Positions 1 through 64,000 of a DNA stretch of 64,000 bases are shown in pieces. Position 1 is the first letter of the stretch. Each line of letters starts with the position of its first letter. A program made the translations under genes and the position numbers. The notes beneath the pieces were generated by a model, which did no database searches, had not been told where the DNA came from, and saw only the letters and a program-made list of their open reading frames with translations. The DNA is from Corbicula japonica (lineage: Eukaryota > Mollusca > Bivalvia > Venerida > Cyrenidae), in contig JAZAYU010000005.1 of the NCBI GenBank assembly GCA_038501625.1, positions 2,666,001 through 2,730,000 of the forward strand. The letters are read 5' to 3'.

Positions 1-89
1 CGAACAGTTTAGATCCTGATCTGCCAGCTGATCTGGATCTAAACTGTTTGTCCATGCAATAAAGATGTACCTATGGAGGAAAGGGTTAA
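1..89. mobile_element. piggyBac-like miniature element, truncated by window edge
   Basis: GATCCTGATC, GATCTGGATCTAAACTGTTT and the terminal CTATGGAGGAAAGGGTTAA identify the right half of the family described at 16031-16272. The left half lies outside the window. Confidence 0.8.
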
Positions 90-790
90 AGTATAAAACA
101 TCTGTAACATTTTGTATGTAAGGATTTAAAGTCTAATCTTGGATTGGACACTCATCCTATTAATTATACTCAAAAAATAATGGTGTATACTTGAAATAAA
201 ATGCTGTAAATAATATAAAAATGCTGTTACTTTTTAATATAATTATGTATTAATATTATAATTATATACTTGAAAAAATAATGCTGAAAATATCAACATT
301 ATATACTCGAAAAAATAATGTTACAAAGCCAATGTTATAAGGAAGTGTGTTTGCATGTAATTTTGTCATTTATAGCACAGTTGATTTATTCAGGTTTACA
401 AAAAAAATCGTATGAGATTTAACTGAGGTTATAAAAACAAATTATGTTGCTGTTTGGTCTCAAAATTAGTGAAGTCATATAATGAGAACAGTTACAATCG
501 TAATCAATGTTTCTGTTATTTTTACAAACAAGATGGTCTGATTTCATGTTTTTTAATCATTCTAGCATGGTATAACCATGGTATAAATCAGCCAAATCAC
601 TAACAACACTAAGACTATAGCAAGGTGCACACATGTCCCTCCATCTTTTGCTATTATATTTAGATCAGACAGTTGAGTGCTTTTTCTTTGAGTACACACT
701 AATTAAACTGTACTCTTGTGCTACACCCTAAACAGACCATTTAAATCCCATATACAAGTAAATTATGCCCTGAACACAATCTCACTAAAG

Positions 791-817
791 TCAGATCTAA
801 CAAAATGTTAGATCTGA
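791..817. repeat. Perfect 11-bp hairpin
   Basis: TCAGATCTAAC and GTTAGATCTGA are separated by AAAAT. No feature explains it; it may be a residue of a miniature element. Confidence 0.6.
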
Positions 818-2085
818 TGACAGCCCGCAGACACCGTACATAAGTAATAGCGGGTTTCCCCGATTACTATTTTTAGAAATTGTCAACACAGGAAGCATGA
901 TTTATAACGCTCGCAAAATGATCTGAAGATGCCATTACATTAGAAATGAATGCAATACTACATAAACACATATATCACCAGTAAAATGTGTCTTACGCAG
1001 GCTGTAAACACTTTCCATGGTTTAAAATACTATTTTTTACTTTCGCTTTTGCGATTTTGTAGGTGACAATCTGATTGGTTCAAAGGGTTTGTGATAAAAC
1101 CACGTTTTTGTTACTCGTCTTCAGATCCTGATAGCGTAGCGGTTTTCAGGATATGATTTTAATCAGATTGGCCCTGAACAGTACTTGTGCTCTCATTTTC
1201 CAATATTAAAAGCATCTTGTATAGATTTTTTTGGTAAATTAGGGCCACACAAAATGTCAACATGAAAGGAAATCATACCAACTAATATTGTATGCCCAGT
1301 ATGGTAATAGTGTTTATAACAAAATATTGTAAAACTTTCAACTTTACAATCTGTTTAAAATCCAATTTCCGTTTTCAAATGGAATGTCATCTTTGCGTTA
1401 AGTATTGTGCGATTAAATTGGTTTCAAGCAATTTCCTTTTCAGTGTTTTCTCACTTGTCAGTAATTAAAATTTGAACCTTTTCTTATGTCCTGCATTTAA
1501 ACTATCTGAACATTGTAAACACTGCTACAATCTTGTTAATGAATACTGTGGGGTCATTTGATTTCACAGGAGACAAATTTTCTCACAGAGCTAAAAAGAC
1601 ATTTTGCACCCACTAAAATATATTTCTGCAAGTATTACTCTAATATATGTAAGATACATCTATTTCACTTACGTATAATGTAATTTGGGAAAATAAACCA
1701 CATGCATAACATAACTACTGTATAACATGCTGTAAAACCTGTAACTTGCAGCCCACCTAAGGGAATTTGATAAAATGGCAACTGCTTAATGCAGTAATAT
1801 AATTTAGAGGATATTTTTAATGGTATTTTCCTGGGTTCTTTGAAATTTGTGGTTTCCCAATTCACTTACAACTCTTTACTTCATGGTGTTTTAAAATTTT
1901 TAGATCAATGTTAACCATGTTAGCAGTACTCCAGAATATGTAACTATGAAATGATGAAGCTTAATCCATAAGCCCCCCCCCCCCTCCACGTTCCCTGGAG
2001 AAACCACTTCCAGCAGCTTGCTGAGGTGAGTTGATACAACGCATGCACTCTGTTTGCAGCTATGGCTACATCAATATTTACTTAC

Positions 2086-2153
2086 TTGGAAGATCTGTTT
2101 GAGTGAAAATAAGGCACGTCGCAATTCACGGCCACTGGAATTCAGCAGTTTTT
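2086..2153 (-). CDS. FHOD: FHOD-family formin, internal exon (start of FH3/armadillo region)
   Basis: This 68-nt exon is read on the minus strand. It is bordered by a TTTTTTTCAG acceptor above 2153 and a CAA|GTAAGT donor below 2086. Joined to the single G left by the exon at 6654-6712 it gives 23 codons ending in phase 0, including SSGRELRRALFSLKQIFQ. As I recall the vertebrate FHOD1/FHOD3 proteins, that segment follows the GTPase-binding domain and opens the diaphanous-inhibitory (FH3/armadillo) repeats, with almost the same residues. FHOD formins nucleate, cap or bundle actin filaments in stress fibres and sarcomeres. The remaining FH3, FH1, FH2 and DAD exons must lie beyond the left edge; none was recognised between 1 and 2085. 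Confidence 0.9.
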
Positions 2154-2543
2154 CTGAAAAAAAAAAATCAACAACATGAAAATGTTAAATAAAGAGCGAA
2201 GCCCTTAGAACAGGTAGTATGGTATCCTTTAATTCTGCCACACATAATTACATTAATCAGAATCTGCACATTTTCTCCCGGGCATTAAACAGCAAAAATT
2301 AAACCACAATGAAATGATTCCACTGCTGTGCAAATCTTTCCATCCAGATGTAAATGTTGTTGTTTTTTATGTCATCTGTGGGCCCAAATCTTTCTACATG
2401 GTTAAGTAACAGCCTGGACATGCAGAACAGAAAATTCAACAGAACATCCAGGGTCGAATACAAGAATTCCAGAAAGGGGAATTGTTTGGGGTTAGTCCAT
2501 TCAATGTTTTACAAGAATGTTTTGATTGAATATGATTGATTGA

Positions 2544-2757
2544 ATAACCATTTCCTCTACAGATACACCTTATTGCTTAGGAACAGTGTAAATCCAGATC
2601 AGCCAGCACATCGGTGCCGTCTGATAATGATCTGCACTGTTCACTTCTAGATTTACTGAGTTATTTTTGACCAAAAAGTGACAGTGTAGATCCAGATTAG
2701 ACAGCATGAATGTGCTGGCATATCTGGATCTACACTGGAAGCACATGAAAGGGTTAA
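2544..2757. mobile_element. piggyBac-like miniature element, degenerate copy
   Basis: It begins ATAACCATTTCCTCTACA, ends GAAAGGGTTAA, and carries internal GTGTAAATCCAGATCAGCC and CTGGATCTACACTGG motifs of the same family. Confidence 0.75.
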
Positions 2758-5700
2758 ACGAATAGTGAACTGTGTAGACACTAAAGCACAGACTGATCTG
2801 GGTCTACACTGGCCGACTGTGCTTAGCCTTTTTAAGAGCTGTCTTACCCTACTGAAAAATGAGATTTTCCAAAGTGAAAATTACTGACATACTCATCACT
2901 CTCCAATCTCTCTCACCTGGTCATAATTATCTACAATTACTTATCTGTTTTATCAATTATGTACACAAAATAGTAATGAATATTGACTCCTGGCAAATAC
3001 CAATATCTCCCAGCAATATCTTCACAATAAAAGAAACCCAACCACAAACCAATACCTTACAAAATATGTTAATTTTCTTTAATTTAAATGCACGGTTAGT
3101 CCACAAAGATGGTAGGAAAGTAAATTTTGTGTGAAAAAAACAATGCATTATTGTCTGTCGTAGATAAAGTTGAGACCAACAAAAACAGTAACAAATGCCT
3201 GAACGAAAGCCAAGCCTCATGATAATTAGCTGATATAATAACCTTAAATACAAGCAGCCAAGTTTCATGATAATTAGCTAAAAACACGAGCTTTTGCACC
3301 ACTAGAATACAAAGGAAGGCTCATTTCACTATGTAGGTATTAAAACAAGAAGAACTCTCAGTCTACAATTCTTGCCTCCAGTCGGATTTGTGCTTTGTGC
3401 GAATTATTTCATTTAAATGTATGATACCTTAGCAAAATCACAAATATATTCAATCTTAATATTTTCATGCTTTTGAAGATTTTGATATTGTAACTTATCT
3501 CCGGGCTAGCAGCAGAGACCAATGATTGAGGGCTTAGCATCATAAACATAGATTGGAGACCAGTCTCAAAGCTCTAACATGTGATTGGTCAGTTTGGAGA
3601 CTGGGTTTGATTTTAGCCAATCAACTGCTTGTGACTGGAGACTGGTCTGATTTTGTGTCTACATTGATTACAGACTGCAAGTTCTTCCACCTTTAATAGT
3701 ATATTAATCCAGAATGATAAATTTCCTCAGACTGAATGAAAGCTTTAAATCTCTAAGCATATAGATTATTCAGCTGCAGCCCAAGTCCATTGAAATACCA
3801 GTTTATCTGGATACTTAATCATTGCTCCTGGTTTAAAGATCCATCAGGATTAAACTCTGGTAGGCAAAGATGCTTTTAATAGCTTTCATATTTTATTCTC
3901 TAAGAAGTGCTTAAACTTTAAGGAAACTTGGTCAGAAGAACCATCTGTTTACTATTTTTGTTTGTGATGTTAATAAATTTGTTGATGTTGTTTCATGAGT
4001 TGTTTTATTGTCTCCCTTCCCCACCCCATAATTTTGTAACATATTAACACTGTTTTCATAAGTGTTTTTATCAGATTATAAGATACTAACCATTTCTACT
4101 TATAGCCTAAAAACAGCCTTAATCAACATAAACAACCTTCTTTAAACATTTTGCATGTGGCATAGCTGCTTTAATCAGTATTCAGGGGTGGACTCATTCA
4201 GTGAAGGGATGGAGGAGAAGAGATGGGAGTTGAACTACCTTTCAAGACAACCTGACCTAGCTGCTACATGTGTATGTTGAACTTAAAATTCTTCAAATGC
4301 TGCTTTCCTGGGTGAAATCAGTACTCTCTGAAGAAGTCTTGTTCATAGTAGGATTTGAAGCTTCAGCTTGTGGATCTGTGGATAAGGAGTCTGAAGCCTG
4401 ACCCCTAGTTCCTCCAATAAAACTGAAGCCTGACCCCTAGTTCCTCCAATAAAAACTTGGTATGACTATTGATCTGTGAACAGCTGGCTAGCACTGCAAC
4501 ATTCACCTAAGTGACCTACATGTTCTCCTATAGCTTCTTAACAACGAGCAGCTTTAACACCCACCCACTGAATTTCTGTTAGGGGTTCCCACAAACCAGC
4601 ACATTAATTGTTTTCAAAATAAATTAACTTAATATCTAACAGTGAAGGCCCTAATCAGACAGTGCATGTGCCCAGACTCTGGTCTACACTGGTGGCAAAT
4701 GTTAAATAAAAAAGCTGTGCCCTAACATTTAACAGTTTGCTCTTCTACATCAAAATTATCATTAAATCTTTATTGCTAAGAAGTTCCATTGAGAAGAAAC
4801 ATTCAGTATCTTTAGTTCCACAAGGTAGATTAACCCCAGCAATGTTGATTTTACAGCCTGAATTTATCATGAATGGGTGGGATAGACTGTTCATGCCAAT
4901 ACACCTCAAGATTAGCTTATATAGATGTTTACTTTAAGATATCAAGCAAAACACACAATCAACCATTGAGCTTTTTGGTACAGTATATATTTTATAGAAA
5001 ACACAACTAAATGACATGATATTATAGGTTTGTTTTAAACCAGAAACAAAAAATTAAACAAACTTTGTAGACTTTTAATTGAATGTCTTTCTTATAAAAT
5101 TGCTCACTAAACTGAGATCAAGGCCACAACTATCTTCAGTAACAGCATATATTTATATTATTTTAGATATAAAATGGCATCATATAAAAATACCAATAAT
5201 CAACTTTAGATGAAGCAGGGTTCTTATAAATGTCCATACACAAATAAAAAGTTCCAAGGCGGTGTTTACATTACAGGAATGAAGTTCAATTGTGATCATA
5301 TTATATGTTTACACTAGGCCGTTACAACAACTGTGATCACTAATCAATCTAAATTTGTTCCCAAACACCTTGATTTCTTTAATTTGAAATCTATTTCTAG
5401 AAATGCTGAACACAACATATGGTACAGCAACCTCAAATCTAGATCCAAATCTATGAGGGCTATATACACTGTTATATAGTCTGTAAATAAAGCATTCTTG
5501 CAAAACACCCCATGAACAAGAAATGAACAATCTTCAAAAGAAAGCTATTGAATGAACAAGAATCAAGCGAATGATACAAATACTGAAATCTTTTATAGAC
5601 TGTTTCACTGCTAATGGCCAAATTTTATTCTAGACAAGCTTTATTTATAAATAACTTAGGAGCCAAGATCCACTTAAACCAACCAAATGGACACACATGT

Positions 5701-6653
5701 TTAACACCTAGTAAAATATGAAAACATTAGAAACACCATGAGATTTTTATGGTTTTTTTATGACAAATAATATAATTAGTTGTGAGCTGCTCTTTTGCTT
5801 ATATAAACATTCTTGAGGTTTATTTACTAAAACTTATCATACAGCAGAAGTGGCTATATGGGCAGTATGTAAGTAGTTTCAACAAGCTAATACAACAGAT
5901 CAGAGCAGTATTGAAGGCACTTGACACTTGAAGATCATTAGATGACCATTACTGATACAGATGATTAAACTAATACTTGAACTTGTCAATACATTGAGTT
6001 CACCATTCAATTCTGAAGAGCTTTGTATTGATATATTGACATAACATGATGACAATTTACATGAATTATATGTGACATCCTGTTGTTTATCAAGAGGTTA
6101 GCATAATGGATAGGAAATCTGGAGGTTGGATTTTATTGAGAGTCCATCCAAGAAACAAGATATCTAGGGTGCTTAGAAGAACACTTGTCAAGTTCCCTCC
6201 AAAAAACAACAACGAAATGTCAGAAATGGGCATAACTCTGTCATATGTTACCTTTACCTTAAGATTTTGGGAACATCATGACCTTGTTAAACTAAGTTCA
6301 TTTGAAAGACTTTTTTGCCAAGTTTTTGCAACAGACAGACTACATGATCCCAATGTTATGATATGTTGTTTTTTTTTTCATCGAACCTGTTGACCCAAAA
6401 ATACCATATTTATATCCCATTCAGTCTTCTAAATAAGGTGAAGGACAAATCTCCGTCTTAGCTCTCAAAGTTGTTTAGTTATCTGGATTTACTAAGTTCA
6501 ATTAATAGATTGTAAATTCTAGAACAGTCAGGCAGATAGGAACATTGAGCAGCAGATTACAAAAGATCTTCAAACCTACTAAGAATATTAATTACATAAT
6601 GAAACATTCAAACTATCAAGGGAGACAATTTTTGTTAACAGCTGACCACTTAC
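2758..6653. other. FHOD intron without recognisable genes
   Basis: AT-rich intron. It holds a block of GGAGACTGG/CCAATCA motifs in both orientations (3490-3660), the short duplication at 4390, and a degenerate GTAGATC-type half motif near 4640-4690. Short open frames here lack coding character. Confidence 0.6.
4390..4453. repeat. Short tandem duplication
   Basis: CTGAAGCCTGACCCCTAGTT followed by CCTCCAATAAAA occurs twice in a row. Confidence 0.8.
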
Positions 6654-6712
6654 CTATCACAGCATGTACTCGGACGGTTAGTTGAGTTCTTAGGATTAAG
6701 GCATTTTTTCTC
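6654..6712 (-). CDS. FHOD: FHOD-family formin, internal exon (end of GTPase-binding domain)
   Basis: This 59-nt minus-strand exon lies between a TGTTGCAG acceptor and a GATAG|GTAAGTGG donor. Its first G completes a Gln codon begun by CA at the end of the exon at 15510-15634. Its last G begins the Glu codon finished at 2153. The translation includes NALILRTQLTVRVHAVI. FHOD3 has a nearly identical stretch (LILRTQLSVRVHA, from memory) linking the GTPase-binding domain to the FH3 repeats. Phase agreement on both sides and the family match make the exon secure even though it is only 59 nt long. Introns of about 4.5 kb and 8.8 kb flank it. Confidence 0.92.
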
Positions 6713-7229
6713 CTGCAACAGAAAATATAAAATCACATTTTGTTTTACATGTTTATAGCACTATTCTACCTATTATAACCCTAAGACATGCTCTGAGCAA
6801 AATAAAGCATCCATCATTAAGCTCAATTGAACATTGTGTTTTGTAGCATTAAACTATCTTCGTCTTTAATAAATTTAAGTTTTCAAGAAAAACAAATTTC
6901 AAAGGATATTTTCAATTGAAAAGGAGGTAAAACTGATTTGTTTGGACATATTAAAGCTGTTTTTCATAGATTATTATGTTCTGATAAAACTATTTCTAGT
7001 GTTTGGTTCACATTTTTTTCCGCAATGGATAAGAACCTGTAAATACTTGACAGATTTTCTGTAGGACCCCCAAAATCTTAAAATAACCTTTTCAACACAG
7101 GGGAAGATAACTCTTTATAGTAACACAACTTTTTTGGTATTACGGAGTTTTTTTTCAAGCTTCAGTTTAAGTAAGTGTGTTTGTATATTTAATTTTGCAA
7201 TTATCATAAAACACATTTTAGGACCATCT

Positions 7230-7366
7230 GATCAGCATCTATAAACAATGTTCACTTTTAGGTTCATTTAGGTTATTTCTGACCAAGTTGTAACCAGTGC
7301 AGATCAAATTCAGATGGCATGAATGAGCCAGCTGATCTGGATCTACTCTGGTCGCACACGAGTTAA
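7230..7366. mobile_element. piggyBac-like miniature element, partial copy
   Basis: AACCAGTGCAGATCAAATTC and CTGATCTGGATCTACTCTGG are family motifs. It ends CACACGAGTTAAAA with a weakened terminus. Confidence 0.6.
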
Positions 7367-8509
7367 AACATGGAATAAAAACATGGAATAAAAGGTTAGT
7401 TTGCAGATCCCTTAATCTGTAACTATCATGATACATTTACATGGAGGAGCCTACAGGCCAATTTATACAAAATATTCAAGTTATCAAATATTTTATTACC
7501 TTTCGAAGGTGTATTAGCATAAAAAATAAGCTGATGTGGAAAATGATTGTTGCTTTTCAACAGGCAGGTGTTTCCCATGTTCTCAGTGATATATTTAATG
7601 AGAATATCAGAGGCTTCTCTAACAATGGACGAATTATGATGAAAATATGAAATGATGGATGAATGGATGCTTCTTTAATTTTGGAATGAAGTTGATGACA
7701 AAGAGTGACTAGAATTAACACAACATAATCCAGAAATGCTCCATCAACTACAGTATTCTTTGATATATACATACTGCAGTTTCCTTAAAGAAGTTAAATG
7801 GTTCCCTAAATAACACTTGTTCGGGCTTGGGAAGGGGGGGGGGTATTACTAAGTACTCCTCCTTTAAAGTGCTGCTGGGAGAAAACTGACTAAATACATG
7901 AGTGAGCTGTGTCTCAGTATTCTGGGGTGTCCTTCCTATCGCCCACACTCAGGCGGAAATGAAAAATGAATAATAAGTGCTGAAATGGTTAAATGAACAA
8001 TATAACTTATAACTGTGTTATATAAAAACTCTAAGTAAATTATAGTTTTATTACAAATAATAATAATAATAGTTAATAATGTTTTACTTAAAGTAAATTA
8101 TAACAAAAAGTCACACAGTTTTAAAATGTCAAACATTAATACTTCCTTCCATAAAATTAAACATCAATTTACATGCAATCTTGCACATGCATTATACGAA
8201 ACATAATATGCATTTATTATCTTTTCAAACATAATGTATCATGAAACGGTCTTGTAAAGCAAACTTATAAGATTTGTACCTATTTGTTGGTTTTGTTTTT
8301 TTTTTTCATTCTGGGAAACAATGCACTGATTAATCATTTAAATTCACTCATTACCAAGCAGAAAAATTTGCCAGTGAGTGTTGTTAACTGCCAATTTTGA
8401 ACTTTGCATACTGCTGTATTTTCAAACCTGGTAAATTAATATAATGGACTCACCTTTCTAGCAATTTGTCAATTCATTGCTGATAGGGGTGCTTTGCAGA
8501 AATTTAAAG

Positions 8510-8822
8510 ACTGAACAGTAAACAGCGTCGACTCTGATTAGACTTTACTGACGCACTGTCTGATCTTGGTCCACATGATGTTTGTAACTGTGGCATAAGC
8601 TACACTTCAAGAACACCATGCTCTCAAAACAACTATTATTAAATGCCCTTACACCGGTACATCTGATCTGAATCTATAATGTTCACTTCTTGGTCAAAAA
8701 TAACCTAAAGAAGTGTGGATCTATATCAGACAGTATGGATGTGCCAGCTGAACAAGATCTTCACTGCCCCCCCCCACCCACCCCTGTGATAAAAAGGCAT
8801 ACCTATAGAGTAAAGAGTTATA
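8510..8822. mobile_element. piggyBac-like miniature elements, one or two degenerate copies
   Basis: Family half-motifs (CTGATTAGAC, GTCTGATCTTGGTCC, GATCTATATCAGACAG) occur twice. The right end reads CCTATAGAGTAAAGAGTTA, a decayed form of the terminal repeat. A poly-C run interrupts the copy near 8766. Confidence 0.55.
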
Positions 8823-9669
8823 ACTTGAAACAAAATAATATGTGGTGACTTTTGATCTTCAATCTGATATACTGAAGTTAAGCCATCATTAAATAGTAAC
8901 TTAACACTGAAGCTGTAGTAAGTAATACTCTAAATAGTTGCCCTCATTTGTACCTACTGTTTTAATCAAGGTTTACATCTAATTTACTTCAGGCAATATG
9001 ATGCAGACAGTAAAATGTTTTTGTATGTTAGTCATATATCCAGCATGTGTATTTCCTAAATGGGTTACTCTGAAAGTCAAGATCTCAACTGCATATGGTA
9101 ACAGAACTCAAACAGCAGCAGGAGTTTTTATAAAAGAATGACTACTTTTTCTCAGAGTTACACTGATCTGGAAACTTCTGTATTTAAACTTGCTGCAAGC
9201 CTGACACTTTCTGGGTCAGTTAACATCAGATATATTAGATTACCAGGATTCACTGGATATTTTCTGGCTGATAATATATTTAGAATGTATATAACCAGGT
9301 GATTCATATTTCATATTTTTTTACCCCTCTTATCTTTAGCTTAAGTCAGCATGACATGTGGTCTACTGCTGACTTAATGATGCCAATCTCATAGAGCATC
9401 TTTTTTTGAAAACCAATTTGGTGTAAGGTAAAATGCTTAAAACCAGTTAATGATGATGCTAGGATGATCTGGAAAACCACATATACATGTATGTTAGACA
9501 GATTCAAAGGAAAGGTGGCAGGGTAGAGGTGTCGTGGTGAACATTGTACTGTACACGCCCCTCTAAAATCTGATGAAAACATAACTTTTTAAATTTCCTA
9601 AAAGTCAGATGAATAGCTTCAAATCATTGTCATATTGCAGCTTTCTGTGCATCTTGATATCAATATTGC

Positions 9670-9874
9670 ATATTACCATCAACACCTGCCTTCCCCATCC
9701 CCTTCCCTTCCCCTAAGTGCTGCCTTCCCCATCCCCTTCCCTCCCCCTAAGTGATCAACACCTGCCTTCCCCATCCCCTTCCCTCCCCCTAAGTGCTGCC
9801 TTCCCCATCCCCTTCCCTCCCCCGAAGTGATCAACACCTGCCTTCCCCATCCCCTTCCCTCCCCCTAAGTGAAA
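9670..9874. repeat. C-rich tandem repeat
   Basis: CTTCCCCATCCCCTTCCCTC followed by CCCCTAAGTG recurs five times, with alternating short linkers (CTGC or ATCAACACCTGC). It is a pyrimidine-rich, strand-asymmetric minisatellite. Confidence 0.85.
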
Positions 9875-11930
9875 TGCTGGCTCTGCCCCTGATATATACC
9901 AAAGTTTGTGGTTAAGATGCTCAGAGATTAAAAGGTGGGCTGATATGCTAGAGAATCAGTTGTTGCTAATTATTACCAGATAAGATCTCTAAGACCTGTA
10001 AGTCTTGCTACTGACTGAACGGCACCAGTACTCTTACCTAGAACACTCTGCTATACACTATAATTGTGTTTATCCTTCATTCAGAAATGTTCAGCCAGGT
10101 TTTTTACTAGAACTAGATCAAATGTGTATTCTACACACAAAAAATTGATAAAACTCTGTGTTCCTCTGCCCCATCAGACCCTCCCACCCACCCAAACACC
10201 AAACAAATACACTTGGGAAATGCATATGAAAGTTTAAGTGCACAGCTGATTTACATTATAACTTCAGTTCAGATGATCCAAAGTTCAGAACTGTGTCATT
10301 GACTGTAAACAGTATTATCAGTTAGTATTATACAAGATTCCATCAACAAATAGATGACTTCATGATCTTTTCATTGTTCCCAGATGACGACACATTAGAA
10401 GAAAAAAACATGTACTTGTTTCCAAGACTTAGTGTGACTTACTCCTCTAGATAAACCTTGTCTCAACTCAATGTCTTGATCTATACAAGATCAATAATGG
10501 GAACTCCAATGCTGATGGTAATGGCACACCCAGAACTTGTGGATCAGACATGATGCACACATTCTACTTCAAGACATGCGATAATAGCTAGCAAGTGCTA
10601 TTCTTCATTACTGTAACTGCAACTGAATGGCTGCTGAAGCTAACCAGCCACAACATTACTATGTACTGCAACTAAATGTTCTATTTACCTTTACTTCTAA
10701 TTGGTAAATGCATTTTAAAAAAAACAATGTAATTACTGGTACACATGCAATTTAATTAAATTATTCAAACTGGTTAGTGGTTTTGCTTTTGAAGTTAGTA
10801 AAACTATGACGGATGACATGAAATGGAAAATGCATGACAACAATATAAATTATGATGACATCATTTCATAAGGACACAAAACGAGACACTGCTCTAGTAC
10901 ACTCAACCTTCCCAACTTTGATTGTAGACCACGACAAAGAAAGCTTTCATCTAAAGTACATGTATTAATGCCACATTTGGTTAAAACAGTCTGACCTATT
11001 TTAATGCATGATTCCTGTTACGACAATAATGATGACATTATCTAAGTTCAGACTAGATTAATTACCTCGGTTCCTTTTCAGAAAAAGTACTAAAATAATG
11101 GACAAAAGCATTGATTTATTTCATGAACAAAACAAACATGCTAAAAAACTGACATGATGGCATATAAAATCATTTTGTTCATAATGTTATAACTTGGTAA
11201 CTACTCCGATAAATTTTTATACGGGTAAAACTTTTTTCTTAAGGAATATTCACTATACTTCTTACAAGAACATCCCTGAGAGTGAAATAATTTTCATTTT
11301 AATTACTATGTTGTTATTAAATAATTTCATAACAAAGGTACACTAAACAGACTTTGCTGTACAATATAGACAGAGTATCTCTGAAATCAAACAAAATAGC
11401 AAAGGAGATAAAACAGCTCCCTGAGGACATCCTCTGTCTGGATCTCAATTATCTTCATTAATATGACTGACCACAAAGGAGCAAAGTTACTTGTAAAGAG
11501 CATTACGAATGTCAACGGACAATTAGTAGACAGTGACAATATCTGTCAGTTATTTGTTATCTGATTATCGAGGGTGTCCTTAAGCCTACTTGTTAATTTC
11601 AACATTACTGTGTTTTGCATACCGGAGTAAAACTAATTAACTACCAGTACATGAAATCTTTAAAATATTTCTTAAATTTGAAAATGCATTTTGTCTTTTT
11701 TTATTAACCTAAAAAATGAAATTTATTTTTATAGTCTAAAATCCACATTATTATTTTATTTAAGTGATTAAATGTAAAAGGAGTTCAACATCATGGTAAA
11801 TATCTGTGTTTAATTTTTCATGTCCAAGAAATCATAAGCTTCACCTAATACCCTTACTTCTAAATTAATACCATAACCAAATTTTGAAAACCAATGTTAA
11901 GTCAATGGTTTCAAAACAAATGTCGAGATA

Positions 11931-12115
11931 TTAACCCTTCACAGCATACAAATCTACATATGACATTTAGCATGGGCAAACAGTGTAGGTACAGATCAGC
12001 AGGCACATCTGTGCTGCCTGATCAGGATCTTGACTGTTTGCTTCAGAACAGTTTAGATCGATCTGGATCTATACTGTTCACACAGGCATTAAAACCCATT
12101 TAAAAGGAGGGTTAA
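11931..12115. mobile_element. piggyBac-like miniature element
   Basis: It starts TTAACCCTTC, ends GGAGGGTTAA, and has internal GTGTAGGTACAGATCAGC and GATCTGGATCTATACTG motifs. The small open frames over it are not genes. Confidence 0.75.
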
Positions 12116-13884
12116 TCTTGTTGCTAATACAATGCAGTATTCATCCTTTCATAAAACAATTCAGTTTAATTGAATGATCACAGGTTCATAAATCTGTATG
12201 TGTCTTGTTTTGCACTTATAATAAATCACTAAAGATGTCTGTATTTATTTTATATCTATTTAACATGACATTTAATGACTCTTTTACATTGCCCGATAGC
12301 CAGTTCACATTTCATGCAGCTTTATCTACCTTTAAAATCATGATCTTTTGCACAGATAAAGTTAATAACAAACAAATGCAAACAAAACTGCATTAAAAAT
12401 CATGCAAAATGGAAACAGATTCAGATTGTAAGAAAAGCACCGTAATGTGACCCAAGAAAAGCAAATAAATATCACATGTATAGGATACTTTAGTTTCCTT
12501 ATGTAAATTATTTGTCACTTTTTGTAAATAAAATTATAACTATTAGTTTGCCACAACACTAATTGATCTTTAAAATTTAGGTAGGTATAGGTAAAAAATA
12601 ATTAAAAATAATTTTCTAGCGAAAAATAAATTAATTTCCTCAATTTTAATTTCTTCCAATAAACTATTGTCTTTGCCTATTTTTAGTTTTCCTAGTTTTC
12701 CTACGAGTGGTACTGTAAGACATGGAGGTAATGTTTTATGTGGCACATGAAGATGTTAAAGTGTATGCTTTTGTGTGGATTTTGATAAAGGCCATTAGGC
12801 CAAAACATTAAAGAGAAGAGTGGAATTAATTGAGTAAAACAAAATAATCATTTTTCTTTGTAGAAAATGACCCCTAGCAATATCCTATCACTTGAAACAT
12901 CTTTGTTTACAATCATATTACACTTCAAGTGATCTAAGTATCCCTACCATTATAAACTGACCAAACCATTATTGGTCACAAACTGTCTTCAAACAACTAC
13001 ACATATTTGCATATAACATTTGAACAAGGTGCCATAAACATGTCCCTTACAACTCTGCGGAGTAATCAAATTATCTCAGTCGATGACTATTACTCTATAA
13101 TCAAACACTTGACATGACTCTGTTAAGACAATATTGTCAAGTGTAAAAGAATTCAGTGATGACTCCGCGCCAGATTAAATCAAAGTCTTATTACTATTTG
13201 GAGCTGATTTTATCTTACATATATTGTCGATTACACAGCTGAAATATTTTAGCATGATTAAATGCCATTGTCCTGGGTTAAGAAGAGCTCTGTTAGTAAA
13301 TATAAGTGCTTCAAATATCAAAACTTCATGGGCTACTTCTTTAACAACCTAACTTTCAGGGTACAGGCTTTGCTGTGGACTATGCCTAGTCCTGGTAAAA
13401 CAAATCCTGACAGAACGGTGAAATTCCTCTCAACAATAAACCACAGAACAATGCTTGTAAGCCTGTTTCTCATAATGGATCTTTCACTGCTGTAAACACT
13501 GCCCTGTGCCAATGTCCGATCAAAATGTCTGGATGCTATTCAAGACGTAATTAAGTCTCCCACCTGCTGATTCATGTACTTCACCAGCAACATGTACAGC
13601 ATAAACACTACATTCATTAGGACAGAAATGCTTCATTCCTAATGCACTTACATTTAATTACACATTCTCCTGTAACTGCCTCCCCTCACATCAGAGAATA
13701 TTTTGATTAAGTATATTGGAATGCTCACCCACCAGTCATTCAGCTGATGACTTCATAGATGTATCTTCAGGACAATTCATTTACCAGCTTGACTTATTTA
13801 ATGGACGCAACATTCTTTGAATTTCAGCCAGGCCATTCATCGTTCATAGTGTTTTACTGAGATTTATTAACATAATTTATTAAC

Positions 13885-13970
13885 TGAATAGCAAACAGTG
13901 TAGATCTTGATTGGATTATGCAGATGTGCAACTGCAAGCTGATCTGGGTCTACAATGGTGGCTAAGGTAA
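13885..13970. mobile_element. piggyBac-like miniature element, fragment
   Basis: CAGTGTAGATCTTGATTGG and CTGATCTGGGTCTACAATGG form one inverted pair. The termini are absent. Confidence 0.5.
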
Positions 13971-15284
13971 CATACATACAGATTTTATGGTAAAATACAG
14001 TTTTCAGTTACATGGAACAAGATGTAGGTGTATACCTAGGTTTACTGATGAATCTTCTTAACCCTTGGTTTTGTCAGGGCTGAGGTTCTAATGACATGAA
14101 TCAAAACAAAGTCTTTGAAAACCTGACATGAGTGCTGTTTACATACTGTATCTTCCCTGAGCATAATGTGCAGGAATAGGATGCCAAAACCTAGTAGAGT
14201 TTTTAGTTTTTCTAAATAGTTTTCAAGTTATTGCAGGAACCACTTCAGTGCATAAAAAGATTAAAAAGCTTGAAATAATTTTGTGAATTTTGTTTGATGC
14301 TCCTAGTCCTATATTATCTGCTAATTAAAAAGGGTATCTTTTTATCAATGATTGTTAAATGATTCACAATTTAAATTGTTTAAAACTCCCATTATACTGT
14401 TATTCAAATCACTGTGCTCCTCCAACATGCTATTATGATACTGTTTTTAACATTTACTTAGAAAGCTACTTGGATTTCATAAAAATTTTAGTTACTTGAC
14501 ATCTCCGAACTAAAATCAAAATAAAACTCCCAATTTTTGGGGTATTGGTCATGTTTCTAAATTTAAGGGAAAACACTCGGAAACTAAAGGGAAATAATTT
14601 CAAGTTTTAAACAGAATCCTTAAAAATATAAATCAACATGTTACGAATGCAACAGTTATTTGGATATTGGTCAAATATTAGAATGTTGTCATTTGAGTAT
14701 ATTTTTATTCAGGTTAATATTTTTATTTCTTTTAGCCATGACTTTATGTTTTTGCTACCTGGAAAAAATTCCAGTGCCATAGAGATTCTAGAATACTGGT
14801 AAATCTCATCAAATTCTATATTACACAACCTAGAAAACTAGTTTATCAAAGATGTATGATTTTATAGGCTTTCCATGCCAAGACATGATGTAGAGGACCA
14901 GGTGTTTGCAGCATATTATAATTAACATCTAATTGATGACACTTGAACTTCAATATCCATATGATTTCATTTTACTGTTATCTTTTAAGTAAATTTTGAT
15001 GCTAATAAAACATTTCAATTATGCCAAGGCCCATAGCTATTTAAAGTATGTGATGTTTTCTGAAAATTTCTTTTTTGGTGGGGTAATACATTTGGTAGAT
15101 TTCCTGAAACAACCATTCTAAATTTCAAAACTATCCCAATAAATTTCTATTTTAATGTAAATATTGTAAAAATAAAAACCAAAAGTTTAAGAACCAGAGA
15201 AAAATTGTACATTCATGCTGACAAACATAAAGGAATTGGCAGTAATGACATTTACTGCACGGATATGGCTAATATCCCTTCTGC

Positions 15285-15472
15285 TACCAGTGTAGATCCA
15301 GATCAGCATGAACATTCATGCAGGCTGATCTGGATCCACAAGGTCATTTTTGTACTTGTGTGATAATTTCTGACTGAGATTCAAACAGTGTAGATCCAGA
15401 ACAGACTATACATAATGTGCAGGCTGATCTGGATCCATGCTGGTCGCCCATATCTGCCGAGTAAAGGATTAA
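15285..15472. mobile_element. piggyBac-like miniature element, next to an FHOD exon
   Basis: Two inverted pairs (CAGTGTAGATCCAGATCAGC with GGCTGATCTGGATCCACA, then GTGTAGATCCAGAACAG with CTGATCTGGATCCATG) precede GAGTAAAGGATTAA. It ends 38 bp from the donor of the FHOD exon at 15510. Confidence 0.7.
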
Positions 15473-15509
15473 ACCATCTAGGTGATGCAAACACTGGTTA
15501 GCAACTTAC

Positions 15510-15634
15510 TGGTCTTGGAATCCCTCAAGATCATCAGCTTGTTCATCGATGGTTGACTCGAGGTCCAGGTAAGTACTGTAGTCCCCCTGTGTACCATTAT
15601 GGTAACGGTATATCTGTAACGCACAGTCTTCTAG
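15510..15634 (-). CDS. FHOD: FHOD-family formin, second conserved exon (GTPase-binding domain)
   Basis: This 125-nt minus-strand exon follows a TTGCAG acceptor and ends at CCA|GTAAGTTG. It begins in phase 0 with LEDCALQIYRY and ends after EGFQD plus two bases. The block corresponds to the FHOD GTPase-binding-domain segment LEDCALQ...YLDxExxxxEQ...LEGF, and it carries a short insertion (HNGTQGDYST) before YLDLEST. It can follow either the conserved first exon (ends ...APHK, phase 0) or the alternative upstream exon at 22134-22273 (ends ...VDTKQ, phase 0). It is therefore the likely junction at which the two N-termini converge. Confidence 0.93.
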
Positions 15635-16030
15635 CTGCAATCATACAACACACAGTATAAATACCTTAACTTTAAATTTCTTTTACTTCTGGATTTTACA
15701 GCCTTATATAACACAAAATAACAGAGCCCAAACAAAAATTGACCACTCTGCTTCAATTTAGAGCTCATTAATGGTTTATATTTCGGTAAAAATATCCCCA
15801 AAATACAATGTATTCTTTTCATCAAAATTATTGTGTTAAAGTACTGTTTACATTTACATCATGTTTGCTGGAAGAGGAGCTTTTTTGCACAGATTTGTAA
15901 AACCTTGGGCACCAATTTCTAATTTTAAAATGCAAGGCCTCTTCCAAATTTGTATATGGGAAGGATAAAGTAAGTCGTGTTGTTTTGTTTCACACCATAC
16001 AGGCAGTGTTGTTTATGCTGATAAGAAAAA

Positions 16031-16272
16031 TTAACCCTTTCCTCCATACATACGCCTTTTTACGCGTGTGTGACCAGTGTAGATCCAGATCAGCCGGCAC
16101 ATCCGTGCCGTCTGACCAGGATCTGCACTGGTCCTTTTTTGGTCAGAAATAACCTAATAAATCAAATAGTGAACAGTGAAGATCCTGATCAGACGACATG
16201 GATGTTCCAGCTGATCTGGATCCACACTGTTTGCCCATGTCATAAAGGAGTGTCTATGGAGGAAAGGGTTAA
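16031..16272. mobile_element. piggyBac-like miniature element, complete copy
   Basis: It starts TTAACCCTTTCCTCCATA and ends with the exact complement TATGGAGGAAAGGGTTAA, so there are 18-bp terminal inverted repeats and TTAA at both tips, as in piggyBac targets. The interior has two inverted pairs built on GTGTAGATCCAGATCAG / CTGATCTGGATCCACACTG. It is the best-preserved member of a family found throughout the first 30 kb. Confidence 0.85.
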
Positions 16273-16779
16273 GAGAAGCATATATGTATTTCATCAATAA
16301 GCTTTACAAAAGTTGTACAAGAACAATTTCCTACTGCATAAAAATCTGAAACTTAAAGACCATAATTTCACACTGAAAATCTATTGTATACATTTCACTC
16401 AAGTAGCCCTAAACAAAATATTTGAAACATGATTATTAGTTGACTTATTAAGCAATTTTCTAATTTTGTACCATTACGTTGCTAGATTTATTGCTTAGGT
16501 GAAAGCAAAATTTTACATTTTTTATTACCAGATAATAATATGCGAACAAAATCATGTCAATTTTATGATGTAGTTAAATAGAATTTTCTATCTAATCCAC
16601 TCAAGCGTGGTCAGTGTTTTAAAATAATGCAAATGTAGGTTTCTTAAACATGTACTATCTGAACAGAAATCTTCTACAAAAAACACATTAAATACTTTGT
16701 AGAAAAATAAAAGCATTTATGGTGTCCAGTCTATAATAAACATCAATCATCATTTTAAACCTCTATAAAAACAGGTTTA

Positions 16780-16945
16780 ATCACATGTGACCAGTGTAGA
16801 TGATACTAGATCCAGATCAGTCAATACATTTGTGCTGTCTGATCAGGATCTACACTGGTTATTTCATGAATCTAAAAGCAAACAGTGTACAACCTGATCA
16901 GACAAATAAATATGGCAACTGATCTGGATCTACACTGGTCTCACA
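16780..16945. mobile_element. piggyBac-like miniature element, internal part
   Basis: GACCAGTGTAGATGATACTA, GATCAGGATCTACACTGG and CTGATCTGGATCTACACTGG show the family arrangement. The TTAA termini have been lost. Confidence 0.6.
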
Positions 16946-17094
16946 TTGCCTACATGTATGTCTAGCAAATTTTAAGCATGGCCCCAAAGTAAAATAAAAT
17001 TAAACTGAACCCTGAATTAAACTAAATTACAACTAATGCAATGGACCCACTATAGCCAGTTCATTCGTTTGTGTGTATTTTGCTTAATTTTAAT

Positions 17095-17155
17095 GCCTGA
17101 AATGCAACCGTAGACCTTGATCAGCCTGTTCATTTGATCTGGGTCTACCCTGGTC
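17095..17155. repeat. Half-copy of the GTAGATC element family
   Basis: CGTAGACCTTGATCAGCC and GATCTGGGTCTACCCTGG form one degenerate inverted pair. Confidence 0.45.
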
Positions 17156-17469
17156 ACAAATGTGACATCAGCTGTGCTGAACTATTGAAGGATTATATAG
17201 CAGGTAAAATTGCACACTTAAAATTAGTTTCAACATTCTTCTTCTGCAATCCATGTGAACTCATGTATAATTCATACTTATATTATGCTTGAAGAATAGC
17301 AAATGTAGCTAGAGACATACTTGCAGATCTATGTCAGATATTTATGTAAATCATTAAGTATCAACTTCTTCCTTTAACTGCTAAGTACAGCTTATAATAG
17401 ATCTCACATTTGAGACCAATATAGACCCCAATAAGACTTGGCAAACAACGAAGATCAGCCTGCACATCT

Positions 17470-17645
17470 GCAGGGTCTATCTGGGTCTACAATGGATGCT
17501 GTTCTCAGTGTCTATCTGGGTCTACACTGGATGCTGTTCTCAGTGTCTATCTGGGTCTACACTGGATGCTGTTCTCAGTGTCTATCTGGGTCTACACTGG
17601 ATGCTGTTCTCAGTGTCTATCTGGGTCTACACTGGATGCTATTCA
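17470..17645. repeat. 35-bp tandem repeat grown from the GTAGATC family
   Basis: The unit ATGCTGTTCTCAGTGTCTAT followed by CTGGGTCTACACTGG is repeated about five times with exact 35-bp spacing. The CTGGGTCTACACTGG part is the half-motif of the miniature elements, so the array arose by local amplification of one arm. Overlapping open frames are artefacts of the repeat. Confidence 0.9.
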
Positions 17646-17699
17646 GCAATTAACATCCCCATCAACAATGAATGGACTGACCCAGATTGAAAATGAAAG

Positions 17700-19472
17700 A
17701 ACGACAAGCTCATTACATTAATTGTGCAGGTAAAGAATTAAGTATCAACTTAATCATTGATTTCTCTAAAGCAACAGCTGGTTTCATGTAATAATGAGTT
17801 TACATGATTACATACCATTACTGCATATCAAAATTTTTAAGGTGTTCAAACATAAATAAATATGTTCACAAGATTTATAAATTTATAATCAGATTTTTTC
17901 TCTCCAGATAGAAAACATATGGCTCAAGATGAACTAGGCAGCATGTTAGGAGATTTACACCATTTTACCTTTTATCAGCTGTTAACTAGCCTTGGTAGCA
18001 AAATACATTTGTCTTACCTACTGAGCAAAAATCAAAGGTGCTGGAACTAACCCAAAACATTTAAATCTTTAAATCGTGGAAATTCTGTTGCTTGGCTGTT
18101 TGAAAAGTGAACAATAGAAACATTACATTTCTAAGGTGGTGTTGTTTTTTCATTTTAATTAATAGATCTGCCTGCCTTTCCACACAATCAAGTAGTGGAA
18201 CAAACCTGTGCAGCCCTGGGTTTACATTGGTAAATCTTATAGAGGTCATGTCCCTTGAATTGAGGAATCAATATGCAGTTTCCCAAATTTTAAAATTAAC
18301 CAGCTGAATTAACTTTTTCATTCACATGTGTAATATTTGTAATTTCAATTTGCTAATTAGGCATAAATTTTAAGACTGACAAAACCGCTTATATGTATAC
18401 TGACCGGTATACATTGTAGTCTAAAACTATAAAATTCACTGTATTCTGAATAAAACTATAATTTGGCCAGTCAATAAGTGTTTCAGTACAAATTTCAATC
18501 ACTTAAAGCACATTAATATTTGCAACAATAAAAAAGCAAATGTTATATTTTGGGGAGATTTCTTTTCCAAAATTGGGAAGTATTCCATTAGGGCAACCAT
18601 TTAAGTCACATCAATGCTAAGCACAGCATTTGTTTGTTGCATTTGTAACCAATAAATTCTTGAATCAGCCTGCATGTAGGCTCGTTATCACCTACTGTTT
18701 GGAATTCAGTTAATAACATTTTGTATAAAAACCTTCTGGATATGGGCTACCGCATAACATTTTTTCATGAGGGTTAATTAAGTTACAATAGGGAAGTGGG
18801 CAGTAATCGGGCTCCATAATTTATGTAAGGAAATAAAGCCCGAAGAACATATTGATTTACTGAGAACAGCCAATTACAAGGGCCAATTCAGAGGGATTTT
18901 AATGGGGTTGTTGCAGTATTAAATTTTTCAGGAAGTTGGAAATAATTAAATTACTATCCTAAGGCTGTCGCAACTGAACCCCTTTCTGGAAATCTTGCTT
19001 CCAACCCTGAAATACTCCACTCTCAGATGAACTCTAGCAACAGGGATGCTGGCAAAACAATTGCCCAAAACTTCAAAAGAAATAACAAAATGTAAGAAAT
19101 GAAAAAGAAACAAAATTTAACTTTTAAAAAAATAACCCAACATAGAAACTGTCTAGCTGTCAAGATTTATCTTTATGATCCTCCAGCATGCCATCAATTT
19201 AAACTGACACAATCTTCGCAGACCCATAGATTTTTAACTGACACTAGCTCTAACTTCGAAGTCTGATAAATGTGCAGGTAGAAGATCATTTTAGCTGGTC
19301 ACAAGAAAATAACTGTGACATCACATAAAATCAGCCAAACTAAAAATTAATATCCATACTGAATAAGAAAACACATATACTCCAACAGCTTCTCTCACAC
19401 CACAACGTTCGCGTTACCCCACCCACAACACCGCCGATTTGTTTACACTGGCGACACCGAAATAAAACTTAC
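17700..19472. other. FHOD intron between conserved exons 1 and 2
   Basis: Unique-looking AT-rich sequence with no recognisable feature. The splice donor at 19472 is a clean GTAAGT. Confidence 0.55.
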
Positions 19473-19637
19473 TTTATGTGGTGCCTGTAAAAGTCTGTGC
19501 ACACCACCGATTTGATTCACGAGAGGAACATTTATATGGAATGTATACGTTGGCGGCCTCGTCGGTTCTGGAAAATTTGTACTCGAAAATGGATCTGTAT
19601 CGTCCAGATACTGTACTCTACATGCGAAGGTCGCCAT
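19473..19637 (-). CDS. FHOD: FHOD-family formin, conserved first coding exon (short form start)
   Basis: The exon holds 55 codons, from ATG at 19637 to a CATAAA|GTAAGT donor. The start is supported by an in-frame TAA 9-7 bases upstream and by MATFACRVQYLDDTDPF, which matches the FHOD N-terminus closely (FHOD3 opens MATLACRVQFLDDTDPF, from memory). It continues through NFPEPTRPP and GVHRLLQAPHK and ends in phase 0. The region forms the first half of the Rho-GTPase-binding domain used for recruitment and release of autoinhibition. Because of the upstream stop, a transcript entering from the exons at 22-62 kb cannot read through this exon's leader. It is therefore best seen as an alternative first exon. 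Confidence 0.95.
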
Positions 19638-19850
19638 GTTTATTTACTGACTCAAAATTATTGACCCCCGAACTTAAATGTTCCTCCGCGTCAGTTAATA
19701 TTTCCCGGCAATTTTAATATCCCATTCATGTTCCAGATGATTTAATCTTAAACGTCTGCCAGCTCTTATAATATCTCACTTTATTCGTCTTTATCTCATT
19801 TCGAAACTAAGAACCACTGCTTTATCGGAAGCCCTCTTAACATAGTGAAT
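19638..19850 (-). promoter_or_regulatory. Presumed 5' UTR/promoter of the short FHOD transcript
   Basis: The sequence upstream of the conserved FHOD start holds more CpG dinucleotides than the surrounding introns. No convincing TATA box or initiator is visible. It is assigned as promoter only because it precedes an alternative first exon. The transcription start is not identifiable from sequence. Confidence 0.3.
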
Positions 19851-21664
19851 CATTTCTTGAGCGCCTGTATATTGACGAAGAGATGTAATTAGGCCAGACA
19901 GGTAAGTGGAGGTAACCGGTACTGAGATTTCTTAAGGTGATTCACTACATAAGTTTGCACTTTCTGTCATGAACATTTGAATGTCCGATTAACTATTTAC
20001 CAGAATTTAAAAAGAGAAAGTGACATCTGAAAAGTGGGATTTGGACGAATGTTGACTTCATGTCTGTCCAAAAACATTTTAACACACTGACACTTGCTTG
20101 GGACCGTGACATTTGCTTTCTTAGAAAAAGTGTATGGTCAGTCAGTGGCATTGCTTCATAATATGAAAAATGTTTTCCTTAACATACAAAATACATATGT
20201 TCTATATGATCACATCACAATAATAATGATAATTATATGAAAGGGGTTTTATTTCGTATTTTGCATAAAGTAATGCGTTGTTTTGAAAGTTTAAGGATGA
20301 AGACTTCCATTTTTTTTGCACGAAAACAAATAAACGAAATGGAGAGGGCTGGTCAGGCGCCATTGGATTGATTCGGCTTGAATGCGGATTTCTATAGAAA
20401 CATATTTATGTTTTCATCATTACTAGAACAGCTGTGAATCTGAAATAATGCAAACATGTTAATCCGCAAATCACTTGAGTACATATTTCGAAAGTGACGC
20501 GGCATAAGTACCAAAGCAACTGCGCAAAACAACAAGAATGGTGGAATTTCACCCACTGTACGTCAACTGAAATTATTCGTAATAAATGAAGTAGTTTCAA
20601 ACTAGGTAAATAATAACATTCAGAGATATGCACTCTCGAGTTGTCTCTCTTTATCAACGATAAGCCAGCAAGTCACCGTTCCGAAGGTCAACGTTTCATG
20701 TCCGGTAATTCCGTTTAATTAATTGCCCGGTGTTGGGTACGTTATCATCCGGTCTTTTCTACATATTTTAGGGCACAAAGGAAACATGCCTATTTCCGTT
20801 TTGTTAAGATCTAGTTCAATTATAGTTGCAAAAAATGACCTAGCAACTACCGGCATCGCGCTTGCATGTTGAATTTATTTGGACACAGATCCTATTTAAA
20901 TTCGCTAACATTCGAATAAATCAGCAAAGTTAGGTTGCTAGGATTATCTTTTTCTGGCGTTATTTTCGCCTTTTCTGGGCACACTACATCAAATATCAGT
21001 AGAAATGGGAATTTTAGTTTGGCGACTGGTGTGCGTTTTTGGCGACTGGTGTGCGTTGTACTCGGAATTATTTATTGTCGCTACCGGAAGACCATGCCGT
21101 GACCGACGCCGCTAGAAGAGAGTTAATCATTTTAGGATTTTAGAGGATAATGCAAGATGCAGAAGACTCTCCTGTTCCAGAATCGTCCGTGGTTCTATTT
21201 TAAGTGCCCGGTGTATAGCATATCTACACTTGACATCGGTTTCAATATTCTCGTTGGAAAGACTATTAGTAAATTTTAATAGCGTGGAATCGAACCAGCG
21301 AATTCTGGGCTAAAAGAAAGACTAAGAGGAAGACGCGCTAACCACCGTAATCTATTAATGCGCTCTAACCCGCCGAGCTGCACATGTTTTATACTATTGT
21401 CGCAGATTTTTTGTGCTGGTAATAAAATGACAAGTGATACTTTTCAAACGATGTATTATCAACACAAAGTGCAGTGAATAAAAATAAAAAGTAGAGTTTT
21501 TGAACTAAGAGTTTTACGGTTAATTTTCCGATATTATGATAGATTGAAGTAAATCAGTCTCACCATATTACAAGAAAACAATGATGTATTAGTAAGTGGT
21601 GGGGTGTGAGAGTTGGTAAAGCACCATGGTCACGACCATGGTATTTCTTGGAGTATACGGTTAT
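19851..21664. other. Sequence upstream of the short-form FHOD start
   Basis: No coding region is recognised. A 21-bp duplication (TTTGGCGACTGGTGTGCGTT) lies at 21018-21058. A tRNA-like B box (TGGTTCGATTCC on the minus strand) near 21290 suggests an old SINE trace. Confidence 0.45.
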
Positions 21665-21876
21665 CCAAGTGTGACCGGTGTAGATCCAGATAGGCTTGTA
21701 CATCTATACAGTCTGAGCCGAATCTACACTGTTTGCTAATAGGTAAAAAAAAATAATCTAATGAATATAAAACTGTAGATCGTGATCAGACTGGGAGTTT
21801 GTACAGGCTACTCCGGATCTAAACCATATTCATGGGGATATGAATCATAGGCCTATCCCATGCAGTATAGGGTTAA
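21665..21876. mobile_element. piggyBac-like miniature element, degenerate copy
   Basis: CGGTGTAGATCCAGATAGGC, CGAATCTACACTGTTTGC and GTAGATCGTGATCAGACTGG lead to a terminal GCAGTATAGGGTTAA. Confidence 0.65.
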
Positions 21877-22133
21877 GACCTGAATAAGTTGGCTATTGCT
21901 AACTTAATAAAAACATAAGGATGTAAAAAATATATGTAAGGTATGAAGTGACAGTTTGGCCCCATACAGCACATAATTACAGCATCAGTTTCGAACAAGG
22001 GATTCGCCTGGAGCTGTCAATAGCCTCTAAAAATTGACAATCTAGTTTATACCAGTGATGAGAGTAAATTTGATTTCGCTGTCCTTTATGACGGAGTATA
22101 TGTTCATTAAGGTAATTTAAAAGACTAACGCAC

Positions 22134-22273
22134 CTGTTTAGTGTCCACTTGCATATTTTCAAGCATTTCATTGGCTGATTGGTAACCACGGAAACTCTTT
22201 TCCTCCTCTTCGCTACCTGGTACCCGGATAAAGCGAGGCTTCTTTGGTTTCGTGCACAGTTCCAAGATGTCAC
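22134..22273 (-). CDS. FHOD: FHOD long-form upstream exon (probable)
   Basis: This 140-nt minus-strand exon lies between an ATTATGCAG acceptor and an AAACAG|GTGCGT donor. Its first two bases complete a Gly codon begun in the exon at 22798-22992. It then reads DILELCTKPKKPRFIRV, an acidic GSEEEEK segment and EMLENMQVDTKQ, ending in phase 0. The next conserved minus-strand exon that accepts phase 0 is 15510-15634 (LEDCAL...). Splicing there would skip the conserved first exon and replace the first half of the GTPase-binding domain. I do not recognise a named domain. The match of phases and the lack of any stop-containing terminal exon between here and 19637 argue that it belongs to the formin and not to a separate gene. 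Confidence 0.75.
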
Positions 22274-22797
22274 CTGCATAATTACAAACACATGGTAGTA
22301 AAATAGATATTTACTCGTATAAATATATACATGCTAGCAACCGCTCATAGCGTAGCAAACTCGTAGAACTACTAATTTACAAAAACAAAACAGTTTGCTC
22401 TTCTGCCCTTTTGGAAGCATATGTGAACATAAATCTTGTCATAAGAAATAAAACACTCAAAAAATATTTCGTTATATAATGATGAAGAAAAACAATGATT
22501 GATGTTAGAGAGCTAAGGACCTTGTGTTAGTGCGAATGTCGATGAGAAAGAGTGGATGGCAATTTATTAACTGATACGTTATTTGCTATTTGTCTTCATA
22601 ATGATGGTGGCATGAAATATGTCATGACAAAAAATAACACCACCATCCCTCCGGTCTTTGCTCAAAATTCAAATTTCAGTATTTTTGGAAATGTGTATTT
22701 AGTATCCCAACCTTGTCCGTCTTCCATAAAACGGAGTGAAGTAAAATCTTCACGTTGTTAAAAATGTGTGAGAACATAAAAGTAAAGATACACTAAC

Positions 22798-22992
22798 CGA
22801 TGACAACAAGACCCTTTCTTGCCTTTAGAAGGTCCCACATCTCCTTGCCGGTCTGAGAGGCTTCCTCAGTATCGGCTGGCTTGGGTTTCGGAGATTTGGG
22901 CTCGGCCGTCTCGGACGAAAGGAACGGCCAAACTTCTTCTTCGTTCACAACTTGTCTACGTGGCTCATCGTCTAAATCAATCAATTTTTCGA
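22798..22992 (-). CDS. FHOD: FHOD long-form upstream exon (probable)
   Basis: This 195-nt exon is bordered by TATTTCAG at 22993 and ATCG|GTTAGT at 22798. TC at its start completes a Val codon with the single G left by the 2,992-nt exon. A single G at its end passes to the exon at 22134-22273. The translation runs EKLIDLDDEPRRQVVNEEEV, then a Pro/Lys/Glu-rich stretch and GKEMWDLLKARKGLVVI, which looks like a short amphipathic helix. No named domain is recognised. Its place between phase-compatible exons is the main support. Confidence 0.75.
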
Positions 22993-23413
22993 CTGAAATA
23001 TATCGAAAGCCATATTTACATTCAATTGATACTTACTGATATAGGTAATTTTAAACTTGTGATACCGAAAATTAAAATTCGATACTTTAATGCTTGGCAA
23101 AGTAATATCTTATTCCCGATAGCTCAGAATGAGGAATGGGAAGTAAATATGGCTTGTTATAAATATAACACTGCATGCCAATAAATGTGAATTGCACTCG
23201 TCAACAGAAATACAATGTAATAAAACTGATAGTACTTGAACAGCTAAAGACTGGTCTTTCCAACAAAGGGGAATATATTTGGAAAGACCTCTCGCGCGCA
23301 GGCCGTTATATAAATTTGGGTGAGAGGTTGTGCGCGCGCGAGAGAGAGAGAGATCGGTTATGGGAAAAAGTGCAGACATATACAGTAATTATTATGATGA
23401 TTTCAGCACTTAC
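22993..23413. other. Intron between long-form FHOD exons
   Basis: The 421-bp intron has a GT donor at 23413 and an AG acceptor at 22993. It contains a GCGCGCGCGAGAGAGAGAGA microsatellite near 23332-23352. Short open frames are not supported. Confidence 0.7.
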
Positions 23414-26405
23414 CGGACCCTTGTGGTCTAAGTGGAGACGGATCCCTAGGAACGGGGGCATCCAATATGTGCGCATTTTGTTGTCTGATTACTTCTTTAA
23501 TTCCTTCTCCCTTCTCCACAAACTCTTCCTCGTTTGGACTGAAGTTTAGAAGGTTATCGATATCGGATGTTTTACCAATAAGTCCACCTTTTATTCGTTT
23601 AGCTTGTGCCGATTCTTTTTTCTTCGAAACTTGATCACGTGATCCGTCTCCAGGAACAATATCCGGAAGTGAGCCACCAGAAGACGCCATATTTTCGTCT
23701 GGTGGAACTTCCTGGACCTCATTGGAAACTATTGATTGCAAAGAAGTTGCATTTTGAATAGTACCATCATTTGTTAACGCTGAATGCATAGAGGGTATTG
23801 AGCTAGCAGCGCTAAGGTTAGCTAAACTCTCATTCGAAACTACCATACTATGAGGTCTCATATATTGCGAATTCTGGTACTGAACATCGCCTCTGTCCAA
23901 AATACCCTCTTGAGAATTATTTCGACTATGTGTCTTACTATGTGACCTGCGGTTCGGTGACCCTGCACGATTGAATCCGAACTGAGAACTGTCGTCGGTA
24001 TCCCTCTTTTCTTTACGGGTAGCATGGTCATCCAAAGTGTCCTCACGGGAGTTATGCCTCGACCCATACCTCTTTCTACGTCTACCAGGTGAGTCCTCCC
24101 GATACTGCGAGTCTCCGCCTGATCGCCGCTTTTGTTTTAGCGACTCCTCAACAACTTCTGGATCTTCGCCGGCATAGATACGATGCCGTCGTTCTAATTC
24201 CTCCTTTTCCCGACGCTCCAGTTCTTCAGATCTGTTCAGTTCAGATTTTCTTTGTCTCTCTTTGTTTACAGGGTGATGAGTTTGATGAAACTCGTCCTCG
24301 AAGACGTTGCTGTCCTGTGAAAGTTCTCTGGACAAATGGCGCCGTGTTCGGCGGCGACGATGACCACCAGGAGATAAAACTTCTTCGTCCCTGTCTGAAT
24401 ACTGCTCTGGTGGAGAGGAAGGGGACTGCTGCGCATACATTTTATCTCTGTATTGCTTTTGTTGAGAATCCACCGATCTGTTGGCCTGGGAGTTTTGTTC
24501 GTGAGCGGAGAAATACTCTCCGGAGTCGCTCCGCGGAAAACCTGTTTCGGGATGCCGGGAAACCTTTTCAACAGGTAAATGCTGATCTTGAATTGAAGGA
24601 GGCAGTTTTTGTTTCCAATTTTGCACTTTCTCTATACTGTCTCTCAGTGACAAAGAATCTGGCGTTAGCGCTGTCCTGCCGCTGTGCTCAGACGGTTCCG
24701 AATCTTCGAGGATTTCTCGACTTGACGTTCTTTGACGTCGACGTCTTGGTTTATCATCTAGCATACTGTCCCTTGATGACGACCGACGATTTTTGTTCCC
24801 ATCAGACTCGTTTTGAGATCGTCTTTTCTCGGTTTCAGACTGTTGTGACCGACGTTTATCATTTTCAGATTCATTATGGGACCTGCGATCACGCCGGGAT
24901 GGTGGCCGGACATCTTCCGGCGAATCATCATCTTTTTCCGCTTGTTTTGACGCATGCACAGGGGTACTCGTCATTGGTATTCTCCTAGATCTCGGAATAT
25001 CTCCAGCTATTCTGAGATCTTCTTCTGTTTCATAATGTTTTAATTTGCTCAACGGCGTTGGTTTGGCGGAATCGTCCCCGTATACCGCTTTTCTCCAGCC
25101 TTTTTCGTCAGGAACTTCTAAACTTTCAAGATAACGCGAATCTCGTTTTGATACGGTGTCATCCCGTGTTTTTACGGGAGTACTATCGTCATACACTGCC
25201 TTTCGCCAGCCTCGCTGTTCAGGCTGGTTTCCACGTGATGGGGAATTGTCATATTCAAAACTGGAACCAGCGGAGGCTGTTTTGTAGGATGGCGACATTG
25301 GTGTGTTTGGTTTTTGAAATCTTTCTCTTTGCTGTGAGAAATTCACCTTTTCACCATCACTTTCTTCCTTAAGCAAAGCCAGTGCAGCTAATTTTGCGAT
25401 TTCGTCCCTGGAAGCGCGATTTTCTGCTCCACCCGGACGATTTCGTCGCTTAGGAGCTGGCTCATCGAGGTTTGTTTGAGTAGCACAGTCTACAAGGCGC
25501 TTCCGACGTAAATCACTTTTATTTCTTCCACGCTGTTCTTTAGAACACTTAATCCGTTTCACTTTACTTATCTGGGACGAATCTTTAGTTCGTTTCTCTC
25601 GTTTTCCGCCGTCTGGCATTGGGGATGTACCCCTACTCATCAAATATCTCGCATGTCCCTTTTCATCTTCCGGTGCGCTATCCGAGTCCGACGAGTAGTC
25701 CTTAGGCGGCGGTTTCACGGGTTCCGGTATCGTATCTCGCCGCGCTGTAGCTCCATAAACATCCTCCTCCCATTTTCTGCGGGGACGTGAAGGCGTTTCT
25801 TCATACGCGTCGGAACGTGTTGAATTCTGTCTTTCAAACCGTTGCGTTGACGGAGATCGCGTCACTTCCGTGTTACGAACATATGTTGAATAAGGTGACG
25901 GTGATGCGCTGCTGCTGTAGTCATATGAACGAGCCGGTGTCCGAACGTTCACTGGTGACGTCTCCCGACTTCCTGCCCCGTATCCTCTCCCTGAACGCGA
26001 AGATGTTCGGTCCCATGAACCGTAAAGCGAGGGATTGCTCCCTCCATAGTCAGACATATATCCAGAACGATCACTACCTCCACTTCTCCCTGAATATTTA
26101 TCCCACGAATATCCCCCTCCACCTCCGCTATAGTCTCTAGCACCGGAGGCACGCCGACTGTTTAAGGGAGTGTAACTACCAGCACTTCTAGATTCAGGAT
26201 TTAATTGTTTAACTCTCTCCATAACTGATGAGCCTCCAGCAAAAGAAGAGAGTCTAGGTTCGTAGCTAGATTGTCTGTACGATGTCCGAGGATTACCGTA
26301 CGAGGTGTTCAGATAGCTACTTCCGCTACTGCCACCATATCCGCTACTTGCGCCATACTTGCTGGTTCCGAGGCCGTAGCCACGGCTGGTACCCATGTCG
26401 TATGT
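23414..26405 (-). CDS. FHOD: FHOD long-form giant exon: 997-codon disordered Ser/Arg/Gly-rich region
   Basis: This single open 2,992-nt minus-strand exon lies between TATTTTCAG|ACATAC and TCCG|GTAAGT. The frame stays open upstream of the first Met (Thr-Tyr-Asp-Met), in phase with the exon at 61703-61777, so Met at 26396 need not be the start. The first 200 residues are rich in Gly, Ser, Tyr and Arg. The middle is charged, with many RRS/RRDR and SRDS motifs, and the motif GWRKAVY occurs twice (about residues 394 and 432). The end contains SNESLANLSAASSIPSMHSA and a basic KKKESAQAKRIKGG segment. No catalytic or folded domain is visible; it looks intrinsically disordered and heavily phosphorylatable. 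Long isoforms with N-terminal extensions are known for fly Fhos. That this is the equivalent is an inference from strand, order and phase. The antisense frames over this exon are shadows. Confidence 0.8.
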
Positions 26406-26429
26406 CTGAAAATATATAATTATTATTAT

Positions 26430-26439
26430 TTATTTTTTA

Positions 26440-26480
<41 letters not shown>

Positions 26481-26482
26481 AT
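26430..26482. repeat. (ATT)n microsatellite beside the giant exon acceptor
   Basis: An uninterrupted ATT run of about 15 units begins about 25 bp outside the acceptor of the 23414-26405 exon. It produces a spurious poly-Tyr frame on the plus strand. Confidence 0.95.
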
Positions 26483-26833
26483 TCTACTTAACGCCTATTT
26501 CTATATAAGCACTGATTATATGTTCGTCTTAAACTAATATTATATTTTTATTTATATATTTTGTCAGGAGGGGGTCACTGTGCCATGTTTATTTTTATTG
26601 CAAGACTTATTTAAGAGAGACTTGCACCATCTTTTTGTCTAATCCAACAGTCTCTATGTATTGTGGGACTGCTAAAACTACTGATCGTGGACGAATTCGC
26701 CGCTTTAAACCAGTTTAAAACTCAAAATAATGTTTTTATGATTTTACATTTCAAAATGACCAGACGCAAAAGGAAGACAAGATAACTAGGATTCTTTTCA
26801 AGATAGAAGTCATCTATGTAACTAAAATAAAAA

Positions 26834-26906
26834 CGTTATACAATATGGCGTCCGACCGTTATACAATATGGCGTCCGACCGTTATACAATATGGCGTCCG
26901 ACCGTT
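26834..26906. repeat. Three tandem 23-bp units with an ATATGGCGTCC core
   Basis: The unit CGTTATACAATATGGCGTCC plus GAC is repeated three times at exactly 23-bp spacing, followed by a partial fourth. The AATATGGCG core resembles the YY1 motif (AARATGGCGGC). The array lies about 430 bp upstream of the giant exon on the coding-strand side, so it could be part of an internal promoter, but there is no other evidence for one. Confidence 0.75.
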
Positions 26907-27587
26907 AAGGTGTATGAAATGGTTTTTCGGACAATTTAGTTTTTCTTGGTTTTCGAGCATCTCAGATAAGTTGTTTTGCATATATGATTGAATCCTTATG
27001 CCAACAGGCTATCATTAAAACCAAAAATAAACATCTTAAACGATGCATGTTAGATAAGTATGAACTCAAGTTGCATGTCAGTTGCACGTGCATCATTATA
27101 ACATACTTATTTTATCAAATTTCAACCTATTTATCAAATTGTTTGGCAAATTTTCATTTGGAATTTACAACACATACAGCGAGTGTGCTAGATATATTCA
27201 CATTTTTTTAAATACATGTATATGGATATGACAACACGTGTGTACATGTATTTAATCATTTAGCAAAAAAAAACTTCATAAGAAAACAATTTTAATATTT
27301 AAGTATAAAACGGGTATCCACAAAACATTACAATTATGTACTAATAATTTACAGGGCCTTTTTCGGGAAATCAAGTGATCAAAATACTCTGTACGCTAAA
27401 GTGAAACTGTGATTGTTTCAGCAATTTAGACATGAGACACCTTAAACATTAAGATAGTATATTTTCACAGTCGAATTACATTTACCTGATTAAAACGTGT
27501 TTTGAATAACGAGAAAGAGTTCATCAAAGACATTAGTATTAAGGAGTTCCTCCTTTCCTCATTGCTATTTGCTATGACATAGATAAA

Positions 27588-28738
27588 CAAGAGGGCCATG
27601 ATGGCCCTGAATCGCTCACCTGAGTATGCTTTTCATGAAGCAACACTGCCTTGCTATGAAATGTTGGCACAATATGAGTTTCATCCTCGATCACAGACAC
27701 CTGTGTAGCAATCCCAAGCTGTTTTTGATATAAGCTACCCATACAACAAGTTTGGAGTCAATAGGCCAAAGCAAACTCAAGTTATTAAGTGAAAATTGAA
27801 TTTCTATTTTTAGCTACAGTGGTCGTGACCTTGACCACAGACATCTAGGTAGCAATCCCAAGCTGCCCGTTGATGTAAAATACCCATATACCAAGTTGGA
27901 GTAAATAGGCCAAAACAAACTCAAGTTATTAAGCAGAAACTGAATTTCTATTTTGATCAATAGTGACCTTGACCTTGATCACAGACACCTGGGTAGTAAT
28001 CCAAAGCTGCTTCTTAGTATAAGCTACCTATACACCAAGTTTGGAGTCAATATGCCAAAGCAAACTTAGGTTATTGAGTGGAAACTGAATTTCTATTTTT
28101 AGCAACAGTGACCTTGACCTTGATCACAGACATCTGGGTAGCAAACCCAAGCTGCCTTTTGATATAAGCTTACCATATACCTTGTTTGGAGTCAATTGGC
28201 CAAAGCAAACTCAAGTTATTTAGCGGAAACTGAATTTCTATTTTTAGCAACAGTGACCTTGACCTTGATCACAGACACCTCAGTAGCAATCCCAAGCTGC
28301 TTCTTGAAATTAGCTACCCATACACCAATTTTGGAGTCAACAGGCCAAAGCAAACTCAAGTTATTGAGTGGAAATGGAATTTCTATTTTTAGCAACAGTG
28401 ACCTTGACCTTGATCACAAACATCTGGGTAGCAATCCCAAGCTACCTCTTCATATAAGCTACCCCACAGACCAAGTTTGGAGTCAATAGGCCAAAGCAAA
28501 CTCAAGTTATTGAGCAGAAACTAAATTTCTATTTTAGCAACAGTGACCTTGACCTCCACCCTATGGTCATGATTTGAACAACTTTTGCAGACATTAGTGC
28601 CAGGATGCTCCAGGACAAATTTGGTTAAAATCCGTCCAGTGGTTTCAGAGGAGATGTTGTTTAAAGGAAATTGTTGACGGACGACGGACAAAGACCGGTC
28701 ACAATAGCTCACCATGAGCCTAAAGCTCAGGTGAGCTA
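27588..28738. mobile_element. Dispersed bivalve element with six tandem 145-bp units
   Basis: The element opens CAAGAGGGCCATGATGGCCC then GCTCACCTGAG, and closes with CTCAGGTGAGC, an 11-bp inverted terminus. The body has six copies (spacing 128, then 144-146 bp) of a unit with GTGACCTTGACCTTGATCAC, CCAAGTTTGGAGTCAATAGG and GCAAACTCAAGTTATT. No coding frame was found. Related fragments are visible at 48601-48630 and 49795-49870. I recognise it as a common bivalve repeat but cannot give its class. Confidence 0.75.
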
Positions 28739-28957
28739 AAAAGAAAACAATAAAAATCTCTTAAACAGCAAAATGCAGTTCCATCAAACTTTGAACATAT
28801 CAAATAGCCAGCAAACAATTGTATAAACTATTTTAATATTTTGTTCCTAGATTATTTTAATCACGTGACTTCACGCCTTCCTGATTAATGTAATGTATTT
28901 GGCTTTCTATCTATTCATTGCAAATATTGGTTGATTAAATTGATTAACTGAATAGAA

Positions 28958-29125
28958 AACACTGTAGACCCTGATCCGAAGGATGATGTGGATCTGGGTC
29001 TACACTGTCCGCGAACACTGTAGACCCTGATCCGGAGGATGATGTGGATCTGAGTCTACACTGTCCGCGAACACTGTAGACCCTGATCCGAAGGATGATG
29101 TGGATCTGGGTCTACACTGTTCGCG
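28958..29125. repeat. Triplicated arm of the GTAGATC element family
   Basis: AACACTGTAGACCCTGATCC, then a GATGATGTGGATCTGGGTC stretch and TACACTGTCCGCG, occurs three times in tandem (about 56-57 bp each). Every unit is itself an inverted pair that could form a hairpin. Confidence 0.85.
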
Positions 29126-30377
29126 CAGGTGACAAATGATATGTTGATTACGCAATGCCACTACTACATAATTATGTATGATCGATGAACACAGTGTTCT
29201 TACAGAGGGTCAGCTGCGCACGTGCATGTAATATTTAATCATAATTAATTGCACATGGCAATATAACTAAGTTCGGATCATAGATATTTATCTGCAGATA
29301 TTTGGCCTGGCCGTTCATATTCATACATTTTGAGTCTCGTCATTTTGTGTGTAAAAATATTTTGTTGTTAATTTATCAAGAAATTGGAGGGAACTTTTAT
29401 TGTAGATAATAATTCGTGATAAGGAGATAAACGAATTCCACAAAAACAATTTATTTTACTGTACAATTGCTTTCTTGTGTTTCGCGTTCATTGAGAAACA
29501 AATTGATATAATATTAGAACTGGCAATAAAGAAGAAGAAGAATAAAATGAAGAAGAAGAACAACAACAGCAACAATTACAACACTTATAATGACTTCAAT
29601 ACAAATTTATAACCGACTTATGCTTTTATTACCTAATGAAGAAATTACTTTTAGTTAATCATCAAAATTGTAACTGAAAACGTGGTATTTGCTTAGACAT
29701 ACAAGGCATTTTCCAGACGTGTCAGGAGTGTGCCTGATACATTTCTGAAGTCTGGCAAAACGCATTTACATGAAGACAATTTTAGACCACACGGCACTGC
29801 GCTGATCTAATTAAGTGGATTTCTTTTCTCACGTGTAATTGTAATTATGATAAACTTAAATAAAAGGAATGCATGAACTATCTACTTCGATAAATCCAAA
29901 CCCTTTTTAATTACTCTAACACGAGGGATTCGATAGATACGTATCGTTCCATGTCACATTTGGAAAGACTCGCACATTCAGGACTCAGACTACTGACTAT
30001 ATTAAATATCCTAGATTTATACTGTTATTGAAAGTCAACGTATTCAGTAGAGACAGAAAAACGATTTACCTTTTTTCGAAATGCAAAACTTAATAAGTCC
30101 GAAAATTAAACATCGAAAATCAAAGTTATAGATCAGACAGATCTCATACTGTTTGCCCTGAAACACATAGCTCTGCACGAAATACCGAAACTTTCATTCA
30201 CATTTGAACTGATCGAAAATCGGTTGTTGATATACCAATTGGCAAAACATTCCACAGCCTGCTGCTTTCTTACAGATAATTCGGGAGTTTAAAGCGATCA
30301 AGTCATTCATTACATCACGGTTTATCTCAACAGAATCTCCCTGATAGTGCTTGGAGGATCTCTCTCCGTGAGCTCGT

Positions 30378-30404
30378 CAATGTCTCTCTCTCTCTCTCTC
30401 TCTC
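30378..30404. repeat. (TC)n microsatellite
   Basis: A run of TC units followed by TGTCTGTCTGTCGG-type sequence. Simple repeat only. Confidence 0.9.
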
Positions 30405-31557
30405 TGATTTTCCAAATGTATGGAGTTTACATCTGTCTGTCTGTCGGTCAGATCGGATATTCTTTTGTCCGCCTGTCCGGTTTACGGAAAAATATACAAA
30501 TTCAAATTTCCCTTCAATATCTATTTGTTAATATTGACTAACACAATAATGAAATAGTTTAAAAATATCATTCTTTAAAAATCATTCGCATTTGTATCCA
30601 TTGCCAGCATAAGGACTTTTACATATGTTTACATAAACATATGTGCGGCATCTAGAGCAAAACGTAGCAACAACACATGTTCATGTCGGAGGAGCCTGAA
30701 TGTTCTTGTTAAACTTCTAGTTCTTTGATTGTTTGAAATGACTGATCACAGACTGGGCGTTTTAATTATAGTTGTCTATATTATAATTCATTTTCTTTCA
30801 TAAATGTTCGCTGTTTTTGCTGTTTCTCTATTATATAATTATCTACTAATAATCCAAGCTATGAGACGAACGCTTTAACTAAGAAAAGCAACAAGATATC
30901 CTGGTGACTCAGACATCTTGTGGAGTACTGCCATTAATCAGAAAGTAAAAACAACAACAACAACATGTTATCAGTATATAGAGGTATGACGAGTTATCAT
31001 CATAAAGATCTCATTTTCAGGTGAAAAAATAATCAAAATCAGCTGGCGCTTTGAAGTCAGTTTGTAGGTTTATAGATTTGTAAGAACTGTCTTTAGAAAA
31101 TGCTCGGAGTAAACATCGAAAGAATTAAATGATATATACGTGTATTTTAGCAAGAATTCATATTATTGGCCAAACTGCATTTAAATATTTTTATATTTGT
31201 TAATTTTGGTTATTATCAAAATGTGTTGTAGCAGATTTCAAGACAATTAATGCGATTAAGAGATGTTTACACTTTGTTTGAGATATCCTGGTTTATTAAG
31301 CCGTGTCTATTTAACACGGTACAGGATTTTCTGTCCGGTGTATATCACCTTCTTCGTTGGTGTGACCACTTCATAATTTTGTGGAAGTGGGTTATACTTA
31401 GGTGAATTTCATTACAGTGCCTCGTTTTGGTTTCGAACTGAATACCCCCTGATGGGAGAGTTAACGCGTTACGATCACCTAGCAACTCGCAAAGCAAGCT
31501 GAAAACGCGTTAGTGTCTTTGTACTTAGGGATGAACTTCTCGAAACCTGATTCGTCC

Positions 31558-31618
31558 AGGGGCGTCCGTGGCCGAGCGGTTAAGGTTCAAGACTGAGAAT
31601 CACTTGCCCTTGTTAAGC
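31558..31618 (+). mobile_element. tRNA-Ser/Leu-like SINE head, truncated
   Basis: GTCCGTGGCCGAGCGGTTAA is a tRNA A-box region of Ser/Leu type. It is followed by GAATCACTTGCCC, as in a common bivalve SINE. The copy stops at a (TTA)n microsatellite and has no B box. Confidence 0.55.
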
Positions 31619-31619
31619 A

Positions 31620-31676
<57 letters not shown>

Positions 31677-31680
31677 ATAT
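31618..31680. repeat. (TTA)n microsatellite
   Basis: About 18 uninterrupted TTA units directly abut the SINE head. Confidence 0.95.
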
Positions 31681-33411
31681 TATTTTTATTTTTATTATTA
31701 TTATAAATTATTATAATAAATTATTTATTTAAAGGATTTGATAATATCCATTATCATAGGGGGTGCATAAATAATGGTTTTACCTGCACTAAATCTACTC
31801 TGCAGATAATGGTGTAAAAACATAAGATCTGAGATAATATGTACTTGTTTCCATGGTAACCGTTTGTTTATTTACACAAGTCAGCTGTTTATCCTGCTGC
31901 ACTTTAGCCGGAACGATTGATTAGTCACATTAAAAGTGAAATTTTCAAAGACATTGAATCAAAATTTGCATTTTATATGGTAGTTAGGAATATGATGACT
32001 TTGTCAGGGATTTCATTTATTGAAAGTTATCTTGTTGACATATTTGTTGAAATGCTCTTAACTTGTATATATTATGTCCGCAATTATTTCTTTAAAATGA
32101 TTGCTGTTATCAGCCAAAGCGTAGATATATAATTTATTATCATTAAGTACATAGACATTTAGTTTTGAGACTAGAAACATGCTTCATATATTATGTTCAT
32201 TTATTCAATGTATGGGTTCTCTTTGAATGAAAATCTGGTCCAGTTTGTGCCAAGATTCAATAATCTTTCCTTTCATTAATCTTTCAGAACATCTGTGAAA
32301 CACATCATTAGATATGGTTGGGGGCTGTAATTAGTTTTCCGGTGTATTACCTACTTTCTTGTGTTCATTGCAATACACTTTATTTATATTTTGTTTGTTT
32401 TAACAGGTCATCCTGTATACTAGTAAAACCTCGAACCAAAACATTTAAAAGTGTTTTACATTCTGCATATTTTCGATCTTAATAAAACATTAGAACAACC
32501 AAGTAGTCTGCCCTTGAAATTATTGTATGAGTTCAAACCGGTTTTCAGTATTGAGCAAAACCTGTTATTATTACCGAGAATTGCTTTAGGTAATTTATCA
32601 CTGATTCTATTTCTCCATGACTGACGTTGCTATTACTTCTAATAAATAAAATAAAATAATTGTTTTTATTATTTTGATGGAAGCTTTGCAATACAGAACA
32701 GAGAATAATATAAGTCCTTTCCTCGAATCGGCCCTCGAATGAATGTCAACAAGAAGTGTCCGAAATATGGCTGGGCATGCGCAAAGCAAGCCAGAGAAGT
32801 GAAAATATCATTCATTTAATTTTGTAAAATTATCCATCGCATTGAGTATACTTTTGCCGAGGTAAACAATCAAAATGATATTGCCTCTACCTGGGAGCGA
32901 ACCCGCACCGTCACGGCGACAGTGCCTAGCCTTGCAATTTCGACAACGCAACTGATTTCACTAACCGGAATCGTCACCACATGACACGGTAACGGATTAT
33001 TTTACTGATAATAGAACTGACTCAAGATGATAATCTGGAGGACTGATTGTTTTTAGTTGACGGCAAATGAAAAGAACTTATTAGATAAATAACGGTGTGC
33101 TTTTGAGTTGGGAATAGCATTGCATAGATTTTATCATTTTTATCAATTAATCAGTATCAAAATAAATTAAAGCCAGTTTAAAATATTTGAATAGGCTCTT
33201 GCATTTATATTTCTTAATATAATGGTGTTCCTCGAACAACAAACGCATGTAAAATATCTCCATTATTAATTTAATTTACTGAAATGCTTTATTTAAATAC
33301 ATAGCGGTCTACAAAATTATTAAAACTTAAGTTAAGAAATTTTACGCTAACGTCGCCTTTCACGTAAAAATCTTAAACAAGCGGACTCATACTAAAACAA
33401 ATGTTCAGTTT

Positions 33412-33472
33412 TGGACTCGGAAACCCGCTACTTGGACTCGGAAACCCGCTACTTGGACTCGGAAACCCGCGA
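33412..33472. repeat. Three tandem 21-bp units
   Basis: TTGGACTCGGAAACCCGCTA followed by C occurs three times; the last unit is altered to GCGAC. Confidence 0.85.
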
Positions 33473-34239
33473 CCCACATTCAGAAACATCTTTGAATCTA
33501 ACATTTCTATCAAAATATCTCTTCCAAATCATAATACTGAAATTGAAAACCAATCTTGAATCTTAAGCTTGTGTGTGGTAAATTCTGAGCTTTTTGAAAT
33601 TCGGCTAGAATAATAAGACGCTTTCAAAAGGGATTTATAAATTGCAAGTCATAAAAGACATTCACGTATAATTGCGAAAACAAATACGGTTTATACCAGT
33701 GTCTGAAATTAATCGAATCGTATCAGAAATCCCGCCCTTTCAGATCAGTGAAGCAGAGCAATACTCGAACTGGTGATCTAGATCCAGACAGGCACTGGAC
33801 ACGGTTTAAAACAGATGCAATTGTGCCTTATCTTGGGCTTGGAATCATTAGCTAATGTGATGAAAGGTGAACTGATGTTTGCTCAAGATTACCAAAACTT
33901 TAGATGAAAAGGATACAAACAATTCGAGAGACATGTTAGAGATAAGGTGCACACCTTTGCTATACAGTATCTCTGTTCTTAATTCAATTAGTGTGTTCTA
34001 AACTATCCAGATAAATGAAATGTAAACAAGTTCATGTTTTTATATAATTGTTAATTCTAGGAATAGAAGAATTGTCTAAACGTTAAAACTTTACAAGCTG
34101 TAACCGTAGAAATGTGTGTAATAGTCTTAAAGTCGGGTAATGTCGTTCCTTAATTCGATACGGTGTTATAATTCTTTTTAAATTTCTTATCCGCGTGATA
34201 TTCGCACAGGTCTACGGTACAGTCGAAAACTACTCATGT

Positions 34240-34350
34240 TTTAGTACTGTCACGAAAATACGATAAATATAGTATTTATATACTAGCATCTCGCGTGGGT
34301 TTGAATTTTGTGTATATTGCGCTTGGATCTGTGCGCAAATTCAAACCCCA
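34240..34350. repeat. Hairpin-containing direct repeat flanking the minisatellite, left copy
   Basis: TTTAGTACTGTCACGAAAATAC leads to TATACTAGCATCTCGCGTGG, then GGGTTTGAATTTTG pairing with CAAATTCAAACCC. The same order of motifs recurs at 35005-35107. Confidence 0.75.
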
Positions 34351-34399
34351 TTGTTATGCCAATGTAAACTGCGGCATTATTGCGAAAGTTTATCCCACA

Positions 34400-35020
34400 C
34401 GATTCAACTCACAGGCCTATAGTACTGTCACGACTTAATCCCAGGTTTATACAACTGTCACGACAAATTCAAAGGACACATTCACAGGCCCATTGTACTG
34501 TCACGACAAAATCACAGGTTTATACAACTGTTACGACAAATTCAAAGGCCTATAGTACTGTCACGACAAAATTACAGGTTTATACAACTGTCACGACAAA
34601 TTCAAAGGTTTATAGTACTGTCACGACGAAATCACAGGTCTATACAACTGTCACGACAAATTCAAAGGCCTATAGTACTGTCACGACAAAATCACAGGTC
34701 TATACAACTGTCACGAAAAATTGACAGGTCTATAGTACTGTCACGACATTGTCCTATAGCACTGTTACGAGAAACCCACAGGTCTATACAGCTGTCACGA
34801 AAAACGCAAAGGAATATAGTACTGTCACGACAAACTATAAGGTCTATAGTACTGTCACGACAAATTCATAGGCCTAAAGTACTGTATCGACAAACTCAAA
34901 TTCATAGGTCTATAGTACTGTTGCGGAAAAACGCACAGGTCTATAGTACTGTCACGAAAAAAGGCACAGGTCTATACAACTGTCACGAAAAACGCACAGG
35001 TCCATAGTTCTGTCACGACA
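34400..35020. repeat. Alternating 30-bp/60-bp minisatellite
   Basis: Two related units of about 30 bp alternate: CAGGTCTATACAACTGTCAC followed by GACAAATT, and AAAGGCCTATAGTACTGTCA followed by CGACAAAATCA. All share CTGTCACGA. There are roughly 20 units, less regular toward the right. The open frame across it is an artefact. Confidence 0.9.
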
Positions 35021-35107
35021 ATACTGTTGTATCAATATACTAGCGTCGCGCGTTGGTTTAAATTTCGCGTACATCGTGCCGGGGTATGTGCGCAGATTCA
35101 AATCCCA
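35005..35107. repeat. Hairpin-containing direct repeat flanking the minisatellite, right copy
   Basis: CATAGTTCTGTCACGACAATAC leads to TATACTAGCGTCGCGCGTTG, then a GGTTTAAATTTCGCG / TGCGCAGATTCAAATCCC stem. It is a diverged copy of 34240-34350 in the same orientation. Confidence 0.75.
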
Positions 35108-36704
35108 GGGAATTCACTGTGTAATTTTTATTAGATCATTATAACTGCGTGAATTTATGCGATGGAAATATTTGATGAATGTATGCGAAAATCTGTCCCC
35201 AATACATAAGAAGATACAGCAGTTGTTAGTTAAAAATTTCCCCTAATTCCATGACGAAATTGGGTGAACGTTTTAAACAGTAGAATATAATGACTTGTTT
35301 TATTATCTTAGAAATATCTTACATAAAGTTTTACGACCTGCTCTCATAAAAAGTGAAAACAATCCTCATTTTCGTATACTCTGTAATTTAAGGGAAACTG
35401 TTTAGATTAATCTTCTAATTAATGAGGCTGAATGAGTGCACATACAGTTTATAATGAGATAAAGGGTAGCAGTTGAAAAGTGCTTTTTTCTTATTATTTA
35501 GTATGTACCCCTTGAATGATATATCTATTTTATACGATCAGTAATCTTGCTAACATTTTTGTAATTAATTCAATTGTTCATCTATTTAGTATACGACCTT
35601 CGTATAGTATAAAGATTCTACTGGTAAGTGATTTTGTTGTTTTGATTCTGCAGCAAGTTTTTGTCATTGTTTATTGTCAGGTCTTTGTAAGATTCTACTT
35701 TTGAATCATATTACAATTGACTACCTTACTTACCATTCTCAAAAAAATATAGATAATCCGAATAATGAAAATCCAATCCTTATTTCTAGGATATCGTGGA
35801 TTTATCCTGGTCCGTATTTCTAGGACAGCCAGCGAAATTCTTAAAGTTATCTTAGATCACACACTACTCTTTCAAATGTAATCAAATTCCAGAAATATAA
35901 ACACTTTTCTGTCAGCACCGACATTCCATCGTGCAGCATGTGCATCTATGATAACGAGTCATTTAAACGTTATATCAGGAGAGAAATCTTCCTAACACAT
36001 GTATAGTTCCAAACAATTTGAAGATCCTTAATTAATTGTTCAGATTTAAACAAATATTTTACAAAAATCCTTACGGACGTATGAACATGTTCAGCTTGTA
36101 TAACAACATTGAACTGAAGGTAACTGCTAATTAACACGTGCATGTATACGTTAAGCTGTCGGTTCAGACAGCATCAATGAATGAATCTATAGACCAATGT
36201 TATCCAGACTTTTACACCTACACTGTTTGCTCTAACTCGGAGTTTGGAGGTAATTAAGTTTCTGCTAAACACCTTGAAAACCTACACTGACTGTTGCAAA
36301 ACATGTAGAGAGCGGTTCTGTTGTTTTGTTTCTCAATGAATTCTCTCGATAAGATATACATAGGATTTATTTTGATTCTATCTGTTCTAACCTGTTTTTA
36401 AACTAATTTATCATATTTCTGACACTACAATATTCAGACTTTTTTAAACATGCATTCTTATAAAAAAATCTGGTCTCTGATACGTCAACGGAAATAATCA
36501 GGCATGACAGACGAACACTACCTGAGATGAAAAATATAATCTGATTTTATTTTCTTCAGATCTTTGTTTAATATATTTATCACCTTATTAGTGATTATGA
36601 AACCGTTTGCAGATAATATATTTACATACCTTTTTAAATAATACGTTTGAATTAAACAATGATTTCATAGCTTATAAATACGTGGGTAGAGATACATACA
36701 GTGG

Positions 36705-36840
36705 AACCCCTCTATTGAGACCACCTCTGGGACTGGACGAATGTGGTCTTAATAGTGGGCTGGTCTTCAGTCTGGGGTAGAAAAGGGACATTAAAGTGGA
36801 GGTCTTATTGTTGAGATGGTCTCATGTAAAATCGTTTTGA
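36705..36840. repeat. Dispersed repeat fragment with GTGGAACCCCTCTATTGAGA end
   Basis: CAGTGGAACCCCTCTATTGA then GACCACC, followed by several GGTCTT/AAGACC-like motifs, resembles the terminal part of DNA transposons common in invertebrates. Only one end is clear. Confidence 0.4.
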
Positions 36841-36910
36841 AATTCACACAACAGTGAAATAACAGTGCACAGGATTTAAGGTGTCACAATTTTTTTAAAT
36901 TGATACATGA

Positions 36911-37278
36911 AATTTTGCTACTGCTACTGCTGTGCTTCTGCTACTGCCCACTTCACGTTTTATAATTTTGCTACTGCTACTGCTGTGCTACTGCTACTGC
37001 CAAATTGATGTTTTATAATTTTGCTACTGCTACTGCTGTGCTACTGCTACTGCCTATTCATGTTTTATAATTTTGCTACTACTACTGCTGTGCTACAGCT
37101 ACTGCCCACTTGCCGTTTTATAATTTTGCTACTGCTACTGCTGTTCTACTGCTACTGCCAAATTGATGTTTTGTAATTTTGCTACTGCTATTGCTGTGCT
37201 ACTGCTACTGCCCACTTCACGTTTTATAATTTTGCTACTACTACTGCTGTGCTACTACTACTGCCAATTTCATGTAAA
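36911..37278. repeat. 53-bp tandem repeat rich in CTACTG
   Basis: AATTTTGCTACTGCTACTGC then TGTGCTACTGCTACTGCC and a CACTTCACGTTTTAT-type spacer is repeated seven times at 52-54 bp spacing. The period is not a multiple of three, so it is not coding. Confidence 0.9.
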
Positions 37279-40011
37279 TAAAATCATAAAATTCATAAAG
37301 AACAGACATGTTGCTTTAAACCCACAATTAACCGTTTAAAACAGAATAATTTTGGTTATTGTTCAATAAACCCAAGGATATAGCTCCTGGCGTTTATTTT
37401 TTGTCTTTTCACTGCGTATTTTCTTTGCTCCGACAAAAGACAGGTTCGCGGACTTACGGACTTACTGAACTGTAGCTAAAACCCTTTAAACATGCTTTTC
37501 TAGCTGTGCGGTTCTTTTTCTTTTCAGTATAGTTGTAACAACACAAACATCAGGAGTGGCGCGATGGAGATTTAACATGATTTCGGTTATTTAATACATT
37601 TACAACAGTGTGCATAAGCCTGTGAGCTGCCATACTGTAAGTACAATTTTGTTTATTATTTCTTAGTTATTGTAGACCATGCTATGCATCGGTATAAATA
37701 TAAAATGTGTCACACTTATACATGTATACTGATGAAAAAAGTTTAGCGATTAAATCAATTTCGAAATGCTGTACGGGAGATTATTTTATTTGGCACGCAA
37801 AACCGTACTATTTTGAATTCAAACCAAATAGCTCTACATGACAAACTTTCTAAAAAAAAATAAAATAAAGACAAATATCAAAAAGCTGCTCTAACTTTTA
37901 TGACATACGACACCAAAATATTGTTCTTTTTTAATGAAAATGGGAGCTAACTTGGAAATAAGCAAAGAAATAAAACACGAATAATGTTCACGATTGATTC
38001 TAGTCTAATATGATATAATTTATTTTAAAAAAATATACGTTTTCTTATTCGTAAATATTAGTTAATTAAAATAACTGCTAAACTTATCTTTCAATATAGT
38101 GTTTAGAGGGTTCCTCAGAAAGTATTTAAGAAGTATATGCTTTCAAAAATATACGCATTGGTTAAGTACTGTTTAGAAATTGGTGTCTTGGCCGTTGAAA
38201 AATATTGTTACTAGATATTTATATATGTAGGAAAATTTTTTAATGCAAAATGTTTCAGTTTTTGCCAAAGAGATTTTGTAACGTCCCTTTTGTTATTTTG
38301 GCAGAACGTGGAAAGTTTTTAATATTTACATACCTGACCAACTAGGTCAGTCATCTATTGACTTCTAGATAAATTAGATACATTCTTCCAGGAAAATAGG
38401 TGTTTCAATGCGTGCATTATTTCCTGACAGAGTTCCATTAAAATCAAAAGCGCACGGAACGTCTATTACATACGTACATTGCTGAAAGTTACATGTAAAC
38501 AACTGTTGAGCCTGAAACTGGAATAAATATTTACATATGACAGGAATCTCCGAGTTGGGAGACCCCTATTTCAAGAAACCACTTAGATATCTAAAATGGA
38601 AAACTTTGCGGGTGCTTTGGACTTACTGAAAAAGGTGATTCTCCATTTCCATCAAATGTCTATATGTAACATACAATGTAGATGTATGCTCTACTTTTTC
38701 TTCCTCAGTATAGTGAACTTATCTTTGTACACGACGGTTGTACATGTATTTGGGTCACAATAAGGTCAACGCATACAGTTTATTGTTATCACATCACTGT
38801 TGCCTGAGCCGCATCAATACAGCAATGTAGATGTATGCTCTACTTTTTCTTCCTCTGTATAGTGAACTTATCTTTGTACACGACGGTTGTACATGTATTT
38901 GGGTCACAATAAGGTCAACGCATACAGTTTATTGTTATCACATCACTGTTGGTTTAAACAGTATTTATTTCAAATAGTACATATAAATCCAAGTATAACA
39001 GAGCAAGACAATACATATATATTTGAGAGGATGAGAAAACAAGCTATCAGATGATAGCTTATACAGTTGTTCAGGCAGTAACGGATAGCTAAGCAGATTT
39101 ACGCTGCACAGGTCTTTAAAAGTAGAAATTTCAACAACAAATCGATACTTTCCGACAGAGAAAAGTGTACACACTTCAAAACAGGTCATTTTTAAACATT
39201 CTGCGAGATCTGTCACGCACTAATCTTTGTTTATATTACCTCATCGAATCAGCCAGTAGCGGATAGCTTCGGGTAGTATGGGATAGGTAAATTAAGCTCA
39301 CTGGGGGACGTCTCAAACCAGCTCAAACATTGTGCATTGTGTATTGTTGGTATTGTTGATGAACAAGTATTGAAACACATTCAAAGGTTTATCAAATAAA
39401 AAAAATACACTCTGATCTAAATTAAACCCAGAACCGTTTGTTAACAGCAACAGAAGAAAATCCTAACACAATATGTCATTCAATTCTTTATTAAGAAAAA
39501 TTATTGGCATTTTCAAATCAAACAAATCACAGAGAAATTAAATGGAATTAACAGTATAATCACATCAAACAGTATAAACATTAAGTTAATTTGTTTTCAT
39601 ATAAAAGTTGCATATATACTGATCGTAATAAAAATAACTGAACATGGTGGCCAATAACAAAACAACATATAACAACACATATGCAAAAACTGAGATATCT
39701 TTGAATTTAGGTTATAAAAAATGTTAACCTGAGAAATAGTAATGAGTACATGTAATAAAGATCTACTGACTAGATCATGTAAAATAAAAAAGTATAATTT
39801 TAACTGGAACTATGTGTAGATATAGATTCTTGTAACTTGTAAGACTTAATGCTAAATGTAATGGAAACTACTCTGACTAGATCATGTACTTTGTCTTTGA
39901 ACACATAACCTGACCATTCACATATTATAATAATTACTGGTTCTTTATGTGCTTTACACTTCCTTCTGGCATAAAGAATAGTGTCTAAGAAAACATCCTA
40001 ACAGTTTTTTT
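37279..40011. other. Large FHOD intron, no recognisable gene
   Basis: Contains the 129-bp duplication. It also holds CAGTTGTTCAGGCAGTAACGG near 39065-39085, which recurs inverted near 41205-41227, so these may be ends of one decayed element. Confidence 0.45.
38674..38951. repeat. Duplicated 129-bp segment
   Basis: CAATGTAGATGTATGCTCTA to CATCACTGTTG occurs at 38674-38802 and again at 38823-38951 with one visible difference (CCTCAGTAT against CCTCTGTAT). A 20-bp spacer separates them. Near-identity suggests a recent duplication. Confidence 0.9.
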
Positions 40012-40362
40012 TCAAGTCTTCAACAACTTAAGTATAAAACATGGAATCAACACTCCACCACCCTTTTCATTCGGTGCTGGCCAAGGAGAAAAACTGGGAA
40101 CTGGATCACCAGTTGCACTAGCATAGACTCTTCCTCCTTTTTCAAGGACAGTACGGAAGCAACTGGCCAAAATACGTGGCACATGGCCAATCGGTAACCC
40201 GTCAATATCTGACAGTAGTAAATTTTTTTGCTTATGAGTCACCATTTTATGAAATTTCTGGTCAAATGCTGATAGTTCTGGCACCCATACAAGACAGGCA
40301 TCGTTGTCTAAATTATTAGTGTACTCCCTGTCAACAATTTTGTCTTTGGGGTAGTATCAGGA
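40012..40362 (-). CDS. Small HIRAN-like open frame (fragment or pseudogene)
   Basis: The frame is open from about 40362 to a stop at 40012 on the minus strand. It reads NNLDNDACLVWVPE, then LPIGHVPRILASCFRTVLEK and GGRVYASATGDP, ending GVLIPCFILKLLKT. The pattern N-x2-D-x2-A followed by G-H/Y-V/L-P-R and a glycine-rich strand resembles HIRAN-type modules found in many short invertebrate proteins, often near mobile DNA. No start codon or splice sites are convincing, so it may be a remnant. Confidence 0.35.
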
Positions 40363-41191
40363 GGTCTTATCTTGAAGCATGAAGATACCCTTTGATTACA
40401 GAATCTTCTAATGTGATAATTGCCATGCTGGTGGCCGATGAGAATTCATTGCTTATGGAACCTGAAGATGAGTCTGGTTCACTTGCTGATACCTGAAAGA
40501 CATAATGTTGAAAATACAACTCAAACAGACAATATTTTCAGACAATTATGGTACCTTTATGAATTTTCACAGACCATTTTTATAAAAAAAACCCACATAA
40601 TTAAACATCTTGTTATTAACCACATAACCCAAACTGGATCCGCCCCAGTATCAATATTAATAAACTAATAAAGTACTTAAGGTATCATATCTACATTTTA
40701 ACACACATTTATCATTACAAAATATCATATCTCCCCTTTAAACCTAATTTTAACAGCCATTTGACAGATCATGTCTACTTTAAGATGACCCCACGTATGT
40801 ACATGTACGCAATCCGTTACTACCTGAAGCAGGTGGTGATAATGTATACCTCTGTTCGCTGACACTATAGAAATTGTAAACAAATGCTTTATGATGGTGA
40901 TAGAAGGTTTATTTATACACAAACCAAATCCCAAAAAGTGATACTTTACCAGCTATTGTTGTAAAACTTTGCCTTTCTTTTTTTCTTAACCGTGTAAAAG
41001 CATCGTGTTGTTGTAAACTTCCGATTTACCCGTTCCATTTGTTGTATTATATACACTCCATGCAAAAGTCAAAATCCAGAAAATTTACATGTACGTAAAG
41101 GGGATAGTTCACTCTTCATGACGGGGTAATTGTTTATTTGTTTAAATATAAAATAACGTGGAAAAGAGCAAGAAAACGGACACGCTATCCG

Positions 41192-41890
41192 CTATACCCT
41201 GAAATCCGTTACTGCCTGAACAACTGTATTAATTCTTTTCCCCGTAGTCATGATGTAATCATTATGGTGAAGATCAATCAGTAAATTTTTTTTTTGGTTT
41301 AAGATGTTGTTATATCTACCAGTTTCAATCTCGAGAGTATGGGAACTCAATCTAAATTGTGTATAAAGTTTTCTTAATTTATCTGACTTCAAAATACATA
41401 AATAGTCTTCGAATATAAATGTAGTTTTAAATTTGTTATAATATTCTAATTTAGGCATGGAGTTAATAGACTCTGACCAGGTTTGTACGAATTGGTCTCT
41501 TATTCGTTGTTTAATAGACGGAAAGTAATTAGCATTTGCATTAAAGTCAACTCTTAAAAATTGGAATCCTAATTTATCTAGAAAAATCTTCATAGTGTTA
41601 GCCCAATTTTTCCTGTTACTACTATTACATTGTTCTGAGTAAAAATAATGAATTGGCGAGTTAACATGTTTGTTAATTTTAAGCCAAAATTTAACTGCAC
41701 GTTCTTTGCTTATAACAGATAGGGGAAACCTTCCAAGTTCACCAAAGACTGCTAAATTAGGTGTTTGTTGCTTGACTCCTAGTATGTGTTTACAAAAACG
41801 GATGTGTAATTTATCAAGTTCTTTAGAATCATAATTATGCACCAAAAAATTTCTGATCCATACAGTAAGATCGGAACTACCATTCTATCA
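41192..41890 (-). mobile_element. LINE-type non-LTR retrotransposon, 3' (C-terminal) fragment
   Basis: A 217-codon minus-strand frame has KELDKLHIRFCKHILGVKQQ, AVFGELGRFPLSV and LRKLYTQFRLSSHTLEIETG. This is the pattern that follows the reverse transcriptase in many molluscan LINE ORF2 proteins. Just upstream, PILLYGSEI is visible in a shifted frame. The RT and endonuclease portions are absent, so this is a 5'-truncated, decayed copy. Confidence 0.6.
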
Positions 41891-41959
41891 AAAGATAAAA
41901 TTTTGTTTTAATATCAATTTCAATTTACCGACACCCAAGCAATAACAAATTTTACCAAG

Positions 41960-42085
41960 CTGCCAAATACACAGTGTCTAAGCGTACAGTTAACCGAAAC
42001 GGAAGTTGCTGATCTGTACGCCGATGATCACATAGTTGCTTACAGAAAAACCTTCGACATCGAATTATTTATTGGTAAATACACC
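41960..42085. repeat. Inverted repeat A, left copy
   Basis: CTAAGCGTACAGTTAACCGA, CGGAAGTTGCTGATCTGTAC and GCCGATGATCACATAGTTGC are present here. The same run occurs reverse-complemented at 58135-58235 in the same order, identical over roughly 85 bases. The right copy lies just upstream of the cGAS/Mab-21-like gene, so this copy may be a displaced piece of that gene's 5' region. Confidence 0.85.
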
Positions 42086-42439
42086 AAATTTAATGTGCAT
42101 TTGGAAAGAATATTTCTGTGGTAAGTGCAACGTTAATTGTTAGTACTGCTGTGATCATATAGACTTAAAGAAAGGATTAGTATTGTTATAATCCATCATC
42201 GTTCCCAACTCGATCAGTGAAAATAGGAGCAAACATTGAACAAAACGGTACGTTTTGGGTTCAAATTTCTTTGTGTAAATAGATTTTGGACCATGTTTGT
42301 GTTGGTATGGGAGAAAATTCATTTATTCAACTTGTGTACTTCGTTGACCTGATTTTAGCGACTTAGCAACAAGATAATGATACTTTCTTTATGTCATTGT
42401 AAATGGTAAGACTATACGCATAGTTGCAACTGTACGCGA

Positions 42440-42685
42440 TCATTAGCTGTTAACTACGGAAGCTTGTATGGGGCACCCTGTGGTTGTGTTTTTGTCTACT
42501 TTGTCAACATGCAGTTTGGCGACATGTCGATTTATAATTCAGGATGTCGTCAAGACTTAAGATGACTTGCTAACATATAACAAGTTATGTCGCTGACCAA
42601 TATGTTGAATTGTCGTTTTAGTATAACACCATTGTGTCATAATTTAAGGCGACAACAACACAATATGGAAATGGCGACTTAACTT
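42440..42685. repeat. Inverted repeat B, left copy
   Basis: The segment from CTGTTAACTACGGAAGCTTG to GTCGCCATTTCCATATTG (on the complementary strand) matches 55838-56095 in inverted orientation over about 250 bp with few differences. It is rich in GTCG/CGAC motifs (for example GGCGACATGTCGATTTATAA). It may be a miniature transposon. Confidence 0.85.
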
Positions 42686-42980
42686 TAACCGACAAGACGA
42701 AATGTTTGACTTCAATGAACATGTATGTCGACATGAATAAAATCGACAAATGGTGACAAAGGCAAGAAGTCGCCATACCGCATTGTAACAAACCATACAA
42801 ATGACATCTTGCCGCCTGAAGATAGGACAACTTATCGTTATGAGATAAAACGGCAGTCGTTTGATAAGGAAGAATGAGGCTGGTACGTATAAACTCAATT
42901 ATTTTATCTTTTTCAATTGGACTCCATGTTCTAATATTTAATGCTTATAATTGCATGGTCAATGTAAAATGTAATCCAGT

Positions 42981-43110
42981 ATATTGCTTAATGCAATATC
43001 CTTATTTTACATTTTTTACAACATATATTGCTTATTGCAATATCATTATTTTACTTTTTTACTACATATATTGCTTATTGCAATATCCTTATTTTACTTT
43101 TTGCTTCTAT
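42981..43110. repeat. Three tandem units of about 43-44 bp
   Basis: ATATTGCTTATTGCAATATC followed by an ATTATTTTAC-type spacer is repeated three times. TTGC(TTAT)TGCAA is palindromic in each unit. It precedes the integrase-core pseudogene. Confidence 0.8.
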
Positions 43111-43155
43111 ATTTCATGTATATTTCAGATATGGTTATGTCTGACGCTTCTTTCA

Positions 43156-44145
43156 GTCGAGCCAATAACGGCAATTCTTTCAACTGAAGAAAGAGACACT
43201 TTGATAACTAATTACTACAGAAAAGGCTATACTTGGAAAGAGATATGTGGCTTTTTGCTGTTCTCGCATCATACTGTAGTCAGTCTTCATCAATTGAAAC
43301 GGATCCTTAAACGGTTAGGTCTCCGAAGGCGAAATGTACCCTTGTCGTTACCAGATATATTACGTGCTTTGTCCGAAGTTTATCAGAGGGGTTTTGGTGA
43401 TTGTGGATATAGAACTGTGTGGAAACTTATGAAAATGATAACTAATGTACATGTTACACAAAGTATTGTTAGACGTTTTATTAAGAATTTGCGATAACGA
43501 AGGTGTGAATTTGAGAGCTCGACACCGTTTACGTCGCAGAACGTACATTAATAGCGGACCAAATTTCGTTGTTCATCTAGACGGATATGACAAATTGAAA
43601 CCATTCGGTATAGCCATACATGGGGCGATTGATGGGTACTCTAAAAAAATACTCTGGCTAGAGGCGTGTTATTCCAACAATAACCCGCGTATTATTGCTG
43701 GATATTATCTGAAATTTGTTAAACGGACGAGGCGCGTACCTAAAGTTATTCGAGGAGATGCAGGAACTGAAAACGTTTTAGTTCGAGATATTCAGATAGC
43801 TTTGAGATATGAACATGCTGATAATAAGTCTGCATTGAATAGTTACTTAACGGGAACATATCCTAACAATCAAAGAATTGAACAGTTTTGGAGCAGATTG
43901 CGCGTTTGTTTTACCGTGTTTTGGAGAAACCATTTCAAAGACATGTCAGACAACAGGAAGTTAAACATCGACAATATGATACATTTGGAAGATCTTAGAT
44001 TCTGCTTTATGTCAATCCTACAAAGGGATCTTGACAACTTTACCCAACTTTGGAATTTACACAATATTAGACGTCAACGGCACTCTGAAGTGCCAAATGG
44101 CATTCCGAATGTCCTGTATCACCAGCCAGAAGTGTTAAATACATA
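43156..44145 (+). pseudogene. Integrase-core (DDE, rve-like) gene, 5' portion, frameshifted
   Basis: The first frame (from about 43156, after a TTCTTTCAG acceptor-like site, to 43497) encodes an HTH-like N-terminus (TEERDTLITNYYRKGYTWKE, LKRILKRLGLRRRNV, RRFIKNL). It then passes with a one-base shift near 43485 into the frame that carries the catalytic core. That core has a first acid in VVHLDGYDKLKPFG, a second in VIRGDAGTEN and a Glu in NNQRIEQFWSRLR. This is the family of metazoan integrase-core proteins common in bivalves, fish and corals, of uncertain mobility. The frame ends prematurely where a pogo-like element is inserted after ...EVLNT. The shift could instead mark a short intron, but no good splice pair is visible. 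Confidence 0.7.
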
Positions 44146-45060
44146 CAGTCCACACTCGTTGTGTCAAACTCGCTTAAGTCGAAACATCGGTTATCTCGAA
44201 TTAATTTTACGGTCCCGTCAAAATGTGTTCTTATTGCATATAATTTTACGCCGCTTAACTCGAATTCGACTTAAACAATGTTTTCATAAGTCGAACTAAA
44301 TTTAGAACCCGTCGGCTAAAATATGCTATATAAATTCATCGGATAAGTCGAAGTGTGAAACTTGCCGCGGTCGAACAATGCGCGCGGGTTCTTCAAAGAG
44401 AGAATTTGTCGGCAAACAAGATACCATTAATTAATAATAATTAACTTTTATCACCTGTAAGGTAAAATATTCGCTTATTTAATGCAATTTAATGCATTCG
44501 GATTTTAAATATTCGGATTCGTAAATGCAATTAATTTCAGTTTAAAAAATCAACAACATTTAATTACAGTAATCATGACATTGTGACATCCAGGCCAATA
44601 AAATATGAGTTCATCCGTTTAAGAGAACAATGCAAAAACATGATCCAAACGTAATAAATTCTCACTCAACAAGACTGAAGCACAAACAGCTCTAAATTAA
44701 CGGTTATGGGGTGAATATTAATTTGAATTAGTTTACGTAATAAATAAATAACGAGAGACGACTTTAACACTCAGAGTGAAGACGACGGCGATTTCACACA
44801 AACACCGAAACTTAACGATGATGTTTTTTAACATGTAATAAATATAATCAAGTTAATATATTTATTTCTGTTCTGTTTTGATATACTTATTGATTAACTG
44901 AAATGTTCATAAACGACTACTAGCACTCACAATCGTGGCAGCATTAGAAACATATAGGTATGATATTCGTGTATTCGCGCCAATTCGGATGTGTCGAACT
45001 TCGGATATCTCGAATTAAAATGTACGGTCCCGACGACTTCGACACAACGAGTGTGAACTG
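44146..45060. mobile_element. Pogo/Tc1-like non-autonomous element, 915 bp, TA target duplication
   Basis: The left end is CAGTCCACACTCGTTGTGTC. The reverse complement of the right end is CAGTTCACACTCGTTGTGTC. TA lies on both sides (44144-44145 and 45061-45062). Subterminal regions share GGTTATCTCGAATTAA-type and ACGGTCCCG motifs in inverted orientation. No transposase frame is present inside. It disrupts the integrase-core gene. Confidence 0.85.
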
Positions 45061-45279
45061 TACGATTATTCACTTCCAATTCCATGCGACGTCAAAATTA
45101 TAACCCGCAAACAAAGTGAATATGCGGAAGCCAAGCCCAAATTTGGATGCACGGATGGATTTTTGCCAATACTGGAAGAGGTGTGTGGTTTACCAAGGGA
45201 ACGAATACCACGTCCAGAAACGGTTGAATTAGCAACTGATTTATTTTGTGCTCTAACAGAAACAATTGACAACCTATGA
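45061..45279 (+). pseudogene. Integrase-core gene, 3' portion after the inserted element
   Basis: Directly after the inserted element, the frame interrupted at 44145 resumes with DYSLPIPCDVKII. It continues through GCTDGFLPILEEVCGLPRER and ends at TGA 45277-45279. Counting the duplicated TA target once keeps the reading frame exactly, so this is the original C-terminus displaced by 915 bp. Its length and position fit the C-terminal tail of the family. Confidence 0.7.
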
Positions 45280-45490
45280 CTGAATAGCAATACCGGTATT
45301 ACATTATAATGGTCAGGAAGTGAAACTAGAGGTATAATAAAGAGTTAGATTTTGTGTTACATCTTGTTAACATCTTGTTTATGACACCTTTAAATCTCAT
45401 AAATTAAATGAAGCCACTCTGGCAACTCTTGTAATTTAGTTACTGCTAATAAACAAATTACCAAATCGCACCATGTTTGTACACAATTTA

Positions 45491-45714
45491 TACGGTAGAG
45501 CGCTGGATTTGTAATCCAAAGGTCGCTGGTTCGATTCCCGGGGCTGAGTGCAAATTTCTCCGTGACGATTGTGTCTGATGGCCATTCGTCTCACACTGCT
45601 GATTTTGAGTAGATCATGTGGGAAAGTATTCAGTCACTTGCGGAGGAATTGGTAATTACTGGTTACTTATCCAGGAAAACAGGTTAGATTGACTGGCCGC
45701 CGAGTTATGACCAC
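45491..45714 (+). mobile_element. tRNA-derived SINE (tRNA-Thr-like head), 3' truncated
   Basis: GGTAGAGCGCTGGATTTGTA followed by ATCC and then GGTTCGATTCC are an anticodon arm (loop anticodon TGT, Thr) and a B box of a tRNA-like head. The 5' quarter of the tRNA is degenerate. The body contains CACTTGCGGAGGAATTGGTA and AGGTTAGATTGACTGGCCGC, similar to the central domain of bivalve meta-SINEs as I recall them. The tail is cut at 45714 by the foldback element. Confidence 0.6.
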
Positions 45715-47008
45715 TTAGTGTTTACCCTAGTTTTTCAACCAATCACAATGCTTTATTTTTTAAAAAATATCTCCTTTCTATTTCGTGTAGAAACAGTCTA
45801 TAGAAACTATTGTTATAGAACAAACTTTGGGGAAAACTAGCGTAAACACTAAGTCAGTTAGAGTCCAAATAGAGAAATCTACATGAAATAGACACGCCAG
45901 TCGGTCGCTACCACTCCCTCCTTTGCCGTGTCTATTTCATGTAGATTTCTCTATTTGGACTCTAACTAATACATAGATATTAAATCGGCGTAAAATCCCA
46001 TACCCTAACCATGTTCATTATGGAATTGTTATAATGTATTAGTTAGAGTCCAAATAGAGAAATCTACGTGAAATAGACACGGCAAAGGAGGGAGCGATAG
46101 CGACCGACAGGCGTGTCTATTTCACGTAGATTTCTCTATTTGGATTCTAACTGACTTAATGTTTACGCTAGTTTTCCATATGACGTCACTGTAGAAAGTT
46201 AGTTCTCTAACAATAATTTCTATAGACTGTGTCTACACGAAATAGAAAGGAGATTTTTAGCTCGGCTGTTTTCGGAGAAGACGTCGAGGTATTGTCATAG
46301 CTCCCTCGTCGGCGTTGTCGTCGTCGTTGGCGTCTGCGTGCAAAAACTTTAACATTTCTGGAGATCTTCACCATTACCTCATATATTTCCTTCAAACTTT
46401 GCATACTTCTTTCCTATGATGACGCACATTTTCATGACAGGTTACATAACTCTATCTTGCATATTGACAGAATTATGCCCCTTTTTAATTAAAAAAATTC
46501 ATTATTATATGCACATTTTCAAATATTTTTGTCATGGTCTCAAGCTCCTGTATTTCCTTTCAATTTTGCATACTTCTTTATAATGATGACCAGCATATTC
46601 ATGACAGGTTACATAACTCTATATTGTTTATTTACAGAATTATGAACTTTTTTTAACTTAGAACATGCATTATAATATGCACATTTCAAATACTTTTCTT
46701 CTGGCATTGTATTTCATTCAAGCTTTGAATACTACTTCCTATTTATGACCCACATATTTGTGACAGGTAAAAAAAAACCTTTATCATATTAATTATATGA
46801 ATTATGGGTCTTTTTCAGTTCAGTAACATATACAATATCTTTGCTACCTACTTCTCTCACACTTCCTTTAACAGTGACCAGTTATGTTAGTACAAGTATT
46901 ATCATTCTGTCCTGAAAGTAAACAGCGCGGCGTTGGCACCCGCAGGCGGTGCTCTTGTTTAAAAAATAAAGCATTGTGATTAGTTGAAAAACTAGGTTAA
47001 ACACTAAA
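45715..47008. mobile_element. Foldback element with two internal hairpins, itself split by another insertion
   Basis: The outer arms TTAGTGTTTACCCTAGTTTT at 45715 and its near complement ending at 47008 are inverted. They continue through CAATGCTTTATTTTTTAA, CTCCTTTCTATTTCGTGTAG and AAAACTAGCGTAAACA in both arms. Four copies of GTTAGAGTCCAAATAGAG in alternating orientation form two large hairpins around a centre near 46000. The right arm is interrupted between about 46259 and 46966 by a different repeat. Without that insert the element is close to 590 bp. Confidence 0.8.
46259..46966. mobile_element. Dispersed bivalve repeat inserted in the foldback arm
   Basis: The insert begins AGCTCGGCTGTTTTCGG, with a CGTCG/GGCGT-rich stretch to 46350, and ends CGCAGGCGGTGCTCTTGTTT. 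Internally it has about three degenerate copies of a block with TTCCTTCAAACTTTGCATAC and GACAGGTTACATAACTCTA. No coding frame was found. It interrupts the right arm of the foldback element exactly where the left arm is continuous, which proves it arrived later. Class unknown. Confidence 0.65.
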
Positions 47009-48825
47009 TAATACATATTTTTAATTAGTTCTTACCTCAGATCCCTATCAGGTCAATTTGACAGTGGTCAACGAAATAGACATATTGGTCTATTGGTCAA
47101 TAAGTCAACTGGTCATTGCGGTTGGTCAACAGAATAGATTCACCCGTAAAACAGCCACATATAACATAACGGAACGAAATTCATCAAAGAGAATTTACAT
47201 TTATCTATTGTTCTCATAGCCAACTAATTACTCACATGCAAGGACGAACTGACAGACGGACCGAGGGTTAACTTCAAGTTCACTTCGGTTAAACCGGTAG
47301 AGGACAAGGACCTATCGCTGAATTATTTAGGGTTTCAATGTCCTTGATGAAAGTAAGAATTTATATTACAGAATTCTCAGACTTATCATCACATGAAGTG
47401 TGAATGTTCATGCTGGATATATTGTGCATGAACCTTCGATATAAAGCAAACGTTTATAAACATACAGGTCAACCATTCACTTAAATTCTATCCAGTAAGG
47501 AAATTTATCCTATGACGTTTGAAAACTCTTGATGAAATGGTACTGCAATTACCGAGTGAAAGCTTTTTTTACTCCCCAGGTCTCTGTGTCCTTGTCCTGT
47601 GAATTCAAAATCTCATTTAGCGCAGTCATGTTATTCGAAGACTTTTTAAGTGAAAAAATTGGTCAAGTTAATGAATAGAAAGCAGTTTTATCTACAGCAC
47701 CCATTGGCCTAAATATTATATCAGTCAGTTACATACCACAAATCAACTACAGAAACTCTCTAATCCGGACCCCTTCCGAACCAGCTTTAATGTCCTAATT
47801 AGATAGGATTCTGGATTGGGGAGGTGTTTTTATTAGATAAAATGTAAAACGGGACTTGGAAAATCGTCCAGTTTAGAGAGGAATCCGGATTGCAGAGTGT
47901 CCGGATTATAGTTTTTACTGTACATAGTAGTTATGTAAACCGAATTGACTTAAAATCCAATCATGCATGCAGAAGTTATTGATGGACACAAACACAGACA
48001 GGGGCCACTAGTTGTGACCCACTCTCCCCATTTCATGGCAGTCATAAAAAGTGTAGAAACTAATGAAACAAATGACATAACAAAGGATTTCTTCCTTTTA
48101 ATACAGTTCCAATAGTAGTTTTGAAATAAAATTTATCACAAAAGCTATAATCATATAAAAATAAAAACAACCAAGTAAAGTCTGCAGTCTTCTGCAAAGA
48201 AGGATCTGAGTCAAATGAAGAAATTGTGGGAAACTTAATGATATTACTGACCAATCCAATCATGAACAACAACACAGTTTGAAGCACATCAATATCCTCC
48301 GCAAAAGGAATGTTCAAAATATTAGTTACTATACAATGAAACACATGAAAGAACTTATGTCATAACATAGAATTGCTTTTGCAAAATAATTATACACATA
48401 AACAAGTGATTTCAATAAACACCTGAACAATAATTTGAAAAAAAAAACAAAAAACAAATGAACATGAAGCAAGTAAGTAGAATGATTGTCCCTACAAAAG
48501 CTTAAAAGTAGTTTACCCTTAAATGAAGTTGTCATTTATACAAAGTTGCAAAGATAAAAAGTCAAATGCCTATTCAAACATCTAAAATTCAAAATATGAA
48601 CAAGAGGGCCGTGATATCACTAACCTAGCCACAATTATACAATCCATATTTTAAACAGTCATCTAAATTTCAAAGTTTGTAAATTGATGTCAGTTTATTT
48701 CTGCATCTGAAACAATGCAATCTCTCATAAGATGATATGAGATTATGTAGATAGAACTATCACAATGAACTCCATTGCTGTTGTCCTGTAACTGCAAAGG
48801 CTGCATCTTGCTATTCCATATTTAG
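47009..48825. other. Large FHOD intron, no recognisable gene except a miniature element
   Basis: Apart from the element at 47747-47932 and the beginning of a dispersed repeat at 48601, short minus-strand frames at 48060-48535 are AT-rich and lack coding signs. Part of this may be the 3' UTR of the RING gene. Confidence 0.45.
47747..47932. mobile_element. Miniature inverted-repeat element with TACAG termini
   Basis: The left end TACAGAAACTCTCTAATCCG and the complement of the right end TACAGTAAAAACTATAATCC (then GGAC) are imperfect inverted repeats about 25 bp long. TA at the extreme ends fits a pogo-like TA target. The interior is non-coding. Confidence 0.6.
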
Positions 48826-49011
48826 TTAAGAATTTACTGAGCAAGCCCGTAGCACATCTTTCCTGCACATTGGACAAGACTTTCTGTTTTCAGCAAAATA
48901 TGTGCCACATACAGTACAGAAAGGGTGACCACATGGAAAAAGCACACAGTCTTTAGGCCTGTCATAATAAATTCCACAGGTGGATTCATTCTCTGGAAGC
49001 CGAAAGGAAAC
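48826..49011 (-). CDS. RING-finger protein, last coding exon (one zinc ligand missing)
   Basis: This minus-strand exon begins after a TAATTTTAG acceptor and runs 62 codons in phase 0 to TAA. It encodes a C-terminal RING: CGIYYDRPKDC, then FPCGHPFCTVCGTY, then SCPMCRKD. This is the arrangement of the C-terminal RINGs of many bivalve E3 ubiquitin ligases. The second cysteine of the first CxxC pair is Tyr (CGIY), a TGT-to-TAT type change, so zinc site 1 lacks a ligand. All other C3HC4 ligands are present. The exon at 54684-54758 ends in the same phase and is the likely upstream neighbour, with the Naiad element lying in the intron. It may be a decaying gene. Confidence 0.6.
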   Translation of the reverse strand, partial: VSFRLPENESTCGIYYDRPKDCVLFPCGHPFCTVCGTYFAENRKSCPMCRKDVLRACSVNS

Positions 49012-50171
49012 CTAAAATTATATAACAGTTGGCAACATTGTTTTAACAATTAAATTTATTAAGAAAATAACGTTCATTTCTCCTTTAACACTTATTTACA
49101 CTCCATAAGCAAACTGTTGACACTTAGTCTGCTGACGAAACACTAACATAATATTGCTAAACTGTTGACAATAAAGCTTCAAACATACGACAAGAGCACA
49201 TACAATGGCTTCTTGTACAAGTACGCAAGCAACTATCTGTTGTTAAGCTTGATAATTTTGTTAGATCTGATGCAAACTAGAATAATCTCTGAAAAGGATT
49301 AATACTCCCACATTGGTGCTTAATACAGGAACATGAAAGATTAGAATGAATGGTCTGAAGTGACACTTAAAAAGGAAATATGTATATATATTTTAAATAT
49401 TATATTCTAACACGACACGGCGTTTTTTCCATTGACTCCGCAGTGATAAAATATGTGATAAATAACCGCGCGTGCACGTATCGACGTCAATGCTATTCCA
49501 TCATAACAAACTCGTAGTTGCGTTTCTGTCATAGAATTGTCGCGATTCAATTATATACATTGTTTTCAAGATAAAAATAATGCAAGATTTTGTAAGCATT
49601 TATAAAACAGATATTTAAATCCAGTATTTTTTAACTCCCATAAATATAGTTACAATAGGTAGTAAAATCAAACAGCCGACCTCATAACGCAATAATGGTG
49701 TAAAACTATAGTTTGGTGAAGTCACCTAAGTTACATCTGTTAACCAATTATAAAAAACAATATTTGACTCCTTTCAGGACTTATCTTCCGGAAACAATGT
49801 TTCTATTTTTAGTAACAGTGACCTTGACACTGACCCCACCAGCCCCAAAACTGAACTTGACCTGTAGCTTAAGACGTTACACCGGTGTACCAAACATTAT
49901 TTAAATCTGTCGTGCCTTTCATGTGTTATCATCTGGAAATGAAGAATCCGACCGACCCACCGAAAAGCTCACTCATATATACCTCCTCAAACTTCGTTTG
50001 TAGGGGTAAAACTACAAATCATACTTTTTACAAAAAGGTGAAATATGCATATCAGGAATCGCCACATTCAGAAAAAACAGCCTCCCCACACAGTCAAGAA
50101 GAAGAGAGGGGGAGAGAGCATGGTTAATAAAATAATCAGTTTCAAAAAAGACACCACCAACAATAAACAAA

Positions 50172-50290
50172 AATGAGAACCCGAGGGGTTACCGCCTTGG
50201 AACGGTCAGTGGCAAATCAAATTGCCACTGGGGGTTTAAACCAGGTTCTAGGGTGCACCAACCTCACACTTGCCCCAACAGGTTCTCATA
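50172..50290 (-). other. Structured 3' segment of the Naiad element (terminal and internal hairpins)
   Basis: ATGAGAACC at one end pairs with GGTTCTCAT at the other. Internally, CAGTGGCAA and TTGCCACTG form a perfect 9-bp stem. The segment lies in the 3' region of the Naiad copy. It may be a conserved element end or part of an RNA signal. I could not fit the canonical SECIS core (ATGA / AA / GA) to it by eye. Confidence 0.5.
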
Positions 50291-52020
50291 TCACAAAACA
50301 AGTACAAGTTGTCTTGGTGAAAAGACTCCAACCGACTTATCTGCTTAACAATGTTGCATGCAAAAGCACACAAACATATAAAACATAAGAAGCTAAGAGC
50401 ATTGCAAAGCCGAAAGGGGTACTCAATGATCTTACCAAGACCAGAGCTCCTGGAGTAAAATCAGCAAGAACACGATGACAGGGATAAAAGAAACAAATCG
50501 AGTTTCTAGGTTCTTTTAAGAAAAGATTTCCCCAATAACCTTCATAAACTCTTAAAACCCTGCCACCGTCGTGCAACCAAAGAGGTAAGCATAATGATCA
50601 ACTGTAGAAGGGTTAATCACCAGGCCTGCAGAGCGCTGTAAAATATCATGTTGGTAACCTTTCTTTTTAAATTTACAGATGGTTTTTACGAATAACCGGG
50701 AGAAATTAACACTGCCTTTAATCTTTTTAAGTTTATAAATTAAATCTCCATAAAAAACTGGTTGTGAAATACCTTGTTGCAAAAGTGATTTTAAACTGCA
50801 TTTGTATTTATGAATTAAATCTGGGTATCGGCGATAAAACTTGCAAAAGGTTTTCCTTAATTTGGGATACCGATAACCTTGTTTTAAGAGTTTTTCTGTA
50901 ATGCAAAGATTACGTTCATTGAAATCATTAACATTGTTGCAAGCTCTTGAAAAGCGAACAAGCTGTGAGATATAAACCCCATAAGATGTTGCACGGGGAA
51001 CATCGCCGTCTAAAAACGGAAAATTTACTATATTAAAATTAAAATCATCTCTTTTATCATAAATTTTAGTAGTGACATAACCATTTTCAATGGACAGATT
51101 TAATCGAGAAAGTTTGCTTGCTTTTCTGAAGTGTTCGCTTTGTTAAGTTGTAGTTCTTTGGGATAAATCTTATTAACTAGTAATGGAAAATGGTTATTGT
51201 CTATATTTAATAAATCATCAAGGTACCTCGAGGTGTTGTTAAAAGCTGTAATTATATCATCTTGATGTTCAGTAGAAAGAGATAACATAAAGTCTCTTTC
51301 ATAACAGTATAAAAACAGATCAGCAACAAGGGGTGCACAATTAGTACCCATTGGGATGCCTATTACTTGTTTATAAATAGAGGTACCGAATCTAACATAA
51401 ATATTATCCAGTAAGAATGTTAGCGACTCTATAAGGTCTTGACAAGTCCATAATGTATAATTATCATAAGAACCATCTGTAAAAAATGCCCTAAGTTCAT
51501 TACAAGCGATGAAGGTTTTATTTTCTCTAGCAAACGTTTTTTCAATGAGACTGGTTAGTTTGTCTCTTATTAAATTATGAGGGAGCGAAGTGTATAATGT
51601 TGAGAAATCATAAGTAGACAAACAGAACGCCCGAAAATTATTTGATTTAAGCTTTTTCAAAACGTCATTTGAATTTTTAATCGACCAAAATAAATTTTTG
51701 CCAGAAGTTTCAAAAACCTTATCACAATACCTAATTACGTGTTCTTTTATAGCTGTAAGACAAGATGTTAAGAGCACGGATAATTTAGTAGTAGTGCAAG
51801 AACTAGAGTTAGCAATAAATCTTGCTTTATACGGTGTTTTATGCATTTTAGGTAACCAATACATAGTAGGTACTTTGTCTTGTTTCGGCTCAAAACTGAT
51901 TCTAAATTTTGTAATTTGTAGAGTGTGTGCAGTAACAATATCACTCTCAGATGAAGAAGTCAATATATAAGCATTAGTGCTGTTCAGTTCTTCAGTTTGA
52001 ATATTAATATAGTGTATTCG

Positions 52021-52023
52021 TCA
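52021..52023 (-). other. In-frame UGA (putative selenocysteine) before the RT core
   Basis: TGA follows ADKASNNVIIV and precedes RIHYINIQTEEL. The frame stays open on both sides, and relatives commonly have Cys or a basic residue at this strand end. Confidence 0.5.
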
Positions 52024-52434
52024 CACTATAATTACATTATTAGAAGCCTTATCAGCAGGTGTTAAAACAAATCTGTTATGAAAGTCTTGAATTCCCTTTT
52101 TCAAATGACGAAAGTTAAAACGAGGTCGAGGTGGTAATAAAGCAATGTTTCTTTCATAAAATGATATACGGGTGTCAATTATTTTGAATATGTGCTTTTT
52201 CCAGTTAGAAAGTGCATTAGGCTCGGCATGTTCTCTTTTGCACCATTTATTGCAAAATAAGTTCAAAGACTCAGCAATTTCTGCACGGCATGCATTAAAG
52301 TCAATTTTGGATGATATTCTATATTTGGGACCTTTAGAAATTAAATTACGAATTCTAGAGTCTTTGATTAAATTAAGATCACCGGTAACAATATGACCGG
52401 CAGGCTAATAGCAATATTTAGAAGTTAAACACTC

Positions 52435-52437
52435 TCA
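52435..52437 (-). other. In-frame UGA (putative selenocysteine) in the CxC linker motif
   Basis: The frame reads Ser-UGA-Glu-Cys-Leu-Thr-Ser-Lys-Tyr-Cys-Tyr, so the first Cys of the clade-defining CxC motif is encoded as UGA. Confidence 0.65.
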
Positions 52438-53301
52438 AGATTTTGGTGTATTTTCAATGATCTGTAAATCCGATGTAATTTTATTGTAATTAAAAATTAT
52501 ATTTCTAGTTGGTTTGTTGTATTTATAACAAACCATAGGCGATTCAGTATTCTTAAAATAAATAGGAACAGCCGATTGAACTTTTTTATCTTTAAATATA
52601 CTAGGAAGGTCAATAAAATCTATTCCTTTATTTAAAAAAGAAATTTTAAGGAAATGTCTTTGATGGTCCGATTCCAAGTCAATATGCGGCCTGAGAACAT
52701 GCCGAGTATAACACTGAATAAGACTAGCAACCTCGTAAAATGGATGGGTTCTAATGACGATGTCGTCGGCTTCCTCATCCAGTTTCTGCAGACTTGATAT
52801 AGAAAGAGAAGCCAACCTAGATAGCATAGCGTGTCTGCCAGATTGTTTTAAAATAATATGTAGGTCATGAATAGAACAACGAATACGTGATTTTCTTTTT
52901 ATGTTTCCATTAGTTCTGCTTCCGTGCGACCTCGATTTTCTTTTACGTATTTCAAGTAATTCAAAGACGTCATAATCAGGATTTTTAGAAATGTTGCCTT
53001 CTTGATAAATATTATCATTTAAACCAAGTGGGTAAGGAGTTTGTAATTTTTTAATCCATTTCTGCTCCGAAACGAGCCTGGCCCTGATTTTAAATGCTCT
53101 TGAAGCAGTGCTGTCAAATGTAAGTTTTTCTACTGGTTGAACGGAAATATTTTGTAAACGGTGTCCTGAATGCTTAAAGTGTTGGTATAAAAATGTTTTA
53201 AATTTGCTGTTGTTTCGAATTTTAGAACAATGTTGTCCAAAACGTGTTTTTAAAGGGCGACCTGTTTGTCCCACATATTGAATACCACAGTTATTAGAAT
53301 T

Positions 53302-53304
53302 TCA
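53302..53304 (-). other. In-frame UGA (putative selenocysteine), first ligand of the CCHH zinc site
   Basis: TGA follows YVLT and precedes NSNNCGIQYVGQT. The family has Cys here as the first residue of the CCHH motif of the endonuclease. Confidence 0.65.
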
Positions 53305-53334
53305 AGTTAAAACGTAAACAATATTATCAGTTCG

Positions 53335-53337
53335 TCA
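53335..53337 (-). other. In-frame UGA (putative selenocysteine), start of GIY-YIG domain
   Basis: TGA follows NSDID and precedes RTDNIVYVLT. In Penelope-like endonucleases this position, just before the (N)VVYL strand, is usually Cys. Confidence 0.6.
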
Positions 53338-54074
53338 GTCTATATCACTATTAATGTTAACTGAGAAAGTTCTGCCGTTAACTGTGGATTTAATGATAGA
53401 ATTACAATTCAAATAATCACAGCATCTGCACCTCTTATAATTGCACTTGAAAATAGAAGGATAAGGTCTGCGTCTTCCGTCATTCAATTTATTTGTTGTA
53501 GAAATATCATACTTTCGAAGAATAGGCGATTTTAAAGGTGAAAGAGTAATTTTTAAATTGTTTTTAAATAAATTAGTACAATGAACCCTCTGCAGACCTG
53601 TCATATTGATAGAGCTTGCCGAAGATAAATTAATACGTGATAAACGAACCGAAGGCTGCAGACTTTTAAAAGATTTAATTTTATGCGGTGTTTGGACAGA
53701 AGACGCAGAAGATAGCCTTATTGGAGAAAGATTGATTTTCAATATTTTATTTTGTGCTGCCATAATGAAATATGTAGAAAGAATACCATTATATGATCAG
53801 CGACTTTAGGTTGCATTGAATTTCTCAAGTGACGTCACAACGTAATACGTGTATAGACAGTAAAGCGGTGTTTTGACTAAATGTAATATTGAAAAATTGT
53901 TTACTATTGCACCATTATTAAGGACTCTTACTGTTGGTGTATCTGCTTGTCTGAAGGATGTCAAGTTTTCTGGTGTCTGGAAGTTCTGAAATAGACATGT
54001 CCAAAAGTCCATATTTGAGTTTTAAGTTTCTCTGCTAGATTTTCTGATGGTTTTCCCGCATGACCTACTACAGA

Positions 54075-54299
54075 TCATATGTGAGAGAGGGATAGACATA
54101 TGGCACAATGTCTTAGATCTGTCACAGACAAATGTCTGCCTGTCCTTAGTGCCCAACTTATTGTGCTAACTTGGCCAGCTTTTTTATTTATAGGAAGACA
54201 AACTAGTTCATGTAAAAGTCCAGAAATTAAATTTGTATAACTAGCAGGGTCCTCAGGTTTGATGGCCAGAAGTAACATGTCAAGCCTGGTAGCCATCAA
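54075..54299 (-). other. Unassigned 74-codon open frame upstream of the Naiad element
   Basis: A coding-looking minus-strand frame (contains LDMLLLAIKPEDPASYTN and ends in LSLSHI) lies between the putative RING-gene exon and the Naiad element. I do not recognise it. It might be a further exon or a remnant of an older element. A weak acceptor (TAATTCAG) precedes it, but no donor fits well. Confidence 0.25.
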
Positions 54300-54683
54300 A
54301 ATATTAAGAAAGCTGAATTATTACAATTCAACATTAACATTATAAATTTAACATTAATGCTCAACACTTCCATACGGACAATACATGTAAGAAAATTAAT
54401 CCATTGGCTGCAATCTACAGATGTATGCATTCCTTTGACCAAACCAGTACATGTATGATCTTTATCTTTAAGCTACAAACATGAAATGCTGTTCTCATGG
54501 AGGCAAACGATAGTGACAAAACCTTTTCAGCATCAGTCAACAAATAACCCAGCAAAAGCTTGGACTAGCAAAAATATGCTAATTTAGATATACCAGTAAA
54601 TTATTTGATATAGGTCAATTACTCTAGAGACAGGTCAATTATCAAAACACAAAGATGTACAAAATGCATTTTTATATGCCTAC

Positions 54684-54758
54684 CTGTTGACTATCTGTAA
54701 TTTCAGGAAGTGTAAGAGGCTCTTGCATACTTATGTTTTGGAATCCAGGCTGGGTTAA
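54684..54758 (-). CDS. Probable upstream exon of the RING-finger gene
   Basis: A 75-nt open segment lies between a TTTTATTGTAG acceptor and a CAACAG|GTAGGC donor, with phase 0 at both ends. It encodes LTQPGFQNISMQEPLTLPEI followed by TDSQQ. It is on the same strand as, and in phase with, the RING exon at 48826-49011. No domain is recognisable. The assignment rests on splice-site quality, phase and order only. Further 5' exons were not identified. Confidence 0.45.
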
Positions 54759-55189
54759 CTACAATAAAATACATCCAGGATTGTATTTATTTAATTTCTG
54801 GCACATTCTAAAAAGTTCAAATTCCTTTTTAAGTGGTTTGGCATTTTACCAAACTTCCAAATTCATAGGATAAAATCCTCAGTTAGTAGTAACAGGGCTT
54901 GAACGTATTCTTTTCATGTTTATTTTATTTTAATGTAAAAATACGAAAGTTCACAAACTCAGTGGGACAGACTATAGAATTATTTATATATTTAGTCTCC
55001 CATGTGAATAAGAGCGAAATGAATAAATAAATTTTACCTTGGTTTACATTGTTATATTAATCCTTGTTTACTGTTAATCTATATTTCCATTAAACTTGCA
55101 TTATTTCTTGTTTAAAACTGTAAATCAGTTTCAGTAACTTACATGTAACTTTGTAAGACAATTGACACCAGTGTGTATACAACTTTACA

Positions 55190-55557
55190 AGGTCAGAGAC
55201 CACTAAATAATTTCCCATAGACTTACATTATAAGGTTTGGTTCTCCTGTGATTTAGTTTAAATGACTTTTTTCAAAACAACCACAGTTCTGCATAGTGGC
55301 ACGCTTGGGCAACTCCAGTGCCCAGAAAACAGGCTCTTCACCGAATCATTCTCTCAGCATTTTGAACCGGATGCAATCACCCCCAGATGTAAATAAATCT
55401 TTAACCCAAAATCAGAAAAGTATCAACTTCATTAAACCGCCACAAATCACCTTTCAAAAAGTGTTTTAAACAATCATTTTCATTATTGAGTATTCATTTA
55501 AAGTCATTTTGCAATTGTCCAATCCGCACTAGGCTTTTCTATTTACTGGTCTCTGAC
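55190..55557. mobile_element. Miniature inverted-repeat element, about 365 bp, 5-bp target duplication
   Basis: GGTCAGAGACCACTAAATA at the left end matches the complement of the right end, GGTCAGAGACCAGTAAATA. TACAA lies immediately outside both ends. There is no coding frame inside. Confidence 0.75.
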
Positions 55558-55837
55558 CTACAACCGCTGTGTTCTGATAATCTCTCCAGTTCAGGTCATT
55601 GACCCCAATGGATCACCTAAGGCTAAGATGAAGAAGACACTGCTGACAAATATTTGAAATTAAATTCACTCACTTTCTTCTCTGGGACCGCCACTTTCTC
55701 TGCCCGTGACGAAAAGTGGAGTTAAGAAAGGCGCGATCCGTTTTGTCAACATAACCAATATGTCAATATGTCGCGAGATTTTACCGCGCGAAGCGTACAA
55801 AATCAGACTACGTCGACATGTGATTTGTTGACATGCG

Positions 55838-56095
55838 GTTATGGTTAAGTCGCCCTTTCAATATTGTGTTGTTGTCGCCTTAAATTATGACACAATGGTG
55901 TTATACTAAAACGACAATTCAACATATTGGTTAGCGCCATTACTTGTTATATGTTAGCAAGTCATCTTAAGTCTTGGCGACATCCTGAATTATAAATCGA
56001 CATGTCGCCAAACTGCATGTTGACAAAGTAGACAAAAACACAACAACAGAGTGCCCCATACAAGCTTCCGTAGTTAACAGATGCCTAACATATGT
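55838..56095. repeat. Inverted repeat B, right copy
   Basis: Contains CGACATGTCGCCAAACTGCA and CCCCATACAAGCTTCCGTAG, the reverse complement of the left copy. Order and orientation relative to repeat A are nested (A-B ... B'-A'). Confidence 0.85.
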
Positions 56096-56593
56096 ACGCA
56101 TAGTTGTCAAACAGATCATTAACAATTTATGGTTCCAGTTAATGCTTTCTCATTATATCGACAGGTTATCATTTTAGCTTCAGTTAACCTTAATAATTCT
56201 TGCCCGAGAACCTGAAAAAGGCATATTTTATAAACAAATGTGCTCATTCTTTTAATAATACAATTTTATAAACAAATAACTGATCTTGGCTTCTGTTTCA
56301 AAGTCAAATTTGTTTTTAAATCTCTTGTTAGCTCTTCATGAAAGGAGGCGTGAAAAAAAACGATATAGTCCAACCGAGCAATATCAGTGGTAAGACCGTG
56401 TAAGATATGTATAGGCCCGCTGTAATGTTTTCATTTTTTTCTTCTATGAAGTGCGAACAGTAGAAGCAGGTTTTTTTTTAGGGATTGGGGATGCGGCCCT
56501 AGCCTATCAGGAGGGGAAAATTAACGCGTGAATTTCCATTTTTGGGGAAAATAGCGTACTTTTATTGTTTAATTATTGGGAATAGTATTGCTA

Positions 56594-56920
56594 TTACATT
56601 AACAAATACAATGATTTAAAATAAAAACAAAGCCATGTTTTTTTATCAGTATTCAGATAACACATCAAAACATTTTGAAATTTAAGAATTTCTGGATCAC
56701 TAATATCAAGAGCCTTAGATTGAGATATCTCTATCACGGAGGCATCATCACATTGGCTGGTCGGCTCTGTTAATGGAGCCTGAGGCTGAGCAGGGCTCTC
56801 TTGCGCATCTTGGGAAGCCAAAGGGCTGGGACTCGATTGTGATTGACTTGAACCCGCCTGTTCAGTAGATGCTTTGTTAAAAAATTGAAGAATTTGGTTT
56901 TTTTCCGGTAACTTCTCCAA
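56594..56920 (-). CDS. Possible hAT-type transposase N-terminal fragment
   Basis: The 108-codon frame begins MEKLPEKNQILQFFNKAS. It continues with a Ser/Gln/Pro-rich low-complexity stretch (about residues 20-65) and DDASVIEISQSKALDISDPE. A short LxxFF helix followed by a disordered acidic linker is typical of the N-termini of TTF-type/ZMYM-like hAT transposases. No BED finger, catalytic core or dimerisation domain follows in the window. The identification is by style only. Confidence 0.25.
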   Translation of the reverse strand: MEKLPEKNQILQFFNKASTEQAGSSQSQSSPSPLASQDAQESPAQPQAPLTEPTSQCDDASVIEISQSKALDISDPEILKFQNVLMCYLNTDKKTWLCFYFKSLYLLM

Positions 56921-58134
56921 TTATGCGACATTTTGGTCGTTATGATGCAGTCGTAAAGAAGTCGTTCATATGTCGTAAAACGCACGTGGACAAGTAAGTC
57001 GTTAAAATAAACATATATTCTTAATTTCTACAAAAATCTCCGAGATTCTCGATGATTTTAATCGATTAATTCGTCAATAATTTCGTATTTTGAACAAGTT
57101 TTTTTCTGAAACGAATCGGAAAAACCGTAACTACGACAAGCGTAGACTCTTGCACAGTCAGTAAGTACTTAGTAAGTAAGGTAGACACGCGCTGTGAAAC
57201 AGTCAACGAAAAGCTTATAACGATCGCAGTTGTCGTAAAAGTTTCCCGGAAAACAGATTGTTGACAATCGTCGCTTTTTCCGTATTTTCGGAGGGGAAAA
57301 TCACATTTTTGGGGGAATTTTTCGTCTCGGGAAGGGGAAAGAATTTACCTATTTTGCTTGGGGATGACGCCGTATATCGGCGTCTGTTATATAAGGAAAA
57401 AAAACCCTAATACAGCTGGACAAATACGCGTGAAATTCTTAGCAGTTCCAGACGTAATTGTATACTAACTTAACTCCGTCATGAAGTGGTGGATTTCAAA
57501 ATCTGAAACCACTTAATGGAATTTTCCTGTCAAAGACCAGATTGTTAAAGTCTTTATGATATTGGATAATATTTGTGCATAATGTATATTTTTGCCAACA
57601 CCGGCAGGGATTTCAGCAGGTTTATACTAGGTTTTATTTAATGTCACAATCGGGGGATTTAGGATTTCTAGCAATTATCGGTGTCTTATTTGCAAAGTGT
57701 ACCAATTCGTTCATATGGTTCAACAGTAGATCAGAGTAAAAAAAACCTATCAATTTATAGCTCAAAACGTGCTTGTCAGTTCTAAAATGTGATCATATAA
57801 GGTTTTATTTTTGATAAATAATACATTAGATAGGTTGATTCCTTTGATTGATTCCTTTAATAAGTTCATGCTTCATTGATGCTTTTCAGTTGATCAGTAT
57901 ATGATGCACTTATGATCGCAACTGTTCGTACAGTCTGACATTGAAGTACTCAGATTTTCTCCACTCTTTTTCCCCATTTTGTACTGATCAAGTGTGAAAA
58001 GATTACAGATTGCAACTTAACTAGCCGTTAGTTCAAGACTTCAAGATCACAGAAAGGCTATTAATCAACGATGTACTTATTATAAAAATAATTTCTGCAA
58101 AAAGCATGTTTAATTTGAATATATTTTACAAATA
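56921..58134. other. Non-coding stretch before the nucleotidyltransferase gene
   Basis: Nothing recognisable; no long open frame or repeat beyond scattered simple runs. Confidence 0.45.
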
Positions 58135-58235
58135 AAAAGCCGATGTCGCGTGTTTTTCTGTAAGCAACTATGTGATCATCGGCGTACAGATCAGCAACTT
58201 CCGTTTCGGTTAACTGTACGCTTAGAAACTGTGAA
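58135..58235. repeat. Inverted repeat A, right copy (upstream of the nucleotidyltransferase gene)
   Basis: Reverse complement of the segment at 41960-42085. It lies about 330-430 bp before the 58567 exon start and may be part of a 5' exon or promoter. A 75-codon open frame (LETVNKLAQLLPERFRKL) starts within it, but I cannot assign it. Confidence 0.85.
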
Positions 58236-58572
58236 TAAGCTAGCGCAACTGCTTCCAGAAAGGTTTCGCAAGTTGATATCAGTTATCCTCGTTTTCTATG
58301 AAGACATTCTTAACAGCATACGACTGCTTATAGTACATGTAAATACAGCAGTATGTATAAAAGTGATAAACTTGTAAAATGCACATGTGCATTTGTTTTT
58401 TGTAAAATTGCACATTGCATTGATATTGAAACCTGTAGAACTCGGTTTAGTTTCGCATACAAAAACTGACTGGTGATATACTTTTAGTATCATTTGAATC
58501 ACACAAAACACGATTTTGTTTCTTTATTATGTTGTGATTAAGAACAAAATATTGTTTTCTTTTCAGACTAGA

Positions 58573-59454
58573 ATGAAAATGTGTCAAAAGCATGGACATG
58601 GGGATTCCATTGCTTCGTTTGTGAACAAATATTGTTCTGTAGAGTTCAGCGAAGTTAAACCAATATATGATTGTATGGAACGTGAATTAAGGAGCAGTTT
58701 ACTTGGTTCGAGCCTTCATAATTTCCGCATTAATGACATGTTGTTCTGTGGCAGCTTTAGTGAAGGCACCAGAATAAAAGGCCCGAAAGATAAACGGGTG
58801 GAAATCGAGTTTGATATGTTAGCTCTGTCAAGTTACACTGCTGGATGTTATAAAGACAAGGATGCAGGCACCGAGCTGAGACTTTTTATGACAGCTGTCA
58901 AAGAGAAGCTGATTCACCGCCAAGGTGCAGTGTATGGTTCCCGGCCAGGGGATGGGGGATATGAGTATCTGCTATACAGGTGCGACCATTCTGCGGGCTA
59001 CGATGTCTGCATAGATATTCATCCAGCTATCCCGGTCATTCGTGATGTATACGACATACCACTGGATTCTTTCTGGAGGACGTCTTACGTCAAGATGGAA
59101 CTTGAAAGGATTCGAAACTCTCCTCACCACATCTTACCGTTCCGGATACTGAAGTATACCAGGACACTTGTTGAGGACCGACTCCGGTTCAGCAAGTATG
59201 CATTGAAGACAGCTGTCTTGGAACACATCGGTCGGTGTACGTCACACAATAATAAAGACTGTGCCTTGGATATTCTGGGTATATTGTATGAAGGATATAA
59301 ACAGAAACATCTGCCGAATGTCTTCTCTGGTCAAAATGTCGTGGAACGTCACGACAACAATCCGCTCACTGTTAAAGAGATAGAGCGCATGCGCAATGTT
59401 TTAAGCCATCACTTTGAATGTGCGGAATGTGTGATTGAGCAACTTGCTGGTTAA
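58573..59454 (+). CDS. cGAS/Mab-21-like nucleotidyltransferase (cGAS-like receptor candidate)
   Basis: An open frame of 293 codons starts at ATG 58573, six bases after a TTTTCTTTTCAG acceptor ending at 58566, so a 5' UTR exon probably lies upstream. Residues 60-65 read GSFSEG, the GS-x2-EG loop of the Mab-21/cGAS nucleotidyltransferases. E79 and D81 (VEIEFDML) and D148 (VCIDIHP) are the candidate metal-binding acids. The C-terminal half (SKYALKTAVLEH, about residues 210-235) fits the helical Mab-21 lobe. No zinc-thumb cysteine/histidine cluster is obvious. Bivalves carry many cGAS-like receptors that sense nucleic acid and make cyclic dinucleotides. A catalytic role here is inferred from intact motifs only; a developmental Mab-21-like protein is the alternative. 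It lies inside the large FHOD intron on the opposite strand. Confidence 0.75.
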   Translation: MKMCQKHGHGDSIASFVNKYCSVEFSEVKPIYDCMERELRSSLLGSSLHNFRINDMLFCGSFSEGTRIKGPKDKRVEIEFDMLALSSYTAGCYKDKDAGTELRLFMTAVKEKLIHRQGAVYGSRPGDGGYEYLLYRCDHSAGYDVCIDIHPAIPVIRDVYDIPLDSFWRTSYVKMELERIRNSPHHILPFRILKYTRTLVEDRLRFSKYALKTAVLEHIGRCTSHNNKDCALDILGILYEGYKQKHLPNVFSGQNVVERHDNNPLTVKEIERMRNVLSHHFECAECVIEQLAG

Positions 59455-59620
59455 ATGCCATATACTTTACCAGCCTCCTACCACTGTGATGAGTAAAGAT
59501 CAAGAAACGACTAATATTGTGTTTGCTATCAGACCACAGCTTTAGTACCATTACATCATAATATGCTATGGAGTATGTGTTTGTTAGTTATTGAGAATTT
59601 TTCGTTGAAATCATTACCAC

Positions 59621-59626
59621 AATAAA
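59621..59626 (+). terminator. Polyadenylation signal of the nucleotidyltransferase gene
   Basis: A canonical AATAAA lies about 167 bases after the TAA stop of the cGAS/Mab-21-like gene, on the same strand. It is the first perfect hexamer seen downstream. Confidence 0.5.
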
Positions 59627-60589
59627 GTACACATTAAGACTCTATGCAAGCTGATTTAACTACTGGTCGCCAGTGCATCTGGGAACCATTTAGCAGGTAG
59701 AGGGCTCCAGATTGGAAGTTTTATGATTTTTATTGTGGTACATTCTTTATATTTTGCACATACTTTATCTGCTTAACACCCACATGGTATTATGAATAGA
59801 GTACTTCTTCCGGAAACGATCCGTGGTTTACAATGGTGCTTTAAGTAGCTTTTTGAGCGCTTCATATTGTTAACCGTTCTTTTTGTACGCTTACTGTATG
59901 TCCTGTTATTATTCCATTATGAGTTTTCTTTAATTGTGTATTCCTTTCACATTAGAAGTGCTAGTTATACAACGTTGTTTCTTAGTAAACGTCAACAGGC
60001 TTGATATGGATCATCTAGTGACCTTGTCCTAACTACATACATTCTGGTAGTTCTATGTTCAACCGTTAAAATGGTCACCAAATACCAGATTCGATTTCAA
60101 GGTCACCGTGACAACGACCTTTGACCTTTTTACTCCAAAAACCGAAAGAGGTCATTAACTGTATTAATGCTATTTTTCGACTTTAATAACTTAAAGCCTC
60201 AACAAAGGAAAGTAATATTTTCAAATTCGTTAGCAAAATATATCGTGGAAGCTACTTACTAAACGCTACTAAGTCAAAGAGATAATGGTGGAAATTGTAC
60301 GAGCGATTCTTTGAAAAACTGCTGTATAATTTTTCTTTTTTTTTCTTTTGTGTTGGGGGTGGGGGGGGGACGTAAGCTGTCTAGGCTGGCTTTCGATTCA
60401 AATTATCGACCAATAAAATGTTATTATCTTATCGCCACTTATCAACAATCCAATGGGAAAATCAACTTAACTATTGCGATTGGTGTTTATTTTTAAAAGA
60501 GCGGCATCCAGTGGGTAATCTATAACATCGAGATAAACTTATGGCCCTAATTTTAGGTTCACCTATGAGGATTGATACATCACTTTTCT

Positions 60590-61180
60590 GATAAATTACT
60601 ACCGACTCGGTTACATTCGCTACCGATTCTGATACATTACTACCGATTCTGATACATCACTACCCATTCTGATACATCACTACTGATTCTGATTCATCAC
60701 TACCGATTCTGATACATCACTACCCATTCTGATACATCACTACCGATTCTGATACATCACTACTGATTCTGATTCATCACTACCGATTCTGATACATCAC
60801 TACCGATTCTGATACATCACTACCGATTCTGATACATCACTACCGATTCTGATACATCACTACCGATTCTGATTCGTCACTACCGATTCTGATACATCAC
60901 TACCCATTCTGATACATCACTACCCATTCTGATTCATCACTACCGATTCTGATACATCACTACCGATTCTGATACATCACTACCGATTCTGATACATCAC
61001 TACCCATTCTGATTCATCACTACCGATTCTGATACATCACTACCGATTCTGATACATCACTACCGATTCTGATACATTCACTACCCATTTTGACACATTG
61101 ACTACCGATTTTGAAACATCACTACCGATTCCGATACATTCACTTCTGATTCTGATACATTTATTACCGATTTTGATACA
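60590..61180. repeat. 20-bp minisatellite, about 28 units
   Basis: TACCGATTCTGATACATCAC is repeated at exactly 20-bp spacing. Variant units (CCCATT, TGATTCATC) recur as blocks, for example the pair at 60721-60780 repeating 60661-60720. The last units degenerate near 61170. No spacers differ as in a CRISPR array; the whole unit repeats. Confidence 0.95.
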
Positions 61181-61702
61181 TCATCATAAAATACAAATAA
61201 GCCATTTTATTCTTAATAGATCATAGTTATTGAGTCCAAATCCAACATGCGTCGTTTAATTTCCGTCCAGTCTCTACATGTATGTGCAAATTTGATGTCT
61301 AATTCCAATCCAGGGAAGTAATTCCGCCCTACTGAGAGTCTTTTAGCGACATCTAACATGAGTCTTTTGTTTGTTGTATACACTGATCCAGTGAGAAACA
61401 TGCACAGTTTGAAACGAAGTAGATCTACTCTGTTTTCGTAGCTTCTTTACACGAACGCATGTTTTGTCTAAATTTTTAAGACCGTAATCGGAAATCGTTC
61501 TGATATATTTATTAGCTCATGAGTTTTAAAATAAGGCCACAACTATAAATGGTGTAAAATAGATACAATGTACGTATTTACAGAAGTGGCGAGTATAATA
61601 TAGACATCACGAGTAAAACACATTCATACTGGCAAAGTAATGCATTACTTCAATAAAAAAAATTAGGTCGGTTTGTGACTAAAAAGTAAGTCGTTAACTT
61701 AC

Positions 61703-61777
61703 GGAGCCATATCGTCTGCTGGAGCTGAGGCCGCCACTTCCGGAGCCACCATATTCACGTGCATACGAACCAGAAGG
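61703..61777 (-). CDS. FHOD: FHOD long-form far-upstream exon (probable)
   Basis: This 75-nt minus-strand exon lies between a TGTTTTAG acceptor and a GGCTCC|GTAAGT donor, with phase 0 on both sides. It encodes 25 residues including PSGSYAREYGGSGSGGLSSS and ends RRYGS. The composition (Gly/Ser/Tyr/Arg) and phase run directly into the start of the giant exon (TYDMGTSRGYG). This is the best evidence that the giant exon has a 5' partner 35 kb upstream. The preceding exon and the promoter of the long form would lie further right, perhaps beyond the window; none was recognised between 61778 and 64000. RNA evidence would be needed to exclude a coincidental frame. Confidence 0.65.
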
Positions 61778-63965
61778 CTAAAACATGAAATAAATAATAT
61801 TTTTGTTACATTCAAAGCAGAGAAAGCTAGAACAGAACAATTCAAGTACAATCGAAAATATTGTTCGACTGATAACACTCTTTGGAAGAAAAGTATTTAA
61901 AAACGTTATTAAGAAATGTAATTTTTCTCAAGACTAAACGCTGGCAAACAACAGCAAAACTTGTAGAGAGCCTGCATGAAATCCATAAAATAAATGTAAA
62001 TCGTCATCTAACTATAAATAACAACTGAGGGGGGGGGGGCATCTCTGTCTTTATATTATAGGACTTGGCCATGATCTTCTAACGTATGTATTCTTTTAAC
62101 TGAATTCTTTTCAAGTTTTCCATCGGATGATCACAGAAAGTTTTTGCTATTTCGCCCAGTGGCAGATCTGTTGGTTTCGGTAGCACTTATTATGTATGAA
62201 ACCCATTTATTCCTGTAACACTGTAACTGAAAGATATTTTTAAAATACTTTTAAACTTGATAAACATATATTGCGCCGGTCATGATGTATACACTCACCC
62301 AAAGTGTCAACAGTTACATACGTTCATGATATTTGTCGGTTTTGTTTTTTTCCTTATGTCATGAAAGGGTTTCAAGAAAAAAAGTTTTGTCTTGGAAACA
62401 GTTACTAAATATCTCTTTAACGTATATTTATTGTTTTTTTTTATCAATGCAATACCAATAACTTACACCTCAGGCTTAAAGTAAGAGCAGGTTAAGGAAC
62501 AGGGAGGAAATCATAAAGTTTAATACATTAAAACGGATTTGTTAGGAGAAAATTGATGGTGATTAGGTTTAATGTTTTTCTCCCTAAAAGTTACAACGAT
62601 AGAAAATAATTCAGGGTAATTTACTGGTCTCTTGATCTTAAATTGCCTAAAATGCATTTTTGAAAGGTAGCATAACTCTTGTCTTCTAAAGTTTTCTAAA
62701 GTCAAAACGTTTGAAACGAGTTATTATTGTTAATTGTTAATAATAAACAGCTTATATCATAAATTGAAGCCTGTCATTGACAATAAATGACAAAAGGGTT
62801 CAGTCACTGTTAATATTTTAAAAATATTTATATAATGTGACCAATTAGAACTTTGGGTGAGTGTTATATTTAGAAATACAAACTGGTAAGATTAAAATGT
62901 TAAAGGCATATCTGCCTCAGTGCATGTGCACTTGTTGTCGTACCGATATGTAATTAATAACTGGTACGACCTTGACCCTGTGTCTGTGGTCGGTGTAGAT
63001 TTCAAAAATGCCATTCATGCAAATAATTAAATAAAGCAAAATAACTCTGTACATGCAATGCTTATACAAATTGTCAAATATACCAAAATAGGCAAGTCAG
63101 AAATAAGCGTGTTTTGCTTACATTGTCAAGTTAGTTTGCTACGTCCGAAATCCAGATAAATCACAGTAATTTAAGATAAAATATAAATATAATCCTGTTC
63201 TATATAATATATAATTAATTTATAGAATACCACAAATTACAGGTATATCAGGCGAAATGTAGGTTTGTTTGCCAAGATAACGTGGTAATTATGTATATAG
63301 ATGCTCGAAGGATGCCAAGCCTGAAGCACTGCAGTTATTCAGTGTGTGGCCATTCCGCTGCTACATGCTGTACTCTGGTCTTAAAACCCGCCTTTTCCAG
63401 GATTTTCACGTTGCATTGATAACAAAATCAAATGATTACCCTTAAAAACGTATAAATATGTTGTGTTTTTAGTTGTTTGACGTCATCCCGTCAATATTAA
63501 TTAAATGGATTGCAAGAATGTGAATTTTTAAAATATCTGTAACAGCATTATAGCACTGACATTTTACACGTAGAATGATCGGAAAAGACCAGTATTATTT
63601 TTTTAACATTACTCATGAAGAAGATGACCTTTACATATTGGCATGATTGGCGGGATATTATATATTCTGAAGATATGGAGTCCGCGGAGAATATACGGCT
63701 TTACATGACTCAATTAAACACTCATACAGTCACATTAGAACCGACAGTCGTTATTAGATCTGACGTTATCGGTGGCACAAGCTACATGAGAACTCTCACT
63801 TGGACGGTCGCCATAGAACACTGGTTAGTTCTAGACAGACCTATCTCCTGCTTTCTGTATAATGTGTAACAACAGTTCTACATACTGCAGAATATACCTG
63901 TTGATGTTTTTTTTTTACATAACACCTGTTGAAATTGACAACTGTAGATGTGTAGCTCTCTCTTG

Positions 63966-64000
<35 letters not shown>
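61778..64000. other. Right flank; no exon recognised
   Basis: AT-rich sequence upstream of the 61703-61777 exon. A plus-strand 84-codon frame at 63615-63869 has fairly even codon use, but I cannot recognise the product and no splice sites stand out. A G-run lies at 62030-62039. Confidence 0.4.
63965..64000. repeat. (TTA)n microsatellite at the window end
   Basis: A run of TTA units continues to the last base. Confidence 0.95.

Follow-up and report, generated by a model that had tools for sequence, protein, structure and literature searches.

A disabled copy of an abundant, likely Naiad-type Penelope-like element with four predicted selenocysteine codons in Corbicula japonica

The element and its reading frame

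The window, i.e. the whole stretch of 64,000 nucleotides of Corbicula japonica DNA that was analyzed, contains on its minus strand one copy of a Penelope-like element that is likely of the Naiad type, an assignment that draws on architecture and homology. The reading frame of this element includes four TGA codons for which selenocysteine (Sec) is predicted. The following features were distinguished, the counts given for each TGA referring to the loci of the same genome that cover the codon:

50032..53867, minus strand: body of the Penelope-like (likely Naiad-type) element, 5'-truncated relative to a 4,190-bp tandem unit
50552..53763, minus strand: single reading frame, with an N-terminal domain, a GIY-YIG endonuclease, a CxC linker and a telomerase-like reverse transcriptase (RT)
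53335..53337, minus strand: TGA, residue 143, predicted Sec; TGA in 33/33 covering loci, the window's own included
53302..53304, minus strand: TGA, residue 154, predicted Sec; TGA in 33/33 loci
52435..52437, minus strand: TGA, residue 443, predicted Sec; TGA in 34/34 loci
52405..52407, minus strand: disabling TAG, residue 453; among 30 copies, a stop at this column in the window copy only
52021..52023, minus strand: TGA, residue 581, predicted Sec; TGA in 34/34 loci
51100..51142, minus strand: disabling frameshift of the window copy near 51.1 kb, with two frames overlapping
50472..50569, minus strand: predicted form-II SECIS, with helix I at 50569-50556/50485-50472, AUGA at 50545-50542, AAA at 50529-50527 and GA at 50499-50498

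The frame starts with the ATG at 53763 and ends with the TAA at 50554-50552. The four minus-strand, in-frame TGA codons of the original prediction were confirmed, the coordinates given there being the low ends of the codons, and so was the presence of a TAG (52407-52405) as the sole other stop before the RT frameshift. The window copy is dead, disabled by this TAG and by the frameshift, and its open frame amounts to 898 aa vs. 1,064-1,084 aa in the majority of the matches (51 in all) scored in the same genome.

The interval 50552-53763, which had been proposed as the extent of the element, holds for the frame, whereas the element itself is wider (approximately 50032-53867), as judged from the matches among copies and from a shared 3' terminus. 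The span 50032-53867 showed a DNA match of 97-99.6% to most of the other 29 fetched copies, the matching span being shorter or split in L014, L030, L038 and L039. The 3' terminus, ...ATATGCATATTTCACC(T)n, was common to the element copies, and the flanks past it were mostly different or consisted of the 5' part of the next unit. Head-to-tail arrays with a period of 4,189-4,190 bp were found, and 3' partial copies ending at the same terminus were located upstream of many element copies. The window copy lacks approximately 350 bp of 5' sequence that is present in the tandem copies.

The TGA codons fall, as had been claimed, at Cys positions of Penelope-like proteins (columns 143, 154, 443 and 581). 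Residue 143 precedes the strand at model residues 148-154. Residue 154 is the first Cys of the endonuclease Cys pair (the endonuclease consensus includes Cys columns 154 and 159, as well as His columns) and, by the CCHH motif, is presumably the first zinc ligand of this domain. Residue 443 is the first Cys column of the CxC linker (C-x-C at columns 443/445 of a 21-row consensus, U443-E-C445 in the window copy), and residue 581 closes a strand that precedes the RT core. The combination of Sec at a zinc-ligand and at a CxC position, originally attributed to this copy, is present in it, yet it is not peculiar to the window copy but family-wide.

Conservation of the TGA codons among copies and homologues

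Copies of the element were searched in the genome of 1,069,688,145 bases (1.07-Gb) containing the window. From 19,216 first-look candidates of a protein search, 51 matches were scored (the window's own included), all of them 97-99% identical and with at least four TGA codons; exactly four TGA and no other stop were found in 42 of the 51. All four columns were TGA in 30/30 fetched copies, again with the window's own included, and columns 143, 154, 443 and 581 were the only ones at which the majority codon of these copies was a stop. The remaining stops (TAA, TAG and TGA) were scattered, column 248 alone being hit twice, by different stops. The counts of 33/33, 33/33, 34/34 and 34/34 listed above comprise the 30 copies and four loci from a second search (88-93% identical). 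The outcome was the opposite of a situation in which other copies carry TGT or TGC and TGA is a private change: TGA was found at all four sites wherever they were covered.

At site 581 the codons TGA, TGC, TGT and TGG were also counted genome-wide, the other three sites being counted in the fetched copies. TGA was present at 1,230 places (616 + 614; 26-nt pattern; reversed control 0), and a changed codon at 16 (10 TGG, 4 TGC and 2 TGT). The variant codons of the 30 copies comprised 157 nonsynonymous and 113 synonymous changes, as well as 14 changes to stop (expected ratio 2.91); amino-acid changes were therefore rarer than expected. Since the copies are closely related, their agreement represents a family trait and not 34 independent events, and the identity of 97-99% among them suggests that the element family is young.

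Homologues of other families were retrieved by protein searches (best 120 of 264, best 120 of 424, and 27/27 homologues), and the four columns were tallied in all 267 listed homologues, using the best alignment of each and counting either the covered column or an ORF end directly before it. Among the matches listed with <45% identity (44), Cys occupied column 443 in 43/43 and likewise column 581 in 43/43; for columns 143 and 154 the Cys counts were 26/28 (2 W) and 27/28 (1 W), respectively. Among those listed with at least 45% identity (223), column 443 showed 70 ends, 7 W and 41 C; column 581 showed 36 ends, 12 W, 25 C and 3 others; column 143 showed 20 ends, 1 W, 2 C and 1 G; and column 154 showed 3 ends, 1 W and 1 C. 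In the 120 listed homologues of segment 155-442, the ORF ended at 442 in 70, at 580 in 36 and elsewhere in 14, and in the N-terminal homologues it ended at 142 in 20/27, at 153 in 3/27 and elsewhere in 4/27. Among the matches listed, ORF ends at the stop columns occurred in relatives at about 45-70% identity. A warning for annotation follows, as gene callers cut such proteins at UGAs and most near relatives in the searched database appear in this form.

P0001, P0002 and P0006 showed, within their aligned parts, Trp outside the conserved Trp columns only at 443 and 581; W at these columns in database proteins may represent TGA translated by a Trp code. Several other database entries had further W columns besides 443/581. 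Two distant homologues with <45% identity (P0057 and P0259) showed W at column 143, and one of them also at 154; these may be additional Sec cases that lie outside the main clade. P0200, a homologue with 64% identity, is labelled as coming from a clam symbiont (host Lucinoma myriamae).

A quick, midpoint-rooted tree was built from 107 RT rows, 106 of which were labelled, the Sec state of 28 being taken from ORF starts only. Sec rows were nested inside Cys rows, and a group of 21 rows (20 Cys and one other; support 85, not starred) was in turn placed inside the Sec clade. On this tree the Cys label requires four changes, and the starred branches force four. Given this nesting and the four label changes, site 581 seems to have switched between Cys and Sec more than once.

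A search of genome contigs yielded four loci, of which L001 (28%) had Cys at all four columns and L002, from a Bathymodiolus symbiont MAG, had Cys at 581, the sole column that it covered; none of the four columns was covered by L003 and L004. No match was obtained when viral contigs were scanned for related elements, when phages and plasmids were searched with P0002, or when the RT segment was searched against PDB sequences.

The candidate SECIS and the reading of the UGA codons

A SECIS-like hairpin starts in the last codons of the frame, with its AUGA 6 nt past the stop. When the 3' 548 nt were compared with 4,227 Rfam families, SECIS_1 was the best match (20.2 bits, E 0.3, sense strand, full length), which by our own arithmetic from E 0.3 corresponds to an E of about 7e-5 for a single family; in a wider Rfam search of 5.5 kb it was third by score (E 3). 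The expectation that other copies would share a SECIS was borne out in part: a SECIS-like structure was present, with SECIS_1 scores of 19.4 and 18.3 bits in two diverged copies, but all three tested copies (20.2, 19.4 and 18.3) were below the gathering score of 35.

Copy L016 has SECIS form II as its minimum-energy fold (-36.2 kcal/mol; z -4.3 vs. 300 shuffles), which consists of a 14-bp helix I starting in the last codons, five more pairs, an internal loop containing AUGA and GA, helix II (9 bp, one mismatch), an AAA bulge and helix III (6 bp). The window copy's own minimum-energy fold was not of SECIS form and was better by 0.3 kcal/mol. With our own SECIS descriptor the site ranked fourth of 43 hits on both strands of the window, and an equally good hit was obtained in 17/2,000 shuffled 3' regions. 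No covariation signal was detected in the SECIS region among the copies of this one genome (the observed value was reached by 397/500 shuffles), a comparison that is uninformative because the copies are too alike.

Relatives with a longer frame had tails such as SDSMMVPT, which align (by eye, gapless) to the read-on of the window, EFMKVIGE. Judging from these protein letters, those relatives would have AUGA where ATG precedes a codon beginning with A, and a TAA stop would fall 12 nt further, at the AAA of the window. A SECIS that straddles the stop codon is a possible model for this family.

In the host genome, tRNA-Sec was found at four places over the cut-off, with equal scores (78.8 bits), and the anticodon of the one gene examined with ARAGORN was tca (UCA). 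Matches to the tRNA-Sec model just under the cut-off (46.9 bits) formed a tandem series with 2,403-bp steps, the four genes and this series being recorded under L047 and G000:C6:5709836-5733948.

The best explanation, to which we assign a probability of approximately 0.93, is that the locus holds a disabled copy of an abundant, likely Naiad-type element with a single protein for which four Sec are predicted, the UGAs lying at Cys columns of distant relatives. Sec decoding is predicted because the TGAs are kept in sister copies and distant relatives have Cys, and on this comparative basis the original designation as a selenoprotein-type transposon is supported as a prediction. In the proposed mechanism, the predicted form-II SECIS located where the frame ends would recruit the host Sec machinery (SBP2 and eEFSec), and all four UGAs would then be decoded as Sec; one Sec would replace the endonuclease's first zinc ligand, and another would form a Sec-x-Cys pair in the linker. 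The N-terminal GIY-YIG domain would nick DNA and the telomerase-like RT would copy the element RNA by target-primed reverse transcription; if the UGAs were not decoded, the protein would end with residue 142.

The condition of the window copy itself, with its TAG, its frameshift and its missing 5' sequence, would fit an origin of the TGAs by ordinary decay of a dead copy, but the probability of this is practically negligible: TGA occupies the same four columns in every fetched covering copy, site 581 is TGA at 1,230 places vs. 16 changed, and relatives at about 45-70% identity have ORFs that break off at these very columns. Random decay was rejected on the conservation of TGA in the fetched copies together with the genome-wide count at 581, and the original argument against it agrees with the finding of only four majority-stop columns in 30 copies. 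Alternatively, a near-cognate tRNA might insert a different amino acid (Trp, Arg or Cys) at the UGAs, or read-through might depend on a signal other than a SECIS; the W at the columns in some database entries and the SECIS score under the Rfam cut-off could be cited in favour of this. It is nevertheless judged very improbable, given that relatives with a different residue at these columns almost always have Cys, that the SECIS form is the minimum-energy fold of L016 at the stop, and that the host has tRNA-Sec.

Marginally less credence still is given to the UGAs as regulated terminators, by which N-terminal, endonuclease and RT pieces would be made from one RNA, Sec read-through being rare. 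The stop columns shared by many families are in line with such a role, as are the predicted starts that recur after UGA (among the matches listed, 583 in 26 entries and 161 in 38/120) and the early termination known for SELENOP; however, Cys replaces UGA in other families, and apparently also within the Sec clade, where the terminator would be lost and the thiol kept.

As for the predicted four-Sec protein, the proposal that the mobility of this retrotransposon of >1,000 copies is tied to host selenium, through four Sec, a stop-straddling SECIS, Cys/Sec flips in sister families, and redox-tuned nicking and RT, is tentative and on balance doubtful. The size and youth of the family, the stop-straddling SECIS and the Cys/Sec flipping of one site may be fresh points. 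The family adds a well-supported and very abundant mobile element with four predicted Sec, and, as other families have Cys at these columns, the Cys and Sec families provide natural pairs for asking why zinc-ligand and linker Cys would be swapped for Sec.

Relation to known elements and neighbourhood of the copy

The window element encodes, in one frame, a GIY-YIG endonuclease followed by a telomerase-like RT. The original assignment to the Naiad retroelements is favoured by the architecture (N-terminal GIY-YIG, CxC, telomerase-like RT and tandem copies). At the Rfam gathering cut-off no family, and so no hammerhead ribozyme, was found within the window, whose element copy lacks the 5' part of the unit. 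A transposon family name was attached to 0 of the best 120 of 264 homologues.

The Naiad clade of Penelope-like elements was reportedly described by Craig et al. in 2021, and Sec-containing Naiads are said to occur in clams and spiders. Their reported features, which the window element shares, are an N-terminal GIY-YIG, a CxC linker, a telomerase-like RT, tandem copies and several in-frame UGAs; the species and the subfamily may be new, and no difference in Sec positions or SECIS is claimed. Sec Naiads are a known class, which the window family would join. Among the matches listed in a literature search, there was no paper on Sec Naiads. Multi-Sec selenoproteins such as SELENOP similarly contain several UGA-Sec codons served by a 3' SECIS, whereas the window element is a mobile endonuclease/RT and its predicted SECIS helix I includes the last codons.

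In PMC10941475, Naiad appears as a name in a table. According to PMC11167929, canonical EN+ Penelope/Poseidon elements have a C-terminal endonuclease and a hammerhead ribozyme; they share with the window element the GIY-YIG and telomerase-like RT in one frame and the tandem or partial-tandem copies (pLTR), and differ from it in the endonuclease, which is N-terminal in the window element and C-terminal in Penelope/Poseidon.

Two nested inverted repeat pairs, 42447-42691/55836-56080 (245 nt, 96%) and 41967-42093/58110-58236 (127 nt, 87%), enclose 13-16 kb including the Naiad copy, and may represent either the termini of a large element or two repeats in opposite orientation. Two overlapping ORFs at 42868-44299 (+), with an integrase core domain (rva_4, E 2.5e-30) and a weak HTH_21 match under the cut-off (19.7 bits), likely belong to another mobile element, as judged from these domains. 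An open segment with a RING finger (zf-C3HC4_3, 44.4 bits) was found at 48829-49011 (-), approximately 1 kb past the element's 3' end, on the same strand. Minisatellite arrays were present at 60537-61177, 34405-35020, 36858-37318 and 27607-28605, with units of about 20, 30, 53 and 145 bp.
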